DNA of 64,000 nucleotides from Synechococcaceae cyanobacterium SM2_3_1 (lineage in GTDB: Bacteria > Cyanobacteriota > Cyanobacteriia > Thermostichales > Thermostichaceae), in contig JAAUUJ010000004.1 of the NCBI GenBank assembly GCA_012030715.1, positions 1-64,000 of the forward strand, read 5' to 3'. This document shows positions 1 through 64,000 of this stretch, one piece after another. The notes beneath the pieces are model-generated. The model had not been told where the DNA came from. It ran no database searches and saw only the letters and a program-made list of their open reading frames with translations. The position numbers and the translations under genes were made by a program. The first letter of the stretch is position 1. Each line of letters begins with the position of its first letter.

Positions 1-73
1 TGCGGATCGCCTCATCCAATCGGGCAAACTGCTCAATACTTCCTGATAGCTTAGCTTCTCTGATTAACATCAT
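1..73 (-). mobile_element. N-terminus of a TnpB/OrfB (IS200/IS605 or IS607-type) protein, truncated by window edge
   Basis: Minus strand from ATG at 73 reads MMLIREAKLSGSIEQFARLDEAIR..., resembling cyanobacterial TnpB N-termini (MLVFEAKLxGTxEQYxxLDEAIRTAxFVRN). Only 24 codons are visible. Confidence 0.55.
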
Positions 74-97
74 GTTATCCTAGCTCAACTCAGGATA

Positions 98-124
98 AAA
101 GCCGTCCTAGAAGGACGAGGCTTT
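98..124. repeat. Hairpin upstream of the TnpB-like ORF, possible IS left-end structure
   Basis: AAAGCCGTCCTAGAAGGACGAGGCTTT: inverted repeats AAAGCC/GGCTTT and GTCCT/AGGAC. Confidence 0.45.
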
Positions 125-216
125 AGACCCAGGTTTTCGGTAAGGAACTGTAAACACCCTACCATCTTGCCCTGCCCATCCTTGGCATAGGCTTGCGGAT
201 GAGCGCAGGGATCTGG

Positions 217-1020
217 TTAAAACGAGGAAGAATTCACGGGCTGATAAGCCAGAACCTCAGAGGATTGCAACGGTAGATCCGCCAGTGAGCCCAGGTCTTC
301 TGCCTCCAGGAGTTCAAACCAACTTTGCTGCCACAGCTCAGGAAAGTCCTGACGTCCCCGAGAGAGCAGCGATAATGCATCATGCCACAACCCAGACTCA
401 GCCAGGTAATGGGAGCGATACCTGGGCAGGAACATCTGGGTGAGAATTTGCTCGTGAGCGGGGAGTTCCACACGCTTGATCCAGCCATCCACGACGATGT
501 CAGCCGAACGGGATTGAGGATCGCAGATCAAGGCAACATACCAGTGGTAGAGCTGATCCACCTGCAACGAAATATCCTGGGGCAGAGTCACACTTCCAAT
601 GCTGGCCTGAGCAAAGCCAGGGATGCGAATCGAGTAGAGGACATTTTCCTCCGCATCATTCAGATTAAACTCCAAGAACTGTTCTGGAGCTGCAGGAGCT
701 GCCCAGAAGAAGGTGGGTTGAGCTTGCGCGGTCAGTCCCAGGTGATTTGAAGGCAGCAGGGCCGTCAACGTTAAATCCTGATCGGCCTGATCACATCCTC
801 GCGTGCCAGCCCCTTCACGGTTGCCGGGCATCCCCCGTTCAGGAGGAGTAAAAACAATGGCGGGGAGAGATCTGGTCTCCAGAGGCCGCGGTTCAGGTGG
901 AGGAGAAGCAGGCTTTACCCCAGGATCCACCTGAGCCTTTACCCCAGGAACGAGCACCAGCATCAAGCCCAACCAGAGAAGGCGCTTTGCAGAAAAAATT
1001 GACAGCGGTATGTCCTTCAT
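217..1020 (-). CDS. DUF928-like exported protein
   Basis: 267-aa ORF with signal peptide and RSLPAIVFTPPERGMPGNREGAGTRGC motif; lies directly downstream of a CHASE2 gene, a common cyanobacterial pairing. Confidence 0.7.
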   Translation of the reverse strand: MKDIPLSIFSAKRLLWLGLMLVLVPGVKAQVDPGVKPASPPPEPRPLETRSLPAIVFTPPERGMPGNREGAGTRGCDQADQDLTLTALLPSNHLGLTAQAQPTFFWAAPAAPEQFLEFNLNDAEENVLYSIRIPGFAQASIGSVTLPQDISLQVDQLYHWYVALICDPQSRSADIVVDGWIKRVELPAHEQILTQMFLPRYRSHYLAESGLWHDALSLLSRGRQDFPELWQQSWFELLEAEDLGSLADLPLQSSEVLAYQPVNSSSF

Positions 1021-1055
1021 ACCCTAAGCTCCTTGGGACAAATACCGTGATCGGG

Positions 1056-2998
1056 TCAACTGCGGTGGAGGACCTGATATGCCCTTAGACGCACCTGCTT
1101 GCCTGGGAGTTCAAGGTGACCCCAGTCAATAAGAGAATAATGACCGCACAATTGCATCCGGGTGGAATCAGCAATGAGGATTCGACAGCTACTGTCCTGA
1201 CGATCTTTGGCATAGCTTTCCAGTCGGGCAGCAGAATTCACGCAATCACCAATCACACCATACTCCAATCTGCTTTGACTACCAAGACTTCCTGCAAATA
1301 CGGGTCCGGTACAAATCCCAATCCGCATGGCGGTGGTGGGCAGATGTTGCTGATGCCAGGCAACGTTGAGTTGATCCAGTTGCTGGGCCATGGTCAGAGC
1401 ACAGGACACTGCTTGTTCCGCATCCGAGGCTGTATGCGTCCCAGACTTCTGCTTGACGGGAACGCCAAAAACTGCCATCAGGCCATCCCCCATAAATTTA
1501 TTTACAATTCCCCCATGCTCCTGCACCGTTCGGGTCATACAGGCCAGATAGTCATTCAGCCAGTCCAGCAATGTTTCTGGAGCGAGGGTTTCCGCCAGAG
1601 CACTAAAGTGCCGCAGATCGGCAAATAAAACCGTAGCCTGCAGGCGTTGGCCCATGAGGTTGCCCCGCACCAGCAATTGCTCCCGTTGCTCCCAGAGTGT
1701 CATGGCAATTTCAGGAGAAACATTCTGCCCCAGCAGACGAAACACCATCTGTTGTTGTTGTTGAGCTTGTTGGTGTCCGTAAACTAAAACCACGGCATTC
1801 GTGAGAACAAACCCCAACATCGGAGCCATGACTGGGATCCACCCCTGCAGTAGAAACAGACCCCACGAGATCCCCCCTAAACTCAACAATCCCAAACCCG
1901 TCCCCAGGAGGTGCAGCTGCCATCCCCTGACGCCTGCCGACAACAGTCCTCCCCCCAAAGACCAGATCAGAAGCCAAATCGATTCCCCCCAAAAGGGCCA
2001 ACTCCAGAACAGACTGTGTTCTCCCTCAACCACACTGAGTATCTGGCTGACCATCTGCGCCTGGAGTTCTACCCCCGCCATCTTTTGTTGATCCTCGAAG
2101 CTGAGACTCCAGGGCGTGTAAAAGTCATCATGCAGACTTTCGGCAATGGTGCCCACCAGCACGATCCGCCCCCGAATCCAGGCGGGATCCACCTCTCCGG
2201 CCAGCACCTGACTGAGGGTTACCCGTTGCGCAGCCCCATGATGGGAACGATAATCCAACAGGATCTGATATCCCCCTGCATCGACACCCACATAGGCCCC
2301 AAAGTCACTTTCCAGAGGCTTGAATCTGGCTTTCCCCAATTGCATATGCTCTGGATGATCTGGAACAGTCAACGGCACAATCCCCTGATGCTCCAGGTAA
2401 TTGAGGGCCAGTTGCATGCCAAAGGAGATATATGCAGCTGAGGGAGTATTCAAAAACAGGAGGTGCCTGCGCACCACTCCCCCAGAATCCACCACCACAT
2501 CATTGAACCCCACTTGCTCTGAAGACAGTCCTTGCGGTGCAGGAATCGTTTCTTCAGGATGGCTACCGATAAAGGTAATCGCAACGGTGTTGCTCTGCCG
2601 TAGATAGTCCGGAAGTAGGGGATGGCTTGCGAGCTGGAATCAACAGGAGTGGGGCGCAACAGATCTAGACCCATGACACGGGGCTGATGATGCTCTAACT
2701 GAGTCAGCAGATCCACGAGTACTGCATCTGGCAACGGATAGCCGTAGCGCGCCAGATCTTGTTCCGTAATGGCAACCACCAACATCCGTGTATCCGGTCC
2801 ACGATCCGGGCGGAGGGGCACCCAGGTGTCGTACATCCATAGCTCAGCAGACTGCAGCCCCCCCAGCTGCTGGATCAAGAGCACAGCTCCTGTGGTCAAT
2901 CCGGCCACTAGAGTCGGAAGCAACCCGCTGCGAAAAACGGCCTGAAAACCTGAAAGAAAACCAGAAACCATGGAGGTGGACTCCCCGCATCCTGCCAT
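1056..2998 (-). CDS. CHASE2 domain-containing adenylate/guanylate cyclase (frameshifted)
   Basis: ORFs 2450-2998 and 1056-2513. The second has TM segments and a class III cyclase domain (VLFADLRHFSALAE...NKFMGDGLMAVFG). Adding one base at the G4 run 2618-2621 restores ...SSSQAIPLLPDYLRQSNTVAITFIGSHPEETIPAPQGLSSEQVGFND. Confidence 0.85.
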
Positions 2999-3090
2999 TA
3001 GGGGATGCTGAGATCATCATATAGGGACTTCCAGATGCTGGCTTTTTGATGTGAGGATGGAAAAGCAAGTTCTTCCTGGAGGCATTCAGA

Positions 3091-3606
3091 ATGAAAGGGC
3101 CGCGACCTTTATCCTCATGGCCAAGGCAATTTCTGGGCAGAGTGATATGCATCTGTTTGCTCCTGGTGACTATTCTTTGCAGTTGCAATCCCGCTCGGGC
3201 GGAAGACTACACCAAACGTGATCTGCAGGGATCTGATTTTTCTCATCAGGATCTGACCAACTCAGCCTTTCTCAAAGCCAACCTGCGCAATAGCGACCTC
3301 AGCCATGTCAACGCTCGGGGGGTGGATCTATTCGGGGCGAATCTGATTAATGCCAATCTACAGGAGGCTGATCTGACTGCCGCAACCCTGGATATGGCCA
3401 ATTTGCAACATGCAGATCTGCGGGGAGCAGTGCTGGAGGACAGCCTGATGTGGTTAACCAAGGTGGAGGGTGCTCAGATTGAAGGCGCTGACTTTACCAA
3501 TGCTCTACTGCGCAAAGACACCCTCAGTACTCTCTGTGAATCGGCTACAGGCACCAACCCGATCACGGGACGGGAGACCCGAGACTCATTAAACTGTCCG
3601 GGTTAG
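3091..3606 (+). CDS. Pentapeptide repeat protein with N-terminal signal/TM segment
   Basis: A(D/N)Lxx repeats (LRNSDLSHVNARGVDLFGANLINANLQEADL). Confidence 0.85.
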   Translation: MKGPRPLSSWPRQFLGRVICICLLLVTILCSCNPARAEDYTKRDLQGSDFSHQDLTNSAFLKANLRNSDLSHVNARGVDLFGANLINANLQEADLTAATLDMANLQHADLRGAVLEDSLMWLTKVEGAQIEGADFTNALLRKDTLSTLCESATGTNPITGRETRDSLNCPG

Positions 3607-4202
3607 GGCACCTGAGACGCCAATCGCTGCAGATCCCGCTGAATCTCAAAGGCCAATTCACGGTTGTGGGGTTCAATATCCCTGGCTTTGTGCAGATAGG
3701 CACGGGCCTGAGCGGGTTTTCCCAGGGTGATCAAGCGATTGCCATAGCGGTAGTAGGCCAGAGCCGCAACGTGGATCACATCCTCGGCATCCGGAAAGCG
3801 TCTCTGTAAACTGTCCGCAGAGGCGACGGCTTCTCCCAACCGCTGCGCACGCAGGGCCTGCCGGATCCGTTGCAGAGCTTCAGTGCGTTCCCGGTCCGAG
3901 GGATCGGACTGAGAAGAGTGGGAGGTCACCTGGACCACGATCCGATCATCCAGCTGAGAGCGGGAAGATTTCACCTGAGGTCGTTGCTGGTGTGTAGACC
4001 AGACCTGATCGTAGACCCGCCGTTGTTCCGGATCCTGAAGCACACGATAGGCCTCATTCAGTTGCTGAAAATGAGCTGTGGCTGCGGCTCCGGCGAGATC
4101 AGGGTGAAATTGACGGGCCAAACGGCGAAAAGCCTTTTTGATCATGGCTCTATCGGCCCTGGGATCCACCTGCAGGAGTTGATAGTAGTCAAGAAAGGCC
4201 AT
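3603..4202 (-). CDS. J-domain (DnaJ-like) protein
   Basis: N-terminal J domain DYYQLLQVDPRADRAMIKKAFRRLARQFHPDLAG...; HPD motif present. Confidence 0.85.
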   Translation of the reverse strand: MAFLDYYQLLQVDPRADRAMIKKAFRRLARQFHPDLAGAAATAHFQQLNEAYRVLQDPEQRRVYDQVWSTHQQRPQVKSSRSQLDDRIVVQVTSHSSQSDPSDRERTEALQRIRQALRAQRLGEAVASADSLQRRFPDAEDVIHVAALAYYRYGNRLITLGKPAQARAYLHKARDIEPHNRELAFEIQRDLQRLASQVP

Positions 4203-4289
4203 GTGCAGTTGGCTTCACGGTCCTTCCAGTATAAACACCCCTCCTCCTCACGCCTGCCCTGGACTCCCCAGTCTCAATGACTCCCCGCC

Positions 4290-5126
4290 CTAGGGACGTC
4301 GATTGGAGGGCAAGCCCCAGTAGTGAATTCTTTCCCCCAGCCAACCCGAGGAGCGCAGACTTTCCACAGTCTGGCTTACCTGCCGCGTCAGATCTGAGGA
4401 TTCAATTCCCTTGGGCATTGCCACCCCTAATCCCACACTCGAAAGGGGACCCAGCACCTGATAAGCAGGATGTGCCTGCACCCACCCTGTGAGTACCGTT
4501 ACATCGGCGGCAAACCCCACCACCAGATCCTCCGTCAGAATCGTCACCCCATCCTGGTAGGAATCGACAGGGATTAACTCAGCTTCCGGCAAGAGAGCAT
4601 TGAGATGCAGAATGGCTGCTGATTCCTGCAAAACTGCGATCGAGTGCGAGGCCAGATCACTCCAGGTTTGCCAGCGGGGATCCTTGGCCACAGCGATGGC
4701 GGTGCCATCAAAATAGTAGGGTGGGCTAAAATTAACCCAGCGGGAGCGCTCCCTGGTAATTCCTACCTGCGCAATCGCCAGATCCACATCCCCCTGCACC
4801 ACGGCTTCCAATCGCTGGGGATTGGTCAGGGGAACTAATTCAACTTTTCCCATCTCTCCCAGCAACTGCCGACCCAATTCCTGAGCCAGATCCACCTCAA
4901 ACCCCACCAGCTGACCTTCCGAATTGCGAAACCCCAGGGGGGGCAAATTATCTTTCACCGCCACCCGTAACTTCCCTGATGCCTGTATGGCCTGCAGAGA
5001 ACGAGCCTCAGTCACAGGCTGAGTCAGGAGGATCAAGGCCAAGCTAAGGAGGGCAAAACCTGCCAGGTGCCTGTACATCGAATCCCTGGAGTGACGAGAC
5101 AACGCAAATTGAGGGCCCGGTCCCAC
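4290..5126 (-). CDS. Amino-acid-type ABC transporter substrate-binding protein (SBP family 3)
   Basis: Signal peptide then LRVAVKDNLPPLGFRNSEGQLVGFEVDLAQELGRQLLG...; real start probably MYRHLAGF. Confidence 0.8.
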   Translation of the reverse strand: MGPGPQFALSRHSRDSMYRHLAGFALLSLALILLTQPVTEARSLQAIQASGKLRVAVKDNLPPLGFRNSEGQLVGFEVDLAQELGRQLLGEMGKVELVPLTNPQRLEAVVQGDVDLAIAQVGITRERSRWVNFSPPYYFDGTAIAVAKDPRWQTWSDLASHSIAVLQESAAILHLNALLPEAELIPVDSYQDGVTILTEDLVVGFAADVTVLTGWVQAHPAYQVLGPLSSVGLGVAMPKGIESSDLTRQVSQTVESLRSSGWLGERIHYWGLPSNRRP

Positions 5127-5484
5127 TAGGAAGCTGAGCGCCGGACAGCGTTAACCACCTGGGTAAATGCGGACTGATCCAATGCCGCCAGCTGGGCTAG
5201 CATCTTGCGATTTAGGAGGACATCCGCCTTGCGCAGATCATTCATCAGTTGACTGTAGCTGATCCCCTGAGCCCGAGCTGCCGCATTAATGCGCGTAATC
5301 CAGAGACGACGAAAGTCCCGCTTGCGCCGCCGCCGATCTCGATAGGCGTTGACCAGTGCTTTCATTACCCGCTGGTTAGCCGTGCGAAACAGCTTGGAAC
5401 CGGAGCCGCGAAAACCCATTGGCAAGCTTAAAGATCTTATTTTCGGCGCTTACGGGCGACATTGCCCCGTTTAACACGTGTCAT
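5126..5484 (-). CDS. rplT: 50S ribosomal protein L20 (frameshifted near N-terminus)
   Basis: [51 protein letters not shown] at 5484 reads [15 protein letters not shown]; deleting one A of AAAA restores [28 protein letters not shown]. Confidence 0.95.
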
Positions 5485-5519
5485 GATGGCTGGCTCACTC
5501 AATAGATCGGCAGTTGAGG

Positions 5520-5720
5520 CTAACGGGAGTAGGGCATCATCAGGCGCACATTTTCAGCGTCCCGCTCATTCACCAGTGCCATCCCACGCAAACGCCGCTT
5601 GCGATGAGAGGACTTGTGCTCCAGCAGGTGATTATGTCCGGCCTTTCGGTGGCTGATCTTGCCACTGCCAGTAAACTGGAAACGCTTAGCAGCAGCGCGG
5701 CGTGTCTTCAGCTTCGGCAT
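5520..5720 (-). CDS. rpmI: 50S ribosomal protein L35
   Basis: [46 protein letters not shown]. Confidence 0.97.
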
Positions 5721-5824
5721 ACCAATCCCATAATGTGACAGTCTTCTACTGTATAGGATCTTCTAACGATTCCGCAACCCTGTCCATCTTTACTAGAGGC
5801 TTTTTATCTGTCAGAGTTTCACCC

Positions 5825-5830
5825 TATAAT
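5825..5830 (+). promoter_or_regulatory. Putative -10 box upstream of rplI
   Basis: Exact TATAAT 28 nt upstream of the rplI start; no convincing -35. Confidence 0.35.
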
Positions 5831-5857
5831 AAAAGTTTGTCGTCTTCACTAAATAAT

Positions 5858-6322
5858 ATGTCGAAGCGAAATATAGCGGTGGTCCTCCGCCAGGAAGTCC
5901 CGGGATTGGGCCAGCCAGGAGACGTGCGGGAAGTCAAGCCTGGGTATGCTCGCAACTATCTTTTCCCGCGGCAGATGGCGGTGCGCCTCACTCCTGGCCT
6001 GCTCAAGGAGCAAAAAATGCGGGAAGCCCAGGTGCTCGCCCGCAAAGCTGCTGAGAAGAAACAGGCGGAATCCTATAAAACCGCTCTGGAAACCATTGGT
6101 CGTTTTTCGATTGCCAAAAAGGTTGGGGAAGGAGAAGTTCTCTTTGGTACGGTCACCACCGAAAACATTGCCGAGGTGGTTCTGGCAACCAGTGGTCTGG
6201 ATATCGACCGCCGCAACATTCTGCTGGAGGATGAGATCAAAACCACAGGGAGCTATACAGCCCAGGTGCGGTTACATCCTGAGGTCACAGCCACCATTCG
6301 CATCCAGGTGACCCCTGAATAG
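5858..6322 (+). CDS. rplI: 50S ribosomal protein L9
   Basis: MSKRNIAVVLRQEVPGLGQPGDVREVKPGYARNYLFPRQMA...; ORF track starts upstream but the L9 start is ATG 5858. Confidence 0.95.
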   Translation: MSKRNIAVVLRQEVPGLGQPGDVREVKPGYARNYLFPRQMAVRLTPGLLKEQKMREAQVLARKAAEKKQAESYKTALETIGRFSIAKKVGEGEVLFGTVTTENIAEVVLATSGLDIDRRNILLEDEIKTTGSYTAQVRLHPEVTATIRIQVTPE

Positions 6323-6352
6323 GCTTCAATTCCAGCGCAAGGGGAGTCTGTC

Positions 6353-8125
6353 GTGAACAGCTACGACCTCACGGGGAGTGAGCGACTTCCTCCCCAAAAT
6401 ATTGAAGCTGAAGAGGAGATCATCGGAGGACTGCTCCTGGATCCGGATGCGATAACTCGTGTGTCTGAATTGTTGCAACCCGATGCGTTTTACATCTCCG
6501 CTCATCGGGAGATTTATCGTGCTGCTCTGCATCTCAATAGCCAGGGTCGACCCACGGATCTAATGACCGTCTCCGCCTGGCTGGATGACCATCAACTCCT
6601 GGAAAAAGTAGGGGGAACGACTGCCATCCGGCGGTTGCTGGAGCAAACGGTCAGTAGTGTCAACATTGATCAGTACGCCAAACTGGTCCTGGAAAAGTAC
6701 ATCCGGCGGCGCTTACTTCAGTCCACCAATTCCATTGCTCGCCTGGCCTATGACGCTAGCCAACCTCTGCCCCAGATTATGGATCAGGCGGAGCAGGAGA
6801 TCTTTAATATCACCCAGGAACGGATCCAGCGCTCCCTGATGCCCGCGTCCGAAATCCTGATCAATATCTTTTCGGATCTGGAAGAGAAATTTCAGCAGGG
6901 CTCCGATCTGCCAGGCATTCCCACCAAGTTTATTGATCTAGATAACCTCACCCAGGGGCTGCAGCGCTCCGATTTATTGATCGTGGCGGGTCGTCCGGCC
7001 ATGGGAAAAACCAGCTTTGCTCTCAACATAGCTCGCAATATTGCCACCTATGCCAAGCTTCCCGTAGCGGTGTTTAGCCTGGAAATGTCCAGAGAACAAT
7101 TGGTGCAGCGGATGCTTGCCAGTGAAGCCCGCATCGAAAGCACGCGCCTGCGTTCGGGCCGGATCAGCGGAGATGAATGGCAGCGACTCAGTCAGGCCTT
7201 CGGTTATCTGGCGCAGGTGCCCCTCTACATTGATGACACTCCCAATTGCAATGTGACGGAGATCCGCTCTAAGGCACGGCGACTGCAGGTCGAAACGGGT
7301 GGGGTGCTGGGACTCGTCCTGATTGATTATCTGCAGCTGATGCAGGGGACCGCTCCGGACAACCGGGTGCAGGAGTTGTCGCGAATGACGCGCGGTCTGA
7401 AGGGATTGGCCAAAGAACTATCCACCCCTGTGATGGTGCTCTCTCAGCTGAGCCGGGCCGTCGAGTCTCGATCTGATAAACGCCCACAATTGGCAGATCT
7501 GCGGGAATCCGGTTGCCTATCAGGGAGCACAGTGCTGCTGGATGTGGATTCTGGTCAGGTCTGGACCCTGGCACAACTGGCGGAACTGAAGGAAGGGACA
7601 GCCATGCCTCGGCTTCTGAGCATGAATACCCGAGGTCGGCTAGTTCCTCAGCAACCGGTAAAAGTCTTCCAGAACGGCTGTAAAATCACCTATCAGCTGA
7701 AAACCCGCTTAAATTGCTCGATTGAGGCCACCTCCAACCATCCCTTTTTCACGCGGCAGGGATGGAAACATTTAGATGATCTGCAGTTGGATGAAGAGAT
7801 CGCCCTGGCTATGCACGACGAAATTGTCTGGGATCCGATTTGCTCTATCAGTGAACCCTCGGAAGCGATCCCCGTCTACGATGTGGAGATGCCACGACAC
7901 CATAACTTTGTGGCCAACCGCATTCTGGTTCATAACAGCATTGAGCAGGATGCCGACATTGTTATCATGCTCTATCGCCCCGAATACTACCAGCCGGACA
8001 CCACGGAGCGAGGGATTGCCGAGGTGATCATCTCCAAGCACCGCAACGGCCCCACGGGAACCGTCAAACTGTTATTTGAAAGTCAATTCACCCAGTTTCG
8101 CAATCTGGCGGATCCGAACCGTTGA
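6353..8125 (+). CDS. dnaB: Replicative DNA helicase DnaB, intein-containing
   Basis: GTG start; PPQNIEAEEEIIGGLLLDPDAI, Walker A GRPAMGKTSFALN, LRESG/SIEQDADIVIMLYRPEYY split by an intein. Confidence 0.97.
   Translation: MNSYDLTGSERLPPQNIEAEEEIIGGLLLDPDAITRVSELLQPDAFYISAHREIYRAALHLNSQGRPTDLMTVSAWLDDHQLLEKVGGTTAIRRLLEQTVSSVNIDQYAKLVLEKYIRRRLLQSTNSIARLAYDASQPLPQIMDQAEQEIFNITQERIQRSLMPASEILINIFSDLEEKFQQGSDLPGIPTKFIDLDNLTQGLQRSDLLIVAGRPAMGKTSFALNIARNIATYAKLPVAVFSLEMSREQLVQRMLASEARIESTRLRSGRISGDEWQRLSQAFGYLAQVPLYIDDTPNCNVTEIRSKARRLQVETGGVLGLVLIDYLQLMQGTAPDNRVQELSRMTRGLKGLAKELSTPVMVLSQLSRAVESRSDKRPQLADLRESGCLSGSTVLLDVDSGQVWTLAQLAELKEGTAMPRLLSMNTRGRLVPQQPVKVFQNGCKITYQLKTRLNCSIEATSNHPFFTRQGWKHLDDLQLDEEIALAMHDEIVWDPICSISEPSEAIPVYDVEMPRHHNFVANRILVHNSIEQDADIVIMLYRPEYYQPDTTERGIAEVIISKHRNGPTGTVKLLFESQFTQFRNLADPNR
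7514..7936 (+). other. DnaB mini-intein (141 aa, no homing endonuclease domain)
   Basis: Inserted between RESG and SIEQD: begins CLSGSTVLLD, block-B TSNHPFF, ends VANRILVHN followed by Ser+1. Confidence 0.95.
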
Positions 8126-8235
8126 GATCGGCCTGTGAGATTGCCATTTGTTGAGAACTCCTGTGGATTGGACATGTTGCCCCCAGGGGAGGGGCGGAAG
8201 AGGGATAGACTGACGTATACGCGAGTTCGCAGTCC

Positions 8236-10271
8236 ATGACCTCGACGACCTCACGCCAATTCCACCCTTCCCTGCTGGCGGATCTGCTCCAAGATCTGCC
8301 CCATCTGCGTCCGCAGATTTACTTTAAGACCTCCCTGGTTGCCCTCAGTCATGCGATTGAGGATCAGGTGCTAGCCGGGGATGGACAGCCGTTGGTGTTC
8401 GCCAACTTTCAGCGGGAACGCTATTACCGACAGGAGGCACGTCGTTATCTGCGCATCAGCCAGCTAGCCCGACAGGTATACGTTCTAGCAGCACCGGAAA
8501 CTGACTTTGCCAACGCTGATGTTCCCTATGAAACCATCGCCCTCGATCCTGCCGATCCCCTGACCCAGGAGTGGCATTTAATTGTGATCGATGATCACTT
8601 CGCCACCTGTTTAATCTGCCGCGAGCGTCTGTTGGGCAAACGGGTTGCCGGAGAAGAATGGATGGAGCGGGACATGGATGCGGCCCGTCAATTTGATGGC
8701 ATCTGGTCCTTTGAGCGCCAAGTGGTGACTCAGGCAGCCCAACATTTAATCAAGCGGATCCTGAGTTATCGTCCAGATTTAGAATCATCCCTTAGCTCAG
8801 TCCAGGGGCGACTGAAAGTCTCTCCTGCCTCGCGGAAGAAAAAAATACGACGCCCCTGAATCCAGCTCCATTTGCGGAGCGGCTGATCACCTATCTGCAG
8901 GCCGGTCAGTACAAGTTGCGCCGCACTTATCGGGCCATTCAGGTGCAGGAGCGCAAAGAACGGCTGGTGAATCGCATTGGCAGCGCCATCCGCCGCACCC
9001 TTGATCCTGAGGATATTCTGCAAATTGCTGTTCAGGAACTGGGGGAAGCCGCGGCTGTCTCCCGTGCCCTCGTCTACCGCTGTCAGGCCCATCAAGATCA
9101 GGTGGAGATTGAGCAGGAATACTGCCGTTCTGGTCAACCCTGCTTGCGGGGTCAGATGTGGCCCCTGAAACAAAATCCCTTTCTGGAGGAGGTGATCCGG
9201 CGGGGGGAAACAATGACAACTCAGGATACCGCCACTGATCCGCTACTGACCTTGATGCAGCAAGAGATACATACCTACCAGATTCATGCCTGGATAGCGG
9301 TCCCGATCCTGAATCAAGGTCGCCTGATGGGCATGCTGGAGTTACATCACGATCAGCCCTACACCTGGCCCCTTCCCACTGTAGAACTGGCGGAATCCAT
9401 TGCGCTGCAACTGGGAGTGGCTCTGATTCAGGCGGAAGCCTATCAGCACCTGGATGAACTCAATCATCAGCTGGAGGCACTGGATCAGGCCAAGAGTGAT
9501 TTGATTGCTGTCACCGGACATGAGTTGCGCACTCCCCTCTCCACGATTCAGATCTGTCTGGAATCCCTGGCTTCTGATCCGGAGATGCCGTTAGAGATAC
9601 GGCAGGAAATGCTGGATACCGCGCTCCAGGATGCGGGGCGCTTGCGACAACTGGTGCAGGATTTTCTCACCCTCTCAAAGCTGGAGAGTGGCCGGATTCG
9701 CTGGCACATTGAGTCGGTGTCTGCCCAGGAGTGTGTGGAGCTTTCCCTGAGTACGATCAATGCCCGTCGTCGTCAGGGGCCCGTGCCCAGTATTTCTACA
9801 GAGATCCCGGATGCCCTTCCCTGGGTGCGGGCCGATGGAGAGTGGTTGGTCGAAGTTTTGCGGCAATTGCTAGATAACGCCTGTAAATTTACCCCTGCCT
9901 CCGGACAGATCACGATCCGGCTGCAGCTGGTCCACCTCCCCCCTTCTGCGGACTCTCAAGATCTGGATGTGAATGGCCATCGCCCCCTGATCTCGATGCT
10001 GCAGTTCACGGTGGCCGATAACGGCAGAGGGATTGCCCCAGAGCGATTACAGGCCATCTTTGAGCGGTTTTACCAGGCGGAAGGCTCCATGCGCCGATCG
10101 GTGGGGGGCACTGGCCTGGGCTTGGCCATCAGTCGCCTGATCATCGAAGCCATGGGGGGGCGGATCTGGGCCGAGTCGCAGGGTTTGGAACAAGGAAGTG
10201 CCTTTCATTTTCTGCTGCCTGCGCTGCAGGGCACTGAGCGGGAATCTGCAAAAACGTCAATTTGGAGTTAA
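8236..10271 (+). CDS. DICT-GAF sensor histidine kinase (frameshifted)
   Basis: ORF 8236-8859 is a DICT sensory domain; ORF 8916-10271 is GAF plus HisKA (VTGHELRTPLSTIQ) and HATPase (DNACKF, DNGRGI, GGTGLGLAIS). Adding one A to the A-run near 8845 fuses them: ...KKKNTTPLNPAPFAERLITYLQAGQYKLRRTYR. Confidence 0.85.
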
Positions 10272-10330
10272 GAAAAGGGTGCCCCTGACATAGGATCCTT
10301 AATAGATCTGGTTTATTTGGAAACCCTGAT

Positions 10331-10792
10331 ATGACAGCAACCATAACCGCCATCAATAGTCCCGCCCAGTTACGGCAAGCCTACGCCAGTGGACAGCGCA
10401 ATTTTTCCCTGCTCAACCTGGCCGGAGCGGATCTGGCGGGTATCAACCTGAGTGAAGCGGATCTGACCGGAGCAAATCTGGCCGGAGCGGATCTGCGGGA
10501 AGCCACTCTGGGGCGGGCCAACCTCACCCGGGCCAACCTGCGCGGGGCAAAATTACGGCGGATCAATCTGGTGGGAGCCAATCTCACAGAGGCCGATCTG
10601 CAGGGGGCCAACATGTACCGGGCCATACTGATCCGTACTGATCTGAGCCGGGCCAATCTCTCCAAAGCGGACCTGCGCATCGGTGCCGATCTGCGGGAAG
10701 CCAAAATTGAGGGCACCAACTTCCGCGGCGCTCTCTACGACGAGTACACCAAGCTACCGGAAGCGCTGGATCTGGCCAACTCAGGCATGTAG
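10331..10792 (+). CDS. Pentapeptide repeat protein
   Basis: ADLAGINLSEADLTGANLAGADLREATLGRANLTRANLRGAKL. Confidence 0.9.
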   Translation: MTATITAINSPAQLRQAYASGQRNFSLLNLAGADLAGINLSEADLTGANLAGADLREATLGRANLTRANLRGAKLRRINLVGANLTEADLQGANMYRAILIRTDLSRANLSKADLRIGADLREAKIEGTNFRGALYDEYTKLPEALDLANSGM

Positions 10793-10809
10793 AGATACAT
10801 CTAGACAAT

Positions 10810-10838
10810 CCCGGATCTGGAGTGAGATCAGATCCGGG
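10810..10838 (+). terminator. Strong hairpin, probable terminator
   Basis: CCCGGATCTG-gagtgagat-CAGATCCGGG, 10-bp perfect stem after the pentapeptide gene; no T-tract. Confidence 0.45.
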
Positions 10839-10885
10839 GTTTCCCGATTCAGAATTCACAGGGAATGCATCCAGAGAATCCACTC

Positions 10886-12048
10886 TCAGCGCCCCATACC
10901 TAAACTCTGGGCCTTCTGGTAAACCTTCCCCTCCGTCAGCAACGAAGGAGCGATCACCACCTCCACCTGTTGCAGTTCCTGGATTGTCCCAACCCCCAGG
11001 GTGCTCATACAGGTCTGGATCGCCCCTAAGAGGTTGTGGGTGCCATCATCGAGGCGCGCCGGGCCCCGCAGAATCTCGGTTAACGTTCCAGTCGATCCCA
11101 CGCGGATCCGGGTGCCTCGGGGAAGTAGAGGACTGGGGGTGGCCATGCCCCAATGAAATCCCCGTCCGGGGGCTTCTGCTGCTCGCGCAATCGGCGAACC
11201 GATCATCACCGCATCGGCCCCACAGGCCAGGGCTTTGCAGATATCCCCCCCTGTGATCAGACCGCCATCGGCAATAACGGGAACATAGCGTCCGGTTTCC
11301 GTAAAAATTGTTGCCGTGCCGCCGCACAGTCCGCCACTGCCGTAGCCTGAGGAACCCCGATCCCCAGCACCCCTCTAGAGGTACAGGCAGCCCCCGGCCC
11401 GATGCCCACCAGCACCGCCGCGGCTCCCGCATGCATCAGCTGCAAACTGACCTCGTAGGTGACACAGTTCCCCACCATGACCGGAATCGGCATCGACTGA
11501 CAGAACTCCGCCAGATGCAGAGGATTAATCCCCTCCGGGGCCTGATGTCGCACCGAGACCACCGTGGCCTGCACCACAAAGACATCTCCCCCCGCTTCCG
11601 CCACCAGTGGACCATACGTGGCAGCATTGACAGGCGTAGAACTGGCGACCGCGATCCCCCCCTGAGCTTTGATCTCGCGGATGCGAGCCTGGATCAGCTC
11701 CGGCTTGACAGGTTCCGTATACAGATGCTGCATCAGGGGGACAAACTCTTCTTTGCCCACCGTGGCAATCTTCTCCAGCACCTGATCCGGTTCCGCGTAG
11801 CGGGTTTGCAAGCCCTCCAGATTCAAGACCCCCATCGCCCCCAACTGGGAGAGCTGCACCGCCATCGCCACATCCACCACTCCATCCATGGCACTGGCAA
11901 TGATCGGGATCTCACGTTCGAGACTGCCCAGGGTCCAGTAGGTATCCACCAGTCTGGGATCAATAGTGCGACCGGAGGGCGAGAGGGCAATTTCATCCAA
12001 CCCGTAGGCGCGCCGCACTGATCTGCCAATTCCTAACTGTATTTCCAC
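10886..12048 (-). CDS. GuaB3-family IMP dehydrogenase-like protein (frameshifted)
   Basis: ORFs 11257-12048 and 10886-11209. Adding a T to the T5 run near 11305 (minus strand) gives ...[59 protein letters not shown]. Confidence 0.88.
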
Positions 12049-12200
12049 GTGACCCCCCGGAAACCTTCCCCAACAGCAGGCTGAATCTGTTCATCTTGTA
12101 CAGTCATTCCAGCTTACTGCAAACCTTTCTCCCATGGGATCTGGACTGGAGAACCGGGCCAGGGGTGCTGTAAGCTTGTCAGCAATGATGAGGAAGCCCC

Positions 12201-13385
12201 ATGTCTGCCCCCGCACCTGCTGTTGCATCTTCTGGTTTTCCCTGGCGGATTCATACCCCAGCCTTACTGGTACTTGCTGATGGCACCGCCTATCGGGGAT
12301 GGTCGTTTGGAGCCGAAGGTACCACCTATGGGGAAGTGGTGTTTAACACCGGCATGACGGGATACCAGGAAGTGATCACGGATCCCAGCTACCGAAGGCA
12401 GTTGATTACCTTCACCTGTCCGGAGTTGGGCAATACCGGAGTCAATGATCTTGATACCGAATCGGCTCGCCCTCAGGCTGGAGGGGTGATCGCCCGCAAC
12501 GTTACCAGGCAGTACAGTTCCTGGCGGGGACAGGCAAGTTTAAGTGAATACCTCAAAGATCATGGTGTGGTCGCGATCGCTGGCGTAGACACCCGAGCCT
12601 TAACCCGACAGCTGCGGGAACAGGGGGCCATGAACGGGGCAATTTCCACCGAGATTCTGGAGATTGATCGCTTGCTGGCGCAGGTGCAGGCACAACCCTC
12701 AATGCAGGGGCTGAGTTTGGTCAAGGATGTCACCACTGCGGAACCCTATGAATGGATCGAGTCCACCCCGAGTGAATGGGATTACGGTCCTGAAGCTCCG
12801 GTGATTGATCCGCCGTTGCGAGTGGTGGCCCTGGATTTTGGCATGAAGCGAAATATTCTCCGCCGCCTTAGCCGCTATGGCTGCCAGATCATGGTTTTAC
12901 CCGCCAGTGCTACCGCCGAAACGATCCTCAGCTATAAGCCGGAAGGGATCTTTCTTTCCAATGGTCCTGGGGATCCGGCCACTGAGGTACAAGCTGTTGC
13001 CACCGCCAAAGCTCTGCTCGAGCAGGCAAAACCCATGTTTGGCATTTGTTTGGGACACCAGATCCTGACACTCGCTTTGGGCAGTGATACCTATAAACTC
13101 AAATTTGGTCACCGGGGCCTCAATCATCCCTGTGGATTGCAACAGCGGATCGAGATCACCAGCCAGAATCACGGTTTTGCAGTTTTAGAAGCCTCGATTA
13201 CCTCTCCAGATCTGGAGATCAGCCACCTCAATTTAAATGACCGCACCGTTGCTGGGATCCGTCACCGCAGTCTGCCGCTGTTTTCAGTTCAATATCATCC
13301 TGAAGCCAGCCCAGGACCCCATGATGCCGATTATCTTTTCTCTGAATTTGTGCAAATGATGCTGGATCGTCGGCAGCGATTATAA
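12201..13385 (+). CDS. carA: Carbamoyl-phosphate synthase small subunit
   Basis: [44 protein letters not shown]; GATase core [27 protein letters not shown]. Confidence 0.97.
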
Positions 13386-13589
13386 AGGCAAATAAAGCAC
13401 AATTCCCTTCGATTCTGACTGCTCACTACCTTCAATATGGAGTACCAACTGATCAATCGCTTGTGTAATTGGCATCCGATCGTTAATCACAAAAATTTCT
13501 GCCAGGGGTAGAGATCTGGCTGTGACCCAGGTTTCCGGAGAGATGTGACGCCTCTCACAGAGTTCGATCTCAGATCCATCTATTCTCAA
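13380..13589 (-). CDS. Hypothetical protein (69 aa)
   Basis: Short ORF convergent with carA, overlapping its stop by 6 nt. Confidence 0.35.
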
Positions 13590-13624
13590 CTCACGGGCTC
13601 ATAGCCTTATGTCACCCATTGCCT

Positions 13625-13653
13625 AGGGATCCAGTTTCACGTTCTGGATCCCT
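13625..13653. terminator. Perfect hairpin between carA and the FMN reductase gene
   Basis: AGGGATCCAG-tttcacgtt-CTGGATCCCT, 10-bp perfect stem. Confidence 0.45.
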
Positions 13654-13778
13654 TTATTATAGATTTCCAGGTCCTTCAAGACATAAGACCCATATTCATC
13701 TACCCTTGCACGGGTTGTAACGGAAGTTGAGACGACTACGATTATAGGGTCAGGACTATAAGGGTTAGGAGAATTCTA

Positions 13779-14426
13779 GTGATGACTGAAACCCAGGTGA
13801 AGAGCCCCTCACAAAATCGATGGTGGCCCCAAACAGGAGAGCCTGATGCAGTCAAGATCGTGGGTATTGGGGGAAGCCTCAGAGAAAACTCGCATTCTTA
13901 TCGAGCATTGGAATTAGCGATTGAACGGGTAGCCAAACTAGGGGCAGCGGTTCAGATCCTGGATCTGCGACAAATGACTTTACCCTTCTGCCAGGGATCG
14001 GGGGATTATGAAGATTATCCAGATGTCGCCCGCCTGCGGGAAACGGTGAAAGCTGCAGATGGCTTGATCCTGGCAACCCCCGAATATCATGGCAGCGTCA
14101 GCGGTGTCTTGAAAAACGCTCTCGATCTGATGAGCTTTGAACATCTAGAGGGAAAGGTGGTTGGTGCCATCAGCGTCCTGGGGGGCAAGAGTAACAGCAA
14201 TGCTCTCAATGATTTGCGCTTGATCAGCCGTTGGGTCCATGCCTGGGTAATCCCTGAGCAAATAGCGATCGGTCAGGCTTGGCAGGCATTTAATGATCAG
14301 GGGCAGATCCAGGAGGAAAAACTAAGGAAACGTTTCGATACTTTTGCCCATAGTCTGGTAGAAAACACCTGCAAATTGAGAGGGTTAACCCTTCCCAGCA
14401 GGTTTAAGCGCAGTCCAACAACTTAG
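13779..14426 (+). CDS. NADPH-dependent FMN reductase family protein
   Basis: VKIVGIGGSLRENSHSYRALELAIERV...ATPEYHGSVSGVLKNALD. Confidence 0.88.
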   Translation: MMTETQVKSPSQNRWWPQTGEPDAVKIVGIGGSLRENSHSYRALELAIERVAKLGAAVQILDLRQMTLPFCQGSGDYEDYPDVARLRETVKAADGLILATPEYHGSVSGVLKNALDLMSFEHLEGKVVGAISVLGGKSNSNALNDLRLISRWVHAWVIPEQIAIGQAWQAFNDQGQIQEEKLRKRFDTFAHSLVENTCKLRGLTLPSRFKRSPTT

Positions 14427-14576
14427 GGATCTACTCCATCCTCCGAGAGGGTCTCCTCAGGGTTTGAAGTCTGATCATAGGTGGCATGGATGGTGGTATT
14501 CCCCACAGCAGGTTCGTAATGCTTTTGCCAGATCTGCAGGTACTCCCCATTGGCAAAAAATGCCTTCAAGACTCAC
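14423..14576 (-). CDS. Unlisted short ORF (about 50 aa after one-base correction), possibly a gene remnant
   Basis: Minus strand from GTG at 14576: MSLEGIFANGEYLQIWQKHYEPAVGNTTIHATYDQTSNPEETLSEDGVDP*, open if T6 is read as T5. Confidence 0.4.
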
Positions 14577-14596
14577 CTCACCGAGATAGATGGACT

Positions 14597-14638
14597 GTAT
14601 CTACTGATACATTTTACGGGTAGTAGCTGCCATATTGT
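14597..14638 (+). promoter_or_regulatory. NtcA-activated promoter
   Basis: GTA-TCTACTGA-TAC (14597-14610), 22-nt spacer, then TATTGT (14633-14638, fits TAN3T); 81 nt upstream of the start at 14720. Confidence 0.75.
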
Positions 14639-14719
14639 ACCAAGCAAGTTCTAGTCAGGCTGCTCGTTTCTAATGCTGTCTGCACTGCAGTGGTTCCCCA
14701 TTGTTGAGGAGTTATATCC

Positions 14720-15871
14720 GTGCCATCAAAGTCGTTTCTGCGCTACACACGGCGTCACGTTATTCAAGGAATTGTAGTCTCTGTCGCGGTGGGGGCCGCT
14801 GCAAAGCTCTCAGGCCGTCGCGCCCAGGCAGCGGATCAGCTCAAAATTGGTTTTATCTATGTAGGCCCTAAGGATGACTTTGGCTACAACCAGGCCCATG
14901 CAGAGGGAGCTGCCACCATTGGGGCATCAGACTCGGTGGAGATCGTTGAAGAGGCCAATGTTCCAGAGACGGCAGCAGTTCAGGAATCCATGCGCAGCAT
15001 GATCGAGCTGGATGGTATTTCAGTCCTTTTCCCCACCTCCTTTGGCTACTTTGATCCGCATATCCTCACCCTGGCGGCAGAGTTTCCCGAAGTTCAATTC
15101 TTCCATTGCGGGGGGCTATACCAGGAAGGCGTCACACCCGAGAACGTGGGTAGCTACTTTGGCTATATTGACGAAGCCCAATACATCGCTGGGATCGTGG
15201 CGGGTCACATGACGGGAAGTGGCAAGCTTGGCTTTATTGCAGCCAAACCCATCCCGCAGGTGCTGCGCAACATCAACAGCTTTACCCTAGCAGCCCGGAG
15301 TGTGAATCCAGCGATCACAACTCAGGTGATCTTTACAGGGGATTGGGCGCTACCTGTGAAAGAAGCTGAAGCAGCCAACAGCATGGCCGATCAAGGGATC
15401 GATATTATTACCTGTCATGTGGATAGCCCCAAAGTGGTGATGGAGACGGCAGAACGGCGCGGGATCTATTGCTCCGGCTACCATGCCAATCAAGCTCCTC
15501 TGGCTCCGAAAGGTTATCTCACTGGGGCAGAGTGGGATTGGAGCAACATCTACACCAACTACGTCACCATGCTGGCGGAAGGGAAAACCCTGATGAACGG
15601 TGGCATTCCTCATCTGGTGCGGGGGGGATTAAAGGAGAGCTTCTGTAAGATCTCTGCCTACGGATCTGCAGTTTCGGATGCAGCCAAAGCAGCCGCTGAC
15701 ACCACAGTAGAAGCGTTCCTGAGTGATGCAAGTCTCACCATCTACCAGGGAGAGTTGAAAGATAACGAGGGCAATGTGGTTATCCCCAGTGGGACCGCTC
15801 TGGCCCAGCAAGATCCCACCCTGGAGCAAATGAACTATCTCGTGGAAGGGGTGGTAGGTAGCCTCAGTTAA
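14720..15871 (+). CDS. BMP/basic membrane lipoprotein-type ABC transporter substrate-binding protein, probable Tat signal
   Basis: RRHVIQG near N-terminus; LKIGFIYVGPKDDFGYNQAHAEGA...FPTSFGYFDPHILTLAAEFPEVQFFHCGG, typical of PF02608. Confidence 0.92.
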   Translation: MPSKSFLRYTRRHVIQGIVVSVAVGAAAKLSGRRAQAADQLKIGFIYVGPKDDFGYNQAHAEGAATIGASDSVEIVEEANVPETAAVQESMRSMIELDGISVLFPTSFGYFDPHILTLAAEFPEVQFFHCGGLYQEGVTPENVGSYFGYIDEAQYIAGIVAGHMTGSGKLGFIAAKPIPQVLRNINSFTLAARSVNPAITTQVIFTGDWALPVKEAEAANSMADQGIDIITCHVDSPKVVMETAERRGIYCSGYHANQAPLAPKGYLTGAEWDWSNIYTNYVTMLAEGKTLMNGGIPHLVRGGLKESFCKISAYGSAVSDAAKAAADTTVEAFLSDASLTIYQGELKDNEGNVVIPSGTALAQQDPTLEQMNYLVEGVVGSLS

Positions 15872-15901
15872 AGTAACCCAAAGGTAAGCGGCAGGACAGG
15901 G

Positions 15902-16996
15902 ATGATCGGTCAAAGTTGGCGCAAGAATGCAGAGTCCATCTGTTTGCCCTGTGGAGCAGTCTTATTGGCTCTGGTGTTGTTTGGTGTCTTCTGTGCTCTG
16001 GCAGGTGCCAATCCTTTTGGGGTGTATCACTCCATTTTTCGAGCGGCATTTGGCAGTCCCAGCCGGATTCAAGGCACCCTGATTCTGGCGGCTCCTCTGA
16101 TGTTGACCGCATTGTGCACAGCGCTTCCCTTCAAGCTAGGTCTGGTAGTGATCGGCAATGAAGGTGCCCTGGTCATGGGTGGGCTGGGGGCTGTGATCGC
16201 TGGATTGGCTCTGGAAAGCTGGCCTCCTGCCCTTGTGCTGCTGGCGATGGCAATCAATAGCATCCTCTTTGGGGGGATCTGGATCGGGCTGGTGGGTTTC
16301 CTGCGGCATTACCGGGGGTGAATGAAACGATCAGCAGCCTGCTGATGAACTTTATTGCCATTGCCCTTCTCAGCCATCTGGTGGAGGGGCCGATGCGGGA
16401 TCCCAGCTCCCTGAATAAACCCTCCAGCTTTCCAATCATTGATGCCAATCGCCTGGGTGCAATTCCAGGAACGCGGGTGCATTATGGCCTGATCTTGGGT
16501 CTGCTGGCCTGTCTACTGGCCTATATCCTGATTCAGCGCACCCCCTTTGGATTCGCAGCACGGGTGGCCGGAGGAAATATCCGGGCGGCCAGAGTCGCAG
16601 GTCTGCCGGTGGGTCAGCTCACCCTTGCCATCTGCTTCCTGGCGGGGGCCTGTGCAGGACTGGCGGGCATGGTGGAAGTGGCGGCGATCCATGGGGTGGC
16701 CAACCAATCTCTGAACGCCAACTATGGCTATAGCGGCATTTTGGTGGCCTTTATTGCCCGTAGCAATGCCCTGGCGGTGACTCTGGTCTCCTTTTTGTTG
16801 GGGGGGGATTCTGGCCAGTGGTGGGATCCTGCAGCGATCTCATGAGCTCCCGGATGCCACGGTGCTGGTGTTCCAGGGACTGGTGTTTCTGGTGGTGCTC
16901 TACAGCGAATCCCTCTACGGTAAATTGGTCCTGTTTAAAGAGCCCGAGATGCCTGTTACCTCTGCGCAAGTGCAGGGAGGGGCAGTAGCCCAGTAG
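15902..16996 (+). CDS. BMP-associated ABC transporter permease 1 (YufP-like; two frameshifts)
   Basis: Fragments 15902-16321 and 16318-16845. G5 near 16315 should be G6 (FLRHYRGVNETISSLLMNFIAIAL); G8 at 16800-16807 should be G7 (FLLGGILASGGILQRSHELPDATVLVFQGLVFLVVLYSE), running to the stop at 16996. Confidence 0.88.
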
Positions 16997-17032
16997 TTGA
17001 AGTCGGATCTAGAAGAGTGGGAGGACAGTTCG

Positions 17033-17977
17033 ATGGCGGCAGAAGCACTGGGCTGGTGGGGGATCCCCATCGGCATCTTGGGAGGAGCCCTGCGGGGGAG
17101 TGCCCCGTTTCTGTTTGTCAGTCTGGGGGAATGCCTGACCGAAAAAAGCGGCAAGATCAACCTGGGGTTGGAGGGGACACTGCTGACCGGGGCCATGAGT
17201 GCCTATGCCATCTCCTACTATTTGCGGGATTACCCCCTTGTAGGGCCCTGGGTCGGGGTGCTAGTGGCTGGATTGGCGGGGGGCTTGCTGGGGTGTATTC
17301 ACAGCTGGCTGGCTCAGCAACCCAAGGTGAATGATGTGGCGGTGGGGATCGCCATGATCATCTTTGGCAGTGGCATTGCCTTTTTCTTTGGCAAACCCTT
17401 CATTCAACCTCCCGCGCCCCAGTTACCCACCCTTCCCTTTGGAGCCTGGAGTTCCCTGCCACAGGTGCAGTCTGCCTTAGCCATCAGTCCTCTGTTTCTG
17501 ATCGGGGTGTTACTGACCCCCTTACTGGCCTGGTTCTTTCGATCCACTCGCTGGGGGTTATTCGTCAGAGCTGTAGGAGACAGTCCAGAAGCCGCCCGAG
17601 CCATGGGGGTGTCAATCCAGGAGGTGCGTACCTACGCCATCATCATTGGCAGCGTCCTGGCAGGGATCGGGGGGGCCTATCTGTCGCTGGTCTATCCCGG
17701 CAGCTGGAATGAGCGAATCTCCAGTGGTCAGGGGCTGATGGCGGTGGCCCTGGTGATCTTTGCCCGCTGGAATCCAATTCACTGTCTTTACGCTGCGCTT
17801 CTGTTTGGGGGAGCCCAGGCAATTGGTCCGGCCCTGCAGTCGGTGGGGGTGGACTCCTATTATTACCTCTGGAATGCGTCCCCCTACTTTCTCACCCTCG
17901 GGATCATGATCCTGACCTGTTCACCCAAACAAACCCTGGTGGGGGCTCCGGGAGCGCTGGGGAAACCCTCTGCCTGA
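17033..17977 (+). CDS. BMP-associated ABC transporter permease 2 (YufQ-like)
   Basis: GGALRGSAPFLFVSLGECLTEKSGKINLGLEGTLLTGAM. Confidence 0.9.
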   Translation: MAAEALGWWGIPIGILGGALRGSAPFLFVSLGECLTEKSGKINLGLEGTLLTGAMSAYAISYYLRDYPLVGPWVGVLVAGLAGGLLGCIHSWLAQQPKVNDVAVGIAMIIFGSGIAFFFGKPFIQPPAPQLPTLPFGAWSSLPQVQSALAISPLFLIGVLLTPLLAWFFRSTRWGLFVRAVGDSPEAARAMGVSIQEVRTYAIIIGSVLAGIGGAYLSLVYPGSWNERISSGQGLMAVALVIFARWNPIHCLYAALLFGGAQAIGPALQSVGVDSYYYLWNASPYFLTLGIMILTCSPKQTLVGAPGALGKPSA

Positions 17978-18013
17978 AGATTTTTTGCCTATTCTCGTAA
18001 GGAGTAAGCGACC

Positions 18014-19099
18014 ATGAGCGGACTTGGCGGTTTGAATAAATCCCCTCAGGGGGTGGTGATGGGCATGGTGCAATTGCAGTTACCGAATGTGGTGACCCCT
18101 GATGATCTGACAGCCCAGCGGGAGCGGATTGTCGAGATGGTGGCCAAGGCCCGCCGCAACATGCCCACAATGGATCTGGTGGTGTTCCCCGAGTACGCTC
18201 TGCATGGTCTTTCCATGGACACCAATCCTGAGATCATGTGCCATCTGGATGGTCCTGAGGTGGCTGCTTTTCAAATCGCCTGCCGGGAGAACCACATCTG
18301 GGGCTGTTTCTCGATCATGGAGTTCAACCCCAAAGGCAACGCCTACAACAGTGGCATCATCATTGATGATCAGGGGGAACTAAAGCTTTATTACCGCAAG
18401 CTGCACCCCTGGGTGCCTGTGGAACCCTGGGAACCAGGCAACATTGGCATCCCGGTGTGTGAAGGACCCAACGGCTCCACCCTGGCCCTGATCATCTGTC
18501 ACGACGGCATGTTCCCGGAAATGGCGCGCGAATGTGCCTACAAGGGGGCCGAGATCATGATCCGTACCGCAGGCTACACCGCCCCGATCCGTCATGCCTG
18601 GAAGATCACCAACCAGGCCAATGCCTTCTGTAACCTGATGGTGACGGCTTCCGTGTGTATGTGCGGCAGTGACGGCACCTTTGACTCGATGGGTGAGGGA
18701 ATGTTTGTTAACTTTGACGGCACCCCTCTGGTGGAAGGTAGTCACCGACCGGATGAGATCATCACCGCAGAAGTGCGCCCTGATCTGGTGCGAGAGGCGC
18801 GCAAGTACTGGTCAGTGGAGAACAACATCTACCAATTCGGCCACCGTGGCTTTACCGCTGTCAAGGGAGGCGCTCAAGACTGTCCCTACACCTACATGAA
18901 GGATCTGGTGAATGGCAACTACCGTCTTCCCTGGGAGGCTGAGGTTATCTACACCGACGGCACCTCCTGTGGCTTTGATCCCCCTAGCCGTTCCTATCAG
19001 GAGAAGAGATCCTGTCCCCAGAAAGAATCTCTAGTCTGGCGGGAGCCTGATTATGGCAGGTATCCACATTCAATCTTCACCCTATCCCTACCCCTATAA
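18014..19099 (+). CDS. Formamidase / aliphatic amidase family (AmiF-like nitrilase superfamily)
   Basis: [16 protein letters not shown]...[10 protein letters not shown] (catalytic Glu), YYRKLHPW (Lys), [28 protein letters not shown] (Cys). True end may be 19050 if the tail is frameshifted. Confidence 0.88.
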
Positions 19100-19736
19100 C
19101 CGTGATCTGCGACCTGAAAACACCGCCCTGATCATCATTGATATGCAGACCGACTTCTGTGGTGAGGGGGGGTATGTGGACAAGATGGGCTATGACCTTT
19201 CTCTCACCCGTGCTCCGATTGAACCGATCCAGCGGGTCCTTGCAGCGATGCGAGCCAAGGGATACCCCATTCTGCACACCCGCGAAGGTCACCGCCCCGA
19301 TCTTTCGGATCTGCCTGCCAATAAACGCTGGCGTTCCCAGCACATTGGAGCTGGTATTGGCGAACCCGGTCCCTGTGGCCGGATCCTCGTGCGGGGGGAA
19401 CCGGGATGGGAGATCATTCCCGAACTGGCTCCTTTACCAGGGGAACCGATCATCGACAAGCCGGGTAAGGGATCCTTTTACGCCACAGATCTGGATCTGA
19501 TTCTGTCGCGATGGGGGATTCAAAATCTGATTCTGACCGGAATCACCACTGATGTCTGTGTGCATACCACCATGCGAGATGCCAATGATCGGGGGTATGA
19601 GTGTCTGCTGCTTTCGGACTGTACGGGGGCAACAGATTATGGCAATTATCTGGCTGCTCTGAAAATGATCGAGATGCAGGGAGGCGTTTTTGGAGCGATA
19701 GCCCCTTCTGCGGCCCTACTGGAGGTGATCTCATGA
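19053..19736 (+). CDS. Isochorismatase-fold cysteine hydrolase, biuret hydrolase-like
   Basis: [78 protein letters not shown]...[14 protein letters not shown]...[32 protein letters not shown]; closely like Rhizobium BiuH as I remember it. Confidence 0.82.
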
Positions 19737-21289
19737 CAATGAAGGCTCCTGTAGAAACTGCAACCGATCTCAACAGTGCTCCCCCAGAACTGGAGGTGGT
19801 GAACCTGACCAAGATCTTTGGCTCAGTCAGGGCGCTGGATCATGTCTCAATGAGAGTTAAACCTGGAACATTTCATGGCCTATTGGGGGAAAACGGGGCA
19901 GGTAAAAGCACCCTGGTGAAATGTGTCATGGGATTCTACCAGCCCACCTCTGGCGATGTGATCATTGGCAAGCGATCGCGTGCAATCAAAAATCCTAAGG
20001 ATGCCCACCACTTTGGCATTGGCATGGTCTATCAGCACTTTACCTCTGTGCCTGCCATGACGGTGGCTGAGAATCTGGTCCTGAGCCGCTACGACAGCCC
20101 TTTTCTAATTGATTGGCCGTCTGAGATCTCGGCATTAGAAGCCTTTATGGCAACTTCCCCCTTCCATGTGCCTCTGGATCTGCCCGTGGCTCAACTTGCC
20201 GCAGGCCAAAAACAGAAGTTAGAGATCCTGAAGCAACTCTATCTGAAAAGTCGCATCTTGATCCTGGATGAGCCCACCTCGGTGCTGACCCCTAAGGAGG
20301 CTGATGAAGTTCTGGGATTGCTGCGAGGGGAGGTGGAGGCAGGCAAGCTGAGTGTCCTTCTGATTACGCATAAATTCCGTGAGGTACAGTCATTTGTAGA
20401 TGAGGTAACCGTGCTGCGCAAAGGATCCCTGGCAGGACATGGTCAAATTGCCGATCTAACTATCTCTGACATGGCCACGATGATGCTGGGAGAAGCTCGT
20501 GAGCCTCAGAAGGTCACCAAGGTCAATCTGGAATCCACCGCACCTGTTTTGCAGATCCATGCCCTACAGGCCAATCAGGATAATGGTCTGCCCGCTGTCA
20601 AGGGAGTGGATCTAACGGTTAATGGGGGTGAGATTGTCGGAATCGCAGGCGTATCAGGAAATGGTCAGCGGGAACTGGTGGAAGTGCTGGCCGGGCAACG
20701 CTCACCTACGGGGGGAACGATCCATGTCAATGGCCAGCTTTACGGCGCCACTCGTAGCGAGATGCAAAAGCATAAAGTGTTCGCCTTACCCGAGGATCCC
20801 CTGCGCAATGCCTGTGTCCCCCACATGAGCGTGGCGGAAAATATGGCCCTCCGCACTTTTGATCGGCCTCCCCAGACTTGGTCCAGAGTGCTCTTAATCC
20901 TGAAGGCGATCCGGAATGCAGCTCAGACTCTGATTGCAACCTTCAATGTCAAGACCCCCACTCCCGAAACCGCTATTTCTCAGCTTTCTGGAGGCAATGT
21001 GCAGCGGGCAGTGCTGGCGCGGGAACTCTCCAATGAATCCATCAACCTCCTGATCGCAGCCAATCCCTGTTTTGGCCTGGATTTTAATGCGGTGGACTAT
21101 ATCCATGGGCAGATCTTGGCAGCTCGCAATCAGGGGGTGGCGGTCCTATTGGTGAGTGAAGATCTGGATGAGTTACTCACACTTGCGGATCGGATTGTGG
21201 TGATCAGCGCTGGGCAGTTTGCCTATGAAAGTCGAGTGGATACAGCTGATTTTGACATGATCGCTCGCAGTATGGCGGGGCATGCGTGA
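19733..21289 (+). CDS. ABC transporter ATP-binding protein, double-cassette sugar/nucleoside type
   Basis: ATG overlaps the hydrolase stop (ATGA). Two cassettes: [16 protein letters not shown] and [31 protein letters not shown]. Confidence 0.92.
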
Positions 21290-21323
21290 GAGGATCCTAA
21301 CTCTTTTCCAGAATGGGTGAAAT

Positions 21324-22003
21324 ATGCCTGTAATTCCGGCTCTGCCTTATGATTATGAGTTCCCTATGCAGGGGATTGCTCTGGTCGCGATCGATATGCA
21401 GCGAGACTTTATGGAACCCGGTGGATTTGGAGAATCTCTGGGCAATGATGTCAGTGTTCTACGCAGTGTGATTGATCCAGTACAGAAGTTATTCAAGGTA
21501 TTTCGAGATCAGCACCTCCCAATCATCCACACTCTAGAAGCTCATCAACCGGATCTTTCTGATTGCCCTACCTCTAAACTTAACCGGGGCAATAGTGATC
21601 TAAAAATCGGGAATGCCGGACCCATGGGGCGGATCTTGATCCAAGGGGAAATGGGTAACGCCATTATTCCTGAACTGGCACCCGAACCTAGTGAAATTGT
21701 GATCCATAAACCTGGGAAAGGGGCTTTCTACAATACTCTTTTGGAGAGCGAACTGAAGAAACGAGGGATCACCCATCTGATTTTACTGGAGTCACCACCG
21801 AAGTCTGTGTACAGTCCACAATGCGGGAGGCCAATGATCGGGGATATGAGTGCCTTCTGGTTGAGGAGGGAACTGCCAGCTATTTTCCAGAATTCAAGCA
21901 GGCCACCCTGGAGATGATCCGTGCTCAGGGGGGAATTGTGGGGTGGACAGCCCATGTTGAGGATGTTGTGAATGCATTTGAACCAGCGCGGGTCGAGGCT
22001 TAG
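21324..22003 (+). CDS. Second isochorismatase-fold cysteine hydrolase (frameshifted)
   Basis: [23 protein letters not shown]...; adding a base near 21783 joins [58 protein letters not shown] (catalytic Cys kept). Confidence 0.85.
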
Positions 22004-22011
22004 GACATTTA

Positions 22012-22411
22012 TTGATGGAAGAAACATTCCTCCTGGCAGTTAACGGCACCCTCATGCGAGGATTAGAACTGAACGCCAATATGATCTCTGCAGGTGCCAC
22101 CTTTGTCAGGGAAACAACCACCGATCCCGCCTACCGGCTATGGTCAGTTGAAGATCGCTATCCAGCGATGCAGCGGGTCAGTCTTGGGGGACAGGCGATT
22201 GCGCTGGAGATTTGGTCTGTGCCTGCAGCAGGGCTTGATTCAGATTCTGTTGCAAGAACCGTCTGGATTGACTATTGGCAAGGTGAAGCTAGCGGATGGA
22301 TCAGAAGTTCTCGGGGTTCTGGGTGAAGCGATCACCTGTGAGGGATGTAAAGAGATTACCTCCTGGAGTGGATGGCGCGCATATGCAGATAGTCAGATAA
22401 AGACTCAATGA
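22012..22411 (+). CDS. Stand-alone protein resembling allophanate hydrolase (AtzF/DUR1) C-terminal domain (frameshifted)
   Basis: LLAVNGTLMRGLELNANMISAGATFVRETTTDPAYRLWSVEDRYPAMQRVSLGGQAIALEIWSVPA + LLQEPSGLTIGKVKLADGSEVLGVLGEAITCEGCKEITSWSGWRAY; frame changes between about 22225 and 22260. Confidence 0.75.
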
Positions 22412-22426
22412 TTAACTAGCAGTGTG

Positions 22427-22452
22427 AAAACCTTAGAAGGATGAGAGGTTTT
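22427..22452 (+). terminator. Hairpin with T-tract, probable operon terminator
   Basis: AAAACCT-tagaaggatgag-AGGTTTT followed by T, 16 nt after the last gene of the cluster. Confidence 0.55.
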
Positions 22453-22630
22453 TATTCCCCGAGTTAGCAAAATAGTAACTCATTGGAGTGGTTAGTCATC
22501 GTGGTTTTTTTGTCAACTCACTGGACGCGAATCATAATCTCATGTATGGCAATCAGGCATGATTCATGAGATCTGCGAGGTTGTCCTGCTTGATAGATAG
22601 GGACTTGAGCCTGCTTGCGTCTTCCACCTG

Positions 22631-23794
22631 ATGTCTGATTGCTATATTGATCTCATCTATAGATCTGTGGAGGCTGGATTGAAAAGCGTAGGATTGGTTC
22701 TGGGAAGTGGTGGTGCTCGAGGGTGGGCACACATTGGTGTGATCCGAGCTTTAGAGGAAGCGAATATCCAAATTAGCCACATCACTGGGGCAAGTATTGG
22801 AGCCCTTGTAGGGGCAGTTTATGCCGCTGGCGAGTTAGATGATCTGGAAGAATTTATCCGCTCATTGGACTGGAAAGGAGTAGTTTCCTTTTTTGATGTA
22901 GTTTTTCCTAGTAGTGGCCTACTGGATGGCAACAGAGTTTATGAATTACTTTCTGAACATTTACATAGTATGAATATCGAAGATGCTGATCTCGAATTTT
23001 GCTGTGTTGCTACAGATCTGATCACTGGTCAAGAGGTGCGTCTCCAGGCTGGACCTATGGTAGATGCAGTCCGTGCCAGTATTTCTATTCCAGGAATATT
23101 TACCCCATTTGAGAGGGATGGAAGGTTCCTTGGAGATGGGGGAATTATTAATCCCCTCCCTGTTGATATCATGCAACAGATGGGAGCCGAAGTCATTATT
23201 GCTGTAAACCTTAACCATCACTCTTCTATGGAGTCAATTACAGAAACAGTGCAGGAATCTCTATCCTTATCTATAGAAGCGCCAGAAATGTCTAGCGGTC
23301 AGCAACAGGTCATATCTTCCCACCAGGAAACAAATATTGAAGCCCTAGCAGAAGCAGAAATATCTAGAACTCTTTGTAAGGAGAACACTGATTCTGAGGA
23401 TAAAGTTCAACATAAAGAGAGTACCCAAAAAACAAGTGTTTTAATTCAAGGCGAAACCACTAACCGTGTGAACATCAAATCACTAATTGACCGAATACAG
23501 CAGCGATACGAGCTTATTCAAGATCAAGTACAAGCGAAACTTGAGAACTGGATGCCAGAGAAAAAAACAGGAATGAATATTTTTGATGTGATTGGGGCTT
23601 CTCTTAATGTTATGGAGCAACAGGTAACCCAAAGTAAGCTCGATACTTGCCCTCCTGACATCTTAATTCAACCTATGCTTAGTCAATATGGTATTTTTGA
23701 CTTTCATTTAGCAGATGACATCATCCATGAAGGTTATCGCAGCATGAAAGATCTGATACCAGAGCTTAAGGAAAAGCTGTCAACCAAGCCATAG
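22631..23794 (+). CDS. Patatin-like phospholipase (RssA-type) with long C-terminal extension
   Basis: GLVLGSGGARGWAHIGVIRALEEANIQISHITGASIGALVGAVYA (G-x-S-x-G) and DGG motif. Confidence 0.9.
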   Translation: MSDCYIDLIYRSVEAGLKSVGLVLGSGGARGWAHIGVIRALEEANIQISHITGASIGALVGAVYAAGELDDLEEFIRSLDWKGVVSFFDVVFPSSGLLDGNRVYELLSEHLHSMNIEDADLEFCCVATDLITGQEVRLQAGPMVDAVRASISIPGIFTPFERDGRFLGDGGIINPLPVDIMQQMGAEVIIAVNLNHHSSMESITETVQESLSLSIEAPEMSSGQQQVISSHQETNIEALAEAEISRTLCKENTDSEDKVQHKESTQKTSVLIQGETTNRVNIKSLIDRIQQRYELIQDQVQAKLENWMPEKKTGMNIFDVIGASLNVMEQQVTQSKLDTCPPDILIQPMLSQYGIFDFHLADDIIHEGYRSMKDLIPELKEKLSTKP

Positions 23795-23965
23795 ATATAA
23801 ACTCATGAAGAAAGATTTTCTCTCGTAGTCCGACTCTATATTTCTTTTGGAGATCAACAGTAAGCCAGAATCAGTCTCTAAATATAAATGTCTATAAAAT
23901 TGACACTACTCGTCTCCTTTCGAGATCTTTTTGCAGTTCAGCAAGCAAAGCACTAGAAGCTTCTG

Positions 23966-24565
23966 TCATATAACCGATGGAACCTGACAGGAAAAATGCA
24001 GGTGCCCTACGGTAAGGAAATCGATCACTATATGCATTGACATGATCACAAAAATTGCTCTATATCGCCAGAATAGCCACATCCAGGTTACAGACATGAG
24101 CATAAACATAATCGGCATGACAGGAGCAGGCTGATGCTGAGGTAAAACATTAACCCAGAATAAGGCATGGATCGCTGCGGAGTAAAGGGCATAGCTGAGG
24201 AATCCCAGACCGAATATCCTTGATGGCGATTGATTTCCCCACTGATTTCCCAGCCAGCAGCCAAGTAGAAACCAGGAAATAAACATCAACTGCTCTAAAC
24301 TGCCGTTGAGAAGAGAAAAGATCACCAGATCATGAAGTTGATAATCACCAGCAGACTCCTTCTGGGTGAATAGAATATACGTAATCGCAGCGACTAATGT
24401 TGCTCCCCAGCCCAATGTGAGGGCTAAAGTATACCCTTCTTGACCCTTAGCAGAACTCAGCTGAGAACTTAAAAGGTTTGGGATCTTTCGCCAGTTCACC
24501 CGTAGCAAGACCCCTGCCCCGCTGCAGGCCAACCAATAAAGCCACACAGATGCTTCAATTGCCAT
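23966..24565 (-). CDS. Polytopic membrane protein of unknown function
   Basis: 199-aa ORF with several hydrophobic segments; no family recognised with confidence. Confidence 0.5.
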   Translation of the reverse strand: MAIEASVWLYWLACSGAGVLLRVNWRKIPNLLSSQLSSAKGQEGYTLALTLGWGATLVAAITYILFTQKESAGDYQLHDLVIFSLLNGSLEQLMFISWFLLGCWLGNQWGNQSPSRIFGLGFLSYALYSAAIHALFWVNVLPQHQPAPVMPIMFMLMSVTWMWLFWRYRAIFVIMSMHIVIDFLTVGHLHFSCQVPSVI

Positions 24566-24570
24566 TGTGA

Positions 24571-25650
24571 TCAGCCACTCTTGATGTTGGTCCAGAGGGC
24601 ATCAATCAATTGCTGCTCTTCTGCTGTTAAAACAGTGCTGTAAAACAATTTGTCCAGGAGTTCATCATCGGGATAAATCGCAGGGTTATTGCGATCCTCC
24701 TGATTAATCATGGGAAGGGCAGCCGTGTTAGGTGTGGGAAAACGGTTGTAATTACTGAGCTTGGCCCCGACTTCTGGATCGAGAATGTAATTGATAAACT
24801 CATGGGCTAACTCGGGATGGGGGGCCTGGGCAGGGATCGCCATTGTATCCATCCAGATGTTGCAACCCTCCTGAGGTAGAAGATACCCGACATTCGGGTT
24901 TTCCTGAGAAGCCTGAAGCGTATCCCCGCTGTAAACCACGGCCACATTAGCCGTTCCAGACAGCAACTGGTTTTTGCCACCCACACCCCCAATAAAGCCA
25001 GCACTCCGCCGTTTGGTTTCCAGCATCAGATCCTGGATCTGCCTCAATTCTTCCGGTTTCGTTGTATTCGGTTTAAAGCCCAGGTATACCGCCGCAGAAC
25101 TGATCATGGAACGCTGGTCATCGATCAGGGTAAACGGACCCACCTGTTGCTCAGGCTCAAAGATCAGGGACCAGGAGACAGGAAAATTTTCTGGCAGTTT
25201 GTCCTTGCGATAGCCCAACCCTGTGGTTCCTAGCTGATAGGGGAGCGTGTAGGTATTGCCTGGATCGAAGGACAGATCAATGTATTTGGCTCCCAGATTT
25301 GCAAAGTTGGGCAACTGCGATTTATCTAGAGGCTGGAGTAGATCCAATTCCACCATGGTGGGGACAATGTAGTCGCTAGGAACCACAACATCGTACTGAC
25401 TAACTCCCCCCCCCTGCAGTTTGGCCACCATATCTTCATTGGATTCGTAAAGGCTGACCACCACACGCTTGCCCGTTTTCTCTGTAAAGTCAGTCACGAT
25501 CTCGGGATCGATGTACTCTGACCAGATGTATAAATTCAGGGTTTGATCCTGCGCAGGACTGTAGCTGGACCAGACCAGAAGCAAAAACAGGCTGCAAAGC
25601 AGAAAAGTGGTCGTAACGAGCCAGCGTTTCATGCCTGGGACTTCCTCCAA
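24571..25650 (-). CDS. Spermidine/putrescine-type ABC transporter substrate-binding protein (PotD family)
   Basis: LNLYIWSEYIDPEIVTDFTEKTGKRVVVSLYESNEDMVAKLQGGG...YDVVVPSDYIVPTMVELDLLQPLDKSQLPNFANL. Confidence 0.92.
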   Translation of the reverse strand: MEEVPGMKRWLVTTTFLLCSLFLLLVWSSYSPAQDQTLNLYIWSEYIDPEIVTDFTEKTGKRVVVSLYESNEDMVAKLQGGGVSQYDVVVPSDYIVPTMVELDLLQPLDKSQLPNFANLGAKYIDLSFDPGNTYTLPYQLGTTGLGYRKDKLPENFPVSWSLIFEPEQQVGPFTLIDDQRSMISSAAVYLGFKPNTTKPEELRQIQDLMLETKRRSAGFIGGVGGKNQLLSGTANVAVVYSGDTLQASQENPNVGYLLPQEGCNIWMDTMAIPAQAPHPELAHEFINYILDPEVGAKLSNYNRFPTPNTAALPMINQEDRNNPAIYPDDELLDKLFYSTVLTAEEQQLIDALWTNIKSG

Positions 25651-25797
25651 TGAACAGTTGCCTATATCCGTGACAACTATACAGACTGATCTGTTCCTTT
25701 GACATCAGCATTTCTGGGGAGAGATCCGCGGCAACCCTGCACAACGGATCTGGAACTGCAGCAGGCTAAACTGAGTTTCACGCTACATTCGTGATTT

Positions 25798-27385
25798 ATG
25801 AGCGCTGCCATCAGCCCGATTCAAATTGAGATCATGGCGCATGCCCTGAGCGGGATTGCCGAGGAGATGGGGGGCTCGGCTGATTCGAGGATCCTATTCC
25901 GCAAATATTAAGGAGCGGCGGGACTGCTCCACAGCTCTCTTCGACGCCCAAGGGTTTTTGCTGGCTCAGGCGGCTCATATTCCTGTTCATTTGGGGGCTC
26001 TAGCGGATGCAGTCCAGGCGGTGATTGCCTCTGATCCCAGCCCCCGCGATGCCTATTTGCTCAATGATCCCTTTCAAGGGGGATCTCATCTGCCGGATCT
26101 GACCCTAGTCACAGCAATTCCAGATCTCTGGCAGTCAGAGAGGGTGGTAGCTTATGCCGTGAACCGGGCCCATCATGCGGATATTGGAGGGATGCGTCCT
26201 GGCTCCATGCCCGCGGACTCCACTGAGATCTGGCAAGAGGGACTGGTGATCCCCCCGATTCGAGTGGCAAGATCTATGCCCTCGGGACCCGAGTGGGATC
26301 CTCACCTGTTGAGGTTGGTATTGGCCAATGTACGGCAGGCGGATCAACGTTTGGGGGATCTCCAAGCACAAGCGGGGGCAAATGGGATTGGGTTACAGCG
26401 ATTCCAGGATCTGTTGCGGGAGTACGGTGAGCTGGCCTGGGAGATCATTGCAGCTGTGAGGGCTTACACTGAGCGGCGGATTCGGACCCAAATTGCTGAG
26501 CTTCCCGACGGGTGTTACCAAGCCGAAGATGTTCTGGAAACCGAGGATCCGGATTGTCCGATTCACTTGCAGGTGGCGGTGATCGTGACAGGCGATAGTC
26601 TGCAGGTGGATTTTACTGGAACTGCTGCTGCCGTACCGGGAAATCTGAATGCGCCGCTGGCGGTCACCCGTTCGGCTGTGCTCTTTGCCTTGCGCTGCTT
26701 GCTAGATCCAGAAGCTCCCAGTAATGCAGGTGCAGAGATCCCCATTCAGATCCATGTCCCGCAATCATGTTTACTAAATGCCCAGTTTCCTGCAGCGGTG
26801 GTAGCGGGCAATGTCGAAACCTCACAGCGGATCGCCGATCTGATCTTCAAAGCCCTGGCAGAGGTGGCGGGGAAGCGAGCGATTGCTCAGGGGCAGGGAA
26901 CAATGAACAATTTGATCCTGGGAAATGCACAGTTCACCTACTATGAAACGATGGCAGGAGGCCAGGGAGCCAGTCCGAGCGGTCCTGGTCTTGATGCTGT
27001 GCATGTAGGTATGAGCAACACTCTGAATACGCCGATTGAAGCATTAGAACTGGAATATCCCCTGCGGGTCATGCAATATGAACTACGCCAGGAGTCAGGT
27101 GGATCCGGTTCCCATCGGGGAGGGCAGGGACTGGTGCGATCTTTGCAGGTGTTGCAGAACTGCACTTTATCCTTGCTGACGGAGCGGCGGCAGTTTGCGC
27201 CAGAAGGAATCGCTGGAGGAGGATCTGGAGAAGTTGGGATCAATGAATTGAATGGGGAAAAGCTTCCTGGGAAAACCACCTGCCAGTTGAAAGCTGGCGA
27301 TATCCTGACGATCAAGACGCCCGGCGGTGGAGGATGGGGATTAGCAATTCATGACCAGGATCCTCAAGAGCAGCGCTTCTCTTGA
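25798..27385 (+). CDS. Hydantoinase B / oxoprolinase family protein (HyuB; frameshifted near N-terminus)
   Basis: ATG 25798: MSAAISPIQIEIMAHALSGIAEEMG...; reading the G-run at 25869-25874 one base shorter gives AEEMGARLIRGSYSANIKERRDCSTALFD. Confidence 0.88.
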
Positions 27386-27400
27386 TTCTGTTGAGTCAAA

Positions 27401-29734
27401 TTAGGGAGCTGGGATGCCGTAAAGCGTTGATCGTTGTTGGGGGATCCGCCCTGCTTCTAAAATAAGGTTGATCATTTGCTGAGGGGTGGTTTCCTGACCG
27501 TGGCTGGCCCCTGCGGCTCGACTAATACTTTCATTCATCAACGTGCCCCCAAGATCATTTGCCCCGACCTGCAGGGCTGCCTGTGCCCCTCGATGCCCCA
27601 GTTTGACCCAGCTGGCCTGAATATTGGGGATCAGCGGATGCAATACTAGTCGAGAGACGGCATGAACAAGCATCGCTTCTCGAAAAGTGGGACCACGACG
27701 GCACTGACCTTTCACGTAGAGGGGAGCCTCCTGCGCCACAAAAGGAAGAGGTACAAACTCTGTGAATCCCCCTGTCTCCGTCTGCAGATCTCGAATTCTC
27801 AACAGGTGACGGGCAACATGGCGGGAAGACTCGATGTGACCAAAAAGTAAGGTCGCAGTGGAGCGCAGGCCAAGGGAATGGGCGGTTCTCATCACCGCTA
27901 ACCACTCTGCAGTTGTGACTTTATCGGGACAAATGATCTGACGAATGTTGTCATCCAAAACTTCCGCCGCAGTTCCCGGCAACGTATTTAAGCCAGCAGC
28001 TTTTAGATGCAGGAGAAATTCAGCTAAAGGTTGATTTAAGGTTTGGGCTCCCTGCCAGACCTCCAGGGGTGAAAAGGCATGGATGTGAATATCTGGACAG
28101 GCAGTTCTGACCGTTTCCAGGATCTTGAGATAATAAGCTCCGGTGTAACTGGGATGAATGCCCCCCTGAAGACACACCTCTGTTGCTCCCCGATCCCAGG
28201 CTTCCCGGGTGCGCTGGCCGATATCTGTCAGGTCCAGATCATAAGGGTGTCCTCGCAGAGTCTCGGCTGTTTTTCCTTTTGAAAAGGCGCAGAACTGACA
28301 TTTGAAAGCACAGATATTGGTGTAGTTAATATTGCGGTTCACCACAAAGGTTACTTTGTCACCACATACCTGTTGCCGCAGCTGATCCGCCGTCTGGCAT
28401 ACCCAGGCAAAATCTGATCCTCGTGCGGATAGAAGCTTCACCACTTCTTCTTCCTGTAAACGCAGTCCGGCGCTAGCTTTTTCACTCAGATCGCGGATCT
28501 CAGCAGAAGGATCAGCAACACTCTGGATCAGGTGCAGAGTCTGCTCGGGGAGTTGGGTGGAAAATCCAGAGATCCAGGGATCAGGGCGGGCAAATCCGTC
28601 ACTATCCATGAGACGCAGAATGCCTGCATGTAGATTCAGATCCACCCAGGTGGATAGATCACGGGTATAGCGGGGATACAGGGTGAGACGTTCCTCCAGA
28701 TGCTTGCCAGCCGCAGCAGTCTCCGCCGCCAGTCGTTCCAAATCAGGCCAGGGAGCTTCGGGGTTGACATAATCCGGAGTCAGAGGAGAAACCCCTCCCC
28801 AATCATTGATCCCCGCCTGAATCAGTTGAGGTAGGTGATCTGGAGAGAGATTCGGAGGCGTCTGGATGCTCATCTTGGGACCAAAGATCAGGCGAGCCAC
28901 ACAGAGGGTCCAGAGAAGTTCATCCAGATCGGGTTCAGGAGCATAGGACATCCCTGTGCCAGGTTTGACCCGAAAAGGTTGAATAATAATTTCCTGTAGG
29001 TGACCAAAGCGGGCGTCTAAATCCTGCAGGTTCAGAAGATCGGCGATGCGTTCCTGCCGCGTTTCTCCGATCCCAATCAGCAATCCTGTCGTGAAGGGGA
29101 TTTGTAACTCTCCGGCTGCCTCGAGGGTTTTCAGACGCACTGCTGGCACTTTGTCAGGCGATCCGAAGTGGGGCATCCCCCGTTGGGTCAGGCGTTCCGA
29201 TCCGCTTTCCAGCATTAAACCCATGGAAACGGCGACGGGACGGAGGTGGAGGAGTTGATCAGAGGTGAGGGTGCCAGGATTCAGGTGAGGCAACACCCCT
29301 GTCTTCTGGTAAACCGCAGCAGCCACCTGCCCCAGATACTCAAGGGTGGAACTATACCCTGCTTGATCCAGAAAAGATCGAGCCTGCGGATAGCGCGATT
29401 CTGGTCGTTCTCCCAGGGTGAACAGTGCTTCTTTACAGCCAACGGTGGCGGCAGTTTCCACGGTCTGAAGCACCTGATCCTGACTCATGTAAAGAGTATC
29501 CAGATCCTGGGGATGATGGGCAAAGGTGCAGTAATGACACCTATCCCGACACAACTGGGTCAGGGGCAGAAAAACTTTTCTGGAATAGGTGATCACCTTG
29601 CCAAATCCCTGATCCCGCAGATGAGCAGCCGCCTCCAGCCATAAGGAGCTCCAGGGAAGTTCGGCCAGCTGCTTTGCCTCGGCAACGGTTGCAGGACGAC
29701 ACTCAGCGGCCAGGGTTGTGATCAAAGAGGACAT
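27401..29734 (-). CDS. Bifunctional FO synthase, fused CofG-CofH (FbiC-like)
   Basis: Single 777-aa ORF with two radical-SAM motifs: CRDRCHYCTF (CofG half) and CAFKCQFCAFSKGK (CofH half). Confidence 0.92.
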   Translation of the reverse strand: MSSLITTLAAECRPATVAEAKQLAELPWSSLWLEAAAHLRDQGFGKVITYSRKVFLPLTQLCRDRCHYCTFAHHPQDLDTLYMSQDQVLQTVETAATVGCKEALFTLGERPESRYPQARSFLDQAGYSSTLEYLGQVAAAVYQKTGVLPHLNPGTLTSDQLLHLRPVAVSMGLMLESGSERLTQRGMPHFGSPDKVPAVRLKTLEAAGELQIPFTTGLLIGIGETRQERIADLLNLQDLDARFGHLQEIIIQPFRVKPGTGMSYAPEPDLDELLWTLCVARLIFGPKMSIQTPPNLSPDHLPQLIQAGINDWGGVSPLTPDYVNPEAPWPDLERLAAETAAAGKHLEERLTLYPRYTRDLSTWVDLNLHAGILRLMDSDGFARPDPWISGFSTQLPEQTLHLIQSVADPSAEIRDLSEKASAGLRLQEEEVVKLLSARGSDFAWVCQTADQLRQQVCGDKVTFVVNRNINYTNICAFKCQFCAFSKGKTAETLRGHPYDLDLTDIGQRTREAWDRGATEVCLQGGIHPSYTGAYYLKILETVRTACPDIHIHAFSPLEVWQGAQTLNQPLAEFLLHLKAAGLNTLPGTAAEVLDDNIRQIICPDKVTTAEWLAVMRTAHSLGLRSTATLLFGHIESSRHVARHLLRIRDLQTETGGFTEFVPLPFVAQEAPLYVKGQCRRGPTFREAMLVHAVSRLVLHPLIPNIQASWVKLGHRGAQAALQVGANDLGGTLMNESISRAAGASHGQETTPQQMINLILEAGRIPQQRSTLYGIPAP

Positions 29735-29799
29735 TGCGAAAGAAAAAGTAGGGCTTTACTTGATCATGGCCTTCCGGGTTCACAGGCGCAATTGCCAGT

Positions 29800-31419
29800 T
29801 TATGAAGCAGAAGTTGAACTTGACCTGGCTACAGCAGCCTCCACCAGGATCACTGGCACTGCACTTTGCTGCAGAACTGCTTCAGACACCGATCCCAACA
29901 CAATCTGCTCCAGCCAACGGTGGCCACGTTTTCCCATCACAATTTCCGTAACCTGCCGATCTGCGGCCAGTTGCAGGATGGTTTCAGGCACCACTCCCTC
30001 AATCACACGAAATTCATGGCGGATATCGGCCAAATATATCGATACCTGATCTTGTAAATCCTGAATCCCATTACCGGACTGGGTACGGACATGGAGAACC
30101 ACCACTTCCCCATGGCTGCGGCGAGCCAGATCAGCACTTTTTTTCAGGACACAGGGAGCCAGTTCGGACGTATCCACTGCCGCCAGGATTAAAGGTGGAT
30201 TGCTCACACCGATCCGCGTCGGATCCACCTCTCCCCGATCCAGCAGCCGAGGCGCAAACGCCACGATTCCCCAGGCCCCCAGAGGAGCGGTGAGCAAAAT
30301 GGAAAGGGCAGCCATGGCCAGTATGATCTCACCTCCTTCGATCCCCAAAGACAGAGGAATGGCTCCAATAGCCGCCTGAACCGTGGCTTTCGCCGAATTG
30401 GCTGGCAACAAAAAGAGTCGTTCCCGCCAGGTCCAGTTACTGCCCAGGGTAGAGAGCCACCAACCCAGCCCCCGACCCATGAATGTGCCTGCGAATAGGA
30501 CCAGGATTCCTGGGATCAGCACGGCCCCCAGCGTCTGTAACTGCACACTCGCCCCCAACAGCACAAACAGCAAGATCTCAAACACCCCCCAGAGAGCATC
30601 AAACCCCGAGCGCAAAGGCCGAGCCAGGGGCGGATCCTCAGCCATCAAAAAAAAGCCCAGGCTCATTACCGCCAGGTAACCAGAAAAAAAAGGCCAGGCT
30701 TCGGCGCTGATCACCAGACCAAGAGCCAGGCAAGCAGCGATCAAGACATCCTGGACGGTGGTTTGGGTCCATCGGCTTTGGGTGAGAAATCGGATCAGGA
30801 GTTTCGCCGCCCCCCAGCCCCCAGCCAGCCCCAGTCCCACCTGGAGTAACACCTGCAGGGGTAAGAGGCCAAAGGCGGTCGGTGAGGATTCTCCCCCCGT
30901 GAGCTGATGCAGGAGCAGGCTAAAGACTAGAAGCATAAGCACGTCCGAGAGCATGCTGCCCGTGAGAATGGCATCCGGGATCCCTTTCTCCACCCCCCAC
31001 CCCAAACTTTTGAGACGCAGCATGCCCGGCACGATCACCGCCGGAGATTCCGCCCCGAGGATGCAACCCAGCAGCAAACCTGTGGCGAGATCAAACTCCA
31101 AGATCCAGGTCGCCAGGATGCCAACCACCAGAGCTTCACAAGCGGCGGGTAATAGCCCCAATCTCAGGGCTACCGATCCCTGCTGCACAAGCTTTTCACG
31201 GTCCAGTCCCAGCCCTGCCTTCATCAAGATGATCATGACGGCTACAGAGCGCAACGGATCTGCAGCTGCCAACACTTCAGCCTTGAGAAGGCCGCTCACC
31301 TGAGGTCCCATCAAGATCCCCAGCAGGATCATCCCTAGTAGGGGAGGAGCCCCTAAACGACGGACCCCTTGCCCCGCCAGCAATCCCCCGATCAGAATGA
31401 TGACGATTTCTGCAAGCAC
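29800..31419 (-). CDS. Cation:proton antiporter (CPA2) with C-terminal universal stress domain
   Basis: Polytopic N-terminal region (IVIILIGGLLAGQGVRRLGAPPLLGMILLGILMGPQ); UspA-like C-terminus (VMGKRGHRWLEQIVLGSVSEAVLQQSAVPVILV). Confidence 0.87.
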   Translation of the reverse strand: MLAEIVIILIGGLLAGQGVRRLGAPPLLGMILLGILMGPQVSGLLKAEVLAAADPLRSVAVMIILMKAGLGLDREKLVQQGSVALRLGLLPAACEALVVGILATWILEFDLATGLLLGCILGAESPAVIVPGMLRLKSLGWGVEKGIPDAILTGSMLSDVLMLLVFSLLLHQLTGGESSPTAFGLLPLQVLLQVGLGLAGGWGAAKLLIRFLTQSRWTQTTVQDVLIAACLALGLVISAEAWPFFSGYLAVMSLGFFLMAEDPPLARPLRSGFDALWGVFEILLFVLLGASVQLQTLGAVLIPGILVLFAGTFMGRGLGWWLSTLGSNWTWRERLFLLPANSAKATVQAAIGAIPLSLGIEGGEIILAMAALSILLTAPLGAWGIVAFAPRLLDRGEVDPTRIGVSNPPLILAAVDTSELAPCVLKKSADLARRSHGEVVVLHVRTQSGNGIQDLQDQVSIYLADIRHEFRVIEGVVPETILQLAADRQVTEIVMGKRGHRWLEQIVLGSVSEAVLQQSAVPVILVEAAVARSSSTSAS

Positions 31420-31427
31420 AGTTCATG

Positions 31428-32075
31428 CTAGCCATCAAAAGGCGTATCGACAAACCCAATCTCCAGCAGTTGCTGATAGGCCTGACGGCCCAGTTCCCGG
31501 GTGGGTCCTTGGCTACCGATCACCTGCACCAACTGGGCTACCGCTTCTTCTGGACGTCCGGCGGCTCGATAGACAATGGCCAGGTCATAGGCAGATTGAT
31601 CCCGCAGCTGAGCTGCATCCCGTGCTTTATCCCGCTCTGACTCGGTGATGCGGTTCTGGATTCCAGCAAAGCTGGTGGAGAGCTGTTGATGGAAGTTAGA
31701 GCGCTGATTATAGGCGTTAAAGGTTTCCTGGAGCAGACGGATGGCCTCTTCGTAGTTCTGGGACTGGATCGCCGCATTTGCCTGAGCTGAGAGTTCCTCC
31801 GCGCGGCTAAAACTGAGCGGATTCGAAGACTGTTCCAGTGCACGGAATTGCTGTGGGTTAGGAATGGTCAGCCCCTCGGGTTGAGTTTGGGCCTGGACTC
31901 TCCAGCTCCACCCAAAATAAAGCCCACCACAGGCCAGCAGGATCAAGCTTAAGCGAGCGATGGGATGGCCACTCAAATAGGCCCCGATCCGTCGCACGAG
32001 TGGGAGCTGCTGCCAAGACGCTGACTTGTGGGACACCGTAGACCTCATGGAAGATGAAGATATAGGTTTATTCAA
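31428..32075 (-). CDS. Membrane-anchored TPR-like protein
   Basis: One TM segment then helical region with repeat-like ANAAIQSQNYEEAIRLLQETFNAYNQ. Confidence 0.55.
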   Translation of the reverse strand: MNKPISSSSMRSTVSHKSASWQQLPLVRRIGAYLSGHPIARLSLILLACGGLYFGWSWRVQAQTQPEGLTIPNPQQFRALEQSSNPLSFSRAEELSAQANAAIQSQNYEEAIRLLQETFNAYNQRSNFHQQLSTSFAGIQNRITESERDKARDAAQLRDQSAYDLAIVYRAAGRPEEAVAQLVQVIGSQGPTRELGRQAYQQLLEIGFVDTPFDG

Positions 32076-32139
32076 AAACGCCGTTAGAAGCTAAAGTAGC
32101 ACCTTCGGTGAGGATTTGTGTTGATTCTTTTCCTGGGTT

Positions 32140-34735
32140 CTAGTCCATATCTTCAACCGCAGGATCGCTGCTTTCCCCATCCTCAATCGTGGCTTCACTT
32201 CCTTCCACGTCCGGAGTTTCCAGAAGCGGCACATCTGGATCCGCCATCGAGGCTGGCACCACGGTAACCCCGACAATACCATCATCTGGATCAAGCCGTT
32301 GCACCCGCACCCCAGTACCCATCCGAGATTGGCTGGGAATGGCTTTGGTCTGCTGGCGCATCACGATCCCACGGCTGGTGACCAGCATGACTTCATCTTC
32401 AGCATTGACAATCGGCAGAGCTGCCAGTTCATCTCCCTCCCGCCGGAACTTAAAAGCAATCACGCCTTTCCCTCCGCGGTTTTGGGCCCGAAACTGATCG
32501 ATGGCGATGCGTTTGCCATATCCCCCCCGAGAAATACCCAGAACCCAGGGATTGGTGAGATTTTCCCCTTCAGCAGCAGCAGCCACCACCGTCTCGGCAC
32601 AGATAATATCCATACTGACCAGAGCATCTCCCTCGTTTAAGGTCATGGCTCTCACCCCGCGCGTGGCTCGGCTCAAGGGACGCAGTTGTTCGTGATCGGC
32701 CCGAAAGCGAATCGAGATCCCCTGTCGGGTGCCCATCAAGACATCATCTATGGGTCGGGCGCGTCGCACCCAGCGCAATTGATCCCCTTCCTCCAGAGAG
32801 ATGGCGATCAGGCCATTGGAGCGGATATGGGCAAAGGCTGAGAGCGCTGTTTTCTTGATGTAGCCTCCAGTGGTCAGCATCACCAGATATTCTTCGTCGG
32901 TGAACTCAGTTACGGGAACCATGGAGGTCACGCGTTCTTCCCGGGAAATGGGCAGAAGTTGGACCACCGCAATGCCCCGAGAGATTCGGCTGCCTTCCGG
33001 GATCTGGTAGGCCATGACAGAATACACCACTCCTCGCTCTGTGAAGAACAGAATGGTGTCATGACTGCGGCAGGCAAAAAACTGCTCCACAGTATCGTCA
33101 TCCTTCATGCGGGTCCCCGCCTTACCGCGAGTGGCTCGCCCCTGGACCTGAAAGGCTTCAATGTCGGTGCGCTTGATATATCCCTGGTTGGTAAGGAACA
33201 CAATCATCTCGCGGTTTTCGATCAAGTCGATCGTGTTCAACTCCAGATCACTGCTGCAGAGCTGAGAGCGTCGGGGCGTGCTAAACCGTTGCCGCAGTTG
33301 TTCTAGTTCGGAGATGATGATCTCCAGAACCCGTTCGCGCCGACTGAGAATATCCCTTAAGTCCGCGATCTGACGGACCAGATCATCATGCTCTGCATGG
33401 ATCTTTTCTGCTTCTAGGGCTGTAAGGCGACGCAACTGCATCTGCAAAATGCCATCAGATTGAGCCTGAGAAAGCCCGAATTCTTCCTGCAGTTGTTCTC
33501 GAGCGGTACTGGCATCTGCCGCTTCCCGTATCAGGGCAATAATCCGGTCAATTTCTGCCAGGGCAATTAACAACCCCTGGAGGAGATGGTCCCGTTCTTC
33601 TGCCTTCTGCAACTCATAGCGGGTACGCCGCTCGATCACTTCTTCGCGGAAGTCCAGGAAGACCTGCAGCGCATCCTTAAGCGTGAGCAGACGGGGTTCC
33701 TGGCCCACAATCGCTAGCATATTGACACTGAAGTTGGCCTGCAGGGGGGGTTTGCTTGTAGAGGTTATTGAGCACGATCTGAGCCTGTGCATCCCGCTTC
33801 AGCTCGATCACCATCCGCATACCTTCGCGGTCGCTTTCATCCCGAATATCCGAAATCCCATCCAGGCGCTTCTCATTGACCATTTCAGCGATCTTTTCGA
33901 TCATGGCTGCCTTATTGGTCTGGTAGGGAAGTTCCGTGATTATAATTGCATCCCGATCTGGACGTCCCCGGTGTTCGATAGTTTCAACACTGGCCACCCC
34001 TCGCATGGTGACCGTTCCGCGACCTGTGGTGTAGGCCTCACGGATGCCGCTTTGCCCGATGATCAGACCTCCTGTGGGAAAGTCCGGCGCTGGAATGTAT
34101 TGCATGAGCTCCAGGTTGGTGAGCTCGGGATTGTGGATTAGAGCAATCAACCCGTTGCAGAGATCTCCGAGGTTATGGGGAGGAATGTTGGTGGCCATCC
34201 CCACAGCGATCCCTGAGGAGCCATTCAGCAACAGTTGGGGAATGCGGGTCGGCAAGACCAGAGGCTCCTGTTGAGAGCCGTCGTAGTTATCCCCAAAATC
34301 AACCGTATTGGCATCAATATCTGGAAGCATGGCGGCCTGGGCAAAAGCCGTCAGCCGACATTCTGTATATCGCATGGCTGCCGGAGGATCATTATCCACC
34401 GAGCCGAAGTTACCGTGGCCATTGACCAGGCGTTCCCGCATCGAAAAGCTCTGGGCCATGCGCACCAGGGCATCGTAAACCGCCACATCGCCGTGGGGAT
34501 GGTACTTACCGATCACATCCCCCACCACGCGGGCACATTTTCTGAAGGGGCGGTCGGCGGTCAATCCCAACTCATGCATGGCATAGAGGATCCGGCGGTG
34601 CACCGGCTTCAAACCATCACGGGCGTCAGGTAGGGCACGTCCTACGATCACGCTCATGGCGTACTCTAGGTAGGACTGAGACATCTCTTGTTGGAGATCG
34701 GTGTTAATCACGCGGATCGCGTCTTGCTCGCTCAT
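32140..34735 (-). CDS. gyrA: DNA gyrase subunit A (frameshifted)
   Basis: N-terminal ORF 33677-34735 ([20 protein letters not shown]) and C-terminal ORF 32140-33792. Reading C7 as C6 at 33744-33750 joins [24 protein letters not shown]. Confidence 0.96.
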
Positions 34736-34870
34736 GCAGGGAATGCCTTAATGAAAATTGCCAGCGAAAAACTGCCCGGAGTCCAAACAGATCCGTCGGG
34801 TTAAGACCGATGCAGCTAGCCAACGCCAAACTATTTTATCATCCGTAGCCCAGCTGCCTGAAGAACCAGC

Positions 34871-35305
34871 TCATTCAGCCAGAGTAGGAGGCAAGGGTGG
34901 GGCACCCGATTCAAAGAATTGCCAGCGTCCTTCATGGTGTTTGCCCCAAGATCCACCCTTAAACCAGAGCCAGCCCACAATATCGTTGGGGGAGCGGTAA
35001 CGAAAGTTGAGGGTCTCCAGCAGCTGCTCCGATAACTCCTGACTATGAAGTTCAATCGTGAATTGCCGCTCCCTGGGATAATCATCCAGGTGCAGCGTGA
35101 GCTGAATGGCTTGCAATGCTGGCTTGTCCTCCAGGAAGATCAGCAGTTCTTCACGAGCACTTTCGTGCATCCATCTGGACATCGTAGAAACTTCTGATGA
35201 ATCGACATTTGGCATGAACACACCCCATCCTCCTAGAGTGCCGGAACAGAAATAATTCAGATTGTTTTCGGCAATTGCTAGGTCGGCCCCTGTTAAGTGA
35301 TGCAA
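34871..35305 (-). CDS. Hypothetical protein
   Basis: 144-aa ORF; actual start may be the internal MSRWMHES. Confidence 0.5.
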   Translation of the reverse strand: MHHLTGADLAIAENNLNYFCSGTLGGWGVFMPNVDSSEVSTMSRWMHESAREELLIFLEDKPALQAIQLTLHLDDYPRERQFTIELHSQELSEQLLETLNFRYRSPNDIVGWLWFKGGSWGKHHEGRWQFFESGAPPLPPTLAE

Positions 35306-35410
35306 GGTGCAAAGCTGCGAGTTCGAGAAACAGCTAGCCGACAGTTCGATGCAAACTTCATATATCTTAGCATCAACGCGGTGCGAACTTGCCCAATTTC
35401 GGAAATGGGT

Positions 35411-36610
35411 TTAGAACAGTCTGATAAAGTTTTTCTTGCCCACCTGCAGGACCTCTCCCTGTAGCTCCGCTGCCTCAGCAAATTCATGATCGGGGTTATC
35501 CACTTTTTGTCCGTGGAGGCGAACTGCCCCATTCTTGATCTGACGGCGAGCATCGGAAGCGCTCTTACATAGTCCAGTTTCCCGCAGAATGTAGGTGAGT
35601 TTTGCAGGAAAGCTGAGCTGGGCAATGGGAAATTCAGGCATAGTAGCGATCCCTGCAGTACTGCCCTCCAGCACCAAAGATTTGGCTGTTTGCTGAGCTT
35701 CAGCCGCTGCCGCAGGAGAATGGTATTGGGAGACAATCTCGGTTGCCAGCTGGATCTGTTTTTCACGTGGATTCTCAGGCAGCATCTCCAGCGACAGATC
35801 CGTCAGTAGCTCGAAATAATGATCAATGCAGTGGTCAGGGACTTTCTCCAGCTTGGAGTACATGGTCAGGGGTGGCTCTGTTAAACCCACGTAGTTGTTT
35901 TTTGATTTGGACATTTTCTGGTAGCCATCCAGTCCCTCCAGCAGCGGCAGGAGCAGGCCAAATTGGGGGGGCTGACCTCGCCAGATCTGGAGATCTCTGC
36001 CCGTGAGCAAATTAAACTTCTGATCCGTTCCGCCCAGCTCCACATCCGCCTCCAGGATCACCGAGTCATACCCCTGCAAGAGGGGATAGAGAAACTCATG
36101 CAGATAAACGGGTGTTCCCGAGTGGTAGCGATTAGTAAAATCCTCTTTGGCCAGCATTTGGCCCAGGGTCATCTGTGCCTGCAGTTCGATCAACTCTTGC
36201 AGCGAGAGCGGGGCCAGCCACTCACTATTGCGACGCACTTCCAAGCGTCCAGGAGTCTCAAAGTCCAGAATCCGTTGGGCTTGTTCCAGGTAGGTGCTGG
36301 CGTTGGCCTCCACCGTTGCAGAAGTCAGTCGAGGGCGGGCCTCCGATTGACCTGTGGGATCCCCAATCTGGGCCGTAAAGTCACCAATCAACAGTATGGC
36401 AATATGGCCAGCGTCCTGAAACTGTCTCAGTTTGCGCAGCGCCACCGTGTGACCGAGATGCAGGTCCGGTCGGGTGGGATCAATACCCAGTTTGATGCGC
36501 AAAGGTCGATCAGCTGCCCGTAACCGTTCCGCCAGGGCAGAAGAACCCCCAGGGAAAATTTCCACAACACCACGCTGGGTGAGTTGTTCAATGGACTGTG
36601 CTGATATCAC
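35411..36610 (-). CDS. tyrS: Tyrosine--tRNA ligase
   Basis: [58 protein letters not shown]-terminal S4 domain. Confidence 0.97.
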
Positions 36611-36688
36611 AGGGGATCTGTCTCCTCAAACATGGAACTGGAATTGACTGTCAGGTTCGTCCTGGAGATGTGCTAGGACATTACCATA

Positions 36689-37559
36689 GTGGAACTGAAG
36701 CAGTTGCTGTCAGTTGGAATGCCCGCCATGGCTTACCCAAAACGATCCTATATGCCAGAGCAGCAGGATAAACCTGTCTCCTTACCATTAGGGGGACTGA
36801 TCATCACAGGCGTGATCCTGGGCGCTCTGGCTGCCGGAGGATGGCAGATTTGGCTGTTTGTTGCTCCAATGTTAGAAAATCCGGCTCCACCCGATTTTGC
36901 AGCTGCGGTGGCCCCACCCGCTTTACCCACCCCTCAGCCCCTTACTCCCACCCCAGTTTCTTCAGATCCTGCCGGGGATGGAGATGCTGAGGTTGACGTA
37001 GGTGAGCGGAGCCAGGTGATTGAACCCATTGGGTTGGCCATTCGCAGTGAACCCAATGCTGACTCCATCTATCTGGGGGGGATCGTGATGGGGGAAACGG
37101 TTGTAGTTCTAGACCTCAGCGCCGACGGCAACTGGCAAAAAGTAAGGCGTGAGCTCAACGATCAGGAGGGCTGGGTCAAGGCTGGAAATTTAGGTCCCAC
37201 AGATGCACCTCCCCCTTCAGCGGTCGAACCCGCACCCCCTACCCCTCGTCCCCGAAAGCGTCAGGCCCACACCTCCTCAACCCCCTGCGACAGCAACCCA
37301 GAATGCTCCATCTCCAGACGATACCGATGTCAGTGCCGCTACAGCCTTTGTTCCAGCTGGAGAACGCGGGCGAGTTCTGGTGCCGGTGGGATTAGCGATT
37401 CGCTCTCAACCCAATCTGGATGCCAGCCGTGTGGGTGGGGTTCCAGTCAATGAAGTGATCACCGTCCTTCAGGTAACTGCCGATGGTCGCTGGCAACGCA
37501 TTCGCCGTCAAAATGGTCAGGAGGGCTGGGTGAAGGCTGGCAACCTGGGTCCAGAGTAG
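36689..37559 (+). CDS. Membrane-anchored protein with two SH3-like repeats (frameshifted)
   Basis: ORFs 36689-37453 and 37203-37559; repeated IGLAIRSEPNADSIYLGG...NWQKVRR..QEGWVKAGNLGP and VGLAIRSQPNLDASRVGG...RWQRIRR..QEGWVKAGNLGP. Confidence 0.75.
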
Positions 37560-37601
37560 ACATGGGATCTGACGGCATTGCCCTTTAATTATTACAAGCG
37601 C

Positions 37602-37630
37602 TTTACAATGACTACATACTTCTTTACAAT
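37602..37630 (+). promoter_or_regulatory. Sigma70-type promoter upstream of rhodanese gene
   Basis: TTTACA (37602-37607), 17-nt spacer, TACAAT (37625-37630), then AAGGGAGGT and ATG at 37654. Confidence 0.55.
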
Positions 37631-37653
37631 TGAAAAGTAGTAAGGGAGGTTTT

Positions 37654-38031
37654 ATGAGAAATATCCTGGGTTTGATCGTTATTCCCGATGGCTTGAAGCC
37701 CCAATCCACTGCCAAAGATCTCCAAACACGACTGCAATGGGGAGAGCCTGCTTTGACGATCGTCGATGTACGGGATGCTGCTAGCTTCAAGAAGTCTCGG
37801 ATTATGGGTGCTGTTTCCGTCCCCATGAACAAGCTGATTGAGGAAGTCCAGGAAAGCTGTGAGCCAGTGCGTGACATCTATGTCTATGGCGACAGTGATG
37901 AAGCGACCGCGACTGCTGCTCAACAACTGCGTCAGGCAGGCTTCATCAGCGTGGCAGAGTTAAAAGGTGGATTGTCCGCCTGGCAGTCTGCTGGATATCC
38001 GGTTGAAAAGGGTGTGCTCACATCTGCCTGA
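37654..38031 (+). CDS. Rhodanese-like domain protein
   Basis: LTIVDVRDAASFKKSRIMGAVSVPMNKL...DIYVYGDSDEATATAAQQLRQAGF; lacks a CRxGxR loop (YGDSDEA at that place). Confidence 0.8.
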   Translation: MRNILGLIVIPDGLKPQSTAKDLQTRLQWGEPALTIVDVRDAASFKKSRIMGAVSVPMNKLIEEVQESCEPVRDIYVYGDSDEATATAAQQLRQAGFISVAELKGGLSAWQSAGYPVEKGVLTSA

Positions 38032-38090
38032 ATTTCAAAGCTGAGTCTTAAATAACTCTAGGTGGGGAATGCAATTGATGTGCTCCTCAC

Positions 38091-38758
38091 CTATCCTTTG
38101 TGCTGCTGTCGATACCAGGTGGATCCTCCGATCAGAACACTCAACAAAAGTAAGGCTGTCAAGAGGGGCAAGACATCACCTGTTGTCACCGCTTTCAAAC
38201 CAGTGCTCCCCAGAAAGACAAAAGGAAATGCCCCCAGTGCTGTTCCTGTAATGGTTCCCAGCAGGTAATCCGAAGCCCGAACCGACGTCAGGCCTGCTGC
38301 CAGATTGACCAATCCATAAGGCATGATCGGCAGCAACCGGATAGCAAAAATGTAAAGCCAGCCGCCTCGCTGCAGTTCTTGATCTAACCACTGCCAGTGG
38401 CCCTGGAGACGGTGGCGAACACGGAGGCCACCTGTGGTCCGGCTAAAGTGAAAAGCAGCCAGAGCTGCACTTACCGCCGCTAAGGTTGTCCATAAGGTTC
38501 CCAGCCAGGGACCAAATAAGGCACCCGCCAGCAGATTGAGGGCCGTGGAAGGCAGGATCAACAGAGTTGCAAAAAATAGATCAAACAGTAGATTAAGGGC
38601 CCCCAGAAGCCCGTTTGCGTGACCCACGTTTGGATCTGGATGGGATCCAGCCCTCCCAGTACCCAGAACATCCCCCCCATGGCGAGAACACAGACAACAG
38701 CCACCAGGGTGAGAGTTAGTTTCAGAGGTATGGGTGGGTTCCGCGACTTATTGATCAC
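38091..38758 (-). CDS. TVP38/TMEM64 family membrane protein (frameshifted)
   Basis: Fragments 38558-38758 and 38091-38627 join as GFWGPLIYCLIYFFATLLILPSTALNLLAGALFGPWLG if the A6 run at 38571-38576 is one base longer. Confidence 0.82.
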
Positions 38759-39991
38759 CCGTTAACCAATGATGGCGGTTAGCTCGTCGTGACCAGAGTC
38801 TCTCTTCCTGCCAGTCCGCCAGCGAGCCCAGCGAGCGATAGATTTCCCCCCAATCCCCTCGACCCACGTCTTCCCAGTCCCAAACGCCACAGTCAATTCG
38901 TTCCGGGATGGGCTGATTCACCTGTAGAGAGCGCAGTAAACTCTGGAGCCGCAGGTTGTCAGGAAGCATCCGGATCTCCCTTAACTTGTGCCAGACGGAT
39001 CGAGACATGAGCAGAGTGCGCTCAATATCCTGGGCTCCGGTTTTGAGCAGAAATTCTTCCCGCTCCGCTGGTAATCAGTGGAAGCCAGGGCCAGGGACTG
39101 GGGAGGGTAAGCCTGGGTAAGCCGGGCCATCTGCGTGATTAATACGGGATAAAGCTCTGTATAGGCCGGATGAACGGTTAACTGGGCAACATGGGGCTGA
39201 TGTGCAGTGCGGGAGAGCTTCAGGTTGAAATAGCCAATGGCTGCTTTACGTTCGGGCTCATAGACATAAGCCTGGATGCGTTCGGTACTACTGATGTTTT
39301 GTTTGGCCAGATCCAGGGCCCACCCCAAAGGTCCAGACCGAAAGTCTTCATCGCGACGGTCAAACACCTGCCGGACTAGGGGCGGCATGGCTTCATTGTC
39401 CAGCTGGCAGATCAGCTTGGCATCCCGGTCGCTCACAGGGGTGAGATAGGGAATGTTGGGTTCATGGCTGGCCAGATCAGCCAGTATCTGGGGAGAAAGC
39501 GACCAGTAGGTGATTTGGGCAATGGGCTGAAATCCGGTGTGGCGATACAAGCCCAGAGCCCCGCGGTTATGAATATTCACCTCCAGGATCCAGGTGCGGG
39601 CCTCGCGGAAATGTTTCATGCAGTGGCGGAGTAGGCGACCCCCAATCCCCTGACGTTGAGCCTGAGTCGCAACAGCCACATGATCCACTCGCCAGGTGCT
39701 GCGGGAGTGATTGAAGGGAGAAACCTGAATGGCGCCTTTGATCTCTCCTCCCTGTTCCGCCACATGCACCGTGAACATGTGCTGAAAACGGTTGGGGAAC
39801 ATGCTCAGCACCTTGAGCGGGCCGTACCATTTCCGTAAGCGTCGGATCTGAGCCGCAATATCTACAGAACGGCTACCGTACTCTTCGGCAAAGGCTTCCA
39901 CAAACAAGGACTCGATCACTTCCAGATCGCCTAGTTGGGCTGGCCGCAGGTTGATGTCGTTATCGTCAGGGGAGGTATAATTGAGACTCAT
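38748..39991 (-). CDS. GNAT-family N-acetyltransferase (frameshifted near C-terminus)
   Basis: HVAVATQAQRQGIGGRLLRHCMKHFREARTWILEVNIHNRGALGLYRHTGFQPIA; tail continues in ORF 38748-39008 after a one-base shift near 39070. Confidence 0.8.
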
Positions 39992-40078
39992 AAAGAAGGC
40001 ATGGAGAGGAATGGGACCAGGTGATCAGATACTGGCGTCTTCTCCAGACTATCAAGACTCCCTTCATCACACCAGTCT

Positions 40079-41635
40079 CTAGCGACCCATGGCTTTAGGG
40101 GGCAGAAAAAGAGGAAAGTCTGACTCTGGGGTCGTAGACCTTTGCTGCTGCAACTGGGTAGCCAACCATTGTTTTAAATGCAGGGTGGCCTGACAGTCAT
40201 CTTCGTTGTAGGTGGTCAGTAGCTCTAGAAATGAGGGATCTCCAGTCTGCAACCACTGACTATACCAGTAGATGGATTGGGCTCCACTAGCATTGGACTG
40301 CCTCCATTCAAATCCCATCCAGCGGGCAATGTGTTTGAGGGAGTAGCTTTCGATGGGGAGAACCAGATGACGGGTAATGAATTCATGCAAATCGACGAAG
40401 CGCGAGAGGAGTTGTTTGAGGCGTCTTAACCCGCTGCGATGGCGTTCTGCCAGTTTGCGGCAGGTGTGGATCTCAAAGGCATGAAAGTGAAAAATGGGGG
40501 CATCCGGGTAGCTGTCCACCAGATCCAAAAACTGGAACCAGTTCAGGGCTTCTTCCGCCGGATCTGTGGCCATACAGGCCTGATAACGAGAGGTTCTCTG
40601 CTGCTGATCCACCACCAGCACCCCCAAGAGATAGGAGACATCATGCTGGGGATCGGCTTCGATATCGAAGAACAGTTCAACCCCAGCGGCAGGCAGAGGG
40701 TGGAGATTGATCCTGTCGAGCCAGATGGCCCGTTGCTCAACCGTGGCCTGGGCCTGCCTGACCAGTTGCAACGCCACCTTGGCCCCCAACCCTGGAACCG
40801 CTTGTAGATCTTCGGGTGCAGTGGCTGCCAGGGCTTCGATGGAGTGAATCCCAGCCGTTTGCAAAATCGGATGACGGCTGCCGGTCACCCCCGGAAGTAG
40901 CGTCAGCGGATCGGTGTGAGCTGCCTGCTGGCGACAGAACTCCCGCCAATGACAGAGTCCACAGCGACTGCGAGCCATGTAAACCTGAGGCATGACTGCG
41001 TCGGCCACCACCTCCAGGAAGTCCTGCAATAGGTTGAGAACCTGTGCAAACCGTTTGCGTAACTGCACCTCCTGCCAGCGCCCATCCCGCAGAACCACAT
41101 ACCCCCAAGAGGGAGAGATCGGCTGATGAGTTCCCAGGACAAGGGCCTGGAGCGCCAGAGCCAGCTCATATTCTGATTTGAGTCGTTTGCCAGTGCGGAT
41201 CTCTACAGGAATGTAATAGGTTGAACCATCGATCCAGGTTTGGCGTAGGAGTAAATCTGGTTTCACCACTACCGCAACAGTCTCTTCCTCTAAGATCTGG
41301 CCCCGCAGCTGTCCTCGATAGATATGTTCCTCTGCCAGGGCCATCTGAGCTTGTGTAGCTGCCTCCAGATCAGAGATTTCCGTCAGAGAAAGAGGGGGAC
41401 GCGAGGACACTTGCCGCTCCAGAACAATTCCCGGCAACCCTTGCTGGATCTGTTGTCGTAACTGCTCTCGCTCCCAGCGCAACTGCAGAATTAGATCATT
41501 GGCGTCCAGCTTTTCTGTCTGGGGGCCATGCCGTTCCAGATAGGGCAATCGCCGACAGCGGTGGAAGGCCATCAGGTCCTCAACAGTAATCAGCATCGCT
41601 GAACCCACAAATGCAAGGACACTACCCCAGTACAA
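40079..41635 (-). CDS. TM0106-family RecB-like putative nuclease
   Basis: RecB-like N-terminus (PVEIRTGKRLKSEYELALALQAL, CGLCHWREFC), HhH segment, RNase H-like C-terminus (LFFDIEADPQHDVSYLLGV..., YNEDDC). Confidence 0.85.
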   Translation of the reverse strand: MYWGSVLAFVGSAMLITVEDLMAFHRCRRLPYLERHGPQTEKLDANDLILQLRWEREQLRQQIQQGLPGIVLERQVSSRPPLSLTEISDLEAATQAQMALAEEHIYRGQLRGQILEEETVAVVVKPDLLLRQTWIDGSTYYIPVEIRTGKRLKSEYELALALQALVLGTHQPISPSWGYVVLRDGRWQEVQLRKRFAQVLNLLQDFLEVVADAVMPQVYMARSRCGLCHWREFCRQQAAHTDPLTLLPGVTGSRHPILQTAGIHSIEALAATAPEDLQAVPGLGAKVALQLVRQAQATVEQRAIWLDRINLHPLPAAGVELFFDIEADPQHDVSYLLGVLVVDQQQRTSRYQACMATDPAEEALNWFQFLDLVDSYPDAPIFHFHAFEIHTCRKLAERHRSGLRRLKQLLSRFVDLHEFITRHLVLPIESYSLKHIARWMGFEWRQSNASGAQSIYWYSQWLQTGDPSFLELLTTYNEDDCQATLHLKQWLATQLQQQRSTTPESDFPLFLPPKAMGR

Positions 41636-41739
41636 ACACGAGCGCCCTCATTCTACTGTGCTTCGCTGGGGTACCTGGAAACCCTGCCTTTACCCCCTTC
41701 AGCCAGACTGATACGCTTGAGATCCACCTTGAGGAATGA

Positions 41740-42830
41740 ATGGCTGCTATGACTCAGTCTCCGCCGGATCGCTCTGATGCTGAGCCCCTTCTGGAAGCCC
41801 TCCGCCGCCGCGAAGGGAACTGGGCCGACTGGGGGCAGTATTGTCAGGGCTTGCAAAAGGCTGGCTATACCCCGCAGCAGATCTTTGAAGAGTCCGGCTT
41901 TGAGCCGGGGCAGCAGCATCAGCTGATTGTGGGGAGCCAGGTGTTTGCTGGGCTGGTCAGTGGTGGGGCCTCTCCAGAAATTCTGGCCTTCTTTGCCAAT
42001 AAGGGTAGTGATATTCTCTATGAATTTCGCCTCTTACCTCAGGGGGATCGGCTGGGGGCTGCAGCCCTAGTCCAAGAGAAAAATCTGCATGTCCAGGAGG
42101 CTCATGAGATCGTAAGGGTACTCAAGCAGGGAGGACAGAGACGAGAGCTCCCGCAGGGATTTACCCCCAGTACTGGTGATCGAGTGGCTCATCGCTATTG
42201 GCAACGGGCGCAGCAGATGGAGGATTTGCCAGAACGTTCCCGCCTGATTGCCAAGGCTCTGCAATTTGTGAGCACTGAGGCGGCGCGACAGCAGGTGGAA
42301 TCCCTTTTGACTGACTTTCAGGTGCGCCCTCGCCTGCAGGCTCCACATCTTTCCCTCTATCGGCTGGAATCGCAGGAGGAACTGCCCCGTATCCTTCCAG
42401 TAGTGGGCGCTTGGCCCCTGACTACCGCTGATCTGAAAGCACTGCCCTGGGTTGATCCGGTGGGTCGCTTTCGGATGATGCAGGTCGAGAGGGGAGGTGC
42501 CTGGATAGCCTTACCTGGGTGGCCATTGCTGCTCAAGGCTGCTGATCCGGTGGCCATCCTCGTCACCTCCCAGCAGCTGGAAATCCTGTTTGAGCAGGTG
42601 AGTGACTCCCCCCTGAATGAGGAAGCCGCTCTGTTGGTGGTGGATCGAGCGGAGCGTGACTGGCAGGCTGATCAGTATTATCTGGTGGCAGAAGATCAGG
42701 AGTTACAGGTGGCTTGGTTTGGAGAAACGCCTACCCAATCTCTCTGGGGACAGGTGCTGCTAGTCGTTCGTCCCCTCATCCCCGTTCTGTGGAGGAGCTT
42801 ATCGAAGATGTGTGGGAAATCGAAGAATAG
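41740..42830 (+). CDS. raf1: RuBisCO accumulation factor 1 (frameshifted at C-terminus)
   Basis: LLEALRRREGNWADWGQYCQGLQKAGYTPQQIFEESGFEPGQQHQLIVGSQVF; one added C in the C4 run near 42772 gives RPPHPRSVEELIEDVWEIEE*. Confidence 0.9.
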
Positions 42831-43038
42831 CTTCTAGCCAGTTCGTTCGCCGAAAAAATGGGGTACCCTATTAGGAGATCTTATTGAGTATTTATTCACT
42901 TTTTTCCTCTAAAGCTTTGACAAGAGTGACCCGCTCTGGACGGCTCCTGACAGAAGCTGTAGGGTAAGGCTAGAAAGGTATTTTCGCAACAATTTGACAT
43001 GGCTGTGCCACCTGAAACTGATACTCCTCAAATCAATA

Positions 43039-44177
43039 TGTCACCGTCACAGCCTCAGGTTGATTTCTCTGCCTCGGGGGGGTCTGCGAGCTCGAATACT
43101 GATCGTGGATGACAGCTACATGGTGGCAGAGATGCTGTCCAATTTTTTGGGTAAGCAGGGCTGTACCATTTCCTATGCTCTGGATGGCTCTGCCGCTCTG
43201 GATCAGGTGCGACAGTCTCCGCCCGATCTGATCATTGCCGATTGGGTGATGCCCAACCTGGATGGGTTGGAACTGTGTCGGCAACTGCGGCAATCGCCAG
43301 AATATGCCTGGGTCTACTACATCATCATGACCGCTCGCGAAGGCAACGATAATATGGAGCGGGCTCTGGAGGCTGGAGCCGATGAATTTCTTTCCAAGCC
43401 ATTTCAGGCTGCAGAGTTGATGACGCGTGTGCGGGCCGGATTGCGGATTGTGGAAGTGCGTCGGCAGCGACAACTTAAGGCGGTCCAGCCTGCAATCAAC
43501 AAAACCGAATCCCTGATTGGCACTCGCCAGAATCTGGTGACTAAGCTGCCCCAATGCATTGCCTATAGCCGTTCACAAGTTGAACCCCTCAGCCTCTTTA
43601 TTCTCCGGCTTGTGAACCTGGCGTCTTTAAGTCGGGGCCTCTCCCCTGAGCAAAAGAAGACCCTGCTGAATCAGTTTACGCAGCGGCTCATGGGCAATCT
43701 GCGAGAGGGAGACGATCTTTTTCGTTATGACGAAGGTCAATTCATTGTCATTCTTTCGGGGACCACCCTGCCCGCGGCCCAGATAGCTGCAGAGCGTTGC
43801 TGCCTACGCATGGTCCAGGAGCCATTTGTGTTGCAGGGACAAATTCTGGAAATTCAGATCCAGTTCGGTACGGCTACGCTTGAGGCCAGTGATGATCCTC
43901 AGGGGATGGCCTTACTTCGACGCGCCGCCCAGGGATTGCGGGATAGTAAGCATCAGGTGAATGCGACTCTCTCTTCACCGGCAGCCCAGCCAATTGAAAC
44001 CGTACCTGAGTCTGCAGACTCTAACACTTCTCTAGAAATCGGGTGCGCTCCCTGGAAGCTGAAAATCTGGAATTACGCATGCGGGTTAGCTCTCTTTCCA
44101 AGCTAGAAGTTGAAAACAAACAACTCAGACAACGCTTGCAGCAAGTGATGAATCAACTCAAGCAGTTACAGTCTTAG
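43039..44177 (+). CDS. Response regulator with REC domain, degenerate GGDEF-like region and C-terminal coiled coil (two probable frameshifts)
   Basis: ILIVDDSYMVAEMLSNFLGKQGC...IIADWVMPNLDGLELCRQL; frame changes at the G7 run near 43076 and at GAAAT near 44037, tail NRVRSLEAENLELRMRVSSLSKLEVENKQLRQRLQQVMNQLKQLQS*. Confidence 0.78.
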
Positions 44178-44192
44178 GCTCAATTCAGTCGC

Positions 44193-45260
44193 CTATAGTT
44201 GCAGCATTGCCTTGACAAAACTCCGTTTGGAGTGCAACTCCTGCCATTCCTGTTGCAGTTGACTGGAGGCAACCACGCCACAACCCGCTGCCAGCTTCAA
44301 AATGTTGCTGCGCCATTGCAAATTGCGGATCGCCACCAGGGCGTGAAAGGACCCATCAGGGCGAAGCAGTCCGAAAGGGGCACCAAATCGCTGCCGTTCA
44401 GCCTGATAATGTAGCCCCTTCAGCCAGGCTAGGCTCTCAGGGGTTTTAGGAGCGACCCCGAGGGCTGGGGTGGGGTGGAGAAGCCGGATCAGAGTGGGTA
44501 GGGCAATGGGCTGGTGTAGCTGGATATGGATCCGTGTTTCCAGATGTTCCAGCAGAGAGAGACTCAGTACCTGCGTCGGTTCACATTCAATCTGGCCTAA
44601 GGGTTGAAAGATTTTGCAAATGTGCTCAACCACAATCGCATGTTCCTGTTGTTCTTTAGGATCTGCCAGCAAAGAGGGACGGGAGGAGACGGCTGGGATA
44701 CGAGGCCGGGTTCCTGCTAAGGCTACGGTGATCAGTTCCTGAGTGTTGTGCTTCTGCAATAAGAGGGTTTCTGGAGTTCCCCCGAGGATGCCCTGCTCAG
44801 GATCCCAGAGGCCATAGAGCTGTAACGGATCTTTCACCTGCAGGAGGGCCTGGAACAGATAATGTTTGAAGCTGTCATCCGTTCGCCCCCTGCCCTGTTC
44901 GACGACAATGGGCACAGCCTTCAGCAATTCCTGCTGACGGATCCGGTTTTGAATGGCGACAAAGTCCTGCTGGAAAGGCTTCGCTTCTGGAGGGTGCCAG
45001 TCTATCTCAGGTTTTTCAGGCGGATCCTGTTGCAGCTGAAGGAGTAAATCTGCTGACCTCAGTTCCTCGACAAACTCAGGGATGAGCCAGGGAGTCTTTT
45101 CTTCTAGAAAAAAGTCAGGGGCATAAAAACAGTAGTGACCAGCCCACGGTGACTGGCTCCAGGCTTTTACCCCTCCCGCCAACAGGATATGGTCTGGATG
45201 AGGGCTAAACCAGGCTCCATACCTAAAGAAACTAGCCAGTTGCTCGGAACTGATGCTCAT
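44193..45260 (-). CDS. Isochorismate synthase / chorismate-binding enzyme
   Basis: YGLWDPEQGILGGTPETLL...VALAGTRPRIPAV...HPTPALGVAPKTPESLAWL...GLLRPDGSFHALVAIRNLQW. Confidence 0.87.
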   Translation of the reverse strand: MSISSEQLASFFRYGAWFSPHPDHILLAGGVKAWSQSPWAGHYCFYAPDFFLEEKTPWLIPEFVEELRSADLLLQLQQDPPEKPEIDWHPPEAKPFQQDFVAIQNRIRQQELLKAVPIVVEQGRGRTDDSFKHYLFQALLQVKDPLQLYGLWDPEQGILGGTPETLLLQKHNTQELITVALAGTRPRIPAVSSRPSLLADPKEQQEHAIVVEHICKIFQPLGQIECEPTQVLSLSLLEHLETRIHIQLHQPIALPTLIRLLHPTPALGVAPKTPESLAWLKGLHYQAERQRFGAPFGLLRPDGSFHALVAIRNLQWRSNILKLAAGCGVVASSQLQQEWQELHSKRSFVKAMLQL

Positions 45261-45388
45261 GGTTATTCTCCCTTGAGGATAATATCACTCGCCGATCCCA
45301 GAACTGAGGTAACGGCTGAACGTGAAACCGAAAGGGGAATGTTAGAGTGTAAAGGCACATTGCTTCCCACAGGCCTCTGCAACGTCCC

Positions 45389-46203
45389 ATGAGCAATAGC
45401 TTCTCGGCCCGAATCAGGCAATTTACGCAACGTCTGAGAGAGACTACTCAGATCCAGCAGTTTTTCCAGAACAGTCCAGCAGTGAAAGCCAGGCCCTGGC
45501 CAAAGATCTGGCGGCAGCAGGGGAAGTGGTGTCCCAGATGAGTCAGGTGGTGATGGAGGTTGATTTCCTGAATCAGCTGCATGCTCGCCTCGTCAATGAG
45601 CAGGAGGTTCTGCAACAGGAAAAAGCAGATCTGGAAACTCGCGTCTTTGAACTGCAACAGGAGCGGAACGAGCTGGAGCCCCAGGTCATGTACTTGCGGG
45701 AACAGCTGAGTCAGGCCAGTTTTCAGCTGGAGCAAACCCAGAATCGAGAACGCAATCTAAGCGATCGGGAGCGTCAACTCACTGAGATCGTGGCCCAGCT
45801 AGAGCGGCGACGAGCCGTGCTCAATCAGGCGATCGAGACCTTGACCAACCAAGAGGCCGACTCCATTGTCCGCAATCAGGAATTAATCCGTGTTGTGAAG
45901 AAAACGAACGAAAGGCGACTCAGTACTTCGATACGGTTTCCTCATACAAAGCGTGGCTAGAAGAGCTGAAGGCCCAGGCCGAGGAAAAGGAAGCTGAGTT
46001 ACAAGCTATGGGTCGTTGAGCCTCATCCCAAGCCATTTGTGGATCCCGAGCCTGAAGATCCGACCCCTGTTCCCAAAGAACCTGCTTATGTCAATCAACA
46101 TTATCCGCAGGAAGATCCCTTTGCTGAAGAGGAAGCTTCCTACTGGGATGAGCCTGTGAATCCGTCTCCCACCTCACCGTTCCTTGATAATCCCTGGGGT
46201 TAG
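45389..46203 (+). CDS. Coiled-coil protein with acidic Pro-rich C-terminus (multiple frameshifts)
   Basis: MSNSFSARIRQFTQRLRETTQ..., long heptad region (ORF 45526-45960), then in other frames QYFDTVSSYKAWLEELKAQAEEKEAELQAMG and EPHPKPFVDPEPEDPTPVPKEPAYVNQHYPQEDPFAEEEASYWDEPVNPSPTSPFLDNPWG*. Confidence 0.6.
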
Positions 46204-46289
46204 AGCAGAGTCAGCCGCAGATCCTGTGTTTATGGGCGGGCATCGACCCACTGGAAATTAGCAACTTAAGATAGATATGATACGTATGG

Positions 46290-46580
46290 ATGCGGTTGGA
46301 TTACCAGGTAGGGAACAGGATGGCTGGAAAAGTAATTACCCCTCTAGTTGTGTTGTTGCTCCTGCTTTTTGTCGCAGCAGGGGATAAGGTTCTGCCCGGC
46401 AGGTTAGGTCAAGTGAGCCTCAAAACTAGATCAACTGTGATCTCAACTCTCAACTCCATGGTGGGGAAATCGCTGGATAATGTACCTGTGGATACTCGCT
46501 ACGGGCGAACAGATGAGGTGTTAGAGGAGTTTGAGTGTTCCGATGGTAGCATCACCACTGGCCCAGCAAATTGTCAATAG
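46290..46580 (+). CDS. Small hypothetical membrane-anchored protein
   Basis: 96-aa ORF with one TM segment and two Cys near the C-terminus. Confidence 0.4.
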   Translation: MRLDYQVGNRMAGKVITPLVVLLLLLFVAAGDKVLPGRLGQVSLKTRSTVISTLNSMVGKSLDNVPVDTRYGRTDEVLEEFECSDGSITTGPANCQ

Positions 46581-46659
46581 CTCACAGTCCAATTGACTGC
46601 AACTGAGCCTCAGTTTTGTCTACACTCACCACTGGTCGGCTCAAGCTTTTGCTAAAGGG

Positions 46660-47504
46660 GGGGAATAATCCTCCTAACCCTGATCTTTCTGGGCCTGGCC
46701 TTCTATACCCACTGGCTGGAGATCCCCCCCCTTGAGGTGGATGGTCATCTTTTGCGGGGGCTGGCTGTCGCCTTGGGTTTAAGTGTAGTGGCCCATGCAT
46801 GGGCAGGTTGGGCTTGGGGACTGATTCTGATCAACCTGGAGCAATTGGTTTCACCCCACTGGGCTGTACGGATCTACCTGCAGACCAATCTTGCCAAATA
46901 TATTCCCGGGAATATCTGGCATTTTCTGGGCCGGATCAGGGCAGGGACTGAAGAGGGGATCCCCTGGGAGATAGCCGCGTTGAGTGTCTTGCTAGAACCC
47001 CTGCTCATGGCGGCGGCAGCTCTGCTTTGCATGATCTTGACTTTGCAGGGACCCTACGTTTTGCTCCAGATTATTGGGTTCGCTCTTGTGGCTGTGGGTC
47101 TACATCCCCGCCTGGTCAACGGTGTTTTGCAGCGCCTGCATCCAGAGATTGCCAGAATCCAGGTCTATCCCTGGAAAGCCTTTCTGGCAGAACTGGTGTT
47201 TATGCTTCTACGCGGATGCGGATTCTTAGGGGTGATCCTGGTGTTGCATCCCCTCCACGCTTCACGCTGGTTGCAGTTGCTGGGGGCGTTCAGCGGGGCC
47301 TGGCTTTTGGGTCTGGTGGTGCCGGGTGCACCAGGAGGTTTAGGAGTGTTTGAGTCCGTCCTGCTCTTAGTCCTGCAGCCCTTGATCGCCACGGGCCCCC
47401 TGCTACAAAGTCTGGCCATTTATCGGGTTGTCAGTCTTCTGGCGGAGGTGACCGGGGCAGCCCTCAGTTATGTAAGATTCCCTGTCTTGAGAAATGCTGA
47501 GTGA
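46660..47504 (+). CDS. Lysylphosphatidylglycerol synthase TM-region-like membrane protein (frameshifted near N-terminus)
   Basis: WAVRIYLQTNLAKYIPGNIWHFLGRI...GLVVPGAPGGLGVFESVLLLVL. Sequence upstream of 46737 appears to continue past a G7 run; true start not determined. Confidence 0.75.
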
Positions 47505-47521
47505 TCGGGAACCCTGGATGC

Positions 47522-47908
47522 TCACATCGGGGTCTGGGCATATTTCATTCCTGCCTCAAAGGGATCAAACCCCTCATCAAAGCGGGTGAAATCATCATAG
47601 GAAGCTGCTTCTAAATTCACCCCCGTCAGATCTGCCTGGCGTAGATCTGAGCCCAGAAGATCAGCCCCCCGCAAATCCGCCTGCCTCAGGATCGCGGAGC
47701 CCAGGTCAGCATAGCTGAGGTCGGCACCTCGCAGGTTCGCCCCGCAAAAATCAGCAAAACCCAGATCGGCATAGCTGAGATCCACACCTTTTAAATCGGC
47801 ATGCTGCAGATCCGCCCGCTCCAAATTGGCTTCCTGAAAGCTGCGTTCTCCGGCTGCATAACGCTGGAGTAGGTCTGCAGCACTCTTGATCGGACGCACA
47901 CTCTCCAT
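47522..47908 (-). CDS. Pentapeptide repeat protein
   Basis: ANLERADLQHADLKGVDLSYADLGFADFCGANLRGADLSYADLG. Confidence 0.9.
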   Translation of the reverse strand: MESVRPIKSAADLLQRYAAGERSFQEANLERADLQHADLKGVDLSYADLGFADFCGANLRGADLSYADLGSAILRQADLRGADLLGSDLRQADLTGVNLEAASYDDFTRFDEGFDPFEAGMKYAQTPM

Positions 47909-48032
47909 CGTCTTTCCTCAGCAACATTAGCCAAGCCTGTGAGGGCCAACTCCCATGATGGCTGGTCAAGGGAAACCGAGTCTAGCCCGTCCAGGAAATT
48001 AGCAGCCAGATCATGTTCATACGCGGAGGCCG

Positions 48033-49648
48033 TTAAGGGCAACTCTGGGGGTTTATGCAATGACCTGCGAGAAAATCGGTCCCCAGATCTATAGGTAGAC
48101 GACCCTGGAAGCAGCCCTTCCCTGCCAGAATCTCAACTGCCGCCTTGAGAGAGGCTGGTCCATCTCCATAGGTAACCAAGTAGCAGGGGAGATGAGGGCA
48201 AAGCACCAGATCATAAGGGGATCCCATGGCGATAACCACTAGCTTGTAGTCAAGTAGAGACTGGAGCAGCTGAATCTGAGCTGGATATCGGTAACTCTCA
48301 TAAATGCCCACCAGAATCAGAGAGGCTTGGGATGCCAGGTTCTGGATTTGATCAAGAGCTTCCTGATCAAGTTGAAATGAGTAAGGCTGGCAGACAACTT
48401 TCGCGAAAACCATCCTGCAGGCACTCCCCAGATCCCCTCGAGATTGGGGCCAGATCACCAGGATCTTGTCCGAGTCAGCCACGGGCAGGAGTTGATGCTC
48501 ATCCTTGACCAGGGTGATGCTGGCCTCCGCGATCTGTTGAGCAACCGCTTGATGGGAGCTTTTTCCGATCTGCTTCAGTGGGGGTAAAGGTGCTGGATGC
48601 CAGAGACCCGAGCGTGCCTTTTGCTGCAAGATCCTGCCTACTGAGGCATCGAGACGCTCTCGACTGATCCGCCCTTGCTGAACTGCCCCGAGAAGCAGGT
48701 CATAGGCCAGTTGCGGTTCACGGGCAGAATGTCCGGCATCAGCGCCAAAGAGAAGCACATCGGCTCCGGCCTCAAAGGCAAGCAGGGCCGCCTCGGCACT
48801 ATGCCAGGTTTGATCCAGGGCTCCCATTGTCAGAGAATCGGTAACAATCAACCCCTGAAAGCCCCATTTCTGCCGTAAGAGATCCTGCAGAATCCGTGAT
48901 GAAAGCGTAGCTGGACAATCGGGATCGAGTGCAGGGACCAGCACATGAGCGGTCATGATCGCAGGGGCTCCCCTCTGAATTAACTGCTGAAAGGGAAAGA
49001 GATCCACAGCCTCTAAGGTTGACAAAGAACGGTCCACCCGTGGTAAGCCCAGGTGCGAATCCACAACGGTATCCCCATGGCCAGGAAAGTGCTTCAGGGT
49101 TGTCAGGATCCCCGCCTGCTCATAAGTTTTGAACACCACTTCTCCCCATTGGCTCACCTGCTGAGGAACGGAACCATAAGCCCGAATTCCGATAATCGGG
49201 TTGGCGGGATTGCTATTCACATCCACCACCGGGGCAAAGTTGAAGTTGATGCCCAGGGCTTGTAATTCTAGGGCGGTGATCGCTGCCATCTGCCTTGCCC
49301 AATCCAGATCCCCAGTCGCCGCGACTGCCATGGCACTGGGAAAGTGGGTGGCCTCAGGCGGCAAGCGATCCACAGACCCCCCTTCCTGATCAATGGCGAT
49401 CCACAAGGGGATCCTGGCCAGGTCTGAATCTGCTGGGTTAGGGCTCTCACCTGTTGCACGGAGATCAGATTGCCGCTTTTCTGATAGAGAATGACGCCAC
49501 CAATGTGATACGAGTCGATCATCTCCCGCAGTTCGGGGGACAGATCCGCACCCGTGAAGTAAACCAGTAGCAGTTGTCCGACTTTTTCTGCCAGGGTCAG
49601 GGTGTTGAGCTGCTGCTCTATGTGTGGATCCATGCTCCACCTCGACAA
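48033..49648 (-). CDS. Glycoside hydrolase family 3, beta-N-acetylhexosaminidase (NagZ-like; frameshifted)
   Basis: IGGVILYQKSGNLISVQQVRALTQQIQT (ORF 49268-49648), then LARIPLWIAIDQEGGSVDRLPPEATHFPSAMAVAA...KHFPGHGDTVVDSHLGLP (ORF 48033-49640). Confidence 0.9.
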
Positions 49649-49681
49649 ATTTCAGAACTCATGGGCGCAGTCTGGATGTTA

Positions 49682-49828
49682 TCAAAGGATCAACAGCCCC
49701 AACGCTTCCGGAGGCGGGGGTTGAAAGGCAGCCCGATAATCCAGGAGCTGGACCAGCAGCAGATATCCCAATCCCAGAAGCACAGCGAAAATTCCGGTGG
49801 CAACTGCAACCCATTGGGGACGATTCAT
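49682..49828 (-). CDS. 48-aa single-pass membrane protein
   Basis: MNRPQWVAVATGIFAVLLGLGYLLLVQLLDYRAAFQPPPPEALGLLIL*; not in the supplied ORF list. Confidence 0.6.
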   Translation of the reverse strand: MNRPQWVAVATGIFAVLLGLGYLLLVQLLDYRAAFQPPPPEALGLLIL

Positions 49829-49902
49829 TGGCAACGCTCCGGCAAACTTCTCTTATCCTAGTCAGGGCCGGAGCAATTGTTAAGCAGAAGCTAGGGGGCT
49901 GA

Positions 49903-50643
49903 ATGGTTCGGATGCTGCTACTGGGGATCGGTATATTCTTCAGTTTGACTGTCATGCTGCCTGTGCAGGCAGGCTCAGATCACCTGTACCATGATCCCTG
50001 GCCTCCCCGACCGGGAAGTATTGGCAAGGTGTACATGAATCGTCCTATCGCCAGAGTCATGGGTTACGAGGGGGCGTACTGGCTGGAGCGACCCCAGCGG
50101 GCACAGGAAGAAAACCCAGATGCTGTGATTGCGGCTCTCAATCTTCAGCCTACCGATATCGTGGCGGATATTGGCTCAGGAACTGGCTATTTCAGTACCA
50201 AGATCAGTGAACAGGTTCTCGATGGAACCGTGCTGGCGGTGGATGTTCAACCGCAAATGCAGAGGATCCTTGCATCTCGTCTGCAGGATGAAGGTATCGA
50301 CAACATTATCCCGATTCTGGGGGAGGAGCAGGATCCTCACTTACCCGCAGGTGAGGTGGATCTGGCGCTGATGGTGGATACCTACCATGAATTTGCCTAT
50401 CCCTACGAAATGATGCAGGGGATCCTCAAGGGACTGAAGCCAGGAGGACGGGTAGTCCTAGTGGAGTACAAAAAAGAAAATCCTCTGATTCCGATCAAGC
50501 CTCTTCACAAGATGAGTCAGGCCCAGGTGAGAAGAGAAATGGCCGGGGTGGGACTGGAGTGGATGGCAGCCCTTGAGGTGGTGCCCCATCAGCATGTGTT
50601 GGTCTTTCAAAAGCCTGCAGATTCAGTGACCCTCCAGAAATAA
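49903..50643 (+). CDS. Class I SAM-dependent methyltransferase with signal peptide
   Basis: DIVADIGSGTGYFSTKISEQVLDGTVLAVDVQPQMQ. Confidence 0.88.
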   Translation: MVRMLLLGIGIFFSLTVMLPVQAGSDHLYHDPWPPRPGSIGKVYMNRPIARVMGYEGAYWLERPQRAQEENPDAVIAALNLQPTDIVADIGSGTGYFSTKISEQVLDGTVLAVDVQPQMQRILASRLQDEGIDNIIPILGEEQDPHLPAGEVDLALMVDTYHEFAYPYEMMQGILKGLKPGGRVVLVEYKKENPLIPIKPLHKMSQAQVRREMAGVGLEWMAALEVVPHQHVLVFQKPADSVTLQK

Positions 50644-50711
50644 TGAAGAAATTCCTGGATCTTGCCGGAGCCCAAATCCGCTCTCCGCACAATTGATCTA
50701 GCAAGTGGGGG

Positions 50712-51995
50712 GTGAAGAGGGACGTGAATATGCATGTGCAAGCTAAGCAGCATCAATTTTGCCTATTCGGCTTACCGGCTGAACAGGGGCGCTGGTTTCT
50801 GATTCCCTTGGGAATGCTCCTGCTCCTCTGTCTGGGTACCGTTTATTCCTGGAGTATTTTTCGCAAACCCTTGGAGACATTGCTAAACCTCAGTGCCACC
50901 GAAAGTCTTCTCCCCTACACCGTGGTATTGCTCTTCTACTCAGCTCTGATGCCGATCACAGGCTTTTATCTGGATCGGATAGGGATTCGCAGGATTATGC
51001 TCATGGCGGCAGTGATTGTGGGGATCGGCTATATTCTGGCCAGTTTTTCCCAGGGCATTACTCCCTTGATCCTCAGCTACGGCGTCATCGTGGGCACAGG
51101 CGTGGGGATGGCGTATGGGGTACCCATAGTGGTGGCTGCCCGCTGGTTTCCAGATCGGAAAGGCTTGGCAGTCGGTCTAACCATCGTCGGGTTTGGGCTG
51201 TCCCCGGTGGTCACGGCTCCCCTGGCCAAAAGCCTGATGGATGCTTATGGGGTGCAGCAGACCCTGTTGATTCTGGGCATCGTGTTTGCCCTGACGATTC
51301 TGGCGTTGTCAACGGTCCTGAGCCTTCCCCCGCAGGGATGGCAGCCACAGGGATGGACATCAAAATCAACAACCCATGTGCTGGAGCCTATATCCCGAGA
51401 TCCCCTCCTGCGAACCCGTTCTTTTTATGGTCTCTGGATCTGCTACATGATCGGAACGTTGATTGGCCTGAGTGCAATTGGTATCTCCAGCCCAGTAGCA
51501 GAAGAAATGATTCAATTGGATCCTGCCCTTGCGGCTAGCAGTGTATCTCTATTTGCCCTCTGTAATGGCTTGAGTCGTCCTTTATTTGGTTGGCTCACGG
51601 ATCGATTCCAACCTCGGAATGTGGCTGTTGCCTCGTATCTATTAATTCTCCTGGCCTCATCCCTGATGCTCAATGTTCAGTCGGGTCAAGTGATCACCTA
51701 TTTAGTTGCCTTCTGTATTTTTTGGTTTTGCCTGGGGGGATGGCTGGCTCTGGCACCTACAGCAACCTTAGCGTTATTTAATCCCGAGAATTATGCCCGC
51801 AACTATGGTCTTGTTTTCACCGCTTATGGGGTTGGTGCAGTTCTGGGTACCCTGACGGCAGGCCGGATTCGGGATGTCATGGGGTCCTACCTCTACGCCT
51901 TCTACCCGATGGCTTTCCTGGCGGTGTTCGGCATAGGTATGGCAATCATACTACTGAAGCAAAAACAGCTCCCGGCAGCAATAAAGGCCCCTTGA
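50712..51995 (+). CDS. MFS transporter, OFA (oxalate/formate antiporter) family-like
   Basis: 12-TM-like ORF; LLLCLGTVYSWSIFRKPLETL...GVGMAYGVPIVVAARWFPDRKGLAVGLTIVGFGLSP. Confidence 0.85.
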   Translation: MKRDVNMHVQAKQHQFCLFGLPAEQGRWFLIPLGMLLLLCLGTVYSWSIFRKPLETLLNLSATESLLPYTVVLLFYSALMPITGFYLDRIGIRRIMLMAAVIVGIGYILASFSQGITPLILSYGVIVGTGVGMAYGVPIVVAARWFPDRKGLAVGLTIVGFGLSPVVTAPLAKSLMDAYGVQQTLLILGIVFALTILALSTVLSLPPQGWQPQGWTSKSTTHVLEPISRDPLLRTRSFYGLWICYMIGTLIGLSAIGISSPVAEEMIQLDPALAASSVSLFALCNGLSRPLFGWLTDRFQPRNVAVASYLLILLASSLMLNVQSGQVITYLVAFCIFWFCLGGWLALAPTATLALFNPENYARNYGLVFTAYGVGAVLGTLTAGRIRDVMGSYLYAFYPMAFLAVFGIGMAIILLKQKQLPAAIKAP

Positions 51996-52074
51996 GGTGG
52001 GGCCCATTCAGGACGTGGGGGAGAGATCAGAGCTTTCCAGTGTGCTCCCCAAAGTAGATCGGGGCTGAATCAGC

Positions 52075-54508
52075 CTAGTACGGCCAGGTCCAGTCGAGAA
52101 TGTCAGGCCGATCCATCCCGTGCTTATAGGCATAGTGACGGCAGTCAATCTGCTCATTCAGGAAGGCCTCTTTGGCATGGGCCCCGGCCACTTTCAATTT
52201 GGGAACCCGGTCAATCACATCAATGGCAATACTGAAGCGATCAATATTGTTGATGATCGCCAGATCCAGGGGGGTATTGATGTTGCCTTTTTCCTTGTAG
52301 CCCCGCACGTGCATATTCTTATGATTGGTGCGTCGGTAGGCAAAACGGTGGATCAGCCAGGGATAGCCATGGAAGTTAAAGATAATCGGCTTGTCCAGAG
52401 TGAACATACTGTCAAAGTCCCGATCACTTAAGCCGTGGGGGTGCTCGGTATCTGGCTGCAGTTTGAATAGATCCACCACATTGATAAATCGGATCTTCAG
52501 TTCCGGGAAGGCTTCCCGCAGCAACACCGTGGCCGCCAGGGCTTCCTGCGTGGGAATATCGCCAGCGGTGGCCAGGACTACATCCGGTTCCTCTCCTTGA
52601 TCATTGCTGGCCCAGTCCCAGATCCCGATCCCTTTGGTGCAGTGCTTGACGGCGGCATCCATATCCATGAACTGCAGGTGCTTCTGCTTATCGGCCACAA
52701 TCACATTGATGTAATTCTTGCTGCGCAGACAGTGGTCCGCCACCGACAGCAGGGTATTCACGTCCGGGGGTAGATAAATGCGGATCACCTCGAGCTCTTG
52801 TTGGCCACCACATCCAGAAACCCAGGATCCTGGTGGGTAAAGCCGTTATGGTCCTGACGCCAGACCGTAGAGGTGATCAGAATGTTATGGGAGGGAATTC
52901 TGGCCCGCCAGCTCAGTTCATGGCATTTCTCGATCCATTTGGCGTGTTGATTGACCATCGAGTCGATCACATGCACAAAGGCCTCGTAGGTGGAGAAGAA
53001 AGCATGCCGCCCGGTGAGCAGATAGCCCTCGATCCAGCCCTCTAGGGTATGCTCACTGAGCATTTCCATCACTCGTCCATCGGGAGCAAGCAGACCCCCG
53101 TCTTCATCGAAGTCTAATTTTTCAGCCATCCAGGTTTTGGGAGTGACTTCATACAGGGCGGTGAGGCGGTTCGATGTGTTTTCATCCGGACTGAAGACGC
53201 GGAAATTGGTCATGTTTTTCTGCATCACATCCCGGAGAAAGATCCCCAACGGTCGAGTGTTTTCCGCCTGGATCACGCCAGGTTTATCAACGTCAATCCC
53301 ATACTCACGAAAATCTGGCATGAACAGATCGCGACAGAGCAGCCCGCCATTGGCGTGAGGATTGGATCCCATCCGGCGATTCCCCTGGGGGGCTAACTCC
53401 TGCAACTCCGCCAGCAGGCGTCCCTCTTGATCAAAGAGATCTTCAGGTTTGTAGCTGCGCATCCAGGTTTCCAGCAGCTTGAGATGTTCGGGGTTCGAAG
53501 CCACATCAGCCATGGGGACCTGGTGAGAGCGCCAGAAACCCTCCAGCTTATGCCCGTCCACTTCTGCAGGCGAGGTCCAGCCTTTGGGAGAACGCAGAAT
53601 GATCATCGGCCAGCGAGGTAGGCTGAGGTTCTGACCGGAGCGTGCCTGGTGCTGAATCTCACGGATCTCCTGAACGCAGCGATCCAGCGTAGCGGCCATC
53701 GCCTGATGCATACTCTCAGGCTCAGAACCCTCGACAAAATAAGGTTGGTAGCCATACCCCAGGAACAGATTTTCCAGATCACTGTGGCTGATGCGGGCCA
53801 GGATGGTGGGGTTATTAATCTTATAACCATTCAGGTGCAGAATCGGTAGGACAGCACCATCGGTTTTGGGGTTGAGGAACTTGTTGGAGTGCCAGGAGGT
53901 GGCCAAAGGACCCGTTTCGGCTTCTCCATCCCCCACAACGGCAACTGAGATCAGATCCGGGTTGTCAAAGACTGACCCAAAGGCATGAGAGAGAGAATAG
54001 CCCAACTCACCTCCCTCATGAATCGATCCGGGGGTTTCTGGGGTGCAGTGGCTGCCAATTCCACCCGGGAAGGAGAACTGTTTAAAAACTTTTTTAGGCC
54101 ATAGATGTCTTCTTGCTTATCGGGGAAGACCTCGGTGTAAGACCCTTCCAAATACACGGGGGCCAGAACTCCAGGAGCTCCATGTCCTGGACCCGACAAG
54201 AAGATCATATTGAGGTCATATTTTTTGATCACCCGGCTGAGGTGGATCCAAATAAATGCCTGTCCTGGGCTTGATCCCCAATGTCCGAGGAGGCGTGATT
54301 TGATATGGGCAGGTTGGAGGGGTTCTCGGAGCAACGGGTTGTCCTCTAAATAGAGCATCCCCAGGATCAGATAGCAACTGGCACGCCAGAAAGCATCCAT
54401 TTTTTCGAGTTCTGTTGCCTCTAGCGGCGTGCCCTCCACGGTTGAGCGTGCCTTACCAAAGCAACTGATGGAAGAGTTGGCGTTCACTTTTTCGGGGGTC
54501 ATGACCAT
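52075..54508 (-). CDS. Phosphoketolase (two frameshifts)
   Basis: Three ORFs (53951-54508, 52785-54005, 52075-52788). Corrected joins: [40 protein letters not shown] near 54090 and [23 protein letters not shown] near 52790. Confidence 0.93.
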
Positions 54509-54778
54509 GAGTTACCTACCTCTGCCCGAGTTAAAAACAGGCAAACTTACGAACTATTTGCATTATCAAGGATATTTTTGAATTCCTCCTGTCATCTGCA
54601 CCACTTGTTAAGGATTAAAACCGGAACATTGAGGAAAGTTTAAATCTTCTTTTTCAGCATCAATGTGTCTAAAAAGCTGGGATCGCCCTCTCAGGGGGAG
54701 CAAGTCTTCACCGATCCAGGATCATCTTTGAGGGGAACTGGACTGCTACCATAGCAAAGCTGTTTTTACCGAACCCCT

Positions 54779-55756
54779 ATGCAACCGCGGCGAGTGGCGC
54801 GTGAGCTGGCCCTGCTGGGTCTGAGTCAGTTGCCCACCAATCCCAGCAAGCTAAGGCAAAAATCTTGGGAGGATCTGCTGACGGCAGCTGTGCGCACCCT
54901 CTCGGAAGAAGTGGAGGAAAGTTTGACGGCAGCCGCGGCGGAGGTCCAGCGCAGTGATCGCTTAATGCAGGAAAGCCAGCAGATCCTGCCGGAACCTGTC
55001 CTACCTTCTATCCAGGGAACCCCTCCTGCTTCTCCTGGGGAAAGTGAGACCATCTTGAGTCGGGTTCGCCAGATCCAGGGGCAACTGCGTCGATCCGAGC
55101 GTGCCCTTAAAACCAACACTGTAGATCTCTTTCAGCGTCAGAGCGAGTTGGTGGGTCTGGTGCATCAGGCTCAGGATTCTCTGGCCACTGCTGTGGAGCA
55201 ATTGTCTCAGCTGGAGCAACGGCTGCAGAGCGCTCGTCAGGTGCTGGGATCAGCCACCCAGTTAACCCAGGTAGCGATCAACCGCCTGGGAGTGGCTTTA
55301 TCGATGCCGGAATGGCTACAGCTGGTTCACGCTAAAGAAGTTCAGGCGTTTGCCCTGGAGTTGTTAACTACCCTGCACCGCTATCGCCAGGAAGTGGATC
55401 AGCAATTGCAAACCGCACTAGTGGGATGGCAGCTGGGACGCCTGAGCCGCATTGATCGGGATGTTCTGCGACTGGCAACCGTGGAGCTGCAATTTTTGGG
55501 TGGACCTGAGCGAGTGGCCATTAACGAAGCCGTAGAGCTGGCCAAGAAGTACGGTAATGAAGACTCTGCCGCATTTATCAATGGGGTGTTGCGCCGATTG
55601 GTGGGACGGGGTGGCATGGGTGAAGTCCCCCCTGAAGCCCAGCCTGAGCCCCCTACGCCTGTTGCAGATCCTCTAATGTCGTCAGCACCTCCGCGTAGTG
55701 TTGGGAGGGACTCACAATCGGAAAGATCTCCCGGAGAACGCCCTCAGGATCAATAA
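54779..55756 (+). CDS. nusB: Transcription antitermination factor NusB (cyanobacterial long form)
   Basis: N-terminal RRVARELALLGLSQL; C-terminal RIDRDVLRLATVELQFLGGPERVAINEAVELAKKYGNEDSAAFINGVLRRL. Confidence 0.92.
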   Translation: MQPRRVARELALLGLSQLPTNPSKLRQKSWEDLLTAAVRTLSEEVEESLTAAAAEVQRSDRLMQESQQILPEPVLPSIQGTPPASPGESETILSRVRQIQGQLRRSERALKTNTVDLFQRQSELVGLVHQAQDSLATAVEQLSQLEQRLQSARQVLGSATQLTQVAINRLGVALSMPEWLQLVHAKEVQAFALELLTTLHRYRQEVDQQLQTALVGWQLGRLSRIDRDVLRLATVELQFLGGPERVAINEAVELAKKYGNEDSAAFINGVLRRLVGRGGMGEVPPEAQPEPPTPVADPLMSSAPPRSVGRDSQSERSPGERPQDQ

Positions 55757-56204
55757 GAAAGCTGTTGCGCAAAGCCATCTCTCCCATCCAGGATCCATAC
55801 TGACGGCTGACCGTTCCCGCCGGATCGGCGAGCAGGGGAAACCTCAACCCCTCCACTTCACAGAACTTGCGGTGGGAGGTAACACTGTCGGCACTGATCC
55901 CGACCACTTCGGCCTGCAGAGCATGAAACTGGTCAAGGTGTTGCTGGAATCGGCGGGCCTCCAGGGTACAGCCTGAGGTGAAGTCACGCGGGTAAAAGTA
56001 GAGCACCACCCACTGACCCCGAAAATCCTGGAGCTGGCGGGGATGCCCCTGACTGTCTTCGAGAACAAACTCGGGGGCGGGCTGATCAATGGCAGGAAGG
56101 AGGGTTGTCCCCCATTGCGCCTGGACTGGTGCACTGCCCATTCCCCAACCCAGGAACAAAATCAGAAGCAGAGGGGCCAACCTTTGCCGCCATATATTTG
56201 CCAT
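55653..56204 (-). CDS. Exported peroxiredoxin (BCP/PrxQ-like)
   Basis: Signal peptide from MANIWRQRLAPLLL; FRGQWVVLYFYPRDFTSGCTLEARRFQQH. Confidence 0.92.
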   Translation of the reverse strand: MANIWRQRLAPLLLILFLGWGMGSAPVQAQWGTTLLPAIDQPAPEFVLEDSQGHPRQLQDFRGQWVVLYFYPRDFTSGCTLEARRFQQHLDQFHALQAEVVGISADSVTSHRKFCEVEGLRFPLLADPAGTVSRQYGSWMGEMALRNSFLIDPEGVLREIFPIVSPSQHYAEVLTTLEDLQQA

Positions 56205-56313
56205 TGCCTTATCCCTATAGCGATGAGTCAAAGATTTCAATGTAAATTCTGCGCATGAATCTTTACATAAATTAGTACAATAATGCATGTGGTTTCGATA
56301 GGTATTTTTTCTT

Positions 56314-57995
56314 ATGGCACTCGATCCCTTCCCCTGGCTGAGCGCGATCATTCTTTTTCCCCTGATCGCTGCCTGCGCTATCCCGCTTGTCTTTCGAGAA
56401 GATGATCGATGGATCCGAGGCTATGCAGTGGGTGTGGGCGTTGTGGATCTGGTGCTAATGGGCGTTGCCTTCTGGCAAAACTACCAACCCTCCAATGGTG
56501 GGTTTCAACTGGTGGAAAGCTACCCCTGGATGCCACAACTAGGGCTCAACTGGACGGTTTCTGTGGATGGCTTATCCATGCCTCTGGTCCTGCTGGCAGG
56601 TCTGGTGACCACCCTGGCGATGCTCTCTGCCTGGCAGGTTAATTTCCGGCCACGCCTGTTTTACTTCCTGATGCTTGTTCTCTATGCAGCCCAGATCGGG
56701 GTGTTTGTGGCCCAAGATCTGTTGCTTTTCTTCATCATGTGGGAAGTGGAGTTAATTCCCGTTTACCTGCTGGTGGCCATCTGGGGAGGACAGAAGCGCC
56801 GCTACGCTGCCACTAAGTTTCTGCTTTACACTGCAGCTGCCTCGATTTTTATTCTGGTGGCGGCCCTGGCCCTGGCCTTCTACGGTGGCGGAACCCTATC
56901 GTTTGATCTGGCCAGGCTTGCCGAGAAAAACATTCCTATGGCCCTGCAGTTACCCCTCTACGCAGGTCTGCTGATTGCCTTTGGGGTTAAGCTTGCCATC
57001 TTCCCTCTGCACACCTGGTTGCCTGATGCCCATGGGGAGGCTTCCGCTCCTGTGTCCATGGTGCTGGCAGGTGTCCTGCTCAAAATGGGAGGGTACGGCC
57101 TGATTCGACTGAATCTAGAGTTGCTTTCTCAGGCCCATGTTTACTTCGCCCCGATCCTGGCCGTATTGGGAGTGATCAACATCATCTACGGTGGCTTTGC
57201 CTCTCTGGGGCAAACGAATATGAAGCGTCGCCTGGCCTATTCTTCGGTGGCGCACATGGGTTTTGTCTTGCTCGGGATCGCATCATCACCAATATCGGGG
57301 TGAGTGGAGCTGTACTGCAAATGCTATCTCATGGACTGATCGCGGCCCTCTTGTTCTTCTTGGCGGGGGCCACCTATGATCGCACCCATACCATGATGAT
57401 GTCCGAAATGGGAGGGATCGGCAGAGTCATGCCCCGTGTTTTTGCCTTCTTTACGGTGGGAGCGCTGGCCTCGCTGGCCTTACCTGGCATGAGTGGATTT
57501 GTCAGCGAACTGTCGGTCTTTGTGGGCGTGACCACGAGTGATATTTACAGCCCAGCCTTCCGCACGGTCACCGTGTTTCTGGCAGCAGTGGGCCTGATCC
57601 TCACCCCCATTTACTTGCTCTCGATGCTGCGTCAGGTATTTTATGGGCGGGAATTGGCTCCCACCTGTGAGATTGAAGCCCCTGCATCTGTGATGTCGGT
57701 GGATGATCCCGTCTGCTTTGGCACCGACTGTGTGTTGCCGACTCAATCCATCTACACGGATGCGCGTCCCCGAGAAATGGCTATTGCTGCCTGCTTCCTG
57801 GTCCTGATCCTGGGAATTGGGTTTTATCCCAAACTGGCGACGCAGCTGTATGACGTCAAGACTGTTGCGGTCACCGCCCAGGTGCGCCAGTCCTACACGC
57901 AGGTGGCCCAGACCAATCCTCAGATGTACTCTCGTGTCCTCACCTCCAGAATTGCTGAGTCTGAACTGGGGAATGGATCTGAGATCCTGCAGTAA
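56314..57995 (+). CDS. ndhD: NAD(P)H-quinone oxidoreductase chain 4 (frameshifted)
   Basis: ORFs 56314-57303 and 57300-57995; one added base near 57287 gives [37 protein letters not shown]. Confidence 0.94.
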
Positions 57996-58106
57996 AGATT
58001 TCTTCATGCCTTTATCACTCTAGGGGATCGCATCCAATCAGCGATTCTCGCTTTTCGATTCTGGATCTAAGGAGTTGAAGATCATTCGCCTGGGAGGGTA
58101 GAATAT

Positions 58107-61100
58107 GTGAACTTGTGGGGGGATCGGGCACAGGTCTTAGTTGCTGACGAGCAGGATATGAAAATTCTCCACGGCACCTGGATCCCGGAGCCAAATGCAG
58201 ATTTTATTCAGGCTGGAGCGTTCTACCTTTGGGTTGAAACGGATATCAATCCTCGTCTGCGTTCCCAGCAGATTCATCCTGGCCATCTGAGGGGATCAGA
58301 CCTTGCCACTTTCTTGTCGGATGAGTTAGGTCTCTCGTTAGCACTGAATTGGAAACGTAATCAGCTTATTGCCCCCCAATATTTTCTCCTTCCCACGCTC
58401 GATCATGCCCCGGTTCCTTCCTTAGAAGCCTTTCGCTTTTTGGAGAAAGATCCGCCTGAATCCTTTGAATTGCAGTATTGGCAGATTGACTGCTACCGAT
58501 CTGTGGCCTATGTTAATCACAAATTCGTGGCCCATGTTATTTCATTTTTAAGTGATCTGTATTTTCAAGCGGTCTATAATCTTACCGATATTCAGCTGGG
58601 GAGTGATCTGCTCTTCTGGTATCACTTTAGTCAGTCGCTGAAGCAGGTGATCCTGAAAGATCAATATATTCCTGCCCTCAAATATCGAGAAGAGATTGCA
58701 CCGCCTTCTAGTTCTCAAACAAAAACTCGTAAACAGTCAACCAGAAAAAAAACCTCAAAACAAGACTCCAGAAAAGAGTCCCCAACAGCAGAAATCTATC
58801 CTGGATGGGAAATCATCAGTCACGCTTATGAAGATCATCTACAGACTTTCGTCCAGATCATGCCACTCGTCTGCACTGCGGGATTCACTCAGGCTGGAGA
58901 TCATCCCAAGTTTTATGATCGAGAATCTTTGCTCCGGCATTTTTCTGAGTGCCTTTTGAGCGAGTTCTTGATTACTATACCTCTACCTCAGTCCTTCTAT
59001 AAAAAAATTGAAGGTTCCCTCATCCATGACTGTTTAACTCACAAAGATCCACTGCCTCCCCAGCAAGGCCTGGAGCTATATCAACAGTGGCTATCCTGGC
59101 GCAATCGCATTACGCAAGCCCAAAGCCATACACCTATTGATCTTTGCTTTCAACTCAAGGATCCGCACCAGTCAGAGGATCCGTGGTGGATTGAGTTTCA
59201 AGTGTCTCCGCGCGAGGATCCTTCACTCCGAATTGCCCTGCAGGATCTCTGGGGTATGCCTGCTCGTCAGCAACGCAAAGTTTGCAACCAGTTAGGAGAT
59301 GATTTTGAGCAACACCTGCTCATGCATCTGGGCTATGCTGCCCGCATCTATCCTCGCTTATGGGAGGGGCTGGAGACGGATCAACCGGTCGGGATTGAGG
59401 TGAATTTAGAAACCGCCTTTGAGTTTCTTCAAGAAGCGGCCTGGATCCTGGAGGAAGCTGGATATAAGGTTTTGGTTCCCGCCTGGTGGACTCCCCAGGG
59501 CCATCAACGGGCTCGGATCCGTCTCAAAGCTCGGAGCACTTCCGGAGGAGGGGCCAGCGCGATACCAGTTACTTTTCCTTCGATACGCTGGTTAACTACC
59601 ACTACGAATTAGCCATTGGTGACAAACCCCTCAGCGAAGCGGAATGGCAACAGTTAGTGCAGGCCAAAGCTCCGCTCGTACAGTTTCGGGGGCAGTGGAT
59701 CAGGCTGGATCAAGACAAAATGCGGCAGATGCTGGAGTTTTGGAAAACCAAGCAGGCAGAAGATCCCGAGCTTGGTCTGCTGGAGTTTATGAAGCTAACC
59801 ACCGATCCAGAAGACTCAATTGAGGTGGAGTTTGAACGGGATGATTGTCTGGCAGGAATGCTTGCTAAGTTGCATAACCATAGCAGTTTAGAGCCCACCC
59901 CCGATCCCACTAGCTTGCGGGGAACTTTACGGGGATATCAGCAGCGAGGACTTTCCTGGCTACACTATCTGGAAAGTTTAGGTTTGAATGGGTGTCTTGC
60001 CGATGATATGGGGCTCGGGAAAACAGTGCAGGTGATCGCTCGCCTGGCCCAGGAAAGAGAAATCGCAGCACAGCATCACAAAACAGTTCCTCCCACTCTC
60101 CTGATAGCTCCCACTTCTGTGGTGGGAAACTGGTATCATGAGCTGCAGAAATTTGCACCCGATTTGCAGGTGATCGTTCACCATGGCGCAGATCGGGCCA
60201 GAGATCCTAAAGACTTTCGAGACGCTTGTAATCAGTGCGATGTTTTGATCACATCCTTTACCTTGGCCCGTCAGGATAGCAGCTTGCTCACGAAGATCAA
60301 TTGGCACCGAATTGTACTGGATGAGGCGCAAAATATTAAGAATCCCAAGGCAGCTCAGACCAAATCAATTCTCAAGTTATCAGCGCAGCACCGTCTGGCT
60401 CTTACCGGTACTCCGGTAGAAAATCGGCTTATGGATCTCTGGTCCATCTTTAATTTTCTCAATCCAGGATACCTGGGCACACAAACCCAGTTTCGTAAAA
60501 CCTTTGAAATCCCCATTCAGAAAGACAATAGTCAGATCAGCTCGGCAACTCTCAAGAAACTGGTTGAGCCCTTTATTTTGCGACGGGTGAAGACCGATCA
60601 ATCGATCATTCAGGATCTCCCTGACAAAGTGGAGCAGAAGCTTTACTGCAACCTCACCAAGGAACAGGCCTCACTTTATGAGGCAGTGATCAAGCAGATC
60701 ACGAGAGAATTAGATACCGTCGAAGGGATCCAGCGCAAAGGGATAATTCTTGCCACTTTGAGCAAACTTAAACAAATTTGTAACCATCCCCGTCAATATC
60801 TGCAAGACAACAGTGAATTTACGCCAGAGCGATCCCACAAACTGAGCCGCCTGGTGGAAATGTTGACGGAGGTGATTGAGGAAGGCGAAAGTGCCCTAGT
60901 ATTCACTCAATTTACTGAGATTGGTGAAGCTCTGGATAAATACCTGCGACATACCCACTACTACACCACCTACTACATTCATGGGGGAACCACTCGGAAG
61001 AAGCGAGAGCAAATGATCTCTGCTTTTCAAGATCCCGATTCGGGTCCCGCGATATTTGTCCTTTCTCTCAAGGCCGGAGGCGTGGGAATTACGCTGACCA

Positions 61101-61375
61101 AGGCGAATCATGTGTTTCATTTTGATCGTTGGTGGAACCCTGCTGTCGAAGATCAGGCAACCGATCGAGCCTTTCGCATTGGCCAGTCAAAAAATGTGTT
61201 TGTCCATAAATTCGTGGCCATGGGGACGTTAGAGGAACGGATTGATCAGATGATTGAGGACAAGAAGAAGCTGGCAGGAGCGATTGTCGGATCGGATGAA
61301 TCCTGGTTAACAGAACTGGATAACGAAGCTTTCAAACAACTGATCTGTCTCAACAAAAATGCCGTTCTGGAGTAA
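58107..61375 (+). CDS. SNF2-family DEAD/DEAH-box helicase (frameshifted)
   Basis: ORFs 58107-59612 and 59486-61375; ADDMGLGKTVQVIA, LDEAQNIKNP, SLKAGGVGITLTKANHVFHFDRWWNPAVEDQATDRAFRIGQ. Confidence 0.93.
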
Positions 61376-61387
61376 TGGAGTAAGGTC

Positions 61388-62227
61388 ATGGCCCAGATGA
61401 GTCGGTCCTGGTGGGGGCAAAAGTTTATTGAGGCGCTGGAATCATTTACCGATCCAGCACGCTTAAGTCGCGGACGCAGCTATGCAACAGAGGCAAGGAT
61501 CAAGAGCTTCACCATTCAGGATCAAATGGTCATTGCGCAGGTGCGGGGAAATGTGAATCCTTATTTTGAGGTTTACAAAGAGCCTCTCTATACCACAACA
61601 ATCGAATTTAACCCCATTACTCCCGCCAAGTGGTCTGCTGTCATTGCCTATATTGCCTCCAAAGCTGGGTTCATCTCGCGGCTACTCTTGAATGAGATCC
61701 CAGAAAATATTGAGGATGCTTTTGCAACCCTGGGACTGCATCTGTTGCCTCGCAGTCAGAAAGATTTCAAAACCAGCTGTTCCTGTCCCGACTTTAGTAA
61801 CCCATGCAAGCATATTGCTGGTGTCCACTACTGGATTGCTGCCCAGCTCGATAGGGATCCCTTTCTCCTGTTTGAGTTGCGGGGACTCTCGCGGGAAGCC
61901 CTGAAAATAGAGTTGGCCAAGTCTCCTCTGGGTAAAGCCCTGGCAGCAGATCTGGCAGCCATGGAACAGGATCCCGTTAAGGTAACCCATTACTTTAGCA
62001 AACCCCAGATCGTGCAACCTACTTCAGATCTCGATCTGAAAGATTTTTGGCAGGGCCAGAAACATTTACCGCAAGGGATTGAGAACTCATCTCCCTCTGT
62101 GATCTCCGGTCTCCTGATTAAAAAACAGGGGGACTTCCCCTCCTTCTGGCAGCGTGACAACTCCTTTATCGCCGCGATGGAGGAACTCTATCAGCGAGTA
62201 AAAAATAATCCTAAAGGAGTTTTTTGA
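61388..62227 (+). CDS. SWIM zinc finger protein
   Basis: CSCPDFSNPCKHIAGVHY (CxC-xn-CxH). Confidence 0.9.
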   Translation: MAQMSRSWWGQKFIEALESFTDPARLSRGRSYATEARIKSFTIQDQMVIAQVRGNVNPYFEVYKEPLYTTTIEFNPITPAKWSAVIAYIASKAGFISRLLLNEIPENIEDAFATLGLHLLPRSQKDFKTSCSCPDFSNPCKHIAGVHYWIAAQLDRDPFLLFELRGLSREALKIELAKSPLGKALAADLAAMEQDPVKVTHYFSKPQIVQPTSDLDLKDFWQGQKHLPQGIENSSPSVISGLLIKKQGDFPSFWQRDNSFIAAMEELYQRVKNNPKGVF

Positions 62228-62264
62228 TGAGATATACTGTCGCCTCAGTAAGTAATCAACGCTG

Positions 62265-63392
62265 ATGGCAATTCGCTCAGTTGGTGTCATCGGAGGCGGG
62301 CAGCTTGCCCAGATGATGGTGGTTGCGGCCCATAAATTGGGGCTAACCATTGCGGTGCAAACTCCAGAACCTACCGATCCTGCGGCTCAGGTGGCAGATC
62401 ATGTGATCCTCGGCTCCCTGCAGGATCTGGAGGCCACGCGGAGGCTGGCGGAATGGGTAGAGGTGATTACATTTGAGAATGAGTTTGTGGATCTCACGGG
62501 ACTGCAAACCCTTGTTGATGAAGGGATCTGCTTTCGTCCTGGGTTAGAGACCCTCTCCCCTTTGCTGGATAAGTACGAGCAATACACAACCTTGCAACAG
62601 TGGGGTCTGCCGATCCCTCAGGTGGCTTTGCCCCAGGAGCCTTTACGGTTCTCCTTTCCCCTGGTCTTGAAGGTCCGGCGGCATGGATACGATGGTCGGG
62701 GTACGGTGGTGATCACCACGCCAGAACACCTGCAAACTGAGTTGAAAGCTCGATCTCCAGAAGATGTCCTACTCCAGGAGTGGATTGGCTTTGAGCGAGA
62801 GTTAGCCGTGGTAGCAGCCCGCAGTTCTACCGGAGAAATTGCTGTTTATCCAGTGGTGGAAACCCAACAACAGGATCAGGTGTGTCGACGAGTAATAGTC
62901 CCTGCTACAATTCCTGAGCCAGTTGGCCATCAGATCCACACCCTGACCCAACCCATTCTCGAGAAGCTGGCGGTGGTGGGGCTGTTTGGGATTGAGTTCT
63001 TTCTGACACCCACAGGGGAGGTACTGATCAATGAGATCTCTCCGCGAACCCACAACTCAGGACATTACACCCTCGATGCCTGTCCGACTTCTCAGTTTGA
63101 GCAACATCTTCGAGCCATGTGTGATCTGCCCTTAGGGAATACATCACTCATCAGTCCAGCAGCGGTCATGGTCAATCTTCTGGGATATGAAACCAGCGCC
63201 CACGACTATGTCTCTCAGCGGCAAGCCCTGGCTGCGATCCCCCACGCCCATGTGCATTGGTACGAAAAAAGACATTCACATCCAGGTCGCAAGCTCGGAC
63301 ATGTCACTATTCTCAGTCCTGAACCCACAACTCAAGAGCAGTTATTGATCCTGGCTCAGAAGGTGGAGCAGATCTGGTACGGCCAGGGATAG
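62265..63392 (+). CDS. purK: 5-(carboxyamino)imidazole ribonucleotide synthase
   Basis: GVIGGGQLAQMMVVAAHKLGLTIAVQTPEPTDPAAQVADHVI; INEISPRTHNSGHYTLDAC. Confidence 0.95.
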   Translation: MAIRSVGVIGGGQLAQMMVVAAHKLGLTIAVQTPEPTDPAAQVADHVILGSLQDLEATRRLAEWVEVITFENEFVDLTGLQTLVDEGICFRPGLETLSPLLDKYEQYTTLQQWGLPIPQVALPQEPLRFSFPLVLKVRRHGYDGRGTVVITTPEHLQTELKARSPEDVLLQEWIGFERELAVVAARSSTGEIAVYPVVETQQQDQVCRRVIVPATIPEPVGHQIHTLTQPILEKLAVVGLFGIEFFLTPTGEVLINEISPRTHNSGHYTLDACPTSQFEQHLRAMCDLPLGNTSLISPAAVMVNLLGYETSAHDYVSQRQALAAIPHAHVHWYEKRHSHPGRKLGHVTILSPEPTTQEQLLILAQKVEQIWYGQG

Positions 63393-63433
63393 TGGATGAT
63401 TATCTCTGCAATGATGATTCTTGATCAGAGCCA

Positions 63434-64000
63434 TCATGGAGATACAAACTTATCAACAATTCTGGATTCCTTTTCTGTGCGGATCAGAAAAGCCCCTTGC
63501 TTTTGGATCTGATCAAAACTCTGTTTGATTCTCTGAATCGCGGCTAGGCTGACTCCAACATCAGAGGCGAGAGACTGCCACTGATTCAATGCTCCACGAG
63601 TTTGTTCAATGATCTCTAGACACCGAACCTGATCAATATTCACTTTTCTGGCTAACTTGAGCAGATTCTCTTTTGAGGGATGACGTCCTTCACCAGCTAC
63701 CATCATACTGTGCTCATCTCCAACTCCCGACGAGAACGTCAGGTCATAGGCAGGAGAGGCAATCCATGTTCCATCCTTTCTCATCAAGAATGAAAAATTC
63801 TTGGCATGATCGTCTCGGTTGTGGGCTAAGACATTAAAAAACAGCCTCTCGGAATACTCTTTCCACTTCCTGCTGATCCTTTGTCAGAATGGCTGTGGCT
63901 CGTAGCAGCTGATCATAGTCAAGACTCGGCAAACGATGATCGGCATGTAATAGTCCAGAGGCTGTATGCATATGCACAGGGAGACCCAGAACTCGATCAA
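63434..64000 (-). CDS. HipA-like protein, C-terminal part (frameshifted, truncated by window edge)
   Basis: Minus strand reads DRVLGLPVHMHTASGLLHADHRLPSLDYDQLLRATAILTKDQQEVERVFREA-VFNVLAHNRDDHAKNFSFLMRKDGTWIASPAYDLTFS after T6 near 63835 is read as T5. HNRDDHAKNFSF is the HipA catalytic motif. Confidence 0.85.

Follow-up and report, generated by a model that had tools for sequence, protein, structure and literature searches.

A putative NtcA-activated promoter upstream of a predicted biuret/triuret operon in a cyanobacterial genome

Results

Organization of the operon

The window, i.e., the whole 64-kb stretch of DNA that was analysed, contains the following genes of an apparent operon:

14720..15871, +, BMP/PnrA-type solute-binding protein with a Tat-type leader (TRRHVIQG), the first gene (PF02608, 131 bits)
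15902..16996, +, ABC permease A with two frameshifts (one continuous gene in relatives)
16997..17977, +, ABC permease B (BPD_transp_2; the limits are those of the ORF, and the gene may start further downstream)
18014..19099, +, formamidase of the nitrilase superfamily (NF009803, 568 bits against a cut-off of 406)
19053..19736, +, biuret amidohydrolase BiuH (NF050097, 415.5 bits against a cut-off of 370; 6azo, E 3.6e-123)
19739..21289, +, ABC ATPase with two nucleotide-binding domains (the ORF opens at 19601; position conserved in relatives)
21324..22003, +, triuret-hydrolase (TrtA)-like cysteine hydrolase, frameshifted (similarity to TrtA structures)
22012..22411, +, stand-alone allophanate-hydrolase C-terminal domain (AH_C), frameshifted (PF21986 in both halves)

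The original prediction described these genes as an amidohydrolase/ABC importer cluster. The importer and the hydrolases are indeed there; the set is not a generic one, however, but rather a predicted biuret/triuret operon. The nearest solved relatives of the solute-binding protein are 6pi5, an atrazine periplasmic binding protein, and 3s99. In BiuH, the family triad of Asp, Lys and Cys falls in aligned, conserved stretches. The N-terminal part of the TrtA-like protein scores 178 bits to 6xj4/6xix, which are structures of the triuret hydrolase TrtA (PMC7948467), as against 136 and 108 bits to BiuH. The small AH_C gene is also present in about 20 related loci, some of them outside the cyanobacteria. 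No protein in the genome matched full-length allophanate hydrolase, AtzF, above the cut-off, and amidase-type proteins are encoded elsewhere. Other loci of the genome encode urease as well as a pair of urea-importer proteins of the UrtA type. The operon's own gene set is found again both in cyanobacteria and in Verrucomicrobiota, Alphaproteobacteria and Nitrospira.

Several of the operon's genes are interrupted. Permease A is frameshifted at two G runs, one near 16318 and the other near 16800, the TrtA-like gene near 21785, and the AH_C gene near 22236-22247. Elsewhere in the window, the IMP dehydrogenase gene (10886-12048, minus strand) also has a frameshift, near 11257. IMP dehydrogenase is normally essential. 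The operon might have decayed through these four frameshifts while its promoter stayed genuine, a situation compatible with activation by NtcA. Decay of the operon was judged unlikely because IMP dehydrogenase is split in the same manner. Further, the permease A breaks lie in homopolymers, the genome is a draft of 285 contigs, and the BMP protein, BiuH, the formamidase and the ATPase are intact and highly conserved. Given the split IMP dehydrogenase gene and the homopolymer breaks, we infer that assembly error is the likelier source of the four operon frameshifts. A separate observation in the window concerns the DnaB gene (6353-8125), in which a short in-frame intein-like insert is apparent (GCLSGSTVLLD...ILVHN).

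Layout of the promoter region

Upstream of the first gene, the region contains the following elements:

14597..14610, +, NtcA box GTATCTACTGATAC (GTAN8TAC), read directly from the sequence: GTA arm at 14597-14599, inner N8 TCTACTGA, TAC arm at 14608-14610
14611..14632, +, 22-nt spacer, read from the sequence; 22 nt is the favoured spacing among orthologues
14633..14638, +, -10 box TATTGT (TAN3T), read directly from the sequence
14644..14646, +, predicted transcription start (box centre + 41.5 nt), from canonical class II geometry (PMC3898017)
14706..14711, +, ribosome-binding site GAGGAG, 8 nt 5' of the GTG, read from the sequence

The layout originally described, GTAN8TAC, 22 nt, TATTGT and 81 nt to the first gene, is exact to the base, the 81 nt (14639-14719) separating TATTGT from the GTG start at 14720. 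With its flanks (14596-14611) the box also fits the extended palindrome TGTAN8TACA, and the 14-mer GTATCTACTGATAC is present as a single copy in the genome. A consensus scan of 14300-14760 found no sigma-70 -35/-10 pair; the missing -35 hexamer is expected under class II activation. No riboswitch or other RNA element reached the gathering threshold in 13300-22700. Directly upstream of the promoter is a small minus-strand ORF (14426-14566), possibly a gene remnant, for which no homologue was found among 29 relatives.

Frequency of the sequence pattern

The site at 14597-14638 is the one full match to GTAN8TAC-N20-24-TAN3T in the window. A Markov-2 model predicts 0.37 matches per window, both strands considered, for spacings of 20-24 nt, and 0.08 for a spacing of exactly 22 nt. 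A pattern search of the whole genome (4.44 Mb) gave 66 full matches at spacings of 20-24 nt, or about one per 64 kb, as against 168 for the pattern read backward. The forward pattern is thus not enriched genome-wide, and the string alone, being not rare, is weak as evidence. That frequency speaks for a chance string, with the operon driven by another promoter. Against this explanation, the chance that a sense-strand match falls in the 300 nt before a single chosen gene, computed as 66 / (2 x 4.44 Mb) x 300, is about 0.002, and the sigma-70 scan turned up no alternative promoter. The significance of the site rests on its conservation and on the genome's own known NtcA targets.

Conservation upstream of orthologues

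Orthologues of the first gene were collected from 59 genomes and a named genome collection, oriented, and assigned start codons by a rule. Once entries with redundant upstream sequence had been removed, the set comprised 72 cyanobacterial and 23 other orthologues. GTAN8TAC was found at -160..-40 in 23 of the 72 cyanobacterial orthologues and in 1 of the 23 others. At the same position, boxes with spacers of 4-7 or 9-12 nt were found in 0-2 of the 72, and other palindromes in 0-7. Random 120-nt intervals drawn 400 times from the same loci contained 1.3 boxes on average and at most 7. Of the 30 sites at -260..-50, 12 have TAN3T exactly 22 nt after the box, and no site has it after 20, 21 or 23 nt. 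The arms of the box are invariant through the selection of the sites, and the eight inner bases vary; at the -10 position, the first and last T are prominent without having been selected for. When grouped at 80% protein identity, the 12 cases with the full layout form four clusters, one of them, a Pseudanabaena-like cluster, containing 8 cases. The box alone is present in 15 of 40 such clusters, so the signal is not confined to one clade.

Not every cyanobacterial orthologue carries the site: an exact box is absent from the 260 nt upstream in 42 of the 72. One-mismatch boxes were found in 25 of these, only mildly above the 12-23 of the controls, and were therefore left out of the counts. Comparison of orthologous upstream regions, whose alignment was proposed originally as a check, bears out the enrichment of box and 22-nt spacing in cyanobacteria, and shows that more than half of the orthologues do without the exact box over these 260 nt. 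The expectation that the site would be kept in close relatives held in part. The same-family relatives L052 and L053 keep the box and have TTAAAT instead of TAN3T at 22 nt; a third, L046/L086, has an upstream region without the box. The lack of a box in L046/L086 is in keeping with a chance string, but the box, its 8-nt spacer and the 22-nt distance are all enriched upstream of orthologues, and we consider a chance origin improbable.

NtcA and its targets in the same genome

The genome encodes NtcA (TIGR03697, 384 bits against a cut-off of 245). The protein aligns closely over 208 residues with the solved NtcA structures 8h3v, 3la2 and 2xgx; its recognition region, STRVTITRLLGDLR, is nearly unchanged relative to these, and the DNA-reading helix is intact. 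Known NtcA targets of this genome have the same layout upstream: GTATCATTGGATAC-N22-TACCTT at urtA-1, GTATCAGCTGCTAC-N22-TAGGCT at urtA-2, GTAACAGATACTAC-N23-TAGGCT at ntcA and, with one mismatch, GTATCAGAAGGCAC-N22-TAGGAT at glnA. An exact box is also present upstream of glnB, where TAN3T is lacking at 20-24 nt. As a separate observation, a further full NtcA-type match occurs in this genome outside the window (G000:C200:6904-6945), and some 45 nt after it there is a second match to a BMP-family binding protein.

The site might be real and yet be read by another CRP-family regulator; the genome has three further, weaker matches to that family. Alternatively, NtcA might have a secondary or repressing role, with the main start elsewhere; NtcA represses where its box is downstream of the -35 (PMC3898017). 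The distance to the -10 box, however, is that of an activator and agrees with this genome's urtA, glnA and ntcA sites, and the restriction of the box to cyanobacteria fits NtcA. Together, a different reader or a different mode of action is considered improbable.

Discussion

The proposal that the site is a class II NtcA promoter is supported by the genome's own NtcA and its known targets, by the cyanobacterial enrichment of box and 22-nt spacing, and by the missing sigma-70 -35 site. On these sequence comparisons, 14597-14638 is very probably a canonical class II NtcA-activated promoter serving triuret/biuret scavenging under nitrogen limitation. NtcA binding, the start site, the nitrogen response and the transport substrate at this operon are predictions. 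Nitrogen limitation would raise 2-oxoglutarate, and 2-OG-bound NtcA would occupy GTATCTACTGATAC, the centre of which lies about 41.5 nt 5' of a start predicted near 14645. PipX would probably join 2-OG-bound NtcA, a role it has in the NtcA system generally. NtcA would replace the absent -35 element and bring RNA polymerase to TATTGT, and a single transcript would span the operon, if its genes are co-transcribed. The BMP-type ABC transporter may then take up small, nitrogen-rich ureides, probably triuret and biuret, from which nitrogen would be freed via the TrtA-like hydrolase, BiuH, the allophanate-hydrolase C-terminal domain and the formamidase.

We lean, by a modest degree, toward a broader proposal: that the cyanobacterial NtcA regulon widely includes this triuret/biuret (purine-waste ureide) operon, a cross-phylum gene set that came under nitrogen control in cyanobacteria when it gained an NtcA box, and in which AH_C functions as a separate protein. 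In the literature searched, the coverage of which was partial, no link between NtcA and the biuret/triuret gene set was found, which is weak evidence of novelty. The promoter mechanism is already known, and it is the target that appears to be undescribed in that literature. The result would add small ureides such as biuret and triuret to the nitrogen sources that cyanobacteria probably import when starved for nitrogen, and the operon is a candidate regulon member whose site is defined and can be tested.

The published canonical NtcA-activated promoters, those of urtA, nirA, glnA and ntcB, consist of GTAN8TAC, a 22-nt spacer and TAN3T, with no -35 (PMC3898017), in agreement with the original description of class II promoters. 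The site at 14597-14638 has this layout in common with them, and in both cases the promoter stands before a nitrogen-source operon; the difference is that the target here is a biuret/triuret-type operon. Formamidase offers a related theme: in Arthrospira, the formamidase FmdA is up under nitrogen limitation (PMC4509649). The Arthrospira gene is listed under COG2421 (PMC8400943), so FmdA probably belongs to another formamidase family than the nitrilase-type enzyme here. In nitrifiers and Herbaspirillum, triuret/biuret operons contain bmpA-nupABC, trtA, biuH and atzF (PMC12625717, PMC7948467). As here, those operons have a BMP-type ABC importer beside BiuH and a TrtA-like hydrolase. The present operon differs in that the place of full-length AtzF is taken by a formamidase of the nitrilase type together with AH_C as a stand-alone domain, and in its NtcA box, seen in cyanobacteria only.
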